Assembly (NCBI GenBank): GCA_034440575.1
Contig: JAOTOL010001634.1
Location: 2,539,501 to 2,603,500, forward strand
Length of the DNA stretch: 64,000 nucleotides
Origin: Imbricaverruca yamaguchii
Taxonomy: Eukaryota; Arthropoda; Thecostraca; Neoverrucidae
Reading direction: 5' to 3'
Each line of letters starts with the position of its first letter. Within the stretch, counting starts at the first letter, position 1. The notes under the pieces are model-generated. The model made no database searches, was not told the DNA's origin, and saw only the letters and a list, made by a program, of their open reading frames with translations. The translations under genes were made by a program, and so were the position numbers. Shown one piece after another: positions 1 to 64,000 of this stretch.

Positions 1-2888
1 GACTCATTCCCAAGAGATTTTGCACATGAGTAGCATGTTTATGCTCACCATCATGGATGGATTACACAAGCATCTCCTGCCACAATTCCAGATACAGATT
101 ATCTACGATGTGGTGTGCTAAGCCATGTGATCTGCTCATAACATGGCATTCCAATTGTTACCTTTAAGCCAAGTATCCATATATTGGGTATCTCCAAAAA
201 TAAACAAAAAACATGGACTGATGAGTATACTAATGGCTAAAATGGAGCTTACCAGACTGAAACAATATTCTAATTGACATGCTTCCATCACATTTCTGCA
301 TTATACTGCACCTGTTTAGATATCTTATACCTGACGAAAAACTATTATTTTAACACTGAATTAAGAGCCCTTGGAGCGGCATTCACAAATTTTGTGTGGT
401 CATATCTCCTCTCAGTATACATGTGGAAAGTAAGGGCTTGTCAATGGGAAAAAATGGAGGGGATTTGGGGATTTGTAAGCTAAATTCTTTCCATGGATGG
501 AGCAATCACCCATGCCATGAAAATACACCAAATTGTGAATCAACCGAAAGTGCGCATCTTTGTGAAGACCATAATAAAATACTCACATGTTGAAAACAAT
601 GTGTTCCTATAACAGCCATGGACTATGGTCCTCTGCAACGTTTGAAGCATCTGTTAACCTGAAAACAAACAAAGGTGAATGTAATATGCCCATGTAATAT
701 AACCAATACAACTTAAACCAGCATTTTACTTTTTGTGTCAAGGTCTCATGCTTCAGATGTTCTTTTCACTTGATCTTGAGCTTCATTTTGTGATTCAAGC
801 TCTAATGTCCCTGGGTTCCACCACTTGGTTAATGCATGTTTTGTTAAATATGACTATGAGTTCAGCATTGGTAATCTTCATGCTTGTTGATTCAATTGAT
901 AATATAAATTGTCTTGGTTCTTTAGTGTGTTTGTGTAGCACATCATCATAGTTCATGGTGGTCAGGATTACAATGAGCATGGCCATCTCTGTACATTGTC
1001 AACATTTCATGTTAACCTAAGACATTTTCAAGACAGTATGTGGGAAAGGTCACTTTGAATGAAATATACAAACTTCATATTTATATTTTGGATAACCAGT
1101 CATGTGTGTTTGTGTGTTATGTGAGTGGGTGCTGGAAGTACTAGAAATGTAAATTTCCAGTATTACACTTCAACACATGCCACTGGGGCATCATCCCTTG
1201 TAGAGTTTGAGTGTTCCACCCACATTTATTTGCTTGTTGATTATTAACAGAGTTAAATTATTCCTGAAATATGGTAGAATATGCCACTTTCTGAACACTC
1301 AATCAACATCCTTCTCCTGGAAGTATCAGCACCGCAGCATCTTGATGATTGCTGCTTGATTCTGTAGCAGCTTCTTGATGCTTGCTTATGAGTTCTTCAT
1401 GTCCCCTTTCTAACAGTACTTTGTTTATAAGCACCATGGCCATACTCTCAACAAGGGATGGTGCTACATAAACATTTCACTATGCAATTACAAGCAAAAT
1501 TGCATAATGTGATATGGCATCTAGTGTCATTGTGTACCATAGGTATTTTTTCTTGCTTTCCTAAACATAGCTCTTCCTTCATTATGAATACCAAAACAAC
1601 TGATGGAGTTATAGGCATAAGTACATCATGGGCTCAAATATGAGTCTGAAAGACATGAAAGCATTTTAAATGATAGCAAACTTGTGCATCCAATTGTGCT
1701 CCTTTTGACATCTCAGACCTAATCAAAAATCATAATTTTTGCACCATATTGCAGGGTGGTCTTCTAAGAGTCAGATGGACTCATTTTGGCATGCATCAGA
1801 AAGAGTTCACCAGATCAACCTCTTGCATAAAGGATCCCTTTAAGATGGTGCGAGACTCTCCAGACAATATACACCAAGTATTTGATATGTCCATGATTTA
1901 TGAGGAACTCTTGTGCTGCTGGGGACCATTTCAGCCTTGTATGGCACTTGGGCAGTCTTGTGGATAATGCATGCCTTAAAGTTGAAAGTAAGACATAAAA
2001 GATTAGTGCAACCATGAGTCACAAGGGCCCTTCTTGGTTGCACTCTGTACACTCAGCCAGTTCCCACCAAATATGTCAATCAGCCCTATCTGGAATACTG
2101 GGAAGCAAGCCCTCTATTCTTGCAATGATTGTCTATGTGCTGCTACTGAGAGTGCAATAATGTCAGGTTGAAAGTGCAATACTGTCAGGTTGAGTTGGGC
2201 TAGGCTTTAATGTCTTCAAAACAAACAATTTGATAACCTTAGCCACATATATTAAGATAAAGTATACAACCTGAAATAACAAGGTTAGACATAAAACAAG
2301 GTATTACTGTAGCATAACAATGTTATGATTTTTACAAACATTTTACCTCCATGAATCATACAGAGGTTAAGTTTGGAAAAGTTATGCTAGTTTAGGCTTT
2401 TGTTGTAAGTTACATGGTTGGGAGAAAAGTGTGAGGGGGAATTCCAGCAAGAAATATGAGGTAGTTATTTGGGTTTTAGGATGCCTTAATAAAAAACAAC
2501 AAAAAACAAAAACAAACCTGAGCCTTCCTAAAAACATTCATGATAGGCAAGGTTAGGTTAGGTTTTTAAGTTGAAAATTGATGAGAAAGAAATTGTTTGA
2601 AATTTGTCATGTCCAAGGATCCAAGTAGGCTAGGTTATGTTAGGTTAGGTTCTTAATCCAAACATTTCTTTAAAGAATGAAATTGCTTCCAATGTTTGCA
2701 TTACAAAAGTGTTGCATGGAAAGCTTGTCTAGGTTATATTAGGTTATGCCACTTTTTATTCATTTTGAACATTACTTTTCATGCTATACCTATTACCCAA
2801 CTCAAAATGCCTTTATTGGTGTGCCTTTGCCAGTGTATTTGTGCTTCATGATGTTTTATGAAATCTTGGAATTTATATTTCCAATACA

Positions 2889-2985
2889 ATGTTTATGAAT
2901 GTGACTAAGGTGATGGGAACACTCATTTTATATGCAAATGCTTACTTTTCAGGTTGGGAGCAAAATAACACAAAAATGGGCTTGG
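2889..2985 (+). repeat. Dispersed AT-rich repeat, copy 1
   Basis: Contains the shared block (T)GAATGTGACTAAG ... ATGCAAATGCTTACTTTTCAG ending in a CAAAATAACACAAAA-like segment. The same block recurs near 8.4, 40.9, 41.45, 42.1 and 42.35 kb. No ORF or terminal repeat was identified, so the element class is unknown. Confidence 0.55.
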
Positions 2986-4911
2986 AGTTAGCTCACAGCA
3001 TGAGATGATATGTTCAACAAGTAACATAACATAAGCTAACCTATCTTAACCTCCCTTTGGAAGCAAAAATCCCATGTAAAAATTGCAACTTATGAAGTGA
3101 CTTAATTATTTTAATCCAACTGAAGAAAAAACTAACCACACCTGACCTAAGCCAGCATAAGCTTTTTAATTTAAAAAATATTGTTTTTAATTTTAAAAAA
3201 ATGAACTTAAAAACCTAAACCAACTTGAAAACATAAAAACCAAACCTAGACCATTTGTTTACTTTATGGAGGCAAAGGTGCATAAAACCATTCTTGTTAC
3301 CCCCTTCAAAGGGAGAAGTCAAATCATGTTAGTACATTTATATGCATTGCACATGAAAAGGAAATTCCATAAAATTCCACATTTTCCAAAGTGTAAATTT
3401 ATCAAAAGCAGTAATAAACAAATTGTTGGCCAAAAATTAGTATAGTGGCTCCTATAGATTTACCATGAAGGAACATGTCCCATGGGTGGAGCATCACAGA
3501 CATATGAAAAATATACTCTAAAACGATGTTCTGAGATACGAGTGCCATAAACCTGTCTGGTGTTGAAGCATCTGCACCTACCCTTAAAACGAAATAAACG
3601 CCAATTCTCGCAGAATGCTTCCGGTCTTATATCTGAGAAAATCCAAGGCCTATGGAGCGAGGTTGGATAATAACGTCAGCTGACTAACCGACAGAGCGGA
3701 CCGAAGCGTAAACAAGAATGATTTTGAAAAACCGTAAGCCGCGGCAGGGGATAAAGTTGGTGTAGTTTTACAAAAATGTATACGACTAAAACAAAAGGTG
3801 CTACAACCTGTAAACTACCGGATTATTGCTCAAACGTGTTTTCTTGGTGTGATTTTGAAATAAATGCGTGTAATTATCGCTTATTTTACTTGAACTAGGC
3901 CGCCAAACACAAACATTTCTATCACGCCGTAGTCCACTCATACACACGGCATGTAATAGTGCGGCTCGTACAATACATTTGTGGAGGAATTTAGAGCTAC
4001 GTTTATGATGCGATGACTGTATGCATGCGCAAATAGTGAATAAACCAATAGTATTATTATTACGTGTATTTTACGTGATGTTATGGGGAGGGGGTTGCCA
4101 CAGGACGAACACTAGAACCAGAGTATATTAAAGGCTAGAACTACTTTCGAAGGGGCTATATCGAGCGGTCCATATTGAAGTCAGAGTATCCCGGTCGGGG
4201 AGGGGGTCGGAGAGGTACCCGGCTGTCATCCCGCACACCATGGTTGATGCATCGAAGATGCATGCCTGATGTCATAAGCACAGCGTATTCCTCCCTTAAA
4301 TAATCAGCCTAAAATTAATGCTTTCCTCATGACCAAACCAAATCCCGCCACCCTTACTCTCAAAGGGTGGAGGCTGTCAGAGGGTTATCATTCAATTCTT
4401 ATTGACTCCCATAATAAATCTGGGCATTCCGGGGTTTGCGTGTGGTGGGAGTGCGGGGGGGGGGTGCAGAGGTCTCCATTTTTCCTTTCGCGTGCTGGTG
4501 GCACGCATTTGCCTTACACTCAGAATATTTATTGAGAGGAACGAAACGAACACGTATCGTGGAAGTGAGGTTTACAGTTTGTTTTAGTTTGAAGCATACA
4601 AATTATAATTGGTCAAACTCCAACCAGTTTGGCTCTAGAGAGCTGCCACTTCCTGAACAGAATAGTATGGTGGAAGCACATGTTGCACTGCTCCGGGAGC
4701 TGACCCTGATATGTGGTTTACAGAGCATTACCTGGTTTATCCGGACCGAGGCATGGGTCAGCTAAGGAAGAACAGCTAACAGCTAGAGCTGAGGTATATC
4801 CATTCATTCACAGTTTGAAGCATAACTTGTGGTGCGGACCAGATGACACGTGGCCCCGCCATGAATAATTGCGTACTGATAATAGTACTGATGGTATAAA
4901 ATAAAAGAACG

Positions 4912-4934
4912 TATATATATACATATATATATAT
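4912..4934. repeat. (TA)n microsatellite
   Basis: Short interrupted TA dinucleotide run. Confidence 0.8.
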
Positions 4935-5033
4935 GCTAACATGTGCCATTTAAATCGCACGTATAAACATTACAAATAGCATATAGCATTATCTACACCC
5001 CCAGGAGCCCGACTAAGCTTATCCATCGCCTGC

Positions 5034-5345
5034 TTATGGGTCCGACGCACCCTTGCCAGCATGGAAAACACAAAACACGATCTCGAAATGTTTGAGGCAT
5101 TCCATCCACTGCGCGGACGGAATGCGGAGTTCACCGTGACTCAGCAGTCTGGTCCATTCGGCTGCTACCAGCACCTCCTCCTCTGCATTGTCTCCTGTTG
5201 GTGGAAATAGAGCCCGGAGATTGTGGTTCCTCTTTGCAAACTTGGTGCCGATGTAGCCGGCGACATAGGCCATGTCGTATCAAACAGACTGCTGCTCATA
5301 CTCAGATAGCTCTGTCACAACCGTCTTCTGCACACCCAGCTGTTG
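5034..5345 (-). pseudogene. DNA-transposon transposase C-terminal fragment (P/THAP-like, tentative)
   Basis: The minus strand reads a piece with the motif AYVAGYIGTKF, then a hydrophilic alpha-helical stretch (about 79 aa). An in-frame TGA sits a few codons upstream of the motif, and ELSEYEQQSV precedes it. A YVAGY(V/I)-x-K(F/L) motif is typical of the C-terminal part of P-element/THAP-type and some other cut-and-paste transposases. There is no intact start, no catalytic region and no terminal inverted repeats, so this is a remnant. Class assignment rests on one short motif and could be wrong. Confidence 0.35.
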
Positions 5346-6669
5346 CGGATCGACGATCTCCAGTCCACTGTCCAGTTATCTTCATACTAGCTCTGTCCTC
5401 TCCAGAACCGACCCACAGCTGCTTCTGAAGCACTGCAGGTCACCTTCTGCGCTGCCGGTCGACGCCTCCCGGCTAGTACCACTGGGCCGGTCGAGAGCCG
5501 AGGTCGGGAAATTTGGAGACGGCGCAGCTTCCGGTCGCACCGACGCCTGGCTTGACACGGCCGCGGCGTCGCCGATGAGCAAAGACGTGCACGGTGCAAC
5601 AGATCGACCGTTGACGGGCTGGCGTTCGACTTTTTGTGAAAACTTTGAGCATGTTTACCGCCTCCCTGGCAGCAGGGCTCTTTGCCACAAGTAATGCACC
5701 CTGAGACATGTTGAACTCCTGCTGAAGTAGCTTCAACTGCTTCTGACGATTCAACTGATGATAAAAATGATATCGATTACAATCGCCTCAGGCGTCATAT
5801 ATGTAGCCAAACGACACCCTAGCAGCTGATTGCTAATGTCCAGCTCTGAAGAGAACCTATGTCCTTGGTTTTATTCGGAGCTCTCCAATATCGTTTCGTA
5901 ACTGGTGACATCACATGGGCTGGACAATTGCTCAGTCTCGTAGGAGCTCCAGCCGAACTTACGTGTTTTCCACACAAAATTTCCGATCTTAAATACCATG
6001 AAAATTGGACAAAATCTGGTTCATTAAAAAGCTTAAATAATTTTGTCCACGAATATGAGCCTTATTTTCTCCTATCTCTAGGACGTTTTGCTTGGACCTA
6101 CGCTGACTACATTCATGTTGAGCGCCACAGGAATCGCGCGGTGCCACGGATAGTAGCAGCGTGATGAGACAGGCCATCTGAAGATCACGGCCGGGAAGGA
6201 GGGGTAGGAGCAAGTAAGAGATAACTGTTGCAGCATAATTCCTCCCCACTCGATGCAGGGGCGTAAACAAAGGTGGGGCACTAGGGGCGTGTGTCTCCCA
6301 TGGGAAGGTGGAAGCCCTCCGACCAGGAAAATGCGCCAACATTATATTTAGGCTACCACGGGAGGCACCGATACCGATTGGAATATCACGCCCTGAACAC
6401 TCATGTGCAGATACGGAACCTGCACCTGGGTTTCAGGATTTTTTCCCCATTTTGCATTAATATGCGTCTAGACCAAGGGTGTTCTTTAATATTTTTTTTT
6501 CGGGACAAGTGCCCCTTCAGTGTTGGCTTTGTCCCCTAATAATTTAGACTTTTGATTAGCATAGGGTGCCTTCCATGGAGCATGTGCCCTATCGATGTGG
6601 GGCTTCCCATTGACTTCATTAATTTTGCACCCCAATAATCCATGGTATAATAATTAGGATTATAATATA

Positions 6670-6741
6670 CACACACATACATATATATATATGCGCGCAG
6701 ATATATGTATACGCATATATATTTATATGCATATATATAAA
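6670..6741. repeat. TA-rich microsatellite
   Basis: Degenerate TA/CA/GC alternating tract of about 70 bp. Confidence 0.7.
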
Positions 6742-8108
6742 TGCCGGCCATTTCAGATTATGAAGTAGAAATATATGAAAACCTCAATGAAATACGAATA
6801 TATTATTGTATTGCTGGCCATTTTAAATCTGAAAACTTGCCGGTAATTTATGAAGTATTTGAACAGGACTCCGGTACAATGGCGATGGGTTTGGCACCTT
6901 GCAGCGCCAAATTAAATTGTCCCTACTCACCTCAGCATAAGATAATAATGGGTACTTATGAAATATACTGGTCGAAATCCGGCGACTATTTGCACAACTA
7001 TTTGCAAGTATTTGCAACATTGAGTCTTGATCACTGAAAGGTGCTTACTTAGACCTCCAATGTAAAATCCAGCCCATGAAATATAGGTGTTTCTGTTGTT
7101 GGAAAAGGTAAGGTGGTGTGAACAGTAAGAGCAGTTCCTCCCACAACCTCAAAACACTGCTGCTTAAAGTTGTTGATTCCTTGGTATTTTTCAAGGAAAC
7201 ATTCGGAGACGAAAACCTTGAATTTTCCCATGCATCAGCCTTGAAGGCCTGTCGATAACATTGGCCATGAGTGTGTCCCAGAATGAGGCCACAGAGTGAC
7301 CAACCTCCTCCCTGAACGGATGAAACTTCAATTGGAATTGACCTGAAATTGAATATGTAGTGTACTGAAGCTTATAATATTGGTACGAATGTATGCAGAC
7401 ATGTTTCAGCCTTATTTTCCACATCATTTTGGAATAAGGGAAAACCACACATATGACTAAAGCTGTTCTCAAACATTACTACCAGGTATTTGTACTGAAT
7501 GCTGAAATTATTTACCTTACTTGTCCGAAAAAGTGATACTTAGTGCTTTATTCATCTTTTTAGGCACGCATGGCCACAAATCCTCCTCTTAATAGCATCC
7601 TTTGCACTGCAGTTGGTCCAATTTTTGTCCTGAGTGCACCCAGTGTGCCTCTTCCTTTATGGGTCATGTGTCTTTGTGAACCAGCTAATGCACACAGTGC
7701 ACCTCAAGTTACCAAAATGTATGGTCTAGGATGTGACCATCCAGAAAGGATGTTCCAATGCATATGAACTCCAGTAAGAAAATGGCATTAATTATGCATG
7801 GTAGTTCACAACCAAATTGAATTGACAAAAGCATCACAGTTGAAAATGAGGATATTTCCATCAAAATGCACTTTAATCCTGCCCTTAAAGCTCTGGAGCG
7901 ATTCCGACATGTATATACTGATACACATATCATTACAAAATGATTTTGATAAACTGCATCTCAGGTGCTTCCCACTTAACTACAAAATACCATACCTTCT
8001 TATTACTTAGCACAGGAATAGAGAACAGATAATGAGGAACATACCAAGCCAAGTATACTTCCTTTTTAGTGCCATCTAATGGTTTCCATATGCTGGGCAA
8101 TGGGTATT

Positions 8109-8146
8109 TGGGCTTTAGGGCGCATCGACCATGTTGATCATATAGC
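8109..8146 (-). mobile_element. Mini-retroposon copy with 13-bp TSD
   Basis: A 38-bp insertion flanked by the exact direct repeat GGCAATGGGTATT (8096-8108 and 8147-8159). On the minus strand it begins at the family's usual 5' end (GCTATATGATC) and ends in GCGCCCTAAAGCCCA. The rest of the family tail overlaps the duplication. Confidence 0.75.
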
Positions 8147-8371
8147 GGCAATGGGTATTGAACTATGGTTATATATGTCATAATATTTATATTGTTCTCA
8201 TCTGGTGTTCACGACACATTCAATGCTATAATATTCCAAGGCATAGGTAGCAAAGCTTTTTCTCCAAAGGGAGGTTCGGATAGGTTAGGTTGAGTTATGG
8301 TGTAGTTTTGTCTTTACATTTAATTTCATGTTCTACCTAAACAAAAGTACTTTTTTGTTGTTAATACACAT

Positions 8372-8442
8372 ACAACCTGAAAAGTAAGCATTTGCATAGA
8401 AAATGAGTGATTACATCATCATAGTCACCTTCATAAACATTG
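8372..8442 (-). repeat. Dispersed AT-rich repeat, copy 2
   Basis: Inverted copy of the block at 2,889. It carries CTGAAAAGTAAGCATTTGCAT and then GTCACCTTCATAAACATTG. Confidence 0.55.
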
Positions 8443-8961
8443 CATTAGAATGATGCATTCCAAGGATTCACAAAACGCATTGAAGCATACATTTACAGGT
8501 AAGCCCAGGTTCATATTTGACAAATTCAACTATGGTTTCAATTTCAATTCGTGAAACTTTAAGCGTTATGAATGATAACGTGTTGAGGATTGTTGTATCC
8601 CATGAACTAAATAAATTATGCACCAAGCTTAAGTGCATGTTTAAGACTCAGGAATCCAAACAACATTATTCAGTCTCATCTTTCAATTTCCCATGTCAAC
8701 AATCAGAAACACCGAATACCAAACACCCTTATGTCTTCACTGCGTCACAACTGAATTTGAGCCAGGTTTTAAAACGTATTTGGAATGTTTACATGACGCC
8801 ACCACATATACCAAAATCATGGTAGATTATTCTAGAAATCCAGCACATCTCGGGTTACGTCACTTGGGCTGGAACTAGAAAACCTACTAGGTTCCGTTGT
8901 ACCCTTTAGTCTTAGTACTCAGATTTTATTCTTCTGCAGCATTTTGCACTCACGAATCGAG

Positions 8962-9027
8962 ATGGCTTCAGCGCTGAGGAGGGGTGTCGTGACTGCAGAG
9001 AAAGCCTGGAAACATGCAAGGCAATTG
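8962..9027 (+). CDS. SUCLA2: SUCLA2 coding exon 1 (start codon, presequence)
   Basis: Starts at ATG in AGATGG context and encodes 22 residues beginning [17 protein letters not shown], basic and amphipathic as in mitochondrial targeting peptides. Donor is TTG|GTGAGA, phase 0. Chosen because no other upstream exon joins exon 2 in frame with a plausible presequence; this exon is not family-conserved, so it is inferred. Confidence 0.65.
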
Positions 9028-10476
9028 GTGAGAACTATGGGGACTTGTAAAGTGATTAAGTGATACATGTGGTCAGTTTAGGTTTTCAACAATGAAAGAT
9101 TCGGTGTCATTGTAGTTGCTTAGTTTATAGTAGGCAATACTGGCGCTCCGACATCGACTGGGTGTTTTTCTTCAGCTTACATAAGCTATGGTAACTAGGT
9201 ACGTAATGATGATTTGGAGTGCTGCTTGGTCTGCAAGTTATGTTCCCATTAAGCTCAGTGGTTTCTATAAACACTTGTTTCTTAGCAGTAGTAGGTCTGA
9301 CACAGTTAACGAAAATGCTAAGGTAGGTATTGTGCTTCAAGGTGGTGATAATAAAAGTTTTATTCACATTTTGCTGCATAAAGCAAGCAGATGGGTTAGA
9401 TTAGGTATTGTTTTCTTAAGTTGGGATTTTTCCCAATTTTTTTCTTCTGAAACTATCAAAGAGAATTTGGAAATTGGTGTCCTAAGGCAGCCAATTTCAA
9501 ACCAGAAGCCCTGGACCTACTATAATTGTATTGGGGCTGCTCTTGGGCATATGCTGGTGGGTCCAGGAGAGTGGTGTCCCACAGGGGAGCATACTTAGCA
9601 TTGCTCTGTTTACAATTTCAATCATTGCTAGAGAAAACAGACTATCACTGAGTATTGAAAGGCCACTTTTTGTTGATCATTTTGCTATCTGTCAGTGACA
9701 GTCATGATTGAACTGGTTGTGCATCTGTATGTCAGACAGCTACAAGATCATTTCCTTCACCACCACAGGCATCTGTGTATACTACTAAGTTTGTTGCAAT
9801 CATTAAGGCATTATCCTTCCTTGAGGTTGGAGATGAAGCCCAACATTTTATTGGAACAGATTGGTTTAGTAGCAGTCAGGTTCTTCAGTCTTTTTATATA
9901 TCAAACCATTTTGCTGAAGAAATCTTAGAACATTTGACATTATTGGGTAGAGCAGGTAAGATGATTATTTGGGTACCTCTGTTGGGTACCAAGCTATATC
10001 TGTATCACAGGAAATACAGGAAATAAGCTGGTATACACTGCAACAAAGCATGCAGTGCAGTTATGTGGGAACAAAGCTCTGCCCCTCCCTGCCAGGGATT
10101 ACTATGCAAATGTGTGCCTCCCTCCAAGAAAAATAGCAGGAAAGCTGGAACTCCCAGGTTTTAATCAAACTTCTATTTATAAAGTTGGTTCTGGCACCAT
10201 GGACATTATTGCTGAAAAAATGTAGTAGAGTAGAGGTGATTCTGACATGCTTTTGAATAGGGCACATATGCAACCCATTGTTACCTTTTGAGAAGGGAGG
10301 TGGTGCTATGCTGTTCCCCATGTTGTTCACAGATGACAGTTCAACACATTCTGTTTTCTTGTCCCAACTTCATGATGGACAAAGATGTCACTCCAGCATC
10401 CATCTCCATGAATTGCCATTCTTTGATATTTTAGGTAACAAGTTGGTGATCATTCAGACAGATCAAATATATATAT

Positions 10477-10551
<75 letters not shown>

Positions 10552-13500
10552 TGTCCAGTTGAATGTAATTTATCCATTTCAAAAATACACATCCTGCCAA
10601 GTGTAATGGAAAAAAGGGGGATATGGGTACTACATAACCAATAGCAGTTGCTGCGCCCCTAAACCCACATAATCAATCAATGCTGGAAAGTACTCTTACA
10701 AAAAGAGCAGATGTGACAAGTATGTTATACAGAGGGAATATCACTCCTGGTAATTGCTATGAATGGCAATCCTGCAGATAGCATGGCTAATTGGAATGGC
10801 TTATGGGCATTGCCTGTAAATGTTCACATCAACATGGTGGACATACTACTGGCTGCTTAGTATGTATATGATTTGATGCAGCAAAAGGTACTGAAACCAG
10901 TGGTGTTTCTTGAAGGGAAATCTGAAATAAAAGCCAGGAAATTAATATTTAGGCAGTGTGTGATTTTATATTCAACAAATTGATGGCATTTTGGTACCAT
11001 ATTTCCATTCAGCTAGCTCAAACTAGCCATGAGCACCAGCATGAGTTATTTCCAGTCATCTGCTGTCAATTCTAGACCTTAACCTATGCCATGCATATAC
11101 AATACAAGAGTTGTGTCAGTCAAGTAGAATGACATGCATTTGGCTAGGCCACTGTGGACAACAGAACACATTGACACAGCTTAGTGCTGCGTACAATCTC
11201 GACCCAGCAATGAATGGGTGTTCGGCAGGTACCGGTGGCCAGTGGCACGCACCTACAGCTGGAGCAGCGGCGATATCTCAACGTGCACGAGCACGTGAGC
11301 TTCTCGCTGCTGCGCAACGCCCAGGTGCCGGTGCCCGACTTCTATGTGTGCCACACGGCGGAGGAGGCGGCCGAGAAGACGGCCCAGCTGGCCTCCACCG
11401 ACAGCGTGGTGAAGGCGCAGGTGCTGACCGGCGGCCGCGGCAAGGGCGTCTGGAAGAACGGAGCGCGCGGCGGCGTCAAGCTCGTCTTCACGTCAGTGCT
11501 GACCCAGCTGGTGCTGTTCCCTGTGCTGTGTTGCAGTCTGACAAGTAGTGGACGTCAGTGTCTTTCAGCTGATTTTCTGATTTGGGCAAGATGAGGGTAA
11601 GATTCCTGATTTTTGGTGATCAGGGATTGATCAAAGTTCCACATTGTATATTTACAACTTCCACATACGGTATGTTCAATTTTGCGGGCTTCGGAAATGG
11701 GGTGTAAAATGTGTAAGATTGCGGTAGCTTAAAAATGTTGACAATGGTCAACAGAATCTGAGTTAGAATCTATTTTGAGATAATGAGCCACCTGGTTCGC
11801 CAAGCGACACCCCACTGGCTAGAGCGCCGGCTAGAGCCTCTCACAAACAGTTGAAACAATTTTCATGTTTAAAATAGAATCAGCTGTATGCTATTCCATT
11901 TCTACTCGTTCTCACGCATTCTCCAGGAATATCTTATGTACACATCCTGATGCCAAGCTGAGCGAATTTGTACACCATGTGCACAACTCGTTAATGTGGT
12001 TCGGGTTTCAAATGTTGCATTGCATTACTATCCAGAATTCAATGTTTTTCTAAAAGAGGTTTGATGCCAACTGCATCATGCATATTGTGATGATAGGATG
12101 GAATAGTTAGCTGGTATGAAGAAGAAAGCCCAGGAAAAGATGAAGAGAATCAAAACAGTCGCTAAAGATGACATTATTAAGTTATGCTGTGCTTTTTCAA
12201 GGTTACAAGTTTAGACACAGCGGTTGCTTGGTTATTTATTGGCTTTACGACACATCAACCGTTGAGTCACGTAGCATCGCCAATCTCTCACGCTGATTGG
12301 TCGCGGGCGAAGAGTAGCGACAGGTGAGATTGGACACAATGGGGTGTACCAATCGTGAGCAGGTGATCGCCAACGTGCCTGCTGTGACTAATCACTCATC
12401 CCGGCAGTGTTCCAGCAAAATATTTCATATTCTAGTCATATGCCTATTCTTGTTTATTGTGATGCATCATTGAGGCATCATCCCTTCGCTATAAGATGTA
12501 CTTAATCTCTTAGTGATCACAGAACGTCGACCAACATTGATCGTAATAATATTGCTTGAACTTCCGGGGACATATTGCTGTTGCGTACAAGCCCACTCAA
12601 TCGGTGGCGGAAGGCTTTCAAGCGTTCCATACAGGATCTTTCGCCTGCAAATTCGAGAGATGTTGCACCTTCCTGAACGGGCGCAAGTTTCCGATCAGAA
12701 AATGATACTCCCAATCCTGAAGAAAGTAACTACTCGCAGTTTCTACTTTAGTCGATTGTGTTGTTCAAAATATGGTAAATTTGTTACAGAAACCATTGCA
12801 TGTTTTTAGCACATGCTACACATTGTTGGCTTGTGTAGTGTACCTGCCGATGACGGTGTACAAAGTCCTATTAGTTCGAAAAAGCTATCGCAGGCCTCGT
12901 CGGAAAAGTCGACACAGGCTGCATAGAGACATCTTCCCATGTGTTGCTGAGTGTCTTCTCGTCAACAAACAAATCACTGTGATGCCCGGAAAACGGTGCC
13001 AGGCAGTTCGACTGCGTCACACAGCTCATCTGCTTGCCTTCACGTAAAAAATAGTTTGTGCAATTGGACGAAAGATAATAGTTGTCTTGCGCGCGACCGA
13101 CGCAGTCAATGCGCTCCGAAACCCTTCCCCAACCCCCTCCAGTTTTGCGCGCCACTAGTTCCCCGTGGCTGGGCGCTGTATGACCTTCGCAATCGATGCG
13201 CCCCTAAACCCAAATAACCAACCAAATTATCCGTCCCAGTCGTGATTCCGTGATGCTGGGGGCCACGGCGGGCGTCACGACGCCGCTGTAGTCTATGAAG
13301 ACGTGCAACTCGCGTCACTGTGGGGGCGGGTAGCCTAGGGCTAAGTCGCTCGTCTCACAATCGAAAGGTTGTGGGTTCGAATCTCACCTGTCGCTACTCT
13401 TCGCCCGCGACCAATCGGCGTGAGAGATTGGCGACGCTACATGGCTCAACGGTCGATGTGTCGTAAAACCAATAACCAACCAACTAGCGTTACTGTCGTG

Positions 13501-16500
13501 CACCAAGCGATTCACAATGGGTGTTACTTTTGCAGACCGGAGGAAGCCGAAGAGGCGTCCTCCAAGATGATCGGCCACAAGCTGGTGACGAAGCAGACTG
13601 GAGAAAAGGGTCAGATCTGCAACAAGGTACTCGTGTGCGAGCGCAAGTTTCCCCGCAAGGAGTTCTACATTGCCATCACGTTAGAGCGGGCATTTGCGGT
13701 GAGTACGATTCCAACTTTGTGGCATGGTAGTGCTGACAATGCATGGCCATACACGGCAATGCAGGATAGTGCTGGCAGTGCATGATTGCATACAGTAAGA
13801 CATGATATTGCTGGTGGGACATGACCATTCATAGCAATGCAGGATAATACTGGCAGTACTTGATTGCATGCAGTACTGCACGTTAGTGCCAGCAGTATAT
13901 GGCCATATCATATGGCAATGCAGGATAGTGCTGGTGGGGCATAATCGCATACAGTGATGCAGGATAGTGCTGGCAATACATGATCAAGCACTGTGGTACA
14001 CCACAAAGCTGCCAGTACATGATCATGTACTGTGGCACATGACAATACTACCAGTATATGATAATGCACTGTGGTACATGACAATACTGCCAGTACACGA
14101 TTTTGTACTGTGGTAGATGACAATACTGTCTACACAATCATGCACTGTGGTACATAACAATACTGCTTGTACACAGTGTTAAAATAACGATGTCTCGTTA
14201 GGTGTGAGAGGTCGAACCGAGTACAGCAGGATGTCAGAATCGCAATGGAAATAATGTCATTAAAATTTGTGAAGTCCTGCAAATCCAGTTTTGAAACAAT
14301 TGTATACATATCGCTGTCCCAGCTTTGCGTGTTTGAGATGCATTTAATTTGGGGACACCCATATTAGTGAAAGTGATACAAGCACCTATGTTATAAACTG
14401 CTATTTTATAGCATAGAACATCAGGCAATCTTCACCTATAATCGCGCTACTGGATTCTCGTTATCACGATCATGGATTTGTTCTGGTGAGCATAAGCATG
14501 ACACTTGTAAATGGGATACAGTTAGAAACAAGGCATGAAGACTTCGCAAACACGCACCAAGAATCACGATGTCGACACTTTTTTTAGGAAGGGTGTCGAT
14601 TCAGTGTTCAGTAAGTGGCATATTCCACCCTATTTCTCGAATAATTTATCGCTGCTTGCGCACGATGGTACTGTGGTACACAATACTGCCAGCACGTGAT
14701 CATGCATGGTATTGCTGTTGCTGGCCATTCGCGCTCGTGTACGGCGGTGCACTGCATTGCCCTGAAGTTCTGAAATGTGAGTGGTGACCCATATTTAATG
14801 ACAATTATTTTGATATCACTTCTTTTTGGCATCAATGAGTACCACTGTTGCCATTTTTCGTCAGGTTATGATGAGCTGTGTCTTCAAAAGTGGCCATGGC
14901 CTGTGGGAGCAGCATTGCCCACAGGTAAAGGCAGCAGGTTCATCAATGGCATTACCAGCATTAATCAATCAACAAATGCCATCATTCATTATCATTAATA
15001 AACATTGTCCATGTATATTTCCACTTTTCACATTAGTTACTTTTTTTGCATTACCCATTTCCCCTCCATTCGACAAAAAGTCAGTTGCAAGTCACTGGTG
15101 CACTATAGCACACTCGGACGACTGGATAGTTTTTGGTGGGAGGTTTCGGTATGCACTCCGGGCCCCGCTCTGACGTCCGACATTGTGTCGGACCGTGCCG
15201 GGCGACTGGATATTTTTCGGTGGGAGGTCTCGGCATGCACTCCGGGCCCCCGCTCTGACGTCCGACGTTGTGTCGGACCGTGTTGGGCGACTGGAGGCGG
15301 CGGCGACAGCGTGATACGCCGAGTGGTTGGCACAGCACCAGACTCCCGGGCGCCCGCGCGTGCTATATATAGCCGGCGGTCTCGTCTCCTTCGGTGACGT
15401 CACGTGTCCCCGGGGCCGTGCTGTCCGGCGCACTCAATCCTGAATGGGGGAGGGGGCTGACAGGTAGACATGTAGGGCCGGGGAACACGGTTTGGAAGGC
15501 GGTAGGATTTTAGCGGGCTGGGCCTATGTGCTCGTGTGAGGAAAGGTTTTGCTGGGTTTTTGCTGCGGGTGATTCGCCTTCTGGTGAATTATTTAATTTC
15601 TTGATGCATTTGCATGCAGTGGATACCTCGATTCGCACATTCCCTGAAATTGCTATTGAGGTTTGTATAGAGAAAAAAAAATGTGAAAGCTTATATTCAT
15701 CTTTGATGTATGCAACAAGGAAAAAGACATATGCGTCACAAGCCACATATTCAGCAAAAGGTGGCATTTGGCAAGGTATGAATAGCCCAAACGACCGCAT
15801 ACGCTTTACTTCCACGAGCTTTTCTGGTTGTTACAATGGCAAAGCGATGTATATATGGAGGTTGGCATGTCTTTTACTTCCATGTAGCCTTGATAAAGAG
15901 ACAAGATGTTTGCTGGGTGGCGTAAATTGTGAATAGTCCAGTATAAATAGTGAATATGAATAGGGAAATAATATTACGATTAATATATATATATATATAT
16001 ATATATAATAGTGAAAAGGAAGTTTTTTGGCACATACCGATCCTTTTTATGTCAACCTTACTCTTGCAACATGGTCAAAATGTGTGTATGTCAGGTGCGC
16101 CTTTCTTCCCATTCTATCGGCATTTCCTCACACGGGCCGTGACAAGGGTTGGCACATACGCTTCTCAACATGCTTATTTTAGCAACTGCAGTATCATGTG
16201 CGTAAGTGTATTGCCGCCTTGATACTGTAGGTAGTGTTCGACATGATATGGGCATGAATGGACGTAATATGGCCGAAGTGTTTGGCACGCCATGAAGCAC
16301 CAATCCACCACCATATGACGTGAAATTACTTGGTGGGTGGGGGAGCAGAAATTCTGACTATGAGTGAATTGGTAAAACAATGTGGAAATATTTCCATTTT
16401 GATAATGCGTTGGTAGCATTTAATTGAGAAACAACACTTGGTTGAATTACACTTTGGAAGGATTATGTCCTCTTTGATACATATTTTCAGAACAAAATGA

Positions 16501-19500
16501 GCTATATCAGCTAAGATTTATGTGATTTTCTGTATGCTGGCTGTGACGGATCATCTGGTTTGCTTTCAAATTGGGAACATTATCCCTGAAATAGGTAGAG
16601 CTTTTTCACATCAGTCCAGAAATTATCAAAATTCTTACTTACAACAAGAAAAACAATACACAAGTATTGATATTGCAATTGAAATGAATGCACGACGCAC
16701 GCTACGGCTGAGTAGTTCGCTATGCTGTCGCTCACCGGTGGGCCCGATGACACCCGACATCTGCCGCAGGGTCCGGTTATCATCGCCTCCAGCCAGGGCG
16801 GTGTCAACATCGAGGAGGTGGCCGAGGTGGACCCGGGCGCCATTCACAAGGAGCCGGTGGACATCTTCGAAGGTACGAATGATCAACCCTGGTCGATGCG
16901 CCCTATAGCCCCCCCCCCTCCCCTCCCCCTCCCCCCTCCCCCCCCGACATCTTCGAAGGTACGGACGCACGGGGCTCGACGGAGCGCTTCGAAGGGTAAA
17001 TTACGCCGCTGCACGGAAGTAGGCTGCGACACCATGGTGATCATAACATGTTCAACCCGTGTTAACAAACAAGAACTGCGTTTGAGGGCTACAAATGTGT
17101 AAGTTGGGAAAACAAGTTCTCATCATCTGATGTTATTTCGTGGTTCTATCCCATCGTCCGACTGTGCATTGCTTAGTGCCGTGCAGTAATGTGCAATAAT
17201 GTGAAATATGCAGGGAGAGTCCAAAACGTGAACAATGACACCACAGGAAGCTTGTGAAAATGTTCATGTTTTCCGGAACACGCGATGTATACCGTGACAA
17301 AAACACCTATGTTTGCATTACGATGGGGGTTCGACTGTATGTCCATGCAATTGATGCCTCCGGTTAGAATGAAGGCACAATTGTACTTCTTGTTGTGGGG
17401 CCAGTATGATCAGGTGTTTCCATTACCAGACTATCAGATATTACTAAGTAAAATTACGTCGTTACGCGTAGATAAGCCTATAGATTACCTATCGGTAATA
17501 CCTTCTGACCGGCGGTGGCACAGTCTGCCGTTTCCAAGGTGCCACGCTGCACTGTCAGTGCGACACGTAATGATTGCCTGCAGTCGACTTAACCATGAGC
17601 GAAGGCCGGCCGTGCCTTTGAACCGTAACTTTTACCTACCTTTTTACCGTACCTTTCACCTACTTTGGACGTACCTGCTTCTCCCCCAGGGAAGTATTAG
17701 GGCACGAGTCATCAATTGTTCAATCGGGATGTCTCTTCCGTTTCCTGTCAGAAGTAAAGTTTTCTGTGATTTATGCCGCTGGTTAACTCGCTTTCGCACT
17801 TGGGAAAATGAGGATAGAAGCACGGCATGCTGTCATATGCACAACGACCCCTTCACATGCAGTTGTTTCGTTCACAACAATTGTTAAATCTGGACGTCTC
17901 TTCCGCTTCCCATCAGAAATATAGTTTTCTGTGATTTATGCTACTGGTTAACTCGCTTTTACACCTGAGAAAATGAGGATAGTAGCACGACATGACGACA
18001 TGCGTACATCGACCCCTTCACATGCAGTTGTCTCGTCCCCTGACTTCGTGCATATGCCATTGTTTGATTGACGACGACGCAGTCGATGTGCCCATAAACT
18101 CCAATAACCAACCTTTCGGCAATGAGCGACCTTGAGCATTGTGAAGTTTGTTAATGCAAACTGTAAGACTTACATCAATAAGTTTTAAATATTTTGTTGT
18201 GAAGCTAATGTTTTATATCACCCATCTTTATCTCATCTTTATCCGATCCACCATAGTTTTCCCATGTGAGATAACTTACCCGAATTCCGTCCGTTCCGAA
18301 CATCGGAAAACCATAAAAACCATGGAAAACGGACGCGTATATGGGGTGTTTAAAAGCAAAACGTTTTTTCTTCATATGGCAGACAAATAATGCCCGTTAA
18401 TAATTCTGCCGTCTAATTTATCAATTTCAACAGGCTAGGGATCACAGAAGGTCACAAGGTCATGGGATCACGAGGTCAAACGTGAGAGATACTGGTGTTT
18501 TCACGGACGTGTTTTCTTTGATCCTTTTCTTCTCAAGGATGCATGTCACGCTTGTTCTTCATTATCGATGATATATCTCGCGAAACGGCAGTATGTTGAG
18601 GTGACCCTTGTTGTGTCACCTCAAAATACTGCCGTATGCTAAAACTCCGAAACCGTTGGTCGGATCGAGCTAAAACTTGTTCACGCGTGTTCAAAGCACA
18701 AGACTACCATGCATACCAATCTTGGTACAACTACAAATTTATTGGGTGTAAAATTTATAAATGTTTGGTCGATCTGTCATGGAACGCATCAGGTGTGATT
18801 TTAGAAGGCTTGGCAATGCGCCACTGAAGTCTAGTTTGATTCCTGTCTGGGGCATTGGTGCAGATTACGTTTTCTGGGGTGGGGTAAGGGGAGCCGTACC
18901 ACTGGATAGCTCCCCTCGTCATCTCCCTCGCTACCTACCCTGCTACCTCCTGGTTAGTTATTGGTTTTACGACACATCGACCGTTGAGTCATGTAGCGTC
19001 GCTAATCTCACGCCGATTGGTCGCGGGTGAAGATCCCTGCTACCTCCATCCCCTTGTTAGTTATTAGGGCTTTAGGGCGCATCGACTACATTGGTCATGT
19101 AGCGCCCATACCTCCATCCCCTTCCGCCGGAGAGTGTGAAAATGCGGTGTATGAGTGGTAGCCGGGCCAGGAGTTGTGTACCAATTACGCCATGTTTTCT
19201 GGTGTGCCAATGACCAGCGATACTTCACAAGAGGGAGGGAAGGCAAGGGCGAGAGAGGAAGGGCGCTGTATGACCGAAGCAGTCGAAGCGCCCCTAAGCC
19301 CAAATAACCAACCAAGGGCGAGAGAGGAACGCGTTGTCGCGTGTCGGAAGTGGTAGCGATCGGCGTGGCTAAACTAGACGAGTGTAGCGGGCCGCGGTCG
19401 GGGCGGGCACGCGTGGCCGGGCGTTCGGCGTCGTCAGGCTGAGCGCCCGCGGAACACCTGAGCCCCTGACCGCCTGAGGCGTCCGAGCGGTGGGGCGTGC

Positions 19501-22500
19501 CGTGACGTCAGCGTGACCGGCCACGCGCCCGGCAGGTCTCACGCAGGAGAAGGCGGAGCGGATCGTCGACGTGCTCGGACTGAGCAGTCGCAAGGCCGAG
19601 ATGGTCGAAATGCTCGAGAAGATCTACAAACTGTTCATCCAGACGGACGCGTCGATGATCGAGATCAACCCGCTGGCGGAGGACACCTTCGGCACCAGTG
19701 AGTTGGCGCTGGCCGGTCTCGGCTGCTGACGCGCCGGTACACCGAATGCCGACCGAGTGCGTGCAGGACGTCGTGGCACGCCAGGTGTCGTCTGTCGAGT
19801 CGACTGTGGTCCACGGGCTGCTGCGTGTCAGTGGTGGGCAGGTGTAGTTGTGGCACGCTGATGTCCTTTCGGGTATAATCCGCTCCAGGACGTGAGCGTT
19901 GTGAGCACCACGTGTCCACAACCGGCCAGCTCCTCTGCCGTTATCAGTATGTTGAGAGGTTTGACGCTGCCTTTCGATGACTGACTGGAGGCGCACGACG
20001 ACCTCGTCCGGCATCACCCACTTTGTTGGTGGTTGGTGATAACTCGTAATGTTTTCAGAATTACTCTCCTGGGTTGATCATCTCTTCACATTATTTTTAT
20101 GCGGATTGCGAAGTTTGCGTTGTAGTCGGTTTGTGCGGCAACGTGTGCTGATTTCTGACTGCCAAGCGTTTTCGTTTTACCATACAGTTCGTATTTGTCA
20201 CCACTTTTCCAGATGTGATGCCATATGCGGGATTTCTGCGTATGTACTGTGTGTATGCAGTGGACACTATCAGGTGGTGTGGCCGTGACTTGATTGGCGG
20301 GTGGACATCTGTGCCGGTGTGACCGTGACGGGCCGGACGTCTGTGTCAGTGTGACCGTGACGGACCGGTGGGCGTCTGTGCCAGTGCGGCCGTGACGGGC
20401 CAGACGTCTGTGCCAGTGTGACCGGCTCGGTCGGCTGACATATCCCACTATGCCGCTGTTTGCAGAGCCCGGTGATCCTGGCAAACGTGAGTGTTGGCTG
20501 TGCCGGTCCGCCGGCCGGCCTGCTTGCCAGTGCGTCGACGCATGCCACGTGCCACGTGATCGCGCCTCTCCAGTCTGTCCCGGCCGCCTCAGCCCCCGCC
20601 CCCGCCACCGGCCACCGGCCCGCACAGTCCGGTGGCGATCATACTCGGAGTGTGTGCAGCTGTTCCTCTCGGTAGTCAGCTCCTGCGTGTCTGGCTGCTG
20701 ATCCCACCTGCTGGGTGTGGTGTGTCTCCACCGGCCTCTGGGTCAGGCTTCGGTATCGCGCGTGACACTTCCACGCATGTCGCTACTCGTTCAGTCTGTG
20801 GATGCTGTGAATGACTGATACATTGCACCTGGTGAGTGTGTCGCAGCAGCAGGACTGCACACCAATGTAAAGTCGTTTAGTTTTTAATGGTGGCAATTAG
20901 CTTTCAAGCGGAGATATCATTTGAATGATGACTGCCTAGCGAATGCAATAAAAAATAGTTGCGATTTGTTGAGGTCATTCATAAATTGTGTGAGCATGTG
21001 GTTCAAGTGTTCGATTAGGTTCAGCATGTTCTTTATTAACCTCGTGACCTTTTATAAAGGTACTATTTTGATCCTTAGATTTGGGTGCCGAAATTTCCCC
21101 ATCAATTGCCGGACTGCGTCAATATTTTTGTTTTGTAAAGCTGACTGCACAATGGGTTACTAAGGTGAAATGTTAAGGTCTAACCTGAACTCCAGATGGT
21201 GTTCTTGTGACTGAGTATGAGTATGTCCAATATTGGTGTCGTTTCAAAGCTATTCGCCCATAGGAGACTATGATGATATTGTTGGTTGGTTATTGGTTTT
21301 ACGACACATCGACCGTTGAGTCATGGAGCGTCGCCAATCTCTCACGCCGATTGATCGCGAGCGAAGAATAGCGACAGGTGAGACTATAACCCACAACTTT
21401 TCGATTGTGAGGCGGGCAACTTACCCCTAGACTACTCGTCCCCTTGTGATGATATTGTTACATGCATCAGATATCAGAGGTCATACTCAAACTCGAAAAA
21501 CGCCACACAACCTCGGTGACAACAGAGGGAAGGTAACTCGTCACCCACGCGCCAACAGGCCCCAGCGGCACGAGAAGACCACACCGGGACACAAGGGGAC
21601 GAGTAGTCTAGGGGTAAGTTGCTCGTCTCACAATCGAAATGTTGTGGGTTCGAGTCTCACCTGTCGCTACTCTTCGCCCGCGACCAATCGGCGTGAGAGA
21701 TTGGTGACGCTAGACGACTCAACGGTCGATGTGTCGTAAAACCAATAACTAACCAACACCGGGACAAAATCCCACAAGGCACCGTACACCGTGTCATCGC
21801 AAGCTATCACGATTGTCCCAATGTGATCTTTGCGACCCTCATTGACACGTTTCGGCCTTGCATTCTACGAGCGTAATACTCCCAAATGACCCCCATATAG
21901 AATATCATCTATAATGCAGACATCAAACTTCAGTTAATGTGTAGGTCGCTGACCCATCCGTGACCTCTGACGCGGCTAAATATGATATGATCGTGCTGCA
22001 TCAGCAAATGGCTACAAGTAAACCCATATCGACTACTTCTACAATATACAAATCTACTATATCGATACCGGATCACCGACCACTTTCTGGCACCTGGGGG
22101 ACTTGAATATATTATCATCGTAATCTATGGGCTAGTTGCTTTGCAATATCAGCCATGTCAGCTATGCTCCTCGTTACGTAAAATTACATCATCTGGATGT
22201 CATGTCACATTTGAACTCTGGGATCCACTAGGACGTCGGTTTTACAAAACAAATATTGACGTCATTAGTTAAACAATTAATTGGGCACATACTAGAAAAT
22301 GAAACATAAAAATAGGATTTTTCAGAGGTTACAAGATGAAACGTAGCGGAGTCACGAGGTAAAAAGTCGACTTCAGAAGTTCGTACTTATTTCCATTGTA
22401 TTGGCCATATCCTCCGCTTTCAAATGTTAGATAAGTTTCGTAAGCTACTTGTCACCAGTAACCCTCGCCATTTTCCGCCCTCCCCCTAAGGTTTTCTGCA

Positions 22501-25500
22501 GATAGTGAAGAAGAAAAAACGGCGCTCGGCAGTGCGCCGACATTTTCGATACCTTTTCCCACATTAATTTTAGATGTTTGAAAATATTGAGGTCAGGTCA
22601 CTTACGGTCACCGAGTTATTCAAGTGAGAACACCTCCAAAAACGTTCAACCAGTTGTCATTCTTTAATCGATAAAGATATTTAAATAAGCTTTCATCCTT
22701 TGCTTATCTTTAGGGATGCAGCAAGATGCACTGGAGGAACTTTGAGTTTTTTATCGGTTTAGATATTTGTTTGTTCTGCCTAAAGTAGGATTATTTATGA
22801 TATTAAGTTCAGTTTAAGCAACGTTGCCCGGTGCGATCATTAGAATAGAAGACAAAAAATTCAAGAAAATTGGAAGCTCAAAAGACTGAATGCTTCCAAA
22901 AATGAAAATGATTATTTTTTTATTAGTCAAATGTTCTATGGTCATGGTCCATTTTGACTTCCTTTTCTGATCACAGCCCGTTTTTGTTTTGAAAATCTCC
23001 TTAAAAATGAACTCCACAGAGGCAAAAACCTGACACCAGTCATGATCTCAGAGACCCTAGTGACGTCTCGCTATGAGGGATTTTTTTAATGGTTTCGGGC
23101 ACTACTCGTCGGCCGCTTTCCGATGACACCACTCGTTTCCGTGCAACGCTTCGTTTGGATATTGGAGGAGGGCATAAAAGGACCCCCCAGAAATCGGGTG
23201 AGGATCTGACTCGAAAGGTCTAAGAAACACAACCAAAAATATGTATGAACGCTCTTGGTGAAATCAACATTTATATAGCCTGTATCTCGTAACCCATCTG
23301 ACCTGGAAACCTAAAAAAAGGTGAGAATCATAATGTGGGTCCCAGATAAACCGTACTTCCTGTTATCAGAATCGGAGGAGTGTGGTGAACAATTTGGGGT
23401 CTACCTTGGTTATTTATCCTGGAATCACCCAACTAGTGGCTAGCTCGCGCAATGCTTGTCACACGAGACCAGCACCATGACGTCACCTTCCGATTTACCA
23501 TGTTGAATGTGTGTTATGTTCTGAAGTGCTTGGTGTGCTTTCGCTAGACCTATCAGCGCGCAAACCCTGCATAGTTACGTGGTTGGTGTTGGTGTCAGTT
23601 GTGGTGGGTTCGATCCATTGTGCACGGTCTCGTCGGCTGTCCTCGTCACTGCAGATCCGTCGACCCGGTGTCGCTGCTGTTCTGGAATCCGATGCCCAGC
23701 AGCGCACTACGGGGCTGAGAAGCTTCCCGTCACCTGATACAACTTTCTACCCATTGTTCAAAATGTACTGCAAGCGTTTGCTGGAGTGAGCTTCCGGAAT
23801 GTGGCCCTGATTTAACCGGAGCCCTTTGCGTGGAGAATAGTGACCTCGTGACCATGCGGTCGTCGCGCCCGCAAGTTCGATCAATCACTCCACCACTCCA
23901 TCGTGGAAGTCCACTTAACCGCAGGGCATGAACTGGGAGTGTGAGATGACGTCAATGCCCCAAAATGTTCGGCCCGCCACTGCATCTCCGTCCTTATCGG
24001 ATCAGTACTGACCGCGATATCACCTCGCCGATGCTTCCTCTCCTCCCCACACCCAATCCATCGCCATTATCTGGCCAGTTGCCAGCTGGCCAACCATCCG
24101 ATGGCGAAATACTAACGTTTGCTGCGGCTCGAACCTTGTTTGGCGGGAACAAGGACGACCAGTGCAGGTTCCTCTCAGCTGGGCTCTTTCAGCTTTCGGC
24201 GGCCATTAGCTGCCAGAGCGAAGGCTCGCCACCCTTCTCCACCTCACTGTTTGGTGTTAACGCCCTGCATAAATCGCCGGATGTGCGCCTGCTCGCGTTT
24301 GCTAGCGCCACATTGCAGCATAGTACTACTCCCATTTGTAGTATTGTTACAGCCCAGTATACTGCGTAGGCATGGAAGTGACCTTGGTTGGTTGAACAAC
24401 TTGCCAAAGTTTGGTGATGGCGGTGGAATGAGGATGGGCTGGACTACTGCCATCCGCTTTCGTCGAGTGTACATATTTATGGGTTGTTTCATTTGACTTC
24501 ACGTATATTTTTATCCGGACCATTAGGTTAAAGAAGTACTTAAAAATTGAATGAATTGGAATGTTCAGAAGTAAATTGATCATATTTTTATTTCGATATA
24601 TTTATATTTTGGTTTTAACTGTGGTGTCCTTGGTACTGAGCCCACCAATGCCCTTTGTACTGAGCCCACCACTGCCCTTGTCGTTTGAGATGGACACTTG
24701 TTTCCCAAGCTTCGATAACCATTTAATTGTCTCGTATCTAGCTAACGCATGTTTCGTGGTGTCTGAATGGTACAGATGTAATATCGGCACGAGGGGTTGC
24801 CATTGGGAAAATCAGATGAACGAAATCACCATCTAAAACACGACCGTGCGAGTACACGACCACCAGGAGTACACGACCGTGCGAAAAAATTGACAGTAAA
24901 ACGCATATCATTTCCTTTTATGTTATATTTCCCCCTTCCGCTGTAAACCATATCGTGCAGATGACCGGAAAAGTATTCATCCCCATGAATAACACGATTC
25001 GTTTTCCATTCTTATGCTGATAAATAATGATTAAATTGACTCATGCACTCGTCTTCCCCTCCTAAAGTCTTGTGGTGGATAACTACGACAATTTTGAACC
25101 CAAAATTTAAGCGATGAAGCATTTTCTGGGAGCATAATTTCTATGGTATGACGTCAGCTCGCCTAAAGAACACATTGCATATGTCAAGTGCACCCTAAAA
25201 ATACGTTTATTAGTTTCTTTTTCTCCATCGCTGACCATTAGCAGTCAGGAGAGCTCCTCTCCATCTCGACCCCTCGCCACACAAATAGCCGTATGTTAAC
25301 ACCAGAGCACAAACATAGAACTGCAAGTCACGGCACTCCCTGCTGGTAAGGATAGAGAAAGATGCTATTGTGGGGATTAACTTTCAGTTTTTAGTCATAG
25401 TAAAATCGTTACTCCTGAAGGTTTTCCGCAAGTTAAAACCAATTCAATGTAATTGATACCACAGTTCGTCAATAACGAATAGTTCATGTTTGTCATCCGC

Positions 25501-28500
25501 GTTATGCTGCAACTTGGCTACTCGTGAACTACACGGAAGAGCTGGCTCCCCTGCCTTGGCGGTCTGGTCCTATGGTCCTCAAACTTCACTTCACTGCATA
25601 GCTGCGACTGCGGATGTATGTGACGCTCGCGCACAGGGCCTGCTCGGCCGGCGTGTGGCAACACGAGGCGTCGCTGATTAGGAATCACAACGGTTGCTGT
25701 ACAAAGGTCGCACGATTTGCAATCTCGCATTGCAAGTCCTGCAATGGCTACGTGATCGTGGCCCGCTCACGCCACGTCGTTGCAGATTGGGCCTCGTGAT
25801 GATTGAGCCTCGTGTTGCAGTGTTCTGTCTGGACGCCAAGATGCGGTTCGACGACAACGCCGAGTACCGGCAGCCGGAGATATTCGCCGAGCGCGACTGG
25901 AGCCAGGAGGACCCGCGCGAGGTGGAGGCGGCCAAGCACAACCTCAACTACATTGCGCTCGACGGTACGCCGATGTCGAGGCGGCAGCTCGGCTCTCGGC
26001 GGCGGCGGTGGCCGGTGACGAATGCGGCCCGGCCTCGTTTCCGATCCGAAAACATTCGCCGTCATCGGTCGGAAATGTTGTTTCTTGTTTAGTGTTTATT
26101 GAATGGTTCTCGATGCACTTTTTGCACGATCACGGCTAATGGCGCGCCCACACTGCTTCGCCGGTGGGCCGCGGGATTGGGAAATGTCCAGGGTGACGCG
26201 AGTGTTGAACCCGGGACCTTCAGTACCCAAAACTCAACGCCTTAACCACTCGGTCATCCCCGCCCTTTGGTTGAGAATGGGAGTGTACAGTATGCTATTG
26301 TGCAGGACCAGTTACAGGAATCATGGAATCTAACTGCGGGCATTCCTGGGGCAATGCAGTCCCGTAACTTAGTTTGGCATTGTACGGGAGATAGATCGAT
26401 GAGATGGATGTAATCGATGTAATCGATGTAACCGACCGCCGTCTGTGGACGTGGCAGCTGTGTCTGACGCCCGGCCGGTGCCGCCCGACAGGTAACATCG
26501 GCTGTCTGGTGAACGGCGCCGGCCTGGCGATGGCCACCATGGACATCATCAAGCTGAACGGCGGCGACCCGGCCAACTTCCTGGACGTCGGAGGCGGGGC
26601 CACCGCGGAACAGGTCAAGGAGGCCTTCAAAATCATCACCGACGACCCCCAGGTACTGCCGCCCGCTGTGGATGGCTGACCAGCACCGGAGTTAGGAACG
26701 CGACCCAATTAGGAAATTTTTCACCAGTAACTAAGAAAGATGTTTTCCAAATTCATACATTTGAGGTCCAAATCCAGTCGGGGTCGGGACTTTGGTAAAT
26801 TACGGAGCAGGATACGTGAAGGTCTCAAGCAGAGTTAGTGTGAGGTATGGGAGAGCAGGTGGTGCGACAGTAACAACGATACTAACTGGGCTGTGCAGAG
26901 TACGTACTTTAAATGGCCGTCCTTATAATGTTGCCGAAGTTTGATGAGGTATGGTGGCAGAGGTTATGTTGCTGCTCCTGCGGGCTTGTCTAAAATTGTT
27001 TTCTGTGGGTGTAACCAGCATCCTGTTTTCCCATCATCTCGTAGGTGCTCATTCAAACTCAGGCGAACGGAGCGAGCTGTTCGGCCAATGCAGCTGACCT
27101 GTTGTCCGCTGTTTTGTGCAAATACTGCAGCTAAACCTGTACACCAGTCTAGATAGGCGACACTTGCCCGCCACTTGGACTGAACATGCTGAACGCCACC
27201 GGGTTTCCGCAGGACATTGAGGTTGGGAGATCTCTAACCTAACTTACGAACTTTCGTCGTTGCGGTTTTTGGTCCGTCCACACTTAAATATGAACATCTA
27301 GCGACTGAGTTAATTTTTGCCGTGAGCTTTTCATGGGCGTATGGTACTGTTTGGAATTGATCTGCGTCATGAAATGTCCTGTCCGTGCTCTTCTAGTTTT
27401 GAGGGCCGTACGATTGATTGGTTGGACGGAGACTCGTTTCAGTCGATGTTGGAGGTGCGACGAGTATCCGTTGTGTTAGAAAAGTCGATCAATATTTTCG
27501 CTTATCCTTGTGGCAGCTTCGTCTGACAACAAGCATACCTCTTGTTGGTATTTAGATCGCATACGGGGTTTCTTGGCGGCCATCGGGTGCGCTGCTCAGT
27601 GATGAGGATGATGCCTGAAAGGTTTGGTTACATGTAAAGTTCAGTTGTATATTTGCTGTCCCTTGCTAAAGCTGTCCAGAAAAGGAATATTTTTTGTGTC
27701 ATCCAAGGTGGACCTGATAGTGCGGTACATGCTGTTTAGATGAATGATGAAGTCTTAAAGGGTGTTTTTCCCGTACGCCCAATGAGTTACCGATGTAATG
27801 GCAAAATAAATCATCCTTAACCCATTACCGCCCAGTGAGTCAAAAATGGACGGTGTGTTTGAAGCGGTTTTATAGATAAAACCGGCGAAACTGGTTGGCT
27901 GGTTTTATCGCCTAATCTGGGGGAAGGGTTGTCTGGGTATTAATATCCGGGCACGGTGGAGGTGGACCACCCCGTGTGCATTTGGCAGTGCCTCAAAGTT
28001 GGCGAATTTTCTTCACCACGACAGTGCTGCATACATGGCTATTTATTATGAGCATGCATCTATGGCATTAGCAGATGCTGTATGTCAAATGCAATACAAA
28101 CTAACATATTATATTGCCCTGTGGTGGAATTTCTTCTCGCTTGTTATACGCGGCGCACGCGAACTCGAAATTGAGATCGACCAATTTTGACTCACTGGGC
28201 GCTAGGTCGGCCCGCCGCGGTACGGCGGGGAGGCAGGGGACGCGCCACGCTACGGGGGAATGACCAGTGTGCGTTGTCACGACTTAGTGAGCGGGTGTAC
28301 TGTATGTCAGTCGGACAGCCGAACTGTGAATTGACGTGTGGTTGGCATCATGCCGAGAGTGCAGTGCCTGACTGTGGAGGAAGCAGTGGAAATGGTGATG
28401 AACGACATGGACCCAGCCGACGGTGCCGTCGAGCTGGTGAACATTCCCCCAGACGGAAGTGATGAGGACGGAGATGACGCAGACACTGGTGTCACGGAAG

Positions 28501-31500
28501 TAAATGACGTTCGCGGTGAAGTTGAGGTGCATTTTCAGCGTTCCGTGACGGTGGATGATGTGCCTCTGGTGCCCTTGAAGAAACGGCGCACGGATAAAAC
28601 GGCACCAGCGTGGCGCAACATGCAGCCGCAGTACACCGGGTGGCAGGATAAATCTCAAACGCCGCAACAAAACCGCCAGAGGATCGCCGAAGAACTGGAT
28701 AGCAACACGACTGTGGAGATCTTCGAAAAACTGTTCACTCAAGAAGTGTTCCACCTCATACACGTGGAAACGCTTCGGTACGCCAGGGACGTAAAAACGA
28801 CCCCCTCTTCACCCTGTCGGACAGCGAGTTGAAAGCGTTCCTTGGAATACTTCTGTATTCTGGATACATCCCTCTTCCGAGTGAACGGATGTTCTGGTCT
28901 GAGGATGACGACCTCAAGCACCCCATCGTGCGCAACGCTATGTCCAAGACCAAGTACCTGAAGATAAAAGCGTGCCTACATGTACAGGACAATGCCAAGA
29001 TCACGCCTGACAACAAAGACCGTGGGTTCAAGGTCCGGCCGCTCCTGGACATCATGAACAAGTCATTCCAGAAGTACGGGACATTCCAGGACAAGCTGTC
29101 CGTGGACGAGATGATCGTGCGGTACTACGGTCACAACAGCTTGAAACAGTTTATCCGCTGCAAACCCATTCGCTTCGGATACAAACTGTGGGCGATTTGC
29201 GGCAGTGACGGCTACTGCCACAAATTCGACCTGTACTGCGGCAAGGAACAGCGTCCTGAGCTTCGCGACCAGCCGCTGGGGACCCGAGTGGTGCTGGACA
29301 TGGTCAGCGTCGTATCTGATCCCAGCGGGCGCGAGTTGTTTTTCGACAACCTCTTCACATCCAGGGCGCTACTAACGGAGCTGAAGGGGCGTGGCATCCG
29401 CGCCACCGGAACGGTGAGATAAAACAGACTAGACAGGTGCCCCGTGACCACAGCCAAAGTCATGGCCAAAACAAAGCGCGGCACGTACGAACAGTGGTTC
29501 GACAGAAGCTCGGAGGTGCTGATGGTCAGGTGGCATGACAACGAGGTTGTGAACATCATGACCAACTACGACTCTGCCGACCCACCCTCATCTGCCAGCC
29601 GGTACGACAGGGCGGCCCAAAAACGCTTGCCGGTGCCACAGCCCAAGGTACTGAAGGCATACAACACCGGCATGGGCGGGGTTGACCTTCACGACCAACT
29701 TCTGGGAGCCTACGCGGTGTCTATCAGAGGAAAGAAGTGGTACTGGTGCCTCATCACCAGGGTGCTTGATATGGATGTGGTCAACAGCCATATCTTACAC
29801 AAAACCTCCGTCGCCAGTGAAAACCAGCTGACGATGCTGAACTTCCGCCGATAGATCGCCGTCACCTATCTGAGAGTGGCAGCCAGCCAGAAGGGATGTG
29901 CCTGGCCGAATCCGGCGCGTATCCCGAACAGCCTGCGCTATGACGAAGTGGGACATCTAATCGCAGCGCTAGATGGCCGCCGCCGCTGTCAGCTCGAGGG
30001 CTGCAAGCTGAGGTCAACGAAGCGGTGTGCGAAGTGCGACGTGGCTATATGGTTCAATGCTTCGCTGCATACCACAAGCGGAAGTAGAGCTTCCTGTGCT
30101 AGAGCTAGCACAGGTCCACAGCTCTGTGGACTGTGGAGAGAGTGGGCGATAGATGGCCAGTCGCGTGTTGTGTAGTGCCCTGATGTTTTGTGCCACCGTC
30201 GTTGTTCAGAAGAAACGCACATGTACCAATGCATTCACCTACATGCCGCGTGTGAGTGTGTCGTCACATCTAGTCCTGATGTATAAAAAAACGCCGGTGA
30301 CCGTATCAATAAAGCTGACACGTGACAGGCTGCAGTTTTACCCGGGTTGAGACTGATCCTGAATTAGGTATACGCCAGTAGATAGCCTGTCGGCCGGAGT
30401 CGGGCCGGGCGCCGCGGACACGGTGGGACGGAGCGCGCACTCAGCGCTGGCGCCCAGTGGCTCATTTTTGGTCGATGCCGTATCTCGAAAAGGTTTTGAA
30501 ATTTTTAGTAAATTTTTTTTTCTCAGAATTTCTTAATCTGCCCAAATCGGCACCGTGAACAAAGATATATGCAATTCCAATGGCTAGAAACATGGTCGGG
30601 CGTTAATGGGTTAATTGTCCCGCTACTTATCGCCATTTGCGTAAAACTTTGCTTGAACATTATGACCGCAGATGGCGCCACCTTGTCGATCGCTATCCAA
30701 AGTTTGGTTGTGGTTTTGTTGGTGAAATATAAAGGTGTCGTTTCCTAAACAATGAAGCGATTAAATATTGTGTCTATGTTTGGCGCCGACAGATACCACA
30801 TAGGTCCATATCATTTTGGCGATCTGGGAACAATTATATAACAAGCTCAATGCTTTCCAGAAGTGGTGGTATGTTGATGTACAAAATTATGACGTGTTGG
30901 CTATGATCTGAATAATTATGAATACCTAAGTTAAATTGTATTATAAGGCTCTGGTCAATCCCGATTTGCTGTTTGAATCAGGCATTGCTGGTTAAATCCC
31001 GTGCTCGGTTGATCAACCTGTCAGATGACGTGGCAATCAAGCTTCCAGTGGGTACGAGCGACGCTGCCTGGGTTTGCCTGCCTTTCCCAATTTCATGCAG
31101 CTGACTGTATGGAGCCAAGATAACACGTCATTATTTGCCTCGATGGGAATATTGCTAACATGGCCATGTGGATCCCGAGGGCTATGCAAGATCATGGGTC
31201 AGGCCACACCTGACCAGACCGGTGCCCTGCGAACCGTGCAGGGCCAACGGTTAGGTCAGACGTGACCAGGTGGGGTCTGCGACCGGCGGGGAAGGTGTTC
31301 AACCGACAATCATATGGGCACTTGCGTGTTGTTGTCTATTGCCTAGCTATTATGTAAATGGGCACTGTGCACTAAATAACAACTTACACACACTACCGCT
31401 GAAGTGAACAACATCTGGGCGGGACCGGCCACGTGGGCCGCTACCCGACTGACCTGACCTGACCTGAGCTGAGCGGACGTCACGATGCCGTGTCCCCGTC

Positions 31501-32426
31501 AGGTGAACGCGATCATGGTGAACATCTTCGGCGGCATCATGCGCTGCGACGTGATCGCCGAGGGTGTGATCGCTGCTGCGCAGGACCTGCAGCTCAAGGT
31601 GCCCATCGTGTGTCGCCTGCAGGTGCGTTACTGCTCCGTGTGTGTGTGTGTGCGTGTTAAGGTTTAGGGCGCATCGACCACAGTGTAAAATAATTGACCA
31701 TGTGACCTGGAAATTCACAGTTAATGGAATTGTGCTATTTCATCCTTGTCTTAGGTTTTTACCATTTTACTACATGTGTGGGCAATCATTATCACACGAC
31801 TGCTAAAATGTAAATGCGATGTGACTGAAGTGGAAGGCATTTGATTTTTTAATCCTTAAGTGGCGATCTTTATTTTTTCCAATCTTTACTATTCCCAAGC
31901 AACTTTCTTCATCCACAGATAATGGTGAAGTAATTTTAGGACACTGATCGACCATGGTAGATCATTCATCGCTCGTTACTGCTCCGTCGCACCGCCAACA
32001 CTCACAAGAAAACCCACAGGAAACACTTAAAATGCCGGTTTTATATGTGCAACCACGCGTACGTAATATGAACCATATGCAGCAGCGCAGCGGACTGCGG
32101 CTGAGGGTCGACATTTTAGGCGGCAAGTTGAACTGGAATTGCTCGTCTTTATTCGTGTCGCTAAGTGTTCGCATGGCCGGCTACACATGGCGTAGATTTG
32201 TCGACACGTGACACTGGCTGCCTCCCGAGCGTGGCGAGCTGACCGCTGTCGCCGCCGCCAGGGCACGAACGTGGAGGACGCCAAGGCGCTGATCGCCGCG
32301 TCCGGCCTGCGCATCATCGCGCTCGACAACCTGGACGAGGCGGCGCGGATGGCCGTCAAGCTGTCGTCGATCGTGACGCTGGCCAAGTCGGCGCAGCTCA
32401 ACGTCAAGTTCGAGCTGCCGTACTGA
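8962..32426 (+). CDS. SUCLA2: Succinyl-CoA ligase [ADP-forming] subunit beta, mitochondrial (9 exons)
   Basis: This is the beta subunit of the mitochondrial TCA-cycle enzyme that converts succinyl-CoA + ADP + Pi to succinate + CoA + ATP as a heterodimer with SUCLG1. Coding exons: 8962-9027, 11229-11491, 13536-13698, 16770-16872, 19536-19697, 25821-25964, 26492-26652, 31503-31622, 32262-32426. All junctions are GT-AG and phases agree, giving 448 aa (human about 463). An Arg/Lys-rich N-terminus suits a mitochondrial presequence. The ATP-grasp region has [12 protein letters not shown] (about residues 90-101), [17 protein letters not shown] and IEINPLAED. The CoA-ligase region has [27 protein letters not shown] and [16 protein letters not shown], ending in VKFELPY. 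KQTGEKG rather than the KQTPKEG of SUCLG2 favours the ATP-specific paralogue. The coding path has no breaks. The N-terminus is the weakest part: TTCTTCTGCAG at 8929-8939 looks like an acceptor, so an upstream 5' UTR exon is possible. Confidence 0.95.
10467..10549. repeat. (TA)n microsatellite
   Basis: About 80 bp of nearly pure TA in SUCLA2 intron 1. Confidence 0.95.
10625..10680 (+). mobile_element. Mini-retroposon copy, no clear TSD
   Basis: Begins GGGTACTACATAACCAATAG and ends in GCGCCCCTAAACCCACATAATCAATCAA with the family 5' end and tail. Diverged, in SUCLA2 intron 1. Confidence 0.55.
11229..11491 (+). CDS. SUCLA2: SUCLA2 exon 2
   Basis: Encodes the start of the ATP-grasp region, [16 protein letters not shown] through GGVKLVF. 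Donor AC|GTCAGT (phase 2) restores [14 protein letters not shown] across the junction, as in the family. The acceptor is ambiguous between GGCAG|GTACCG (11229), CTACAG|CTGGAG (11259) and a later GAGCAG (11268). All keep frame and differ by 10-13 residues before the conserved part. Confidence 0.9.
12225..12330 (-). mobile_element. SINE family B, body and tail only
   Basis: Inverted copy of the family-B body (GACCAATC..GATTGG core) and 3' tail. The tRNA-like head is absent (5' truncation). It lies in SUCLA2 intron 2. Confidence 0.75.
13171..13225 (+). mobile_element. Mini-retroposon copy, full unit
   Basis: Starts GGGCGCTGTATGACC and ends GCGCCCCTAAACCC then AAATAACCAACCAA. The 5' end is identical to that of the TSD-flanked copies. 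No obvious target duplication. Confidence 0.65.
13322..13484 (+). mobile_element. SINE family B, full length, tRNA(Pro)-like head
   Basis: The head contains TAGCCTAGGGCTAAG (A-box-like) and GGGTTCGAATCTC (B-box). The body has GACCAATCGG..GAGAGATTGG and the tail GTAAAACCAATAACCAACC. It sits just before SUCLA2 exon 3. Confidence 0.85.
13536..13698 (+). CDS. SUCLA2: SUCLA2 exon 3
   Basis: Acceptor TTACTTTTGCAG|A, donor GCG|GTGAGT (phase 0). Encodes [20 protein letters not shown], then [20 protein letters not shown] and [14 protein letters not shown]. The ATP-type KQTGEKG signature is here. A tRNA-headed SINE ends only about 51 bp upstream of the acceptor. Confidence 0.95.
13705..14175. repeat. 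Degenerate minisatellite, about 39-bp unit
   Basis: About 12 diverged units of the type ACTGTGGTACATGACAATAC then TGCCAGTACATGATCATGC, in SUCLA2 intron 3 directly after exon 3. A further partial unit lies at about 14,660-14,720. Confidence 0.75.
14480..14660 (+). repeat. Dispersed repeat, copy 1 of 2
   Basis: Shares an ordered series of blocks (ACACTTGTAAATGGGATACAG, GAAGACTTCGCAAACAC, GTGTTCAGTAAGTGG, AATAATTTATCGCTG) with 36,008-36,190. Non-coding, class unknown. Confidence 0.6.
15113..15296. repeat. Two-copy tandem repeat, 84-85-bp unit
   Basis: Two units sharing CATGCACTCCGGGCCCC and CTCTGACGTCCGAC, plus a partial third GGGCGACTGGA. GC-rich island in SUCLA2 intron 3. Confidence 0.8.
15360..15410 (+). 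promoter_or_regulatory. Possible TATA/CRE-type promoter in GC-rich island
   Basis: GCTATATATAGCC is followed about 30 bp downstream by GGTGACGTCACGTGTCC, a CRE-like palindrome overlapping CACGTG. No recognisable gene starts downstream (an ATG ORF at 15,526 matches nothing I know), so this could be an orphan or chance promoter inside SUCLA2 intron 3. Confidence 0.25.
15981..16007. repeat. (TA)n microsatellite
   Basis: Short TA run in intron 3. Confidence 0.85.
16770..16872 (+). CDS. SUCLA2: SUCLA2 exon 4
   Basis: Acceptor CTGCCGCAG|GGT, donor GAAG|GTACGA (phase 1). Encodes [20 protein letters not shown] then [14 protein letters not shown]. The donor edge is duplicated 86 bp downstream after a C-rich tract. 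Confidence 0.95.
16860..16965 (+). repeat. Duplicated exon-4 donor edge of SUCLA2 with C-tract
   Basis: GACATCTTCGAAGGTACG occurs at the true exon end (16860-16877) and again at 16946-16963, period 86 bp, separated by a polypyrimidine C-run (about 16,910-16,945). The second copy keeps an intact GT donor. Confidence 0.85.
17510..17640 (+). pseudogene. Possible non-LTR retrotransposon C-terminal fragment
   Basis: One open frame contains [20 protein letters not shown] followed by HERR. This resembles the C-x2-C-x7/8-H-x4-C zinc-knuckle pattern found after the reverse transcriptase of many LINEs, with the first Cys lost. No RT motifs are visible around it. Confidence 0.3.
17727..18037. repeat. 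Two-copy tandem duplication, period 165 bp
   Basis: Copies start at GGATGTCTCTTCCG (17727) and GGACGTCTCTTCCG (17892) and share TTTTCTGTGATTTATGC, TGGTTAACTCGCTTT and CCCCTTCACATGCAGTTGT. Confidence 0.85.
18072..18113 (+). mobile_element. Mini-retroposon tail fragment
   Basis: GCAGTCGATGTGCCCATAAA followed by CTCCAATAACCAACC; 5'-truncated, no TSD seen. Confidence 0.5.
18585..18635. other. Near-perfect 21-bp stem hairpin
   Basis: Arms 18585-18605 and 18615-18635 pair over 21 bp with one mismatch, around a 9-nt loop. The stem begins ACGGCAGTAT. It lies in SUCLA2 intron 4. Confidence 0.85.
18951..19034 (-). mobile_element. SINE family B, 5'-truncated, 13-bp TSD
   Basis: Body plus tail of family B, flanked by exact CCCTGCTACCTCC (18938-18950 and 19035-19047). 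Confidence 0.9.
19056..19108 (-). mobile_element. Mini-retroposon, full 53-bp unit, 15-bp TSD
   Basis: Flanked by exact TACCTCCATCCCCTT (19041-19055 and 19109-19123). The minus-strand sequence starts TGGGCGCTACATGACC and ends GCGCCCTAAAGCCC then TAATAACTAAC. Inner TACAT/ATGTA and outer GGGCGC/GCGCCC pairs can form a hairpin. No pol III boxes. Confidence 0.9.
19261..19312 (+). mobile_element. Mini-retroposon, full 52-bp unit, 17-bp TSD
   Basis: Flanked by exact CAAGGGCGAGAGAGGAA (19244-19260 and 19313-19329). Starts GGGCGCTGTATGACC and ends in CCCAAATAACCAAC. Confidence 0.9.
19536..19697 (+). CDS. SUCLA2: SUCLA2 exon 5
   Basis: Acceptor CCCGGCAG|GT (phase 1), donor ACCA|GTGAGT. Encodes [20 protein letters not shown] through [16 protein letters not shown]. 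The IEINP motif includes Mg/nucleotide-contacting residues of this family. Confidence 0.95.
20277..20431. repeat. Minisatellite, about 37-41-bp unit, 4 copies
   Basis: Units share GACGTCTGTGCCAGTGTGACC and CCGTGACGG. In SUCLA2 intron 5, next to a CG-rich stretch (20.45-20.8 kb) with no recognisable gene. Confidence 0.8.
21284..21446 (-). mobile_element. SINE family B, full length, 13-bp TSD
   Basis: 163 bp with tRNA(Pro)-like head, body and AACCAACC tail, flanked by exact TGATGATATTGTT (21271-21283 and 21447-21459). Confidence 0.93.
21592..21755 (+). mobile_element. SINE family B, full length, 11-bp TSD
   Basis: 164 bp. Head GTAGTCTAGGGGTAAG with B-box GGGTTCGAGTCTC, body, and tail ending AATAACTAACCAA. 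Flanked by ACACCGGGACA (21581-21591 and 21756-21766). Opposite orientation to the copy 145 bp upstream. Confidence 0.92.
22455..23220 (+). repeat. Long diverged dispersed repeat, copy 1
   Basis: About 750 bp collinear with 52,808-53,625 through many short blocks, e.g. GTTCAACCAGT, TTTGCTTATCTTT, AATGAACTCC.CAGAG, ACTCGTCG and TCCGATGACACC. Both copies contain AGGTCAGGTCA. No coding frame is open in both. Confidence 0.65.
23221..25800. other. SUCLA2 intron 5, remaining sequence
   Basis: No supported gene. Several 80-130-codon open frames (23.5-24.5 kb) lack family resemblance and overlap on both strands. Minor repeats: two GTACTGAGCCCACCA units (24.63-24.68 kb) and ACACGACCGTGCGA repeats (24.84-24.89 kb). 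Confidence 0.5.
25821..25964 (+). CDS. SUCLA2: SUCLA2 exon 6
   Basis: Acceptor TCGTGTTGCAG|TG (the codon split A|TG gives Met), donor GACG|GTACGC (phase 1). Encodes [20 protein letters not shown] through [10 protein letters not shown], strongly family-like. Confidence 0.95.
26107..26267 (-). mobile_element. SINE family A (tRNA Leu/Ser-like head)
   Basis: The minus strand starts GGGCGGGGATGACCGAGTGG then TTAAGGCGTTGAG, with B-box GGGTTCAACAC. The body has CCCGCGGCCCACCGGCGAAG. It fills much of the 527-bp intron 6. The 3' tail is diverged and no TSD was found. Confidence 0.8.
26492..26652 (+). CDS. SUCLA2: SUCLA2 exon 7
   Basis: Acceptor CCGACAG|GT, donor CCCCAG|GTACTG (phase 0). Encodes [20 protein letters not shown] through FKIITDDPQ, including the Gly-rich NFLDVGGGA loop. 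It is followed by a 4.85-kb intron carrying the piggyBac insertion. Confidence 0.95.
27831..28200. repeat. piggyBac subterminal inverted motif pair (5' end)
   Basis: CCCAGTGAGTCAAAA at 27831 and its exact reverse complement at 28186-28200. A third relative, CCCAGTGGCTCATTTTTGG (30453-30471), lies near the 3' end. These may be transposase-binding subterminal repeats. Confidence 0.6.
28350..30087 (+). pseudogene. piggyBac transposase, inactivated
   Basis: The first ATG is at 28350 ([15 protein letters not shown]). An acidic N-terminus is followed by the DDE-type core, with [37 protein letters not shown] and [12 protein letters not shown]. The C-terminus is a Cys-rich domain ([17 protein letters not shown]). 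Lesions: a frameshift near 28,790-28,800 (before [12 protein letters not shown]), in-frame TAA at 29420-29422, in-frame TAG at 29852-29854, and a 1-nt deletion near 30,052 in the Cys-rich domain, after which the original frame ends at TAG 30085-30087. Few lesions over nearly 580 codons suggest fairly recent inactivation. Confidence 0.93.
31503..31622 (+). CDS. SUCLA2: SUCLA2 exon 8
   Basis: Acceptor CCCCGTCAG|GTG, donor CTGCAG|GTGCGT, both phase 0, 40 codons. Encodes [20 protein letters not shown] through KVPIVCRLQ of the CoA-ligase domain. Confidence 0.95.
31660..31706 (-). mobile_element. Mini-retroposon fragment
   Basis: GTTTAGGGCGCATCGACCAC then a diverged 5' half with GACCATGTGACC, in SUCLA2 intron 8. 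Follows a (TG)n run. Confidence 0.5.
32262..32426 (+). CDS. SUCLA2: SUCLA2 exon 9 (terminal)
   Basis: Acceptor CGCCGCCAG|GGC. Encodes [20 protein letters not shown] to VKFELPY and the TGA at 32424-32426. No canonical AATAAA was seen close downstream, so the 3' UTR end is unknown. Confidence 0.95.
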
Positions 32427-34091
32427 GCGGGCGGCCGGTGTACAGGCGGGGCTCGTCCCCGCGCGCCTGTTGGAGCGTTAGTGACGCGCGCGCGCCCGGC
32501 CGTCTATCGTGGACTTGCTCACCGACCGGCAGGTGAGACGCGGGCGCGGCCGCCGTGCTGGGCTGCCCGGAGATGCTAATGACAACGCCAGTCAGATGAG
32601 GTGGTGTATTCACCTCGCAGCGTGTGTGTGTGCGTGTGCGTATCAGTAAACAGTGGGTGGTTGTCGGCACATAACTGGTCCAGGTCAGTGGCCGTGTTGG
32701 GGAGAGCGTCGCCATCTACCATTGATCAGCCTGTATACACACTGAGTCGGGGCTCGGCAACTTCGAATAGTGGTCGGCCGTACCACCGACACGAGCAGCC
32801 GGTCGTTTGTTGATTAGTAACGAAGGACTCTGATGTTTCTATTGCAAGACACGAACTTAGCACTGAATCTGCGACGGCGAATAATTTATTGATTTGTCGA
32901 TTGTGTTCGTGGTGTGATGGTGCGAATGGAAATATACCACTCGATGACGTGATGGTTTGAAAGTGCTTTTTGATGTTGTAAGGGTGGAACACGCTGGAGA
33001 TGGGGTGTGATTTGGGCGTGCCGAACTTCACCCCAATCACGTCACACAGACCACTTAGGGTTCATATTAGCAGGAGCGTATTTCGTCACGTCTACGAAAG
33101 GTCCTGCTACAGATCCCCGACTAACGTGATTCACACCACACCCGTCCGATCACATACATGCAAAATAGCCAACCTCTTCGGACCAGCCTGCCGCTCGGCC
33201 TGGATGCTCTCGAGATATATGGTTTGGCAGCAGTGTATCCTGCGTTCACAACGATCACGAACATATTTCTTGATACTCTAGGAGCTGTTTTAATTGACCA
33301 CGTTGCGACCCCCGCGTCATTTTACATCCGGTTACGTCTCAGGATTTGACGTCATCCAGCGATGTTTTAACGAGGCTGAGCGTTCAGTACTTGGAGCGAT
33401 GACCAACACAATGCAGTGTTTTACGACCGATCCAACTGCAATGTGGCACAAAGCGATAAGATTCAATTACTTATCGTGTGTGCTGTCATTTTAAACACCG
33501 CGTTGCGTATATGAATGTAATTATTGCACGGACTGTCATATGTGGTAAAGCACGCTGAATGTATCGGTATATCTTAAACACTGATCTGAAGGAGCACCCT
33601 AATAAGCATAAGTCTTGATCTAGTCGAACCGAGGAACACCTATTGCAAATAATGATCAATGGCTTACACTATTTTTTTTTTGGGGGGGGGGGGGTGCCCA
33701 CGCCTGGAAAGATAGCTGGGCCGGCTTCAAGGCCACGTGATAACGACAAAAAGAGGCGCAGGTCAGACCAGTGGGAACACATTGGACACGTAGCCCTGCT
33801 CGAGACGTCATTGCTACCATCGGCACACTCACGTTGGGGACAGGCAGTGCGTTACCTGCATTCCCGACACAGTCGATGCGCCCGCGGACTCCAATAGCCA
33901 GCCAGCCAGCCACGTCGAGTATCACGACATGGTGACGGCGCTGACCTGGTGTGCGCCATCCATCGCCTGATGCGTGTGCGCACCACCCGAGTCGTGATCC
34001 ATCCGACCGAAAACGGCCGCCCATCCGGCGTGTAAACACCGCACGTGACCTCCGGCCGGCAGCGGACCGGCCGGCCGCGCGTCGACAACAC
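32427..34091. other. Intergenic region between SUCLA2 and the MKRN2OS-like gene
   Basis: Probably holds the 3' UTRs of two convergent genes. No AATAAA hexamer was found close to either stop. A T8-G12 homopolymer pair lies at about 33,671-33,694. A mini-retroposon-like tail lies at 33,866-33,912 (CAGTCGATGCGCCC then CCAATAGCCAGCC). No other gene seen. Confidence 0.5.
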
Positions 34092-34733
34092 TCACGCGCT
34101 CGCCGTCGACTGGCCGACGCCGCGCTCCGCCGGCGGCGCGTCAGCAGCGCCGTCCAGCCGGTACCAGCCGTGCCGGCGCGCGCGCCGCAGCAGCGTCAGG
34201 TACTTGGCGGCGCGCCGCGACTCGGGCAAGATGCACTCGCGCGCGAACCGCTCGCGCGTCCACGGCGCCGCCGACGCGCCGCGCGCCGCCGCCAGCAGCG
34301 CCAGCACGAACGACAGGCAGTTGCGGCGCGTCTCGTCGTACGTGTCGGCCGTCCACTGCGCCGGCCGGACGGCCGCCAGCGCGTCGTCCCAGGCCGCGTC
34401 GTCGACGCCGGCCACGCGCACCACCAGACACCGCGGCCACCGGGCGGCCGGCTGTCGCGCCAGGCCGTCCTGGTCGAACGCCAGCACGGCGCCGCGCGCG
34501 TCCGTCACGGCCGCGTGCAGGTCGCCGCCGGCGTACTGCAGCCAGTCGGCGTCGGTGGGCCGCAGCAGCACGCGCCGCGGGTGGTCGGCCGCCCGGCCGA
34601 ACGGGCACGGCACCTTGGCCGCCGGTGTCGACGGCAGCGGCTGGTGGCAGGCCGGGCACAGTGGGGGCAGGCCGGCCGTCGGGAAGAAGAGTGGCGCACA
34701 GTGCAGCACGTGCCACACGCCCGGCGTCGCCAT
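34092..34733 (-). CDS. MKRN2OS: MKRN2 opposite strand protein-like, intronless
   Basis: Single open frame of 213 aa on the minus strand, starting at MATPGVWHVLHCAP. An upstream in-frame GTG would add 7 residues, but the ATG is preferred. Features: a CPAC pair near residue 26, then VPCPFGR, RRVLLRPTDADWLQYAGGDL with LHAAVTDARG, a central YDETRRNCLSFVLALL (NCxxF/xxLA core) and CILPESRRAAKYLTLLRRAR near the C-terminus. This order (CPxC, PFR-like, LLRPT, DLHVGIT-like, NCF.F.LAFLN-like, TRRAS.Y..LYR-like) is that of vertebrate MKRN2OS/C3orf83, whose function is not established. Very GC-rich. Lack of introns fits a small conserved single-exon gene or an old retrocopy, but the frame is intact. Confidence 0.8.
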   Translation of the reverse strand: MATPGVWHVLHCAPLFFPTAGLPPLCPACHQPLPSTPAAKVPCPFGRAADHPRRVLLRPTDADWLQYAGGDLHAAVTDARGAVLAFDQDGLARQPAARWPRCLVVRVAGVDDAAWDDALAAVRPAQWTADTYDETRRNCLSFVLALLAAARGASAAPWTRERFARECILPESRRAAKYLTLLRRARRHGWYRLDGAADAPPAERGVGQSTASA

Positions 34734-34802
34734 GGTGAGCCAGCCACCATGCACAAGTGGCTAAGCAGTCCTGAAATGCAACCATAACTTTATAACTTTA
34801 TA

Positions 34803-34845
34803 TTGGGGTTTAGGGGTGCACCAACTTCATCGGTCATGCAGCATC
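34803..34845 (-). mobile_element. Mini-retroposon copy, 11-bp TSD
   Basis: 43-bp insertion between two ATAACTTTATA repeats (34792-34802 and 34846-34856). The minus strand reads GATGCTGCATGACC ... GCACCCCTAAACCCCAA, with the same 5' boundary as the other copies. Confidence 0.7.
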
Positions 34846-35559
34846 ATAACTTTATAATGTTCCCATGACTGGAAGGCTGGATATGCATGATAAGTGGAGA
34901 TGCAGCTCATACTATAAAAAACATCACCTCCACAGTTAAAGGAACACCATTAGTTTGTCTGCAAGTATATCCACATCATGGCTGGAGATCCTGGGTGGGT
35001 CTGGGGTTTTGACCCCCTGGTTTGATACTTTGCTGATGGTAATTGATCATTTTCCTTGTTCAATCTGTAAATGTACTGAAGATAAGGACCTGGACCCCTG
35101 GCTCCATGAAAGATATCCAGCCTTGACCCACATAAGGTTTTAGGTCAGTCAGTAACATTGCATACATGTCACACTACAGACAATAGCAAAGTGAACTGTA
35201 CACAGCAGTTGTACTTATTCTGGAATGCTTTGACAAAATGGTTAGTGAATTTCACAAATATCAAACATAAAGTATGGGGAAAGAACAATAAACTAGGTGG
35301 TGGGGCTGCAACTGGTATTCACTCTTAATTAAAATAGGAAAAGGATAAAATAAAGCTTTGGGCAAGGGCATACCTAGCTGTGGACCTTAACTGAGCCAGG
35401 CCTATATTTCCATACTTGACTTCTGGGTTGGAAAGCAATTTTGTAGCAATAATAAATAATAATTGCATTTAATATTAAATTATATTTAATGTGGTAGATG
35501 TATATAGGCTGATTTCTGGCCAAAGGTTGTCTTACAATGTTTTTACATCATTTAACTAC

Positions 35560-35613
35560 TTAGTTATTTGGGTTTTGGGGTGCCTCGACCATAAAATATG
35601 ATCATTTAGCGAT
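35560..35613 (-). mobile_element. Mini-retroposon copy, 13-bp TSD
   Basis: 54-bp insertion flanked by exact ATCATTTAACTAC (35547-35559 and 35614-35626). The minus strand starts ATCGCTAAATGATC and ends CCCAAATAACTAA. Confidence 0.88.
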
Positions 35614-36007
35614 ATCATTTAACTACATTTCACATTCATTTATTTGGGAAATGAAAGCCTTTTGAGGTACAAGCAATTCAAGTTGAAGTACTTATATCTC
35701 AAGGAGCAGTCATTTCACCTTTTAAAAAAACATAAAACCATTCAAAGCATGTGAAGTGTCAGAAAAAAAACTCTTATTCCATGTGCAGATACATGCCATC
35801 CAACAAAACAAACAGAAAAACAGAAAAATTAGTTACGGAAAAAGGAATTTGGATGAATAATATATTATGAGTTATAATGTAAAATGACAAAAAAAATGGC
35901 ACAGTCTATTCATTTTGCATTGCCTGAAACCTAACGATGTTGAATGTGTTACATTTAAATGTGCATTAAATACATTGCATCACCACCTATCTATGCATTT
36001 ATATATA

Positions 36008-36190
36008 TTATGGTGATCAAAAGTATGATACTTGTAAACAGGATACAGTAAGAAACAGAGTATGAAGACTGCACAAACACACCATGAAACATGATGTCCA
36101 CACTTATGTATGTCGAAAGGACGTTAAATCGTTGTTCAGTATGTGGTGTATGCAACCCAATTTCACAAACAATTTATCACTGGGTATACC
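36008..36190 (+). repeat. Dispersed repeat, copy 2 of 2
   Basis: Collinear with 14,480-14,660. A short internal echo (AATTTTACGAATAATATATC then ACTGGGTATG) follows at 36,200-36,230. Confidence 0.6.
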
Positions 36191-36434
36191 TATTCCACTC
36201 AATTTTACGAATAATATATCACTGGGTATGAGCAAGTGATGAAATGGCTACCTACCTAGGTACGGGGCTTATCATTTTCCGCGTGCCAAATCCCTCGACG
36301 TTTGGCCCTATTAGTTCCAAGATCGACGTGTCCGTATTGTCACTCTGCGGGCAATTTATCAAGGAAAGGGTAACTGAAGCTTATGTTCCCATATGGCCGC
36401 AATTGTCCTGTAAAGGGATCATTTCATGTTTCTC

Positions 36435-36600
36435 AGAATACAAACATTCAAACAAACATTTCGTTTGACAGACATTCAACATTGAAATAACATTCAACAT
36501 AAAAATCATTTTGCAAACATTCAACATTTAAAAAGCATTCAACATTTAAAAAAATCATTTTACAAACATTTAACATTTAACAAACATTTCATTTTACCAC
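36435..36600. repeat. AT-rich tandem repeat (ACATTCAACATT units)
   Basis: Repeated AACATTCAACATTTAAA-like units of variable length. Confidence 0.75.
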
Positions 36601-37154
36601 GTACGACACACGTGAAATCGATTGACTGGGTGGGCCCACCAATGGGAACACATCCAGTTGGATCCAAGTCACAGCAATAAAAATACAATCCGTTACCATC
36701 GCCATAGTAATTCATTAGTTACTCAATTTTCCATCGCTTTTCTTTAGGCACGAATGATCAGAGAAGGATCCAGGATATTAATGTGTGGGTATGAGGGGCG
36801 TCACTTCCTCGGAGGTGTACCACTGCCGAAGTCTGGGGAGAGTGCCTTCGGCTGAAATCCGTTCAGCGGGGAGGAGGCGCACTCGATGAAGCTGCAGACC
36901 TCAAAGGGAAGCTATTTTTCCTCTCAAGGGGAATGTATGCCTCCTTGTGAGAAATGCCTTGTGGACTAATAAGGCTCTCGAAGGGAACCTTTTTTCCGCT
37001 TAGAGTGGCGTCACCTTTATATGGGGAAGGTTATGTCCACATATTAGTGTGTGTCTCCAGAAGAGTGTAAAAGGCTTCAGTCATTCAGTAGGCCGGATCC
37101 ATGTATTTTTGCCCCATACTGATCATGGTGTAAGGTGTGGATAATGACGCCGGC

Positions 37155-37610
37155 CCTATCCTATCTATTTGGCCGATTGCCCTCCTGGCTGCCCCTTTGA
37201 CTTGAACTATGTGTCCAATGGCTGCACGAAGAAGGATTGTAGTATGTTCTGATCATCGCTCGGTGGCTTTAACATGACAGGCTCTCAGTGCCCATTCCCG
37301 CTCAGTTGCGGTAGTTCGTCATTCTTCTCGTGGCGTGAATTTGTCCTGAGTGACCGGAACGAAGCCTCTGATTTGCCTTCCGAAGATGATCTGAGCTGGT
37401 GATAGCCCCAAGTCACGGTCAATTGTGTTGCGGTGCTGCAACAGCGCCCGGCAGAGCTGCTCGTTGTTTAGTTGTCCATTCACATCTGCATTGTCTCGAC
37501 TGAGTCGTGTTCCGGATTTGACAGCGAGCTCCACTCGGGGGTTTGAGTGCGGTAAAGCGACGGAAGAGATCTGATGGTGGACTCCATAATTCTGCGGGCT
37601 GCGCCACTAT
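37155..37610 (-). pseudogene. Ty3/gypsy integrase fragment
   Basis: The minus strand reads ELAVKSGTRLSRDNADVNGQ then LCRALLQHRNTIDRDLGLSP and AQIIFGRQIRGFVPV. This is the conserved end of the integrase core (ALLQ.RNTP...SPAQ..FGR..RDFIP) of Ty3/gypsy elements. A frameshift precedes it and a stop follows shortly after. The phrase GTGTCTCCAGAAGAGT appears at about 37,052 and 37,616, possibly marking element-internal or LTR repeats. RT and RNase H are absent here. Confidence 0.7.
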
Positions 37611-37985
37611 TGTGTGTCTCCAGAAGAGTTTGATAGACTTGAAGTCTTAGTGCCGGTTATTTGCATCGAACTGCCCCGTCAGCTCAGTGTGAAACGTGTT
37701 CGTCTTTGGTTGGCCCTGTTGGTGACATGTTCACCACTTGGAGACTCCGGCACTGAATGAGAGGGAATTGTGAAATAGGATGACAGTGAGAACCGATTGG
37801 CAAATGCAATAATGTTTCAAGTGCATCCGCACTCTCTCCCAAAACATTCAGACGAAGTGTATTAGAAAAATACATGATACGCATATTATGCATGCTACAC
37901 ACGCCGATACCAAACACACAAAATTACCCAATTCAGCATAGCCGGCCACCTTCAATACAACACAACGCGATACACAACACGCATG

Positions 37986-38148
37986 TTGTTTGTTTGTTTA
38001 TTGGTTGGTTCACGACACACTTTCTGCACATTCGGCTAATGGCGCCGCCCACACTGTTTCGCCGGTGGGCCGCGGGATTGGGAAATGTCCTGAGTGGCGC
38101 TAGAGTCGAACCCGGGACCTTTGGTACCCATAGCCCGACACCTTAACC
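37986..38148 (-). mobile_element. SINE family A, 14-bp TSD, head slightly truncated
   Basis: Flanked by exact ACACAACACGCATG (37972-37985 and 38149-38162). The minus strand begins in the A-box (GGTTAAGGTGTCGGGC), with B-box GGGTTCGACTC and tail CGTGAACCAACCAATAAAC. Confidence 0.93.
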
Positions 38149-38334
38149 ACACAACACGCATGAATCATCTCTGAAATGCTTTTCCCATAATGCACGGCAC
38201 AATTGCACCGATAACATCAAACACAGAATATTACATGCTTCAACATAGCTAGACAACTTCAATGCAGCACAATGCAATACACAATACGCGTGAAGCGTCT
38301 CTGTTATGACTTCCGGCCCGAGCCGGGTAGCCAG

Positions 38335-38560
38335 AGGGCGGCCAGTCAGTCAGCCAGGCTGTCGGAAGGCGGACAGCCAGTCAGCTAGGTTGCCGGGGTA
38401 GACACCCAGACAGCTAGGCTGCCGGGGGTAGCCATCCAGACAGCTAGGCTGCCGGGGGTAGCCATCCAGACAGCTAGGCTGTCAGTCGGCTGTCAGTCGG
38501 CTGTCAGTCGGCCAGGCGGCCTCCAGAGGGCGGTCAGCCGATCAGGCGGGCTACTAGAGG
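38335..38560. repeat. Minisatellites, 31-bp and 11-bp units
   Basis: Three to four units with CCAGACAGCTAGGCTGCCGG then GGGTAGCCAT, followed by GGCTGTCAGTC x3. Confidence 0.85.
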
Positions 38561-38729
38561 ATGTTCACCCGGTCAGCCAATTTCTGCCAGAGTGGTCAGC
38601 CGATCAGGCAGGCCTCCGTAGGGGCTTCATCCCATCCCGCATTTTGCCCGTGCCCCGACCGGGGCCCAACTGAGCGGAAGGCAGGGCAGCGACCGGACAG
38701 CCCGACTGGGCTCAATTTACTCATGCAAC

Positions 38730-39135
38730 ATCTACCCACTGAGACGAGACATGGCCCCGGTCGGGTTTCTGACTGGGCCCCGGCTGGACAGCGACTGGGC
38801 ACGCGTTTCTACGCCGAGCACAAGCTTGGCGCAGACCGGGCCCCGGCTTGGCACAGTCCAGGTCCCGGCTGGGCGCGGACTGGGCGCGGACTGGGCGCTG
38901 ACCGGGCCCCGACCGGGCGCGGACCGAGCGCGGACTGGGCGCGGACTGGGCGCGGACTGGGCGCGGACCGGGCGCGGACTGAGCGCGGACTGGGCGCGGA
39001 CCGGGCCCCGACCGGGCGCGGACCGAGCGCGGACTGGGCGCGGACTGGGCGCGGACTGGGCCCCGACCGGGCGCGGACCGAGCGCGGACCGGGCGCAGAC
39101 CGAGCGCGGACCGAGCGCGGACTGGACACCGGTTG
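38730..39135. repeat. 12-bp GC-rich minisatellite with higher-order structure
   Basis: About 30 variants of GGGCGCGGACTG (also ACCG, GAGC, CCCC variants). A longer block, from CCGGGCCCCGACCGGGCG, recurs. Because the unit is a multiple of three, frames on both strands stay open; I do not regard these as genes. Confidence 0.9.
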
Positions 39136-39252
39136 GGCTCGGACCGGACGTCGAGTGGGCATCCCAGTCGGGTTCCCGCTGGCATGGTGTGGCGCGTCTG
39201 CTCGGCTTCCACCACTTCCCCAACCAAACGTGCACACCACGGTAGTAGTGGT

Positions 39253-39427
39253 TTGCTTATTGGTTGGTTCACGACACACTTTATGCATATTCACGGCTAA
39301 TGGCGCCGCCCACACTGTTTTGCCGGTGGGCCGCGGGATTTGGAAATGTCCTGAGTGGCGCTAGAGTCGAACCCGGGACCTTTGGTACCCGTAGCCCGAC
39401 ACCTTAACCACTCAGCCATCCCCGCCC
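39253..39427 (-). mobile_element. SINE family A, full length, 15-bp TSD
   Basis: Flanked by exact CACGGTAGTAGTGGT (39238-39252 and 39428-39442). The minus-strand head GGGGATGGCTGAGTGGTTAA is typical of class II tRNA (Leu/Ser) A-boxes. B-box GGGTTCGACTC. Confidence 0.95.
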
Positions 39428-39970
39428 CACGGTAGTAGTGGTAACGCCGGACACCGCTTATACATATTCCGCTTGTTAATTCAGTTTGAAGAATATAATG
39501 TTTCAACGTCATAGTGGAGTGGTGAGCCGCACATCATATTTACCATGAAATTTGACATATCTGATGACGAACTATTTCGATTGTACAACGGAAACGAGTC
39601 GAAAAATACATGCGTACCTTAATACAATACGGAGGCATTTGCATTGCAATAATAACCACTTCAGTCAACATCTGCTTTCATTCTCAATGTATAGATCACC
39701 TTGGGCGATTTCACCGAGAAGTGCGGTTTGCTTCCAGCTGTCGCCGGTCTTTGGGTGTGAATACTGCAAAATGTATATATTTCTGGGAATCACACAATGC
39801 TGCAACCTTTTCAGTTATAAAAATCGTTGAATGCTAGCTGCAGGCTAACAATCCAATCAGACGGCGAGCCTGTCAGTTGGGCCGCCAGTGGGCAGTCAGC
39901 AATGGGTGTTGTTTGACATACTTTTGAGGGGGTTGGTTCCCTCTCAATGGTGGCTTTCTCCTAATAGTTT

Positions 39971-40229
39971 CAACATTAAACGGACTCTATGGACTGCGTC
40001 CCCAGATAAATTTGGGCGTGCCATTGGCTTCAAGCATTGCGGCCCGTAATAATTTTCATATATCAACGCCCCTGCAGTCGGCACTAGGCTGCCTAATCAC
40101 CCAACATTAAACGGACTCTATGGACTACGTCTCCAGATCAATTTGGGCGTGCCATTGCCTTCAAGCATTGCGCCCCGCAATAATTTTCAGATATCAACGC
40201 CCCTGCAGTCGACACCAGCCTAATCACCT
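39971..40229. repeat. Two-copy tandem duplication, period 131 bp
   Basis: Copies begin CAACATTAAACGGACTCTA at 39971 and 40102 and share TTTGGGCGTGCCATTG and ATATCAACGCCCCTGCAGTC. Confidence 0.9.
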
Positions 40230-40833
40230 GGCTGCCTAATCATCCAGATCATGAGAGTGCGATCAGCCGCTACGACAGGCCTCCAAAGGGTAGGCAGCCA
40301 GTGAGTCAGACCGTCAGAGGGCGATTTTCCGGTTAGCAAGGTCGTCAGCGTTCCGCAAATCACTTCAGTCACTTCCTCAAATATGGCGGTTTCCGAACCT
40401 CTGCTGTCGGAGACCTTGTGCATTCGTTAACGCGGAGGCTGTCGCCCGAATCGGCCTGGTGGCCACTGTGGTAGTAGGTACATTCTCCATGTTTAAACAA
40501 TGAGTAAACACACAAACTTATCGCAGGGAACCATGCGATATTTTGCCTTTTTAGGTCATAAAATTCCTTCATATGGCATCTACCATAATTGAGAAAGCGG
40601 CAGACATGGCGCATATGTTACATGTTATTTTACTTGTTTGGCGGTGTAAACAAATCGTGTATTGCTGGTTGCATGGTGTGGGCGTGCATTCGGTATTATT
40701 TACTCTCCAGAGTAATTGCAAGAGTGTGCAAGAGCTTGGCTGTTTCTAACCGTGCTCACCAGTCACCACGCGCTTCAATTTGCAGATTAAAGTAATTTCT
40801 GATTTCTTGGGATTCCTTTTGCCAATTCAATGC

Positions 40834-40936
40834 GTATGAATGCGCTTAGCATGATGTTACCATTTATTTCCTCTGCAAATGCATACTTTTCAGTTAGGAG
40901 GCAAAATGAAAACCAAAGAAGTGGCTTCGAATTGGA
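40834..40936 (+). repeat. Dispersed AT-rich repeat, copy 3
   Basis: Contains CTGCAAATGCATACTTTTCAG then a GGCAAAATGAAAACC-like segment. Confidence 0.55.
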
Positions 40937-41400
40937 TAACGAAAAGTTCCATTCATAATTAAGAGAACAATGTAGCATAACCTAATATAACTTAGCATAA
41001 CCTTTTATTCAGGAAAACATACCTTTTTAACATGGGAAATTTTCTAACAATTTGTTTTTCTAAAGTACTTTGGTGTTGTGGTGCTTGAAAGTGATAACAA
41101 GACAAGCATATGGGTTAGGTTTGGTTGTGTTAGGCTAGCTTAGGTTTACAAAAAGTGAACTCTTTTCAAAAGGCTTTAAAGAATTGAATAACAAATTTGG
41201 AAATTGTTTTTTCTTCAAAAGCATCCTAGGTTAGGCTAAGTTAGGATGGGTTTGGTTCTTACAAAAATCATAGGAAAGTACATTCCTTGAAATTTTTATC
41301 ATTATATTTTGGGGGAATTTCTTGATAAGTTTTTCTTCGGCTTGGTTTGGTTAGGTTATGCTGCATTTTTTAAGGCATTTTCTTGTATGCTATGTTCACT

Positions 41401-41503
41401 AACTCAAAGCCATTGTTGGTGTTACTGTGCTCAGAACTGGAAAGTAAACCATTTGCACCACAAATGAGTGGTCACAACATCTTAGTCACATTCATAAACA
41501 TTG
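41401..41503 (-). repeat. Dispersed AT-rich repeat, copy 4
   Basis: Inverted: CTGGAAAGTAAACCATTTGC, AAATGAGTGGTCAC, then TAGTCACATTCATAAACATTG. Confidence 0.55.
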
Positions 41504-42116
41504 TGTCAGAAACATAGATCCCAAGAATTTATCAAACACTGACAAGCACAAGTTTACAAAAATTTCAAACTATGAAACCTATTGTAACCTACGTTAGCCT
41601 ATAGTGAACAATTTTTTTATTTGTAAAAATCTATTTTTTAAACTACCTTACCTAATCAAACCCAATTTCATGAAACCTTACCCCATTGTATTTTTCATGG
41701 AAGTAAAACATGTGTAAAACTTGTCTTCTGTATACATTAAATTGCAATAATATCCATTTTCTTTGAATATGGTCCCAGCTTATAATTGTGAAGAACATAC
41801 TAGGTGTGCATTGGTAAGCAGGTGGTGTATTGTCAGTATCATTATCTGGGTATGACTTTGGCATTATTTGCCTTCAAAGGTAGTGATTGTTGATAGAGAT
41901 GGCCTTCCAATAAGAGCTTGTTTGTTTCAAACATCTTCACCATCTACCATACTCTTTAAAGAGGGTGCATAGGTGTTTTCTTTGGGGATGTAGGTGTCTA
42001 TTTAATATTTTGGTAAATTTGCATTTTGATTTGAAGGTGAATTGTGTGGAAAATAGTTGAGTATCTCCTATGCTTATCAACATTACTAAGACAATCTGAA
42101 CAGTCATTGTAATCAG

Positions 42117-42172
42117 AGATGCTTACTTTTTGGTTGGTGAGCTAAATAATACCAAAATGGGCTTTCAGTGAT
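42117..42172 (+). repeat. Dispersed AT-rich repeat, copy 5 (partial)
   Basis: AGATGCTTACTTTTTGGTTG then ATACCAAAATGGGCTTTCAG. Confidence 0.5.
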
Positions 42173-42290
42173 ATAATATGCAATGAAAAAAAAATCACAA
42201 AAAATCCATAACCTAGCCTAATCTGATCAACCTGACTTGCTAAATCTGTGCATGGATATTTTATGCATTTATCAGTTTTCTCAAATAAAT

Positions 42291-42420
42291 GCTCATGAAT
42301 ATGATTAAGACAATGTCAGTGATTAAGTGTGATTAAGTGTGATTGAATGTGATTAAGCCAGAGTCACTTCCTCTGCAAATGCTCACTTTTCAGTTGGCAT
42401 GCAAAACAACACAAAACAGG
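42291..42420 (+). repeat. Dispersed AT-rich repeat, copy 6
   Basis: CATGAATATGATTAAGACAA, a short GATTAAGTGT repeat, then CTGCAAATGCTCACTTTTCAG and a GCAAAACAACACAAAAC segment. Confidence 0.55.
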
Positions 42421-42429
42421 GGCAGAAAA

Positions 42430-43600
42430 TAGAATCTAACCTAACCTAGCCTAGCCACACATGTAAGGAAAAACATGTCCAAGAAATTGAGAAAATGTCA
42501 CAAATTTTTCTCTTTCATCTTCCAAAAATCTAACCTAATCTGAAAGTGGGCTAATCAATGGCAAATGTCTTTCAACTATGAAAAATGTAAGCTTATGCAT
42601 TTTAGGTCTGGAGGTGAGATTTTCAGATATGCAATGATGGAAGGTGGGAAATCAGATGTTATTGAAGAGGAAAGAAACTTAGGCATGTTCATTTCAAATG
42701 ATCTTAAAGTAGAAAAATAATGTATCAGCTAGGAACATGGCAATGAGAATGCTGGGAATCATTAATAGGAGCATGATGTATAAGAGCAAATAAGTGATGA
42801 AAATGCTGTGCTTGGTGTATGTGTGACCCCACTTATAATTTTCTGTACAGGCATTTAGCCCCTTCTAAGAAAAACTATGGATATGCTAGAAAAAAAAATT
42901 ATTAAGAATTATACTATTCATAAAGGGTATATTATACTACTTGTATTATGTTATACTATGTAGGGTGTACCTAACAGTGAATTCAGCACCTTTCTTCAGG
43001 ATTTGATGCTGATAAGACTGGCTATGGTAGCACAAAGGGGCATGGTTGGAGGAGTTTGGAGGTGTTGAGGTGTGCATTATGCAATATCAGGTGAATAGTG
43101 CTAGATAGGCTGGGATATATAGCTCCCTAGGAATTTGAGATAATGGATTGATTGAGGTGTGAATGTGTACTTGTCTAGTATCTTTTCTAGAGAGGCTTAA
43201 CCCAGATGGGTCTCTGTGGCTCTTATTGAGCCTTAGCACTCTATTACTTTATAAACATAGCCAAGCATAACCTGTTTTTGCATTAAAAAAAAATATTTTG
43301 GCAAAAAAACACTACTCCCCCCCCCCCAAAAAAAAAAACATAACCTACTTAACCTAGTCTATCAAAACCTAACCACTATTCTTCCTCACCCCCGGGATGA
43401 GCTACCAGGTGGCTGTATCAGTGCATTGATGGCACATTAAACTTTTGATCAAAGTTATGTGTTAAACTGGAATTCATGGATCAGGTGGTGGGGCCAGGGT
43501 TCATGCAAAAAGTTCTGCTTGGCAATTGGACCCTGGTTCATAAAATCACCCCAGCAAGAACTCTGATTAAATTTATTTAAATTAAATAAGCATCAGAGCA
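42430..43600. other. AT-rich gene-free stretch before the WRAP73 5' array
   Basis: No gene seen. Contains CCTAACC-type motifs and a C13-A11 homopolymer junction (about 43,316-43,339). The segment GGTGGTGGGGCCAGGGTTCA (about 43,482-43,501) matches the 3' end of the SINE at 52.1 kb. Composition changes abruptly to GC-rich at about 43,600. Confidence 0.5.
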
Positions 43601-43689
43601 TGTCATCAGAACACACCGAACGCCATCTGGACTCTGTTAGTGGCGTCGCAACATGTTCGCGCGATGTGTGCGATATTGGGCTATGCTGT

Positions 43690-44556
43690 GGTGTGCCAGC
43701 TGATGCTGGGCTGTGCCAGACAGACGGGCGGCTGTGCTGCGGTGTGCGTGGTGTGTGAGGGCTGACGCTGGGCTGTGTCGGACAGACGGGCGGCTGTGCT
43801 GGCACAGTGTGTGGTGTATGCGGGCTAACGCTGGGCTGTGTCGGACAGACGGGCGGCTGTGCTGTGGTGTGGTGAGGGCTGACGCTGGGCTGTGCTCGGA
43901 CAGACGGGCGGCTTGCTGGTGTGTGGGCTGTGCCGGCAAGGCAGTGTGCGGTGTGTGCGGGCTGACGCTGGGCTGTGTCTGACAGACGGGCGGCTGTGCT
44001 GCGGTGTGTGGTGTGTGAGGGCTGACGCTGGGCTGTGTCGGACAGACGGGCGGCTGTGCTGGCGCAGTGTGCGGTGTGTGCCGGCTGACGCTGGGCTGTG
44101 TCGGACAGACGGGCGGCTGTGCTGGCGCAGTGTGCGGTGTGTGCGGGCTGACGCTGGGCTGTGTCGGACAGACGGGCGGCTGTGCTGGCGCAGTGTGCGG
44201 TGTGTGCCGGCTGACGCTGGGCTGTGTCGGACAGACGGGCGGCTGTGCTGCGATGTGTGCGGTGTGTGCGGGCTGACGCTGGGCTGTGTCGGACAGACGG
44301 GCGGCTGTGCTGGCGCAGTGTGCGGTGTGTGCCGGCTGACGCTGGGCTGTGTCGGACAGACGGGCGGCTGTGCTGTGGTGTGTGAGGGCTGACGCTGGGC
44401 TGTGTCGGACAGACGGGCGTGCTGTGCTGCGGTGTGTGCGGTGTGTGAGGGCTGACGCTGGGCTGTGTCGGACAGACGGGCGGCTGTGCTGGCGCAGTGT
44501 GCGGTGTGTGCCGGCTGACGCTGGGCTGTGTCGGACAGACGGGCGGCTGTGCCGAC
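43690..44556 (+). repeat. WRAP73 array 1: 14 units abutting the start codon
   Basis: 14 copies of a core of about 41 bp (CTGACGCTGGGCTGTGTCGG then ACAGACGGGCGGCTGTGC) with two alternating spacer types of about 14-22 bp. The final core ends directly at CGACGATGG, the WRAP73 start. It is therefore promoter/5' UTR-proximal sequence in tandem. Confidence 0.9.
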
Positions 44557-44557
44557 G

Positions 44558-44707
44558 ATGGAGTTCTCGGCGCCAGTACGCTGTGGCCTGACGGCCGTGT
44601 CGCCGGACGGCGCGCACCTGGCCACCACGCTCGGCGTCAGACTCACCGTGTTCGGCGTCGCCACGCAGCAGGAGGAGGCCGCGTTCATCTGTCTGGACGA
44701 CCCGCAG
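44558..44707 (+). CDS. WRAP73: WRAP73 exon 1
   Basis: 50 codons from ATG (MEFSAPVRCGLTAVSPDG) to CLDDPQ. Donor CCGCAG|GTCAGC, phase 0. The start is fixed by alignment with the family N-terminus (MNFSE-like). Confidence 0.9.
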
Positions 44708-47700
44708 GTCAGCCGGGTGGAGGTCACGGCAGTGATGGCAGGTCACTACCATGACCTCCATGGTAGTGACCTGTTTTTGACGGTACATTTCACTACCGTG
44801 ACCTCCACGGTGGTGACGTGTTAGTGACAATGGTTCTGCATGTCAGTCCGGGCTGGAATTGTAATTATTACTCGATTATACTCGATATAGGTATGTTAGG
44901 TTTAGCTGGCAAAGAAAGTTGACTAATGCTATTTTTGGTCATGCCACTTGCTAGGCCTACTTTTTACCATTTAAAGTGCCTATGAACTGGCCAGGAATCA
45001 AGTTTCATTCACAGGAGAACGTTGTGCATTTGTCAGCCTACTGGTAGTAATACTTACAAAGAGCATTATGCCAGATTTTAGTTGCTATAATAACCGTATT
45101 CTGTGGTTATTATAGTCCAATTCTCGCGCGCATGATCCAGTAAATTCCACTTCCTGGATGTCGAAATCTTGCTGGTCTGGTTGCTTCAAGCTGGCGTAAG
45201 TGAATTGCGACGAAATCCTGCCTTACCCCCTGAAATGAAACGCTGGCTTAGCTTCTCGAAAGGGAAGTTTCAGGTCATCAGTTGTCCTACGGAATCTTCT
45301 TATGTTTTTGTATCTTATTGTTATTATTCCTATTGATCCATCTTAATACCTACACATAGTAGATGTTTAGTGCGAGCTCGTTTTAGTGTCAATAAGTTGT
45401 TTTAGTATCGGCAAATCATTTTTTAGCACTTATACAACATGCCGCCAGCGGCGGCGGATTCAAGTTTGCCACGTAGGTCAATACAACACGACGATAATGC
45501 TACACCTATGCGCTTTTTTGTCACTTGTGTGTCACGTTTTTTTCGTGTTTTTTTTTCGGCATGGGAGACGATAGTACGTTCGGAGACCAATTTCACTAAC
45601 ATCGCAAACGGTGTGGTCACGGCGAATTTGGTGTGAATACACGTTTAGGTAATCTTGTGTTATTATATTTTATTTAATATGATGCATTGATTAATTGTAT
45701 GTAATCATATTCAATATTTAGGTCATCAACAGCTGACTGGCAGTCAGCTGACAGTGGCTTAAACACCTGGCTGATATGAACAATGTGTGAGGGGTAATAC
45801 TTCAAGTTTGCCTAATTGTGCATTCACACCAAATTCGTTGTGAATACAGAGCTTGTGATGTAAGTGAAATTGGCCTCTGGTTGTTTTGCGACACTTTTCC
45901 ATCAGACTATTTTTGCTATCTTTTTTGGCATGCCACTCCTGCTAAGTTATGCATGACATTTCTTTGTAGGCATTTGCCTTCCGCTCCACAATGGCACATG
46001 TGCGAGATTTGTCTACCAGATGGGCACTGCGGTGGAGTTAGCTCTGATTTAGTCAGTTCGTCTGATAGTGGAATCCAGGAAATACTCAGCAGTACCTGTT
46101 ATTCTCTTAAAATGCTACTCTTCAAATGCCTTGCAAGTGTTTCATTTGTGTAGGGAATGCGCATGTATCTAATATTATTGTTGAAATTTGTACAAGGCGA
46201 GATACAAAAATCATAAAAAATTGAACCATAATACCAATATACATGTACCTTCCCGATATAAATGAACACTGGTATTTCGGATTCAGGGAATTTTATGAGG
46301 ATCAAAGACAGCGCTGAATGTTTCCTGGGTGAGTGTTCCCATCGTAAAGCTAACCCCACCAAAGTGCCCATCTGATAAGCACATTTGGCATGCATGTCAT
46401 GGAAGGTGTACCTACAAAGAAATGTCATACATCAATTAACATGTATGAGCGAGCGACCGATTCGCTGCCGTCCCGATGAACACCTTGGAGATATCCGCCA
46501 ACAAAACCTTGATACTTCTCTAGTGGAACTTGTCATTAGAGAACACATTAAGACACTTTTGTGTTCGCGGTAGTGCTGAGGTGCAAAATGATGAATATAT
46601 TAACACTCGTGATTTGAAACCCAGTCTTCATACCATGATCGGCTCTAGGCTACAAGTGGTTAAGCTTGTTTTTTTGTAGCACGCGCATGACTGAAGTAGC
46701 AGTTGGGAAGCAGTACGCATATGTAGATGCTATTGTATGTGATGGTTGTGTTGTGTGGGGAACTGCGGTGAGATGAGGGTGAGGAGTATTGGGTTTTCCA
46801 GTGCATGATGGACGCTTGACGGGGGTCGATGATTTGTATGCGATGAAAGGGTGTTGCCTTATCAGTCGCGATCTTTTTCATGAAAAACGTGCTTTCATGT
46901 CGCGATGCACTTTGTTTGTGCTACGATACTTTAAAAGGAAAAGAGAAGAGAAGATTGCTCACACCTGTCTGCATCAGTTGAGCTCGTCAATTGGAATGCA
47001 ATCGATTGGTTGTGGACCTCCGCTCTTGCATTTTGACACGGTCTTGGTGGGGCGGGGATGGCCGAGTGGTTAAGGTGTTGGGCTCTGGGTACCAAAAGTC
47101 CCGGGTTCGACACTCGCGCCGCTTGGGACATTTCCCAATCCCGCGGCCCACCGGCGAAACAGTGTGGGCGGCGTCATAAGCCGTGAATGTGCATAAGGTG
47201 CGTCGTGAACCACCCAATAAACAATGAATAAACGACACGGTCTTGGCGGCCTTTGTGTGAATGTGTGAATGGAAGTGATTGCGGTTTTGCGATTTATTCG
47301 ATGAGTGATTGCGGTTTTCATCCGAGCGGTATTTTATCATGTAGCAGAAATCCAAAAGTATTACTTGAACTAAGGATGGCTTCGGACGAAACTATTTTAA
47401 TTTTACTATGGTCCCTTTCTATCCCACAATTACGCAGTATAGCCAGGAACATACGCCCACGGAGGTTCACTTGGCCACCTGCTTCTCTAGTAGGCAGTTA
47501 AGAAATTGGGGATCACAAAGGTAGTCTCCATCCCATCATTTTGACAGGGGACCAACTGGACACGCCCTCTGATCCCCACCCCCTAGGCTGATGCCCCTGC
47601 ATGAGCCACGTTTGTCCAGTTATTCTGCACCATAATTTTACGCTTTGACCCAAGAAATTAATAATAAATAATTGGAGCACAGCATAACATATTCAAAGGC

Positions 47701-50700
47701 GTAAAGCCTAGCGGAGCATTCGCAAAATATCCTGCTCGGTGACTGACAGCAAAATGCAGTGTTCCGCCGCCAAGGGGTCAACATCCAGAGCGAACAAAGC
47801 AGTTACATGTCAAGCTATGGCTATCAGCAAAGTTCAGACCCTGTTTCGAATAGTTGGCAATAACAACAAACGGGGATTTTTCCTTCCATCGACTCTACAC
47901 CAAGGAAGAAAGTGTCATGCCGCTCGTGATGGCTTCAGCGACTGTTTATGGTATAAGCTATCTATTTTGGGCCGTATAGTTATGCTTGAATGTTCAGGTT
48001 CGAATGATGCACCCAACGTGAGAAATGTGTGGATATTTTATGTTCAATTACAAGTGCTAGCATCTTTATACATACGAACCATGCAATTTACTATTTGTGT
48101 ATATTGTATTCCTTATAGATGTTTCGAAAGGGACAGGGACAATGCACATGCGAGAAGCTGTGGTGCATTTATTCACGCGGTAAAATCGGTAGAATACATG
48201 ACGAGAGCGCATTCTACTGGTAGGGTCTTGGGTTTCGTGAGAATAAGTCACTGCCTTTCGGGATTCTCGTGTGTGTGTGTGTGTGTGTCTGTGTGTTTAT
48301 CAGCCTGCCACTGTTTGGTAATGTCGGCTGTTCTGGATTCTCAACTTTTACGCACATATACGCTCTATCCCGCGCACGCGCATGCACACGCACACGTGCA
48401 CGCGCAGGCGCAGGCGGGGTGGTGCTGTGGCCATGAACGATGTGGTACTGCCCTACCTCACCGCCTGTCTGTCGCGGCGGTGTGGTACAGCCATGACCCC
48501 AGCACCTCTGCAGGTGCTCGAGTGGTCACCAGACTCGACCTACCTGCTCACCGCCTGTCTGTCGCGGCGATGTGGTACAGCCATGACCCCAGCACCTCTG
48601 CAGGTGCTCGAGTGGTCACCAGACTCGACCTACCTGCTCACCGCCTGTCTGTCGCGGCGCTGTGGTACAGCCATGACCCCACAGACCTACCTCTCACAGG
48701 TGCTCGAGTGGTCACCAGACTCGACCTACCTCCTCACCGCCTGTCTGTCGCCGGCACCTCCACAGGTGCTCGAGTGGTCACCAGACTCGACCTACCTGCT
48801 CACCGCCTGTCTGTCGCGGCGCTGTGGTACAGCCATGACCCCAGCACCTCTGCAGGTGCTCGAGTGGTCACCAGACTCGACCTACCTCCTCACCGCCTGT
48901 CTGTCGCGGCGATGTGGTACAGCCATGACCCCAGCACCTCTGCAGGTGCTCGAGTGGTCACCAGACTCGACCTACCTGCTCACCGCCTGTCTGTCGCGGC
49001 GGTGTGGTACAGCCCTACCTCACCGCCTGTCTGTCGCGGCGGTGTGGTACAGCCCTACCTCACCGCCTGTCTGTCGCGGCGGTGTGGTACAGCCATGACC
49101 CCAGCACCTCTGCAGGTGCTCGAGTGGTCACCAGACTCGACCTACCTGCTCACCGCCTGTCTGTCGCGGCGCGCCGTCCAGCTGTGGAGCATCGACGACG
49201 CCGACTGGCGGTGCCGCATCGACGAGGCCGACATCGGACTGGCGGCGGCGCGCTGGGCGCCCTCCTCCCGACACGTGCTCACCATCAGTGAGCTCAGCGT
49301 ATGAGTACTCACCGACCAGCCATGCGTGAGCCGCCCTCCTCCCGACACGTGCTCGACCTCAGGTGAGCTCATGCGTGCCCGAAGTGCTCACTCACTGGCC
49401 AGCCGTGCGTGGGTCGCCCACCACTGGCCAGCCATGCGTGAGCCGCCCTCCTCCCGACACGTGCTCACCATCAGCGAGCTCAGTGTGAGTACTCACTGGC
49501 CAGCCATGCGTGGGCCGCCCTCCTCCCGACACGTGCTCACCATCAGTGAGCTCAGCGTGAGTACTCACCGACCAGCCATGCGTGGGCCGCCCTCCTCCCG
49601 ACACGTGCTCACCATCAGTGAGCTCAGCGTGAGTACTCACTGGCCAGCCATGCGTGGGCCGCCCTCCTCCCGACACGTGCTCACCATCAGTGAGCTCAGT
49701 GTGAGTACTCACCGGCCAGCCATGCCTGGGCCGCCCACCACCGACCAGCCATGCGTGGGCCGCCCTCCTCCCGACACGTGCTCACCATCAGCGAGCTCAG
49801 CGTGAGTACTCACTGGCCAGCCATGCGTGGGCCGCCCTCCTCCCGACACGTGCTCACCATCAGCGAGCTCAGTGTGAGTACTCACTGGCCAGCCATGCGT
49901 GGGCCGCCCTCCTCCCGACACGTGCTCACCATCAGTGAGCTCAGTGTGAGTACTCACTGGCCAGCCATGCGTGGGCCGCCCTCCTCCCGACACGTGCTCA
50001 CCATCAGCGAGCTCAGTGTGAGTACTCACTGGCCAGCCATGCCGTGCGTGGCCGCCCTCCTCCCGACACGTGCTCACCATCAGTGAGTTCAGCGTGAGTA
50101 CTCACTGGCCAGCCGTGCGTGGGCCGCCCTCCTCCCGACACGTGCTCACCATCAGCGAGCTCAGTGTGAGTACTCACTGGCCAGCCGTGCGTGGGCCGCC
50201 CTCCTCCCGACACGTGCTCACCATCAGCGAGCTCAGTGTGAGTACTCACTGGCCAGCCATGCGTGGGCCGCCCTCCTCCCGACACGTGCTCACCATCAGC
50301 GAGCTCAGCGTGAGTACTCACCGACCAGCCATGCGTGAGCCGCCCTCCTCCCGACATGTGCTCACCATCAGCGAGCTCAGCGTGATGTGCTCACCGGCCA
50401 GCGATGCCAGCGGCCACTCACCGGCCAGCCATGCGTGGGCCGCCCTCCTCCCGACACGTGCTCACCATCAGCGAGCTCAGTGTGAGTGCTCACCTGGCCA
50501 GCCATGCGTGGGCCGCCCAACACTGCGTCGGCTGCCCGCCACTGGCGAACTTACCGTGCTGCTGCTCGTGAACGTTGTCGGTGTCACCTTTGCTGTTTGA
50601 GCTGTCGGTTGTGCCGTGTGTGCATGTTGTCGAAGTCACCGTGGCTGTTTTATCACTGTCGGATGTGCCGCATCCAGTAAGGCCCAGTTCACTGCAATGT

Positions 50701-51430
50701 CTGTGACGTGGCTGTGCTCAAAGTATGCGGTATGCTCGTGACCGTGTGGTCGCTGATTGACGTCACAATCTGTCGTCAGCTGCGCGTGACCGTGTGGTCG
50801 CTGATTGACGTCACGATCTGTCGTCAGCTGCGCGTGACCGTGTGGTCGCTGATTGACGTCACGATCTGTCGTCAGCTGCGCGTGACCGTGTGGTCGCTGA
50901 TTGACGTCACGATCTGTCGTCAGCTGCGCGTGACCGTGTGGTCGCTGATTGACGTCACAATCTGTCGTCAGCTGCGCGTGACCGTGTGGTCGCTGATTGA
51001 CGTCACGATCTGTCGTCAGCTGCGCGTGACCGTGTGGTCGCTGTTGACGTCGATCTGTCGTCAGCTGCGCGTGACCGTGTGGTCGCTGATTGACGTCGCA
51101 ATCTGTCGTCAGCTGCGCGTGACCGTGTGGTCGCTGATTGACGTCACGATCTGTCGTCAGCTGCGCTTGACCGTGTGGTCGCTGATTGACGTCACGATCT
51201 GTCGTCAGCTGCGCGTGACCGTGTGGTCGCTGGTTGACGTCACGATCTGTCGTCAGCTGCGCGTGACCGTGTGGTCGCTGGTGGACGAGGACGTGTGCTA
51301 CATCAAGTACGTGAAGGACCTGTCCGGCGTGCAGTTCAGCCCGGACGGCCACTACCTGGCCGTGGTCGAGCGGCGCTCCTGTACCGACCACGTGGGCCTG
51401 TTCAGCACGCGCGCCTGGCACCTGGTCAAG
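44558..51430 (+). CDS. WRAP73: WD repeat-containing protein WRAP73 (WDR8), 5' part, 3 exons
   Basis: WRAP73/WDR8 is a WD40 protein of the centrosome and spindle poles that works with SSX2IP and minus-end kinesin in spindle anchoring. Visible exons are 44558-44707, 49116-49298 and 51257-51430, all joined in phase 0, encoding the first 169 residues of an expected 450-460. The order matches the human protein closely: MEFSAPVRCGL with SPDGAHLA, TCLD-like CLDDPQ, VLEWSPDSTYLL, VQLWSIDDADWRCRIDEADI with GLAAARWAPSSRHVLTISEL, LRVTVWSLVDEDVCYIKYVK and QFSPDGHYLAVVERRSC. The next expected block (GIEWAPNG-like) is not in the remaining 12.5 kb, so later exons lie beyond the window or the locus is a fragment. 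The exon edges are embedded in tandem arrays (separate entries). Confidence 0.88.
44739..44815. other. Two tandem related hairpins just after WRAP73 exon 1
   Basis: 44739-44773: a perfect 15-bp stem starting CAGGTCACTACCATG around loop ACCTC. 44790-44815: a CACTACCGTG/CACGGTGGTG stem around the same ACCTC loop, one mismatch. An A-T pair of the first is a G-C pair in the second. Confidence 0.85.
45950..46433. repeat. Diverged inverted repeat (foldback), arms about 85-97 bp
   Basis: Left arm 45950-46046 and right arm 46349-46433 share GACATTTCTTTGTAGG, AGATGGGCACT and GGAGTTAGCT/GGGGTTAGCT in opposite orientation. The spacer is about 300 bp. A smaller outer pair (AATTTGGTGTGAATACA near 45,625; its inverse near 45,820) is nearby. 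Confidence 0.65.
47048..47233 (+). mobile_element. SINE family A, full length, 13-bp TSD
   Basis: Flanked by exact GACACGGTCTTGG (47035-47047 and 47234-47246). Head GGGGATGGCCGAGTGGTTAA, B-box GGGTTCGACAC, body CCCGCGGCCCACCGGCGAAA, tail CGTGAACCACCCAATAAAC. Confidence 0.95.
48440..49185 (+). repeat. WRAP73 array 2: acceptor edge of exon 2 in tandem
   Basis: Seven acceptors of the form (T/A)(G/C)CAG|GTGCTCGAGTGG, each followed by the first 19-20 exon-2 codons (VLEWSPDSTYLLTACLS) and then intronic GTGGTACAGCCATGACCCC. Start-to-start distances are 90, 96, 66, 90 and 90 bp, all multiples of three. The last interval is 170 bp because of two 40-bp part-units. The copy at 49116 continues into the true exon. 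Confidence 0.92.
49116..49298 (+). CDS. WRAP73: WRAP73 exon 2
   Basis: 61 codons, acceptor CTCTGCAG|GTG, donor CTCAGC|GTATGAGT, phase 0-0. Encodes VLEWSPDSTYLL through SRHVLTISELS. Only this copy of the edge leads into the unique part (AVQLWSIDDADW...). Reading past the donor meets TGA within two codons. Confidence 0.9.
49262..50500 (+). repeat. WRAP73 array 3: donor edge of exon 2, 16 copies
   Basis: 72-bp unit (a few length variants) made of the last 40 bp or so of exon 2 (CCTCCTCCCGACACGTGCTC then ACCATCAGCGAGCTCAG) plus about 30 bp of intron (GTGAGTACTCACTGGCCAGC). Each regular copy keeps a strong GTGAGT donor. The frame reads PPSSRHVLTISELSVSTHWP then AMRG per unit. The true exon end is the first copy. 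Confidence 0.93.
50501..50737. other. Unique WRAP73 intron 2 sequence between arrays 3 and 4
   Basis: About 240 bp with imperfect GTCGGTGTCACC/GTCGAAGTCACC-like echoes. No other feature. Confidence 0.5.
50738..51256 (+). repeat. WRAP73 array 4: acceptor edge of exon 3, 11 copies before the true exon
   Basis: 48-bp unit (one of 45 bp) reading LRVTVWSLIDVTICRQ. It comprises the first 8-10 codons of exon 3 plus the intronic acceptor TCTGTCGTCAG. With the true exon there are 12 copies. All units are multiples of three and the frame is open from about 50,708 through exon 3. Confidence 0.93.
51257..51430 (+). CDS. WRAP73: WRAP73 exon 3
   Basis: 58 codons, acceptor CTGTCGTCAG|CTG, donor GTCAAG|GTCGGT, phase 0-0. 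Encodes LRVTVWSLVDEDVCYIKYVK through GLFSTRAWHLVK. The donor is weak, and the phrase GGTCAAGGTCGG recurs twice downstream (about 51,484 and 51,540). Confidence 0.87.
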
Positions 51431-51710
51431 GTCGGTCAGACGGTCACTGCTCACTGAATAGCCATGCCTGCCGATCGGGCTGGGTCAAGGTCGGTGGGGC
51501 GGGACCGGAGCGTTGTCCAATGGTTGGATGTTCGGGCCCGGTCAAGGTCGGCGGGGCCGTGACCGAATGCTGGGAATGCTGACAGTCCGCCAGGTAAGAG
51601 GAAAACAATTCGGGTCGGCGCCCCAGCCAACTGAGCCGCACGGAGCAGATGAAGGAAGTCCTTCTGCCCCACCCCACACCAAAACCCCAAACAAACCAAA
51701 CCTAAAATAC

Positions 51711-52065
51711 TAAAAAAAAAATAAAAAATAAATCAAAAAAAAAACAAAACACTACTAAATAAAAAAAATAAGTAGGGATGTTTTTTTTTGGTTTGGTTGG
51801 GTGGAGTGAATGAATGAAATCAATTAATTTTGTTTGGTTGGTTCGAGAAAACCCCTTTTTAATTAAAAAAGAAAAAAAAGGAAAAAAAAAAAAAAAAAAA
51901 AGAAAAAAGAAGGGGCCCAACACGAAACCAAAAAAAACCTAAAAAAAAAAACTTATTTAAATTAAATAAAAAAAAAAAATTAATTAAAAATTTAAATAAA
52001 ATATTTATTGGAATTTGGTTTTTAATGAGAATTAGGATTAAAAGTAAAAAGAAAAAAGCTTGTTG
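51711..52065. other. Anomalous A/T homopolymer tract, possible assembly error
   Basis: About 350 bp dominated by runs of A (up to about 20) and T with odd interruptions, unlike any neighbouring AT-rich DNA. It is not a simple poly(A) tail, since it continues on both sides of TTTGGTTTGG segments. Confidence 0.6.
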
Positions 52066-52071
52066 CGTGAA

Positions 52072-52320
52072 CCCTGGCCCCACCATCCGATCTATGAACT
52101 CCAGTTCAACGGCAGAATTTAGACCGAAAGTTTAACGTGCCGTCAGTGCACCGACACGGCCGCCAGGTAGCTGGTCCCCGGCCTTATCGGGCCAGCTGCC
52201 AACCGACACTCCCGGCCGGGGGCTAAATGCGAGCGCGAGAAACGACTCGAACCCTGTGTTGCCAGTACAGGGGAGACCAGTGCAGGCCAGCGCTCTAACC
52301 AACTGAGCTTCCGGGGCGGC
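52072..52320 (-). mobile_element. SINE family D, tRNA-like head
   Basis: The minus-strand head GAAGCTCAGTTGGTTAGAGC is a canonical A-box/D-arm and GGGTTCGAGTC a B-box. The spacing between them is longer than in a tRNA and no acceptor stem closes, so it is not a tRNA gene. The body is GC-rich and ends near GGTGGGGCCAGGGTTCA, which also occurs at 43.49 kb. Confidence 0.75.
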
Positions 52321-52807
52321 AAACCGCCCTAGTTGACCCGCCCTAGTTGTTCACTGCGCCAAAATGAGTTTTCTCAGTGTTTCGGTCACTGCTGTACAAC
52401 TAGCGCCGAGATCCGTAGAGCGTGTGGCGTCATCGCACTCACTGCTGATTAGATGCCGGTTAACCGTCGCCGGGCAAGAGGTGCGGTGGGGTTCGATAGC
52501 CCCCCATTCATATTTGGGGGTTTCATATCGTTGTTCCGTGTCAATGACCGAATTTGTAGATACAGATGCACTACATTTTCAGTGGTTAAATATGTTCCAT
52601 CTGTTACGCCCATTTTGTATAAAGTGTAGGTCCAAGTCAGCAAAAGTCGTTGACCTTGGACCAGTAAAGGTGAGTGATGTTTAAAATGCCGCCTGTTGGA
52701 ATAGTTACAACAGATAATCACCGAACTCAAGTCATGCTATACTGTCATCAAGACCAAACAATCTCATATCTGAAAATGCCAGTTATCATTATGCCAATTC
52801 AGAATTA

Positions 52808-53625
52808 ACCCTTCCTGTCTCGGGGGGTCTTCAACCGCCCCCCTCAGGTTTTTTCGCGGATAGCAGACGAACGGCGCGCAGCAGCGCGCCCAAATTTGGC
52901 ATACATTTTCACACATCAATTTCACATGCTGATTCAAAAATTTTAGGTCAGGTCATCTAAGGTCAACGAGTTAGTCAAGGTCAAGTGAGGTCACCTCCAA
53001 GCTAAGTTCAACCAGTCGTCACGCTTTAACGGATACAGATATTTTAATTAAACTTTCAGCGTTTGCTTATCTTTGCGGATGCAACAAAACGTACGAGTGG
53101 AATTTTTCATTTTTTCGTTTTTGACTACCTATACATTTTGCGTATTTGCCAAATTGTAGTTCAAATACAGGATTCTGGCTAAAGTAAGCATTTCTTATTA
53201 GGGAAAGTTGACTTCCAACAACGTCTGTTCGGTTTGTTCTATCCATTGGAAAATGAAAATTTAAGAAAACTTGAAAACTCAAAATTTTGAAATTTCAAAA
53301 AAAAATTGTGGGGGGGGGGGCAAAAATATATAGTCCATGTCGATTTCGCTGTCCTTTTCTCATTCCAAATATATTTTGTTTTTTCATATCTCCCCAAAAT
53401 GAACTCCCCAGAGTCAAAAACATAATGTAAGCTGTGAAAAGTCGTGAAAATCTAGCCCCACCGGTGACGTCACTTTGGGGGGAGTTGTTTTTGAAGGTGG
53501 ACCCTGACCCTACTCGTCGAGCGCGTTCCGATGACACCTCTTTCGTTTTCGTGCGACGCTTAGTTTGATTTTCAGAGGGGTCTTCAACCCCCTCCCCCAG
53601 GCATGGTGGAAGGATTTGACCGGAA
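52808..53625 (+). repeat. Long diverged dispersed repeat, copy 2
   Basis: Collinear with 22,455-23,220. Includes a G-run at about 53,310. Confidence 0.65.
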
Positions 53626-53639
53626 AGACGGCGCTGGTT

Positions 53640-54286
53640 AATGACCTGAGGTCAGGCCGATTTCCTTTTTTTATCGTATTATATTGGGAAAATAATTAAA
53701 TTTGGGATTTTTTTCACGCCGAAAATGATCACACAATGCGAGAATCATTCTCGGTTAACTTGTGTATCAAAGGCCAGTGGCATACGATCACATCACCATG
53801 TGTATTCTCCACAATGCCAACTTATACAGAATGTTGTTCGTCGCCAAGTGATTCTGGATTTTGTTTCAGCGCCGCCTATGTCGTAAAACATGACATTGGA
53901 TAGCTGGCAAATGACCTGAGACGATTTGGCCTCATAGGAGCTGACTTCATTTGACCTGATGTGACCTTTCCTTTGAAATAACTTTCCAAACAGTGTACAC
54001 TTAGGCGAAGGGTGAAGTTTTTGTCTTTGCAATTCATTCTTTGTCCCAGCTTGGCCAGAGGTGAGGCCACGAGATCAGAAGCTGTGGAGCTTACAAAGAT
54101 GTTTCAGGAACATATCAGTTCTCCTTGAAACACAATTTTGTTATATTTCAGAGATGATGTTCCAGAGGTATCCAACCTTGAATTCCTTAACCGAACCATA
54201 CTGCGAGACATGACCTGACCGTAGGATTTTCGGATATCAATCAGACACAGACATTTTTGCTTGAATGGTTATGTGGAAAAGACCCA

Positions 54287-54353
<67 letters not shown>

Positions 54354-55340
54354 ATAATATATATGCATATTCCCGGTAACTATATAAGGTAAATACCATC
54401 ACTGAATGAACATGTTATGCGCTGTAGTGACCTCAGCATGGCCAAGCATCAAGAAATACGGTACGAGCTGTAGGGTGCATTGACTTGTCAGTGGTTTGTT
54501 ATGTGCGTGTCTAACATGTACAGATCGGGAGCTGATTTTCAAGCCTGGTTCTGGCCCGGCCTGATCTACCCCGTCCCAACCCTCTTTCACTATGTTCAAT
54601 ATAAAACATTCATCTACCAGGTCGGCGAAGTGACCCAACATCTCCTCGGAGTTCTAGGTGGCATAACTTCCATAATAATTGGGCGATTGATTTCAAATTT
54701 ATAACACGTCATGATCTCATCAGGGACCATCAGATATATCTCGTTTTTTCGTAGCATTGACCTGAGGTCAGGTCACGGCCACGGTTTCACCATTATAGGG
54801 CTATGATAAAATATACAAATGTTTTCCTGGTTACATATTTGCTTTCGGAATGACCTCACAACGATTGTGGCGTGTAGTTGGAAGGTATGCTCAATGTTGC
54901 CACTTAACTTTTTGCTCAGTGACCTCATCAAGGTCATCCTAGGTCACCTGAGATCACTAGCACATTTCTGCGCATTATATCGCACTGCATTGAGCTAGAA
55001 GCCTGAAATTACCGTAATTGTGCTTGTATCGCCAAGAAGTGTCGATTGATACATTATGCACGCCCTCCCCAGGCTACTTCATGACCTTGACCTAAGGTCA
55101 TAATTTCTGAGTAAGAAGTATTCCCCCTGCACACCGCGTATTGTCGATAGCACATTTAAATGATTGTTGAATAGCGTTCGCCGTTTGTTTCTATCTGTTA
55201 CGGGTCCTGTGATATGTGTCGATATCTGAGAGTCCCACCAGATCTGGTCGAAGTTGACCTATGATCACCCAGTGACCTGAATATCGACCTGAGCGAAAAG
55301 AAATTACCGAAATACTTTCGATAGAGCTTGTCACCAGCTA
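53640..55340. repeat. TGACCT/AGGTCA-rich tract
   Basis: Many TGACCT half-sites, several in everted TGACCTGAGGTCA pairs (53,643; 54,757) or stacked TGACCTTGACCTAAGGTCA (55,081). A (TA)n run lies at 54,289-54,364. No gene recognised. Resemblance of 55,317-55,350 to 22,430-22,470 suggests it belongs to the same repeat family. Confidence 0.6.
54289..54364. repeat. (TA)n microsatellite
   Basis: About 75 bp of TA with two phase breaks. Confidence 0.95.
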
Positions 55341-55886
55341 TCCTATGCCGTTTTCTGTTTGTCGCTAGCTAGCACAGTTCTAGAGATCTCAGGGGAGGCA
55401 GACATCTGCCCCCTCCCAGAACCGGCGAAGTTGGCGCGGACCGCCGGACGTGCGAACGTTAAGCTCGACCATTTTGCCGCCAGAGCCGTAGCGAGCACAG
55501 ACGGCTGCAGGGTCCTTGAACAGGATCCTGATCCGTGGTCGGCCGAACGGTATCAGAACCTCCTCGGAGATCGGTGGAATGTTTTATATCTTGAACAATT
55601 CGTTATCAAGTAGTTTATTTTGTCTGAGCAACATCGTTAAGCATCCCAACCTGACGCGGTTGTTTCCCGATAACCTGGCACGAAGTATTGCAGTGGTGCA
55701 GTAGGCAGACAAGCGGGTCTGGTACGTAGTGTGTGGTAGGCAGACAAACAGGTGTGGCACGTAGACGGCTGAGTGCGGTAGATACGCAGGCGGGTGCGCA
55801 CAAAGTAGGCTCCAATCGATTCCGGAGTCCTGATTGAGCCCATAGGCTTTCGCTCAGGCGCCCGAAGTGTTGAGGCGAGCTGACAG

Positions 55887-56219
55887 CTAGCCGTAGTATC
55901 CGTACCCTCCACCTCCGCCGTAGCCGCGCCCGTATCCGCCGTAGCCGCCTCCATGTCCGCCGTAGCCGCCTCCATGCCCGCCGTAGCCGCGCCCGTATCC
56001 GCCGTAGCCGCCTCCATATCCGCCGTAGCCGCCTCCATGTCCCCCGTAGCTGCGCCCGTATCCGCCATAGCTGCCTCTATGTCCACCGTAGCCGCCTCCA
56101 CGTCCACCGTAGCCGCCTCTGCGTCCTCCGTAGCCTGCACGATGTCGTCCGTAGCCGCCACCATAGGCGAAGCAGACGGCCAGCAGCGCAAACAGCAGAA
56201 CGAGCAGCGCCGTCTTCAT
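55887..56219 (-). CDS. Secreted Gly/Tyr-rich protein 1
   Basis: 110 aa, single exon. A typical signal peptide (MKTALLVLLFALLAVCFA, cleavage after about residue 18) is followed by about 90 residues of GGYGG(H/Y/R)GG repeats ending GYGYYG. No Cys after the signal. Such GGY-repeat secreted proteins include cuticle/shell-matrix components and Gly-rich antimicrobial peptides; the sequence alone does not choose between these. The ATG is set by the signal peptide and the TATA box 56-62 bp upstream. A paralogue with the same promoter and orientation lies about 7 kb away (63,258-63,632). Confidence 0.88.
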   Translation of the reverse strand: MKTALLVLLFALLAVCFAYGGGYGRHRAGYGGRRGGYGGRGGGYGGHRGSYGGYGRSYGGHGGGYGGYGGGYGGYGRGYGGHGGGYGGHGGGYGGYGRGYGGGGGYGYYG

Positions 56220-56370
56220 GGTGTTGTCTGACCAGGGGGCGGTGGTGACCTGAGCGGACAGTGGCCGGCGCCGTCTTTATACGGCCGCCGGTGTCGCGGT
56301 GACGTCGCAGCGCGTGCGGTGACACGGCACGGCCGGTGGCGGTGCCACCCCCCGGCCGTCACGTGTGTGA
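56220..56370 (-). promoter_or_regulatory. Core promoter of Gly-rich gene 1
   Basis: The minus strand has CACGTG (56360-56365), then TATAAAG (56281-56275) in a CCGGCGGCCGTATAAAG context about 55 bp before the ATG. The same elements, at nearly the same distances, precede Gly-rich gene 2. Confidence 0.75.
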
Positions 56371-56636
56371 CGGCCGGGGGCGGGGCGGGGGCGGCCACGT
56401 CGGCCGAGTCGCCGCGGTGACACGCACGGTCACGGCTGCGTTTCGGCGGCTTGCCGGGGCACGACTGGTCGCGCCGAGGTCGAGGGCTGACACTGTTGGC
56501 CATTCGGCGGCGTGAACGCCACTGGCGAGTTACCTGTTGCGTGCCATTCGGTGCATTGTCCGGTGATCACGTTCCAGTTGAGCTCGATATGCTCCGCACA
56601 GACCGCACGCGAACGGTGCATAGCCGCACGTATTGC

Positions 56637-56835
56637 TGACTCAGACAGCTCCTTAGACTGTTCCACAGACCGCTCCTCAGACTGTTCCTCAGACTGCTGG
56701 TCAAACTGCTCCTCAGACTGCTCCTCAGACTGCTCCTCAGATTATTCCTCAGTCCTCTCCTCAGACTGCTCCACAAACCGCTCCTCAGACTGCTCCTCAT
56801 ACTGCTCCTCAGACTGCTCAGACTGCTGCACTGAG
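56637..56835. repeat. 12-bp minisatellite (CTCCTCAGACTG)
   Basis: About 16 variants. On the plus strand it reads SSDC repeats inside a longer open frame (56,512-56,985) with no ATG at its start; no homologue recognised. Confidence 0.85.
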
Positions 56836-57360
56836 GAAGCGGTTGACCGAATTGTTGACGCGACAGCCTGCGAGCTGCTAGGAGTGAACACTTGGCCAGA
56901 TCTGCTGAAATCCGCAGATATCAGCATGCTATCTCGCATGATACAACAGCATGATATCTCGATCGGAGAAGTGGCTGTTTTCTGAACTGCAGATGCGGCC
57001 CGATGAGTAGAAATTGGCGACGCACTGAACGGTAGCGTACTAGCAGCGAAATGTACTGTTGTGGGCTGCCATTATCACACTGCCTGGACATCGGCTGCAC
57101 TGCCCTGCTCCTACTTTACTTTGCCAGCGGTCTGAGGCGCCCGAATGCTCGGGTAGTCCGGTGGCCACGACAGCAGCAGTACTACACAGGATACACAGCT
57201 GGACTTTCGTCATCCGAAAAGCATGCAGTACTGTTGCTATGCAAGAGCAGCTAACACCGCCCTCCATACAATCATCGCCACACGGACTCACAGTCTGTAA
57301 CACACAACTTAGCGCCACACAAAGCCCACAGTCACCGCTTCAGCAGAGAAACGATCGACG

Positions 57361-57517
57361 AGGACGAGTGGTCTAGGGGTAAGTTGCCCGTCTCACAATC
57401 GAAAAATTGTGTGTTCGAGCCTCATCTGTCGCTACTCTTCGCCCGCAACCAAACGGCGTGAGAGATTGGCGACGATACGTGACACAACGGTCGACGTGTC
57501 GTAAAACCAATAACCAC
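57361..57517 (+). mobile_element. SINE family B, full length, degenerate TSD
   Basis: Head GTGGTCTAGGGGTAAG, B-box GTGTTCGAGCCTC, body and tail GTAAAACCAATAACCACC. Flanks share AGAGAAA but only imperfectly. Confidence 0.85.
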
Positions 57518-57570
57518 CAGAGAAATAATCAACACTCGAATAGAATACACACCATCATAATTGAAGAGCC

Positions 57571-57879
57571 ATGGCCACCCTCACCCTGAGAGCACCATGG
57601 CACGTATACGACACTCAATATCCTCCGGAAAACGAACCCTCATGGGATTGCGTCGCCACACAACTGCACAACATACACGACACCTTCGCATCCCGGAACG
57701 ACACTGACCACCGCATCACACTACGTGAAGTGACCCTCACAGCGAGACTCCTCGCACAAGACCCACTCGCTGGTGCACAGACATCACAAATACACCACGG
57801 TCCACATACAACACATACAAACAATCTGGCGGTCGAACACATACTCATGCGTCGCATCAAATACGCACTGTGTCACTAA
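57571..57879 (+). CDS. Unrecognised small ORF, 102 aa
   Basis: ATG in a good context (AGCCATGGCC) opens 102 codons (MATLTLRAPWHVYDTQYPPE ... RRIKYALCH). Soluble, no signal or repeats, no family resemblance I can name. It lies between two SINEs, so it may be part of an unidentified element or chance. Confidence 0.2.
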   Translation: MATLTLRAPWHVYDTQYPPENEPSWDCVATQLHNIHDTFASRNDTDHRITLREVTLTARLLAQDPLAGAQTSQIHHGPHTTHTNNLAVEHILMRRIKYALCH

Positions 57880-58029
57880 CCACGCATGTACCACTACCAA
57901 GGCATACAGCGTTCCATTCAAACTTACCAACGTACTCTGTGGTGCTCACTCCATCCTACACGAGCTTCTGTTCATTCCCCTCGCCTCTACTGACTTGTCA
58001 AGCTTGGGAATATCCAAAGAATGGAAACC

Positions 58030-58192
58030 TGGTTTTTAACGACATATTGAACTGCTTGGTCATATGGCGTCGCCAACCTCTCACGCCGATTGGTCGCAGG
58101 TGAACTCGGTAATACCACCGGTTGCGGGATTCGAACCCACAACATTGCGATCAATAGTTCAGCACCCTACTGATTTAGCTATCACGGCCCCA
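58030..58192 (-). mobile_element. SINE family C: a different tRNA-like head on the family B body
   Basis: The minus-strand head GGGGCCGTGATAGCTAAATC with B-box GGGTTCGAATCCCGC is unlike the family B head. It is followed by the same body (GCGACCAATCGGCGTGAGAG then TTGGCGACGC) and a diverged tail. Confidence 0.75.
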
Positions 58193-58228
58193 AATAATAA
58201 GAACGAAAGGAAGTACAAAGCAAAAAAG

Positions 58229-58283
58229 ATGGGCGCTAAATGACCTTGTAGTCGGCGCGCCCTTAAGCCCAAATAATCAACCA
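58229..58283 (+). mobile_element. Mini-retroposon, full unit, 14-bp TSD
   Basis: Flanked by exact ACAAAGCAAAAAAG (58215-58228 and 58284-58297). Starts ATGGGCGCTAAATGACC and ends CCCAAATAATCAACCA. Confidence 0.9.
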
Positions 58284-58450
58284 ACAAAGCAAAAAAGTCT
58301 TAATGCAGTCCTATTATTGTGCTACTCTACAGAAAAGAAACTCAATAAAATATATGCATCGCAGAAAAACAATACATAACATGACTAAGATATCAGAGAA
58401 ATCAAGGACAACAAATATATACTAAATTGAAATATTCCCGGAGGCCGGTG

Positions 58451-58671
58451 CGGAGATGAGTAGTCTAGGGGTAAGTTGCACGTCTCACAGTGGAAAGATT
58501 TGTGAGTCTGGATCTGGGTTCGCCAACCACTGCAGTTGATGCGCCCGAAAACCCAAATAACTAATTAACTAGCCTCACCTGTCGCTACTCTTGTCCCGCG
58601 GCCAATCGGCGTGAGAGTGTGACGACGCTACATGATACAACGGTCGACGTGCCGTAAAACCCGAGAACCAA
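58451..58671 (+). mobile_element. SINE family B interrupted by a mini-retroposon
   Basis: The family B head (GTAGTCTAGGGGTAAG) and body (CACCTGTCGCTACTC, CGGCCAATCGG) are split near the B-box by 58,522-58,571. That insert carries GCAGTTGATGCGCCC and CCCAAATAACTAATTAAC. Confidence 0.8.
58522..58571 (+). mobile_element. Mini-retroposon (truncated) inside a SINE
   Basis: Nested in the 58,451-58,671 SINE, showing it inserted after that SINE. Confidence 0.7.
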
Positions 58672-58679
58672 TTTGCTTG

Positions 58680-60350
58680 GCTTCACACCAGTGTTGGCTA
58701 CTGATCTTTAATTGACTTACCAAAGTTTGCCGAAGTAGGACCAAAGAACTGTGTTTTCGCTAGCAGTGGCGGCACATATTGAGTGTGCGTGTGAATGCGT
58801 CACCAAGGTGCAAAGCTGATCAGTGCTATCCACATAACCGGACTAAGTACGAAAAAGCTCGATCATGCGGCCTGCAGTTCAAGCAGCAGGGACAGACAGA
58901 CTTTATTGAGGTCATCCACAATTGACTCGTGGCTATTATGGGATCGCGTCAAATGAAAAAAACACAACACCAAAGGTCAAATTCACAGAATACAAATACA
59001 ATAAAATCCAGCAAGTCGAGCAGTCAATCAGTCCGGCACGGGAGGCACGTCAAACAGGTACTGCCGTAAGTGGCGACCAAAGATTGACACGGGAAGTCGC
59101 GTCAGCTCAGATGACGGTGAGTTGTACTGCGTGCTGAAGGAGTGCAATGATTGCGCCCTAAATCTGAAAGAACCAACCAACCATGGATGCAGCCGAATAT
59201 TTCCATTGGGACGGACTGCATTGCACTGTGCACCCCTGTATAACTTTATGGCGATCAACTGCTGAAGTCATATGACGTCGCAGTTGAACGCGCCGTAAAA
59301 TGACCTAGGGTTCTTCATGGTGCACGGCGTACATTGCACTCCTTTCTTCAGGTGCTTCTTCCGAGGGTAAAGCTATACTTGTTCCTGGAGTGTAAAAACC
59401 TTCGAGGGTTGTGCGTCACAATATAAAAGTTCGTTTGAGCAAAACGCATTCCGAAGTGTGCTGGCATGAAGTGAATCATGGGGCTCCATTTTCCCCGAAT
59501 TTCACACGGTGCTTCACATGAATATCACGTGATCTGTGAAGGAATCGATGGCACAGTTAAACTAGCAGCGTTAGTAGAGAGCCTGTGCCGCCCGCACTAG
59601 TCAGAGTTTGAATGCAAAGGGGCATGCTTGCATTTCTGAACGAGTTTATTAGCGCCATCAGTTTCGTGACAAAGGAGGATATGGTTGGGATTAACTTTCT
59701 CACGTCCCGTTGAAAATGTGCCTGTCACGCTAATGAACGTGATATATGTGTTGTCAATGTTCTTGAACCTGTATACATGCGCATGTATTTAAGTGCAGTG
59801 AACGCCATTAAGCTGCCCAGATCTATCGGCTACTTGATTATTTTCGAAGTTGCTGACTGGAAAAGCTGGAGTAGATCATATAATACATTTCAATACTTTT
59901 TGTTGTTTACACGTCTTCACTGAACAAGGTTTGTTTACTTTTCATCTGCTATGTGTTAGAACTCAGTAGGTAATTGTGTCGTAAACCGCTGTTGAAATAT
60001 CTGGAGTTTATCAACTTGAGACCATGGATATGTATTACACTGCATATGAAAATTATACGCCCTTCTCCAGAATATCTGCTGCTTCTCTCGAAAATTAGCG
60101 ACAGCAAAGGGAAGCAGGAAAATTTCCGTATACAAACGGCCAAAAACTCAATTAGAGGACAAATGATATGATTCTTGTTTCCTTAATCGAAAGCTCACAT
60201 ACCAGGGCATGTCCTGAACAGGAGAGGTTCGTGTGGAACCTCAGGGTGAAAAGCATTAAGTGTGACTATGTGTTACGGGTTCAAATATACGATTGCGGTG
60301 GAATTTTCAACACAATCTCTGATGTGAACTCGACGGACGGTAGCGACTTC
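58680..60350. other. Gene-free stretch
   Basis: No gene recognised. A mini-retroposon tail-like piece at 59,142-59,182 (TGATTGCGCCCTAAATC then AACCAACCAACC) is the only listed-family sequence. Confidence 0.5.
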
Positions 60351-60352
60351 AA

Positions 60353-60354
<2 letters not shown>

Positions 60355-60440
<86 letters not shown>
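60355..60440. repeat. (TA)n microsatellite
   Basis: About 85 bp of TA. Confidence 0.95.
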
Positions 60441-60441
<1 letters not shown>

Positions 60442-60555
60442 GTATATATTTATAGTGAGGCATACGTCTCAATATAGCGTTTATATATGTAACTTTCATC
60501 TATGGTGACGTTCGAAATTTCCGTGAGACTAAGTAAAACCCGTTGGGGTCACGGC

Positions 60556-61412
60556 TTGCAGCTGCGGCAGTTTGTGGCTGTGGCGGTTTGTGGTTGTGGC
60601 GGTTTGTCCATGTGGCGGTTTGTGGCTGTGGCAGTTTGCGGCTGCGGAGGTTTGTGGCTGTGGCGGTTTGTGGCTGCGGCGGTTTGTGGCTGCGGCGGTT
60701 TGTGGCTGTGGCGGTTTGTGGCTGTGGCGGTTTGTGGCTGTGGCGGTTTGTGGCTGTGGCGGTTTGTGGCTGTGGCGGTTTGTGGCTGCGGCGGTTTGTG
60801 GCTGTGGCGGTTTGTGGCTGTGGCGGTTTGTGGCTGTGGCGGTTTGTGGCTGCGCGGTTTGTGGCTGTGGCGGTTTGTGGCTGTGCGGTTTGTCTGTGGC
60901 GGTTTGTGGCGCATGGTTTGTGGCTGTGGCGGTTTGTGGCTGTGGCGGTTTGTGGCTGTGGCGGTTTGTGGCTGTGGCGGTTTGTGGCTTGTGGCGGTTT
61001 GTCCATGTGGCGGTTTGTGGCTGTGGCGGTTTGTGGCTGTGGCGGTTTGTGGCTGCGGCGGTTTGTGGCTGCGGCGGTTTGTGGCTGTGGCGGTTTGTGG
61101 TTGTGGCGGTTTGTCCATGTGGCGGTTTGTGGCTGTGGCGGTTTGTGGTTGTGGCGGTTTGTGGCTGTGGCGGTTTGTGGCTGTGGCAGTTTGTGGCTGC
61201 GGCAGTTGCGGCTGCGGCGGTTTGTGGCTGTGGCGGTTTGTGGCTGCGGCAGTTGCGGCTGCGGCAGTTTGTGTCTGCGGCGGTTTGTGGCTGCGGCAGT
61301 TGCGGCTGCGGCAGTTTGTGGCTGCGGCGGTTTGTGGCTGCGGCAGTTGCGGCTGCGGCAGTTTGTGGCTGTGGCGGTTTGTGGCTGTGGCGGTTTGTGT
61401 CTGCGGCGTTGC
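60556..61412. repeat. 16-bp satellite, about 54 copies
   Basis: Unit GGCGGTTTGTGGCTGT with GCGG/GTGG and short-deletion variants. Since 16 is not a multiple of three and the unit lacks stops in any frame, all six frames are open for about 300 codons. These are not genes. Confidence 0.95.
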
Positions 61413-61436
61413 GAGGCTGCGCTGACCCATTGTACA

Positions 61437-61486
61437 ACCAGTAGCAGTTGATGCGCCCTTAAGCCCAAATAATCAATCAATCAAAA
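61437..61486 (+). mobile_element. Mini-retroposon, 5'-truncated, 16-bp TSD
   Basis: 50-bp insertion flanked by exact GCTGACCCATTGTACA (61421-61436 and 61487-61502). Contains GCAGTTGATGCGCCCTTAAG and a longer AATCAATCAATCAAAA tail. Confidence 0.9.
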
Positions 61487-61502
61487 GCTGACCCATTGTA
61501 CA

Positions 61503-62055
61503 TTGGTATGAGCTGTTCTAGAATCGATTCCCAGGTTGCGATGTTTGGTTGCGAGGTTGCGATGTTGCGTAGGCTTCGACTCAGAGAGTGCTGGCGGCCA
61601 GCGGCCGAACAAGCGAGGGTCGTGGGTCGGACTGACTGTTTATTAGCTGCGGCTGTCAATTGGCTGCAGCTGTGGGCTGCCACATCCCAGGGAAATATCC
61701 AACACCTCCTCCAACACGCATATGAAGGAACGAACATCGTAAGCGTTCGTAGCAGTAAGCGAGCAACACACACGCGTCTGATGATATAATGTCCCCGCAA
61801 CCGATCCTAAATAGTGATAGGTGGGCCCGTGCCAGCGAACCGTAAATGTATTCGGCCGCTGTCGAAGAAGAGTCCCGTGTCCCGTCTCTCGGGTAGGTGA
61901 GTTGGAGCCGGGAGTGCACGCATCACTGTGCGTCTTGCCGGACGTCCCTGTCGACCCGCGGTGCCACCTGTTGACTGCCCTGGCGGATGGCTCAGGAGTC
62001 GCCTTCGCTGGCCTTCTGGTGGGTCGTTGTGGCCTGGCATCCGTCTTGCTGCTCG
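61503..62055. other. Gene-free stretch before the gypsy fragment
   Basis: No recognisable gene. Short GGTTGCGATGTT repeats at 61,532-61,572. The 61.8-62.05 kb part may be decayed Ty3/gypsy sequence downstream of RNase H, but I cannot show it. Confidence 0.4.
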
Positions 62056-63102
62056 CTACGGACACATCGTTGGATGCCCGGCGGCGCTGGTCGAAGTCGC
62101 CGACGATTGCGAGTATTTGCAAGGGGCGCAGGTACGGGCGGTTTCGCCAGTATATGCGTCCGTTGCGCAGGTGGATGAGGTGATCTCAGCGGCTGCCCCG
62201 ACACCACTGGCCGTGCTGGTGCGGTCCCACAGACCGGTCCCCGGATTGTGGTCCGGCGCTGGGGCAGGGGCTCTCAGTGTTGGCTGGCGCGTGCTGATCA
62301 GAATTGGGACCGGTGGCCGGTGATCGGCGACAACTTCGAACCGCTGCGTCCCGGCTAGGTACGTGGAACATTTCCGGAAGGCCCATGCCACGGCCAGCAA
62401 CTCGAACTCGATGATGGCATAACGCGTCCCCTTTTTCGTCAGCAAGCGAGAGCCATATTGGACCAGGTGCCATCTTCCGGCACTGTCCTGCTGTCGGAGA
62501 CAGAACCCTGTCCCACCATGATGTGCTGCGTTAGACTCCAGCACCTTTCGACGCTAGGGGGTCGAACAAAATGTAGCACGGGTACCGTTACGGGCTCCTT
62601 CACGCCTGTAAAGGCCTTGTCTTGCGCCAGCGTCCACAACATGCGCTCTTAGAACGCAGTTGCTGTCAAAGCGATTCTGCAGCGATCTTCGTCGAGAATT
62701 CGGAATTCGTCCAGGTGGTTGGCCAGGCCACGGAATGACCTTAGGTCCATGATGCACCCCGGTGGCGATAACTCTGCTATTTCCCTGATCTTCTTTTCGT
62801 CTGGTGTGTAGCCTGCTGTGCTGATCTTGTACCCACAAAAGTTAACTGCATCATGTGCGAGCACACCTTTGTTGGGATTCAGCGTGATGCCGTGCTCTTC
62901 ACATCGCTTCGGAGTCTCCCGGACGTGCTTCGGGTGAGCTGGGTAGTCGGTATCGTACGCGAGGATGTCGCCGACTACTTGGCCTGTGTTTAAAATGTCT
63001 ACCAAAGGCTGCATCTCCCGGGAGGTTGTATTCATCGTATGACCTCACCAAGCCCATGCGTACCCGCCGGCGCCAATTGTTCTCGTCCTGAAAAAAGTAC
63101 AC
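62056..63102 (-). pseudogene. Ty3/gypsy pol fragment (RT end and RNase H), decayed
   Basis: Reading the minus strand from 63.1 kb downward: the late reverse-transcriptase region (DEYNLPGDAA, VVGDILAYDTDYPAH, LNPNKGV, VNFCGYKIS and DLRSFRGLANHLDEF), then the linker KAFTGVKEPVTVPVLHFV, then the RNase H-like domain (SNAAHHGGTGF, LVQYGSRLLTKKGTRYAIIE, ELLAVAWAFRKCSTYLAGTQ and RFEVVADHRP). A frameshift in the RT part near 62,960-63,020, an in-frame TAA at 62649-62651, and another frameshift near 62,560 break it. No LTRs or integrase adjoin. A degraded copy between the two Gly-rich genes. Confidence 0.85.
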
Positions 63103-63257
63103 TCATCTGGGGTATTCTCCGCCCACAGCGGCAAAATCACATTACTGAAGTGCGACCAGATCCATGCTGGTGGATGAGCAAGTGGAAGGGACGTGACCCT
63201 GCAGATGGTCCAGCTGTTTGCTTCATCACTGATGGCCGTCGCGCGTCATGCTGGTGT

Positions 63258-63632
63258 CTAGCCGTGGTGTCCGTATCCTCCATAGCCGCCGCCGTGTCCT
63301 CCGCCATAGCCGCCTCCATGTCCTCCATAGCCGCCTTTGTGTCCTCCGCCATAGCCGCCGCCGTGTCCGCCATAGCCGCCTCCATGTCCTCCCCCATAAC
63401 CGCCGCTGTGTCCTCCGCCATAGCCGCCTCCATGTCCTCCGCCATAGCCGCCTTTGTGTCCTCCGCCATAGCCGCCGCTGTGTCCTCCGCCATAGCCCCC
63501 TTTGTATCCTCCGCCATAGCCGCCGCCGTGTCCTCCGTAGCCGCCGTAGCCGTACCCGCCGGGAGTGGCCACACAGATGGCCACACAGACGGCCAGCAGC
63601 ACAGACAGCAGAGCGAGCAGCGACTTCCTCAT
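63258..63632 (-). CDS. Secreted Gly/Tyr/His-rich protein 2
   Basis: 124 aa, single exon. Signal peptide MRKSLLALLSVLLAVCVAIC (cleavage near residue 22, before TPGGYG), then GGYGGGH(G/S/K)GGYGGGH repeats of 7-8 residues ending GYGHHG. More His and Lys than its paralogue at 55.9-56.2 kb, and no Cys in the mature part. Secreted; a cuticular/matrix or antimicrobial role is plausible from composition only. The ATG is fixed by the signal peptide and the TATA box about 56 bp upstream. Confidence 0.88.
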   Translation of the reverse strand: MRKSLLALLSVLLAVCVAICVATPGGYGYGGYGGHGGGYGGGYKGGYGGGHSGGYGGGHKGGYGGGHGGGYGGGHSGGYGGGHGGGYGGHGGGYGGGHKGGYGGHGGGYGGGHGGGYGGYGHHG

Positions 63633-63780
63633 GGTGTTGTCCGACTGCTGGACGGTGGTGACCTGGCCAGATCGCTGCCGGCGCCAGCTTTATACGGCCG
63701 CCGGCACCGCAGCGTCGTGACAGGGCGTGGGGTGACGAGGCATGGCCGGGGGCGGACCCCCCGGGTCCCACGTGACGCAT
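63633..63780 (-). promoter_or_regulatory. Core promoter of Gly-rich gene 2
   Basis: The minus strand has CACGTG (63769-63774), CCGGCGGCCGTATAAAG (TATA at 63694-63688), and a 5' UTR whose AGGTCACCACCG and GACAACACCAT ends match gene 1. Confidence 0.75.
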
Positions 63781-63922
63781 GTGCCGCGTGCGCGAAACCT
63801 GTGTATTTGTCAATTGTCGGCCACTCTTGCGTCGTAACCCATGCGCCCGTGTGCTGTTTCGTGATTGGTGACGCCTGTCGCCATTTAGCTTTCACATCCC
63901 ATTGTTTCACTAAACTTAGTGC

Positions 63923-63924
<2 letters not shown>

Positions 63925-63991
<67 letters not shown>

Positions 63992-64000
63992 TAGATAGAT
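63925..64000. repeat. (TA)n microsatellite grading into (GATA)n, runs off the window
   Basis: TA from 63,925 to about 63,989, then GATAGATAGAT to the edge. Confidence 0.95.

Follow-up and report, generated by a model that had tools for sequence, protein, structure and literature searches.

The WRAP73 Locus

The window analyzed here, a stretch of 64,000 nucleotides, carries the first exons of what looks like a working WRAP73 gene in a barnacle-like genome. Nine exons were located by tblastn with the proteins of two relatives (P0121 and P0122), in an order matching these proteins, and homology over the full length identified the gene as WRAP73 (WDR8). With the flanking contig included, the nine exons give one complete open frame of about 450 aa. 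Exons 1-3 matched a PDB chain named "WD repeat WRAP73-like protein" (4.4e-23), and the two relatives' proteins are without a repeat insertion. The start codon ATG is at 44558. The first three exons and the tandem arrays around them, which sit in a 3.43-Mb contig, are as follows (a slash marks the splice border).

44558..44707, + strand: WRAP73 exon 1 (MEFSAPVRC...CLDDPQ; intron phase 0)
49116..49298, + strand: WRAP73 exon 2 (VLEWSPDSTYLL...TISELS)
51257..51430, + strand: WRAP73 exon 3 (LRVTVWSLVDEDV...RAWHLVK)
43690..44552, + strand: upstream array, a 63-bp minisatellite of 14 units that ends 5 nt before the WRAP73 ATG
48430..49172, + strand: exon-2 acceptor array, 90-bp unit of about 31 nt of intron end and about 59 nt of exon start, 7 junction copies
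49254..50507, + strand: exon-2 donor array, 72-bp unit of about 45 nt of exon end and about 27 nt of intron start, 15 junction copies and one degenerate
50732..51287, + strand: exon-3 acceptor array, 48-bp unit of about 17 nt of intron end and about 31 nt of exon start, 12 copies
51424..51557, + strand: weak repeat at the exon-3 donor, GGTCAAG/GTCGG in three copies

Repeated Exon Borders

Copy numbers were determined by pattern search and TRF, and they agree closely with the original prediction, which had claimed about 7 copies of the exon-2 acceptor, 16 of the exon-2 donor and 12 of the exon-3 acceptor. At the exon-2 acceptor, CAG/GTGCTCGAGTGG was found seven times with at most one mismatch and the inner exon motif ten times; the junction spacings are 90, 96, 66, 90, 90, and 170, the last containing two 40-bp part-units, and only the last copy (49116) preserves the reading frame. 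The exon-2 donor junction occurs 15 times, the copy at the exon body among them, and once more as a degenerate unit at 49331. Its intervals are mostly 72 bp, with others of 29, 76, 100, and 112 bp, and only the first donor (GTATGA) preserves the frame; this copy carries a 2-base insertion difference and was therefore missed by an ungapped 32-mer test. The exon-3 acceptor has 12 exon-edge copies spaced by 48 bp, once by 45, of which 11 hold an intact CAG/CTGCGC-type acceptor, all in frame with exon 3, and one is degenerate.

Most of intron 2 is taken up by the two exon-edge arrays, which lie about 225 bp apart. The central part of exon 2 and the body of exon 3 each occur only once. A fourth array had been predicted to stop at the start codon. 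It has the expected 14 units (53-82 bp, mostly 60-63) and ends just before the ATG, but its unit contains neither coding sequence nor a shown exon border, so three clear junction arrays, not four, lie in 43690..51540.

The multiplication of junctions with sparing of exon middles holds and reaches beyond the window, and the predicted set was incomplete. In the flanking contig, the exon-4 acceptor is repeated in three copies and the exon-7 donor in five (periods of 44 and 55/61 bp, respectively). Inside the window, the exon-3 donor is weakly repeated at 51424, 51483, and 51540 (spacings 59 and 57; core of 12-13 nt). Altogether, junction arrays with the border matched on both sides occur at 5 of the 16 WRAP73 splice sites, namely the acceptors of exons 2, 3, and 4 and the donors of exons 2 and 7, or at 4 of 16 by a 10-nt TRF rule, which the exon-4 array missed by one base after passing the diagonal test.

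Several other candidates were not counted. The exon-3 donor repeat (score 13) and a repeat at the exon-C donor of the SUCLA2 gene (score 18) were left out because about 7% and about 2%, respectively, of random GC-rich positions reach these scores. A 41-bp array ends 8 bp before exon 8, its copies lacking the border, and another array ends 44 bp before exon 5. A 10-mer, CGGCTGGTGA, was spotted by eye both in the latter array and in exon 5. A 6-bp microsatellite that starts 17 bp downstream of the exon-5 donor was set aside.

Splice-Junction Minisatellites as the Favored Origin

The favored reading, to which a probability of roughly 0.7 is given, is that the WRAP73 arrays are splice-junction ("mirage") minisatellites, formed in unstable GC-rich gene DNA and filtered by what splicing tolerates. 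Their tandem units (90, 72, 48, 44, and 55/61 bp) fall within the published 10-160 bp, the units span the border including AG or GT at the five sites (the upstream 63-bp array does not), and both 5' and 3' borders are involved. Removing overlaps brought the 249 TRF rows down to 144 arrays, and the 118 of these with a period of at least 10, in about 254 kb, were used. Their density is 0.9-1.3 per kb at GC of at least 55% and 0.28-0.49 below.

A tandem duplication arising locally in GC-rich gene DNA would have founded each array, which would then have expanded and contracted via slippage or unequal exchange; in this region, the density of minisatellites in such DNA is roughly 2-4 times that in AT-richer DNA. 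Duplications within exons would break the protein and be lost, and those straddling a border would survive because the spliceosome can take the copy beside the exon body, the rest being removed as intron. WRAP73 would be an extreme case because several duplication events hit one gene, and the copies would require no function. It had been argued that random minisatellite birth hardly explains such arrays; this objection is weakened by the reduced number of clear arrays (three), the setting crowded with minisatellites, the more so at high GC, and the published amphioxus precedent.

Association With Splice Sites

The arrays themselves go beyond chance; how far they are tied to splice sites is less certain. 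In a coverage test, arrays contained 3 of the 20 tested sites where 2.1 were expected (P = 0.35 by random placement, 0.38 by rotation), and 3 of 23 arrays held a splice site against 1.6 expected (P = 0.20). For the same 23 arrays, hand-picked from the TRF output, a founding-unit model gave P = 0.0018 unweighted and 0.012 when weighted by GC. With five arrays on 31 sites, the originally predicted arrays being counted, the model gave P = 0.00035 (uniform) and 0.003 (GC-weighted), and the founding-unit tests that include those arrays span P 0.0003-0.012. At WRAP73 sites outside the window, which had not been chosen beforehand, arrays were found at 2 of 11 (P = 0.019 uniform, 0.036 GC-weighted); pooled with SUCLA2, these become 2 of 26 (P = 0.09 and 0.18).

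None of the 15 splice sites of SUCLA2, in the same window, lies in a TRF array, and neither does any of the 36 edges of a COL4-like gene downstream. These edges are approximate, having been placed from the Gly-X-Y blocks of 18 exons, and arrays lying for the most part within exons were left out. The difference between WRAP73 (5/16) and these neighbors (0/51) gave a Fisher P of 0.0005, or 0.002 with 4/16 under the stricter TRF rule, and that between WRAP73 and SUCLA2 alone a P of 0.04 or 0.10. GC content does not explain the WRAP73-neighbor difference, because local GC is at least 55% at 11 of 16 WRAP73 sites and 11 of 15 SUCLA2 sites.

These figures bear on a junction-focused process, as raised in the original prediction, in which the exon borders of WRAP73 would be duplicated repeatedly, for instance when transcription, R-loops, or splicing lead to breakage or template switching. 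The excess within the gene, with separate arrays at donors and acceptors alike, and the P values of both the five-array test and the 11 unseen sites are in its favor. It is nevertheless improbable and finds little support: SUCLA2 and the COL4-like gene are without the pattern, the unchosen sites pooled with SUCLA2 give the weaker values above, weak single duplications like that at the exon-3 donor are not rare (about 7% of random GC-rich positions reach its score), and the arrays near exons 5 and 8 lie beside borders, not across them.

Variation Among Units and Assembly

Inner copies are about 90-95% alike in the exon-2 donor and exon-3 acceptor arrays. Divergence of edge copies is clearly evident in the exon-2 donor array only, where the mean identity is 0.85, 0.66, and 0.84 for end copies, 0.90 for the final copy, and 0.89-0.93 for inner ones. 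In the exon-3 acceptor array it is slight, the first copy having 0.90 and most inner ones 0.93-0.95, with one inner copy also at 0.90, and in the exon-2 acceptor array, where part-units disturb the alignment, edge divergence was not seen. Variation was counted in inner copies only (5 of 7 at the exon-2 acceptor, 11 of 15 at the exon-2 donor, and 9 of 12 at the exon-3 acceptor), and the exonic and intronic values are 0.034 and 0, 0.036 and 0.050, and 0.014 and 0.080, respectively. The lower exonic variation in the exon-3 acceptor array could hint at constraint.

Coding constraint or genuine coding repeats were first suggested because the unit lengths of 90, 72, and 48 bp are each divisible by 3 and the units read open in the frame of the exon. 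Frame-keeping was rejected because the 40-bp part-units break the exon-2 acceptor frame, the first exon-2 donor is followed by a TGA, and the periods at exons 4 and 7 (44, 55, and 61 bp) are not divisible by 3; only the exon-3 acceptor array is open throughout. Among the 84 arrays with a period of at least 20, remainders of 0, 1, and 2 on division by 3 stand at 36:26:22. Single-strand structure was also rejected as a driver, since the DNA folds of stretches taken from the four window arrays (z of 0.23, -1.39, -1.39, and -0.85; two exons gave 0.24 and 1.69) are not unusual.

Copy numbers were read from the assembly, and an assembly or polishing error could have inflated them; in its available text, the paper on amphioxus globins describes a mirage that seems aberrantly assembled in the draft genome. 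Such inflation is quite unlikely, because the units bear differing variants in irregular order within a contig of megabase length, and a 96-base exon-3 unit probe gave six matches, all at this locus, among the best candidates scored. Such an error could alter the counts and would hardly create the arrays.

Predicted Splice-Site Use

Splicing is assumed to take place at the innermost copies. The sites around exons 2-3 allow 1155 acceptor/donor/acceptor combinations; 11 of these give an open, in-frame reading, each with the innermost exon-2 acceptor and donor. Innermost use stays an assumption because scores from a small matrix, trained on 12 donors and 13 acceptors only, are weak and some outer copies score higher. 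Compared with training donors at 6.1-10.1, the exon-2 donor assumed in use scores 0.2 and most of its outer copies 3.9-4.0; compared with training acceptors at 7.6-15.7, the scores are 1.3-1.9 for the exon-3 acceptors and 4.0 for that of exon 4. One outer exon-7 donor exceeds the inner one (6.9 against 6.1).

Selection for redundant or regulatory splice sites, also proposed originally, could draw on these scores: 13 of the 14 outer exon-2 donors outscore the innermost and the remaining one ties, so that a role in unproductive splicing is conceivable. Each of the 10 upstream exon-3 acceptors keeps the frame; their use would extend the protein, with 16 residues for every full unit, and the exonic part of that array is the less variable one. 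The sequence nevertheless speaks against selection, which is quite unlikely: 26 of the 36 extra sites would put translation out of frame or introduce a stop, conservation is not clearly better in the exonic part of the two exon-2 arrays, and the score argument rests on the small training set. That the introns were born by tandem duplication of exon sequence holding AG/GT (the Rogers model) is most improbable of all, since, despite CAG/GT in exon-2 acceptor units, AGAG/GT in exon-7 donor units, and the array-rich intron 2, the intron parts of the units are by eye not recognizably exon-like, and an intron-less relative was not seen among relatives known as proteins only.

Comparison With Known Systems

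Read as mirage minisatellites, the WRAP73 arrays make this locus a favorable natural setting for testing how the spliceosome chooses among many near-identical sites and whether tandem duplication of junctions feeds intron change; gene predictors may mis-splice loci of this type. A more speculative and doubtful extension is that some process acting locally, and connected with the transcription or splicing of WRAP73 and perhaps of other genes in the lineage, favors junction duplication, in which case mirages would have arisen independently in barnacles and amphioxus and would represent a general route to splice-site multiplication and intron change.

Related cases are known, as far as the available parts of the sources describe them. 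Intron gain under the Rogers model in potato RdRp (PMC4974935) likewise involves tandem duplication with splice signals, whereas WRAP73 multiplies existing borders, with no new intron shown. Variable internal tandem repeats of human genes lying in segmental duplications (PMC2812944) also show minisatellite expansion, sometimes at an exon-intron boundary, that alters gene structure, but those are recent primate paralogs found by genome-transcript comparison.

The closest likeness is to amphioxus, where border-spanning minisatellites are described in the Adh3, globin (BflGb6 and BflGb9), TnC, and PGBD5 genes (PMC3087553, PMC3902484, in their available text), the original Adh description (Canestro 2002) being given via PMC3087553. 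The same text states normal splicing for Adh and TnC, and RT-PCR suggests it for the globins. In the literature search, the mirage pattern under that name was met only in amphioxus. As in WRAP73, the tandem copies span donor and acceptor borders, AG/GT signals are repeated in many units, and the host gene is otherwise intact. Unlike the amphioxus cases, WRAP73 is known here from the DNA of one assembly, and it carries the pattern into an arthropod-like genome, at five junctions of one conserved gene and with up to 15-16 copies, compared with 6 copies in the described globin haplotype.

Structure of WRAP73

The 5' part of WRAP73 lies within the window on the + strand, and exons 4-9 lie outside it, in the 100 kb examined on either side (the assembly, of 767 Mb, comprises 1430 contigs). 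WRAP73 looks like a functional gene, since its nine exons form a single open frame of ~450 residues.

Exons of WRAP73 (window positions; L007 and L008 are flanking sequences outside the window)
44558-44707, +, exon 1
49116-49298, +, exon 2
51257-51430, +, exon 3
L007:1747-1968, flanking sequence, exon 4
L007:3425-3596, flanking sequence, exon 5
L007:4965-5088, flanking sequence, exon 6
L007:5680-5768, flanking sequence, exon 7
L008:368-489, flanking sequence, exon 8
L008:2346 onward, flanking sequence, exon 9

Other repeats were also observed in the gene. Beside the exon-1 donor (44705-44828) are a perfect 15-nt inverted repeat and a direct repeat at 47-bp spacing, and the donor region also has a match in inverted orientation. 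Intron 3 (~14 kb) holds a 16-bp array of ~53 copies (60561-61408), and intron 7 a 42-bp array of ~48 copies (L007:7096-9128). Another array (41-bp unit, 21 copies, L007:9489 to L008:359) stops 8 bp 5' of exon 8.

Arrays at the exon borders

The original prediction placed arrays across the exon-2 acceptor, exon-2 donor and exon-3 acceptor, and these hold, although two corrections are needed. Their units measure 90, 72 and 48 bp, respectively. Each full unit joins the exon edge to neighbouring intron, with the exon-body copy forming the array end; the exon-body edge matches the array consensus at 54/54, 38/40 and 24/24 positions, respectively. Further cases were found outside the window: the exon-4 acceptor CTCAG/CACAT (slash, exon border) occurs in three copies at 44-bp spacing (L007:1643-1755). 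Five copies of the exon-7 donor CTGCTGTCAGAG/G, with at most one mismatch, are spaced 55, 128, 61 and 121 bp within two adjacent repeats (L007:5757-6181). A fourth array (63 bp, 14 units, 43690-44552), likewise attributed to an exon boundary, does stop 5 nt 5' of the ATG, but no exon border was found in its unit.

Divergence of edge copies is the usual sign of exchange among inner copies. The inner copies at the exon-2 donor and exon-3 acceptor are strongly alike, and edge-copy divergence is clear at the exon-2 donor only.

Effect and strength of the extra splice sites

For exon 2 (7 acceptors, 15 donors) and exon 3 (11 acceptors), all 1155 combinations of sites were translated. Only 11 are open and in frame, all of them using the innermost exon-2 acceptor and donor with any exon-3 acceptor. 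The frame-keeping exon-2 donor has the sequence GTATGA (49299-49304), and an in-frame TGA comes next, so any donor further downstream gives an immediate stop. Premature stops also result when either upstream exon-4 acceptor, or any of the four other exon-7 donors, is tried singly. From these translations, 26 of the 36 extra sites would be harmful if used.

Splice sites were scored with a small matrix trained on 12 donors (6.1-10.1) and 13 acceptors (7.6-15.7) of this region. The exon-2 acceptors score well (10.0 in 5/7, including the innermost), and of the three exon-4 acceptors the innermost scores highest (4.0). At exon 7 the innermost donor scores 6.1, two outer ones 6.1 and 6.9, and the final two 3.0 and -0.8. 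All exon-3 acceptors are similar (1.3-1.9), far under the training acceptors. Every exon-2 donor copy falls below the training donors, the innermost scoring 0.2 versus 3.9-4.0 for 13 of 14 outer copies. The exon-2 donor scores, especially, are an open problem for a tolerance model, in which splicing picks the innermost copy and the outer ones are removed as intron.

Association with splice sites

The ~254 kb of readable sequence contains 118 minisatellites with a period of at least 10, which together span 27.5 kb. Per kb there are 0.28-0.49 of them at GC below 55% versus 0.90-1.30 above, and the WRAP73 region has 66 per 100 kb versus 44 elsewhere. GC alone does not separate WRAP73 from SUCLA2, because both often have splice sites in GC-rich DNA (at least 55% locally at 11/16 and 11/15 sites).

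With whole arrays counted, which favours long arrays, 3 of 20 window sites lie inside arrays versus 2.1 expected (P 0.35). Scored by a single founding unit, the 23 window arrays gave 3 versus 0.27 expected (P 0.0018; GC-weighted, 0.51, P 0.012), and 118 arrays against 31 sites over 264 kb gave 5 versus 0.59 (P 0.00035; GC-weighted, 0.99, P 0.003). The 16 WRAP73 sites alone gave a GC-weighted P of 0.00005. All these tests count the very arrays that prompted the original prediction. Two arrays fall on the 11 held-out WRAP73 sites outside the window (P 0.019; GC-weighted, 0.036); once SUCLA2 (15 sites) is added, the count is 2/26 (P 0.09; GC-weighted, 0.18).

Junction arrays were found at 0/15 SUCLA2 sites and 0/36 approximate COL4 edges. 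Fisher tests of WRAP73 against both neighbours gave 0.0005 at 5/16 WRAP73 sites and 0.002 at 4/16; against SUCLA2 alone, 0.04 and 0.10. We read WRAP73 as exceptional locally, and a general rule for junctions as not demonstrated.

Neighbouring loci

The SUCLA2 protein, joined from window exons (11.2-32.4 kb), is 88% identical to Amphibalanus amphitrite records, the nearest named by identity among the best 120 of 1211 matches; a 708-aa Polistes record in that set has slightly more bits but 65% identity. This likeness suggests that the window comes from a barnacle-like genome. The SUCLA2 exon-C donor GACATCTTCGAAG/GTACG (16860-16963) has one exact 18-nt repeat 86 bp downstream, past a C-rich stretch, with a score equalled by ~2% of random GC-rich positions. 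By eye, frames at 28335-29851 resemble a piggyBac-type transposase, and 55890-56276 and 63261-63689 (- strand) hold two similar short glycine-rich, secreted-looking peptide frames, both with coding tandem repeats. Gly-X-Y blocks point to a type IV collagen-like gene (COL4 above) 3' of WRAP73 (flanking sequences L011-L014, window-equivalent ~104-136 kb, - strand).

Possible origin and comparison with known mirages

The junction arrays may have been born by local duplication and lengthened through slippage or unequal exchange. Those straddling borders would persist because splicing can discard outer copies, and duplications within exons would be lost. From the unit sizes and the 225 bp between its arrays, we infer that intron 2 was only ~290 bp before expansion, so short that a tolerated duplication there would often touch a border.

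No mirages in barnacles or other crustaceans appeared among the matches listed from the open-access literature, which is weak evidence of absence. Tandem repeats across exon-intron borders are described in amphioxus globin genes and were named mirages in amphioxus Adh3; units are 10-72 bp in Adh3 and 150-160 bp in the globins, both border types are affected, edge copies escape homogenisation, lengths are unstable, and the data suggest that regular splicing is undisturbed (PMC3087553). Imperfect mirages are reported in lancelet PGBD5, where a TnC case is cited (PMC3902484), and repeats at exon-intron boundaries are mentioned for human duplicated genes (PMC2812944). The WRAP73 arrays are a strong case of this known kind in a new lineage.
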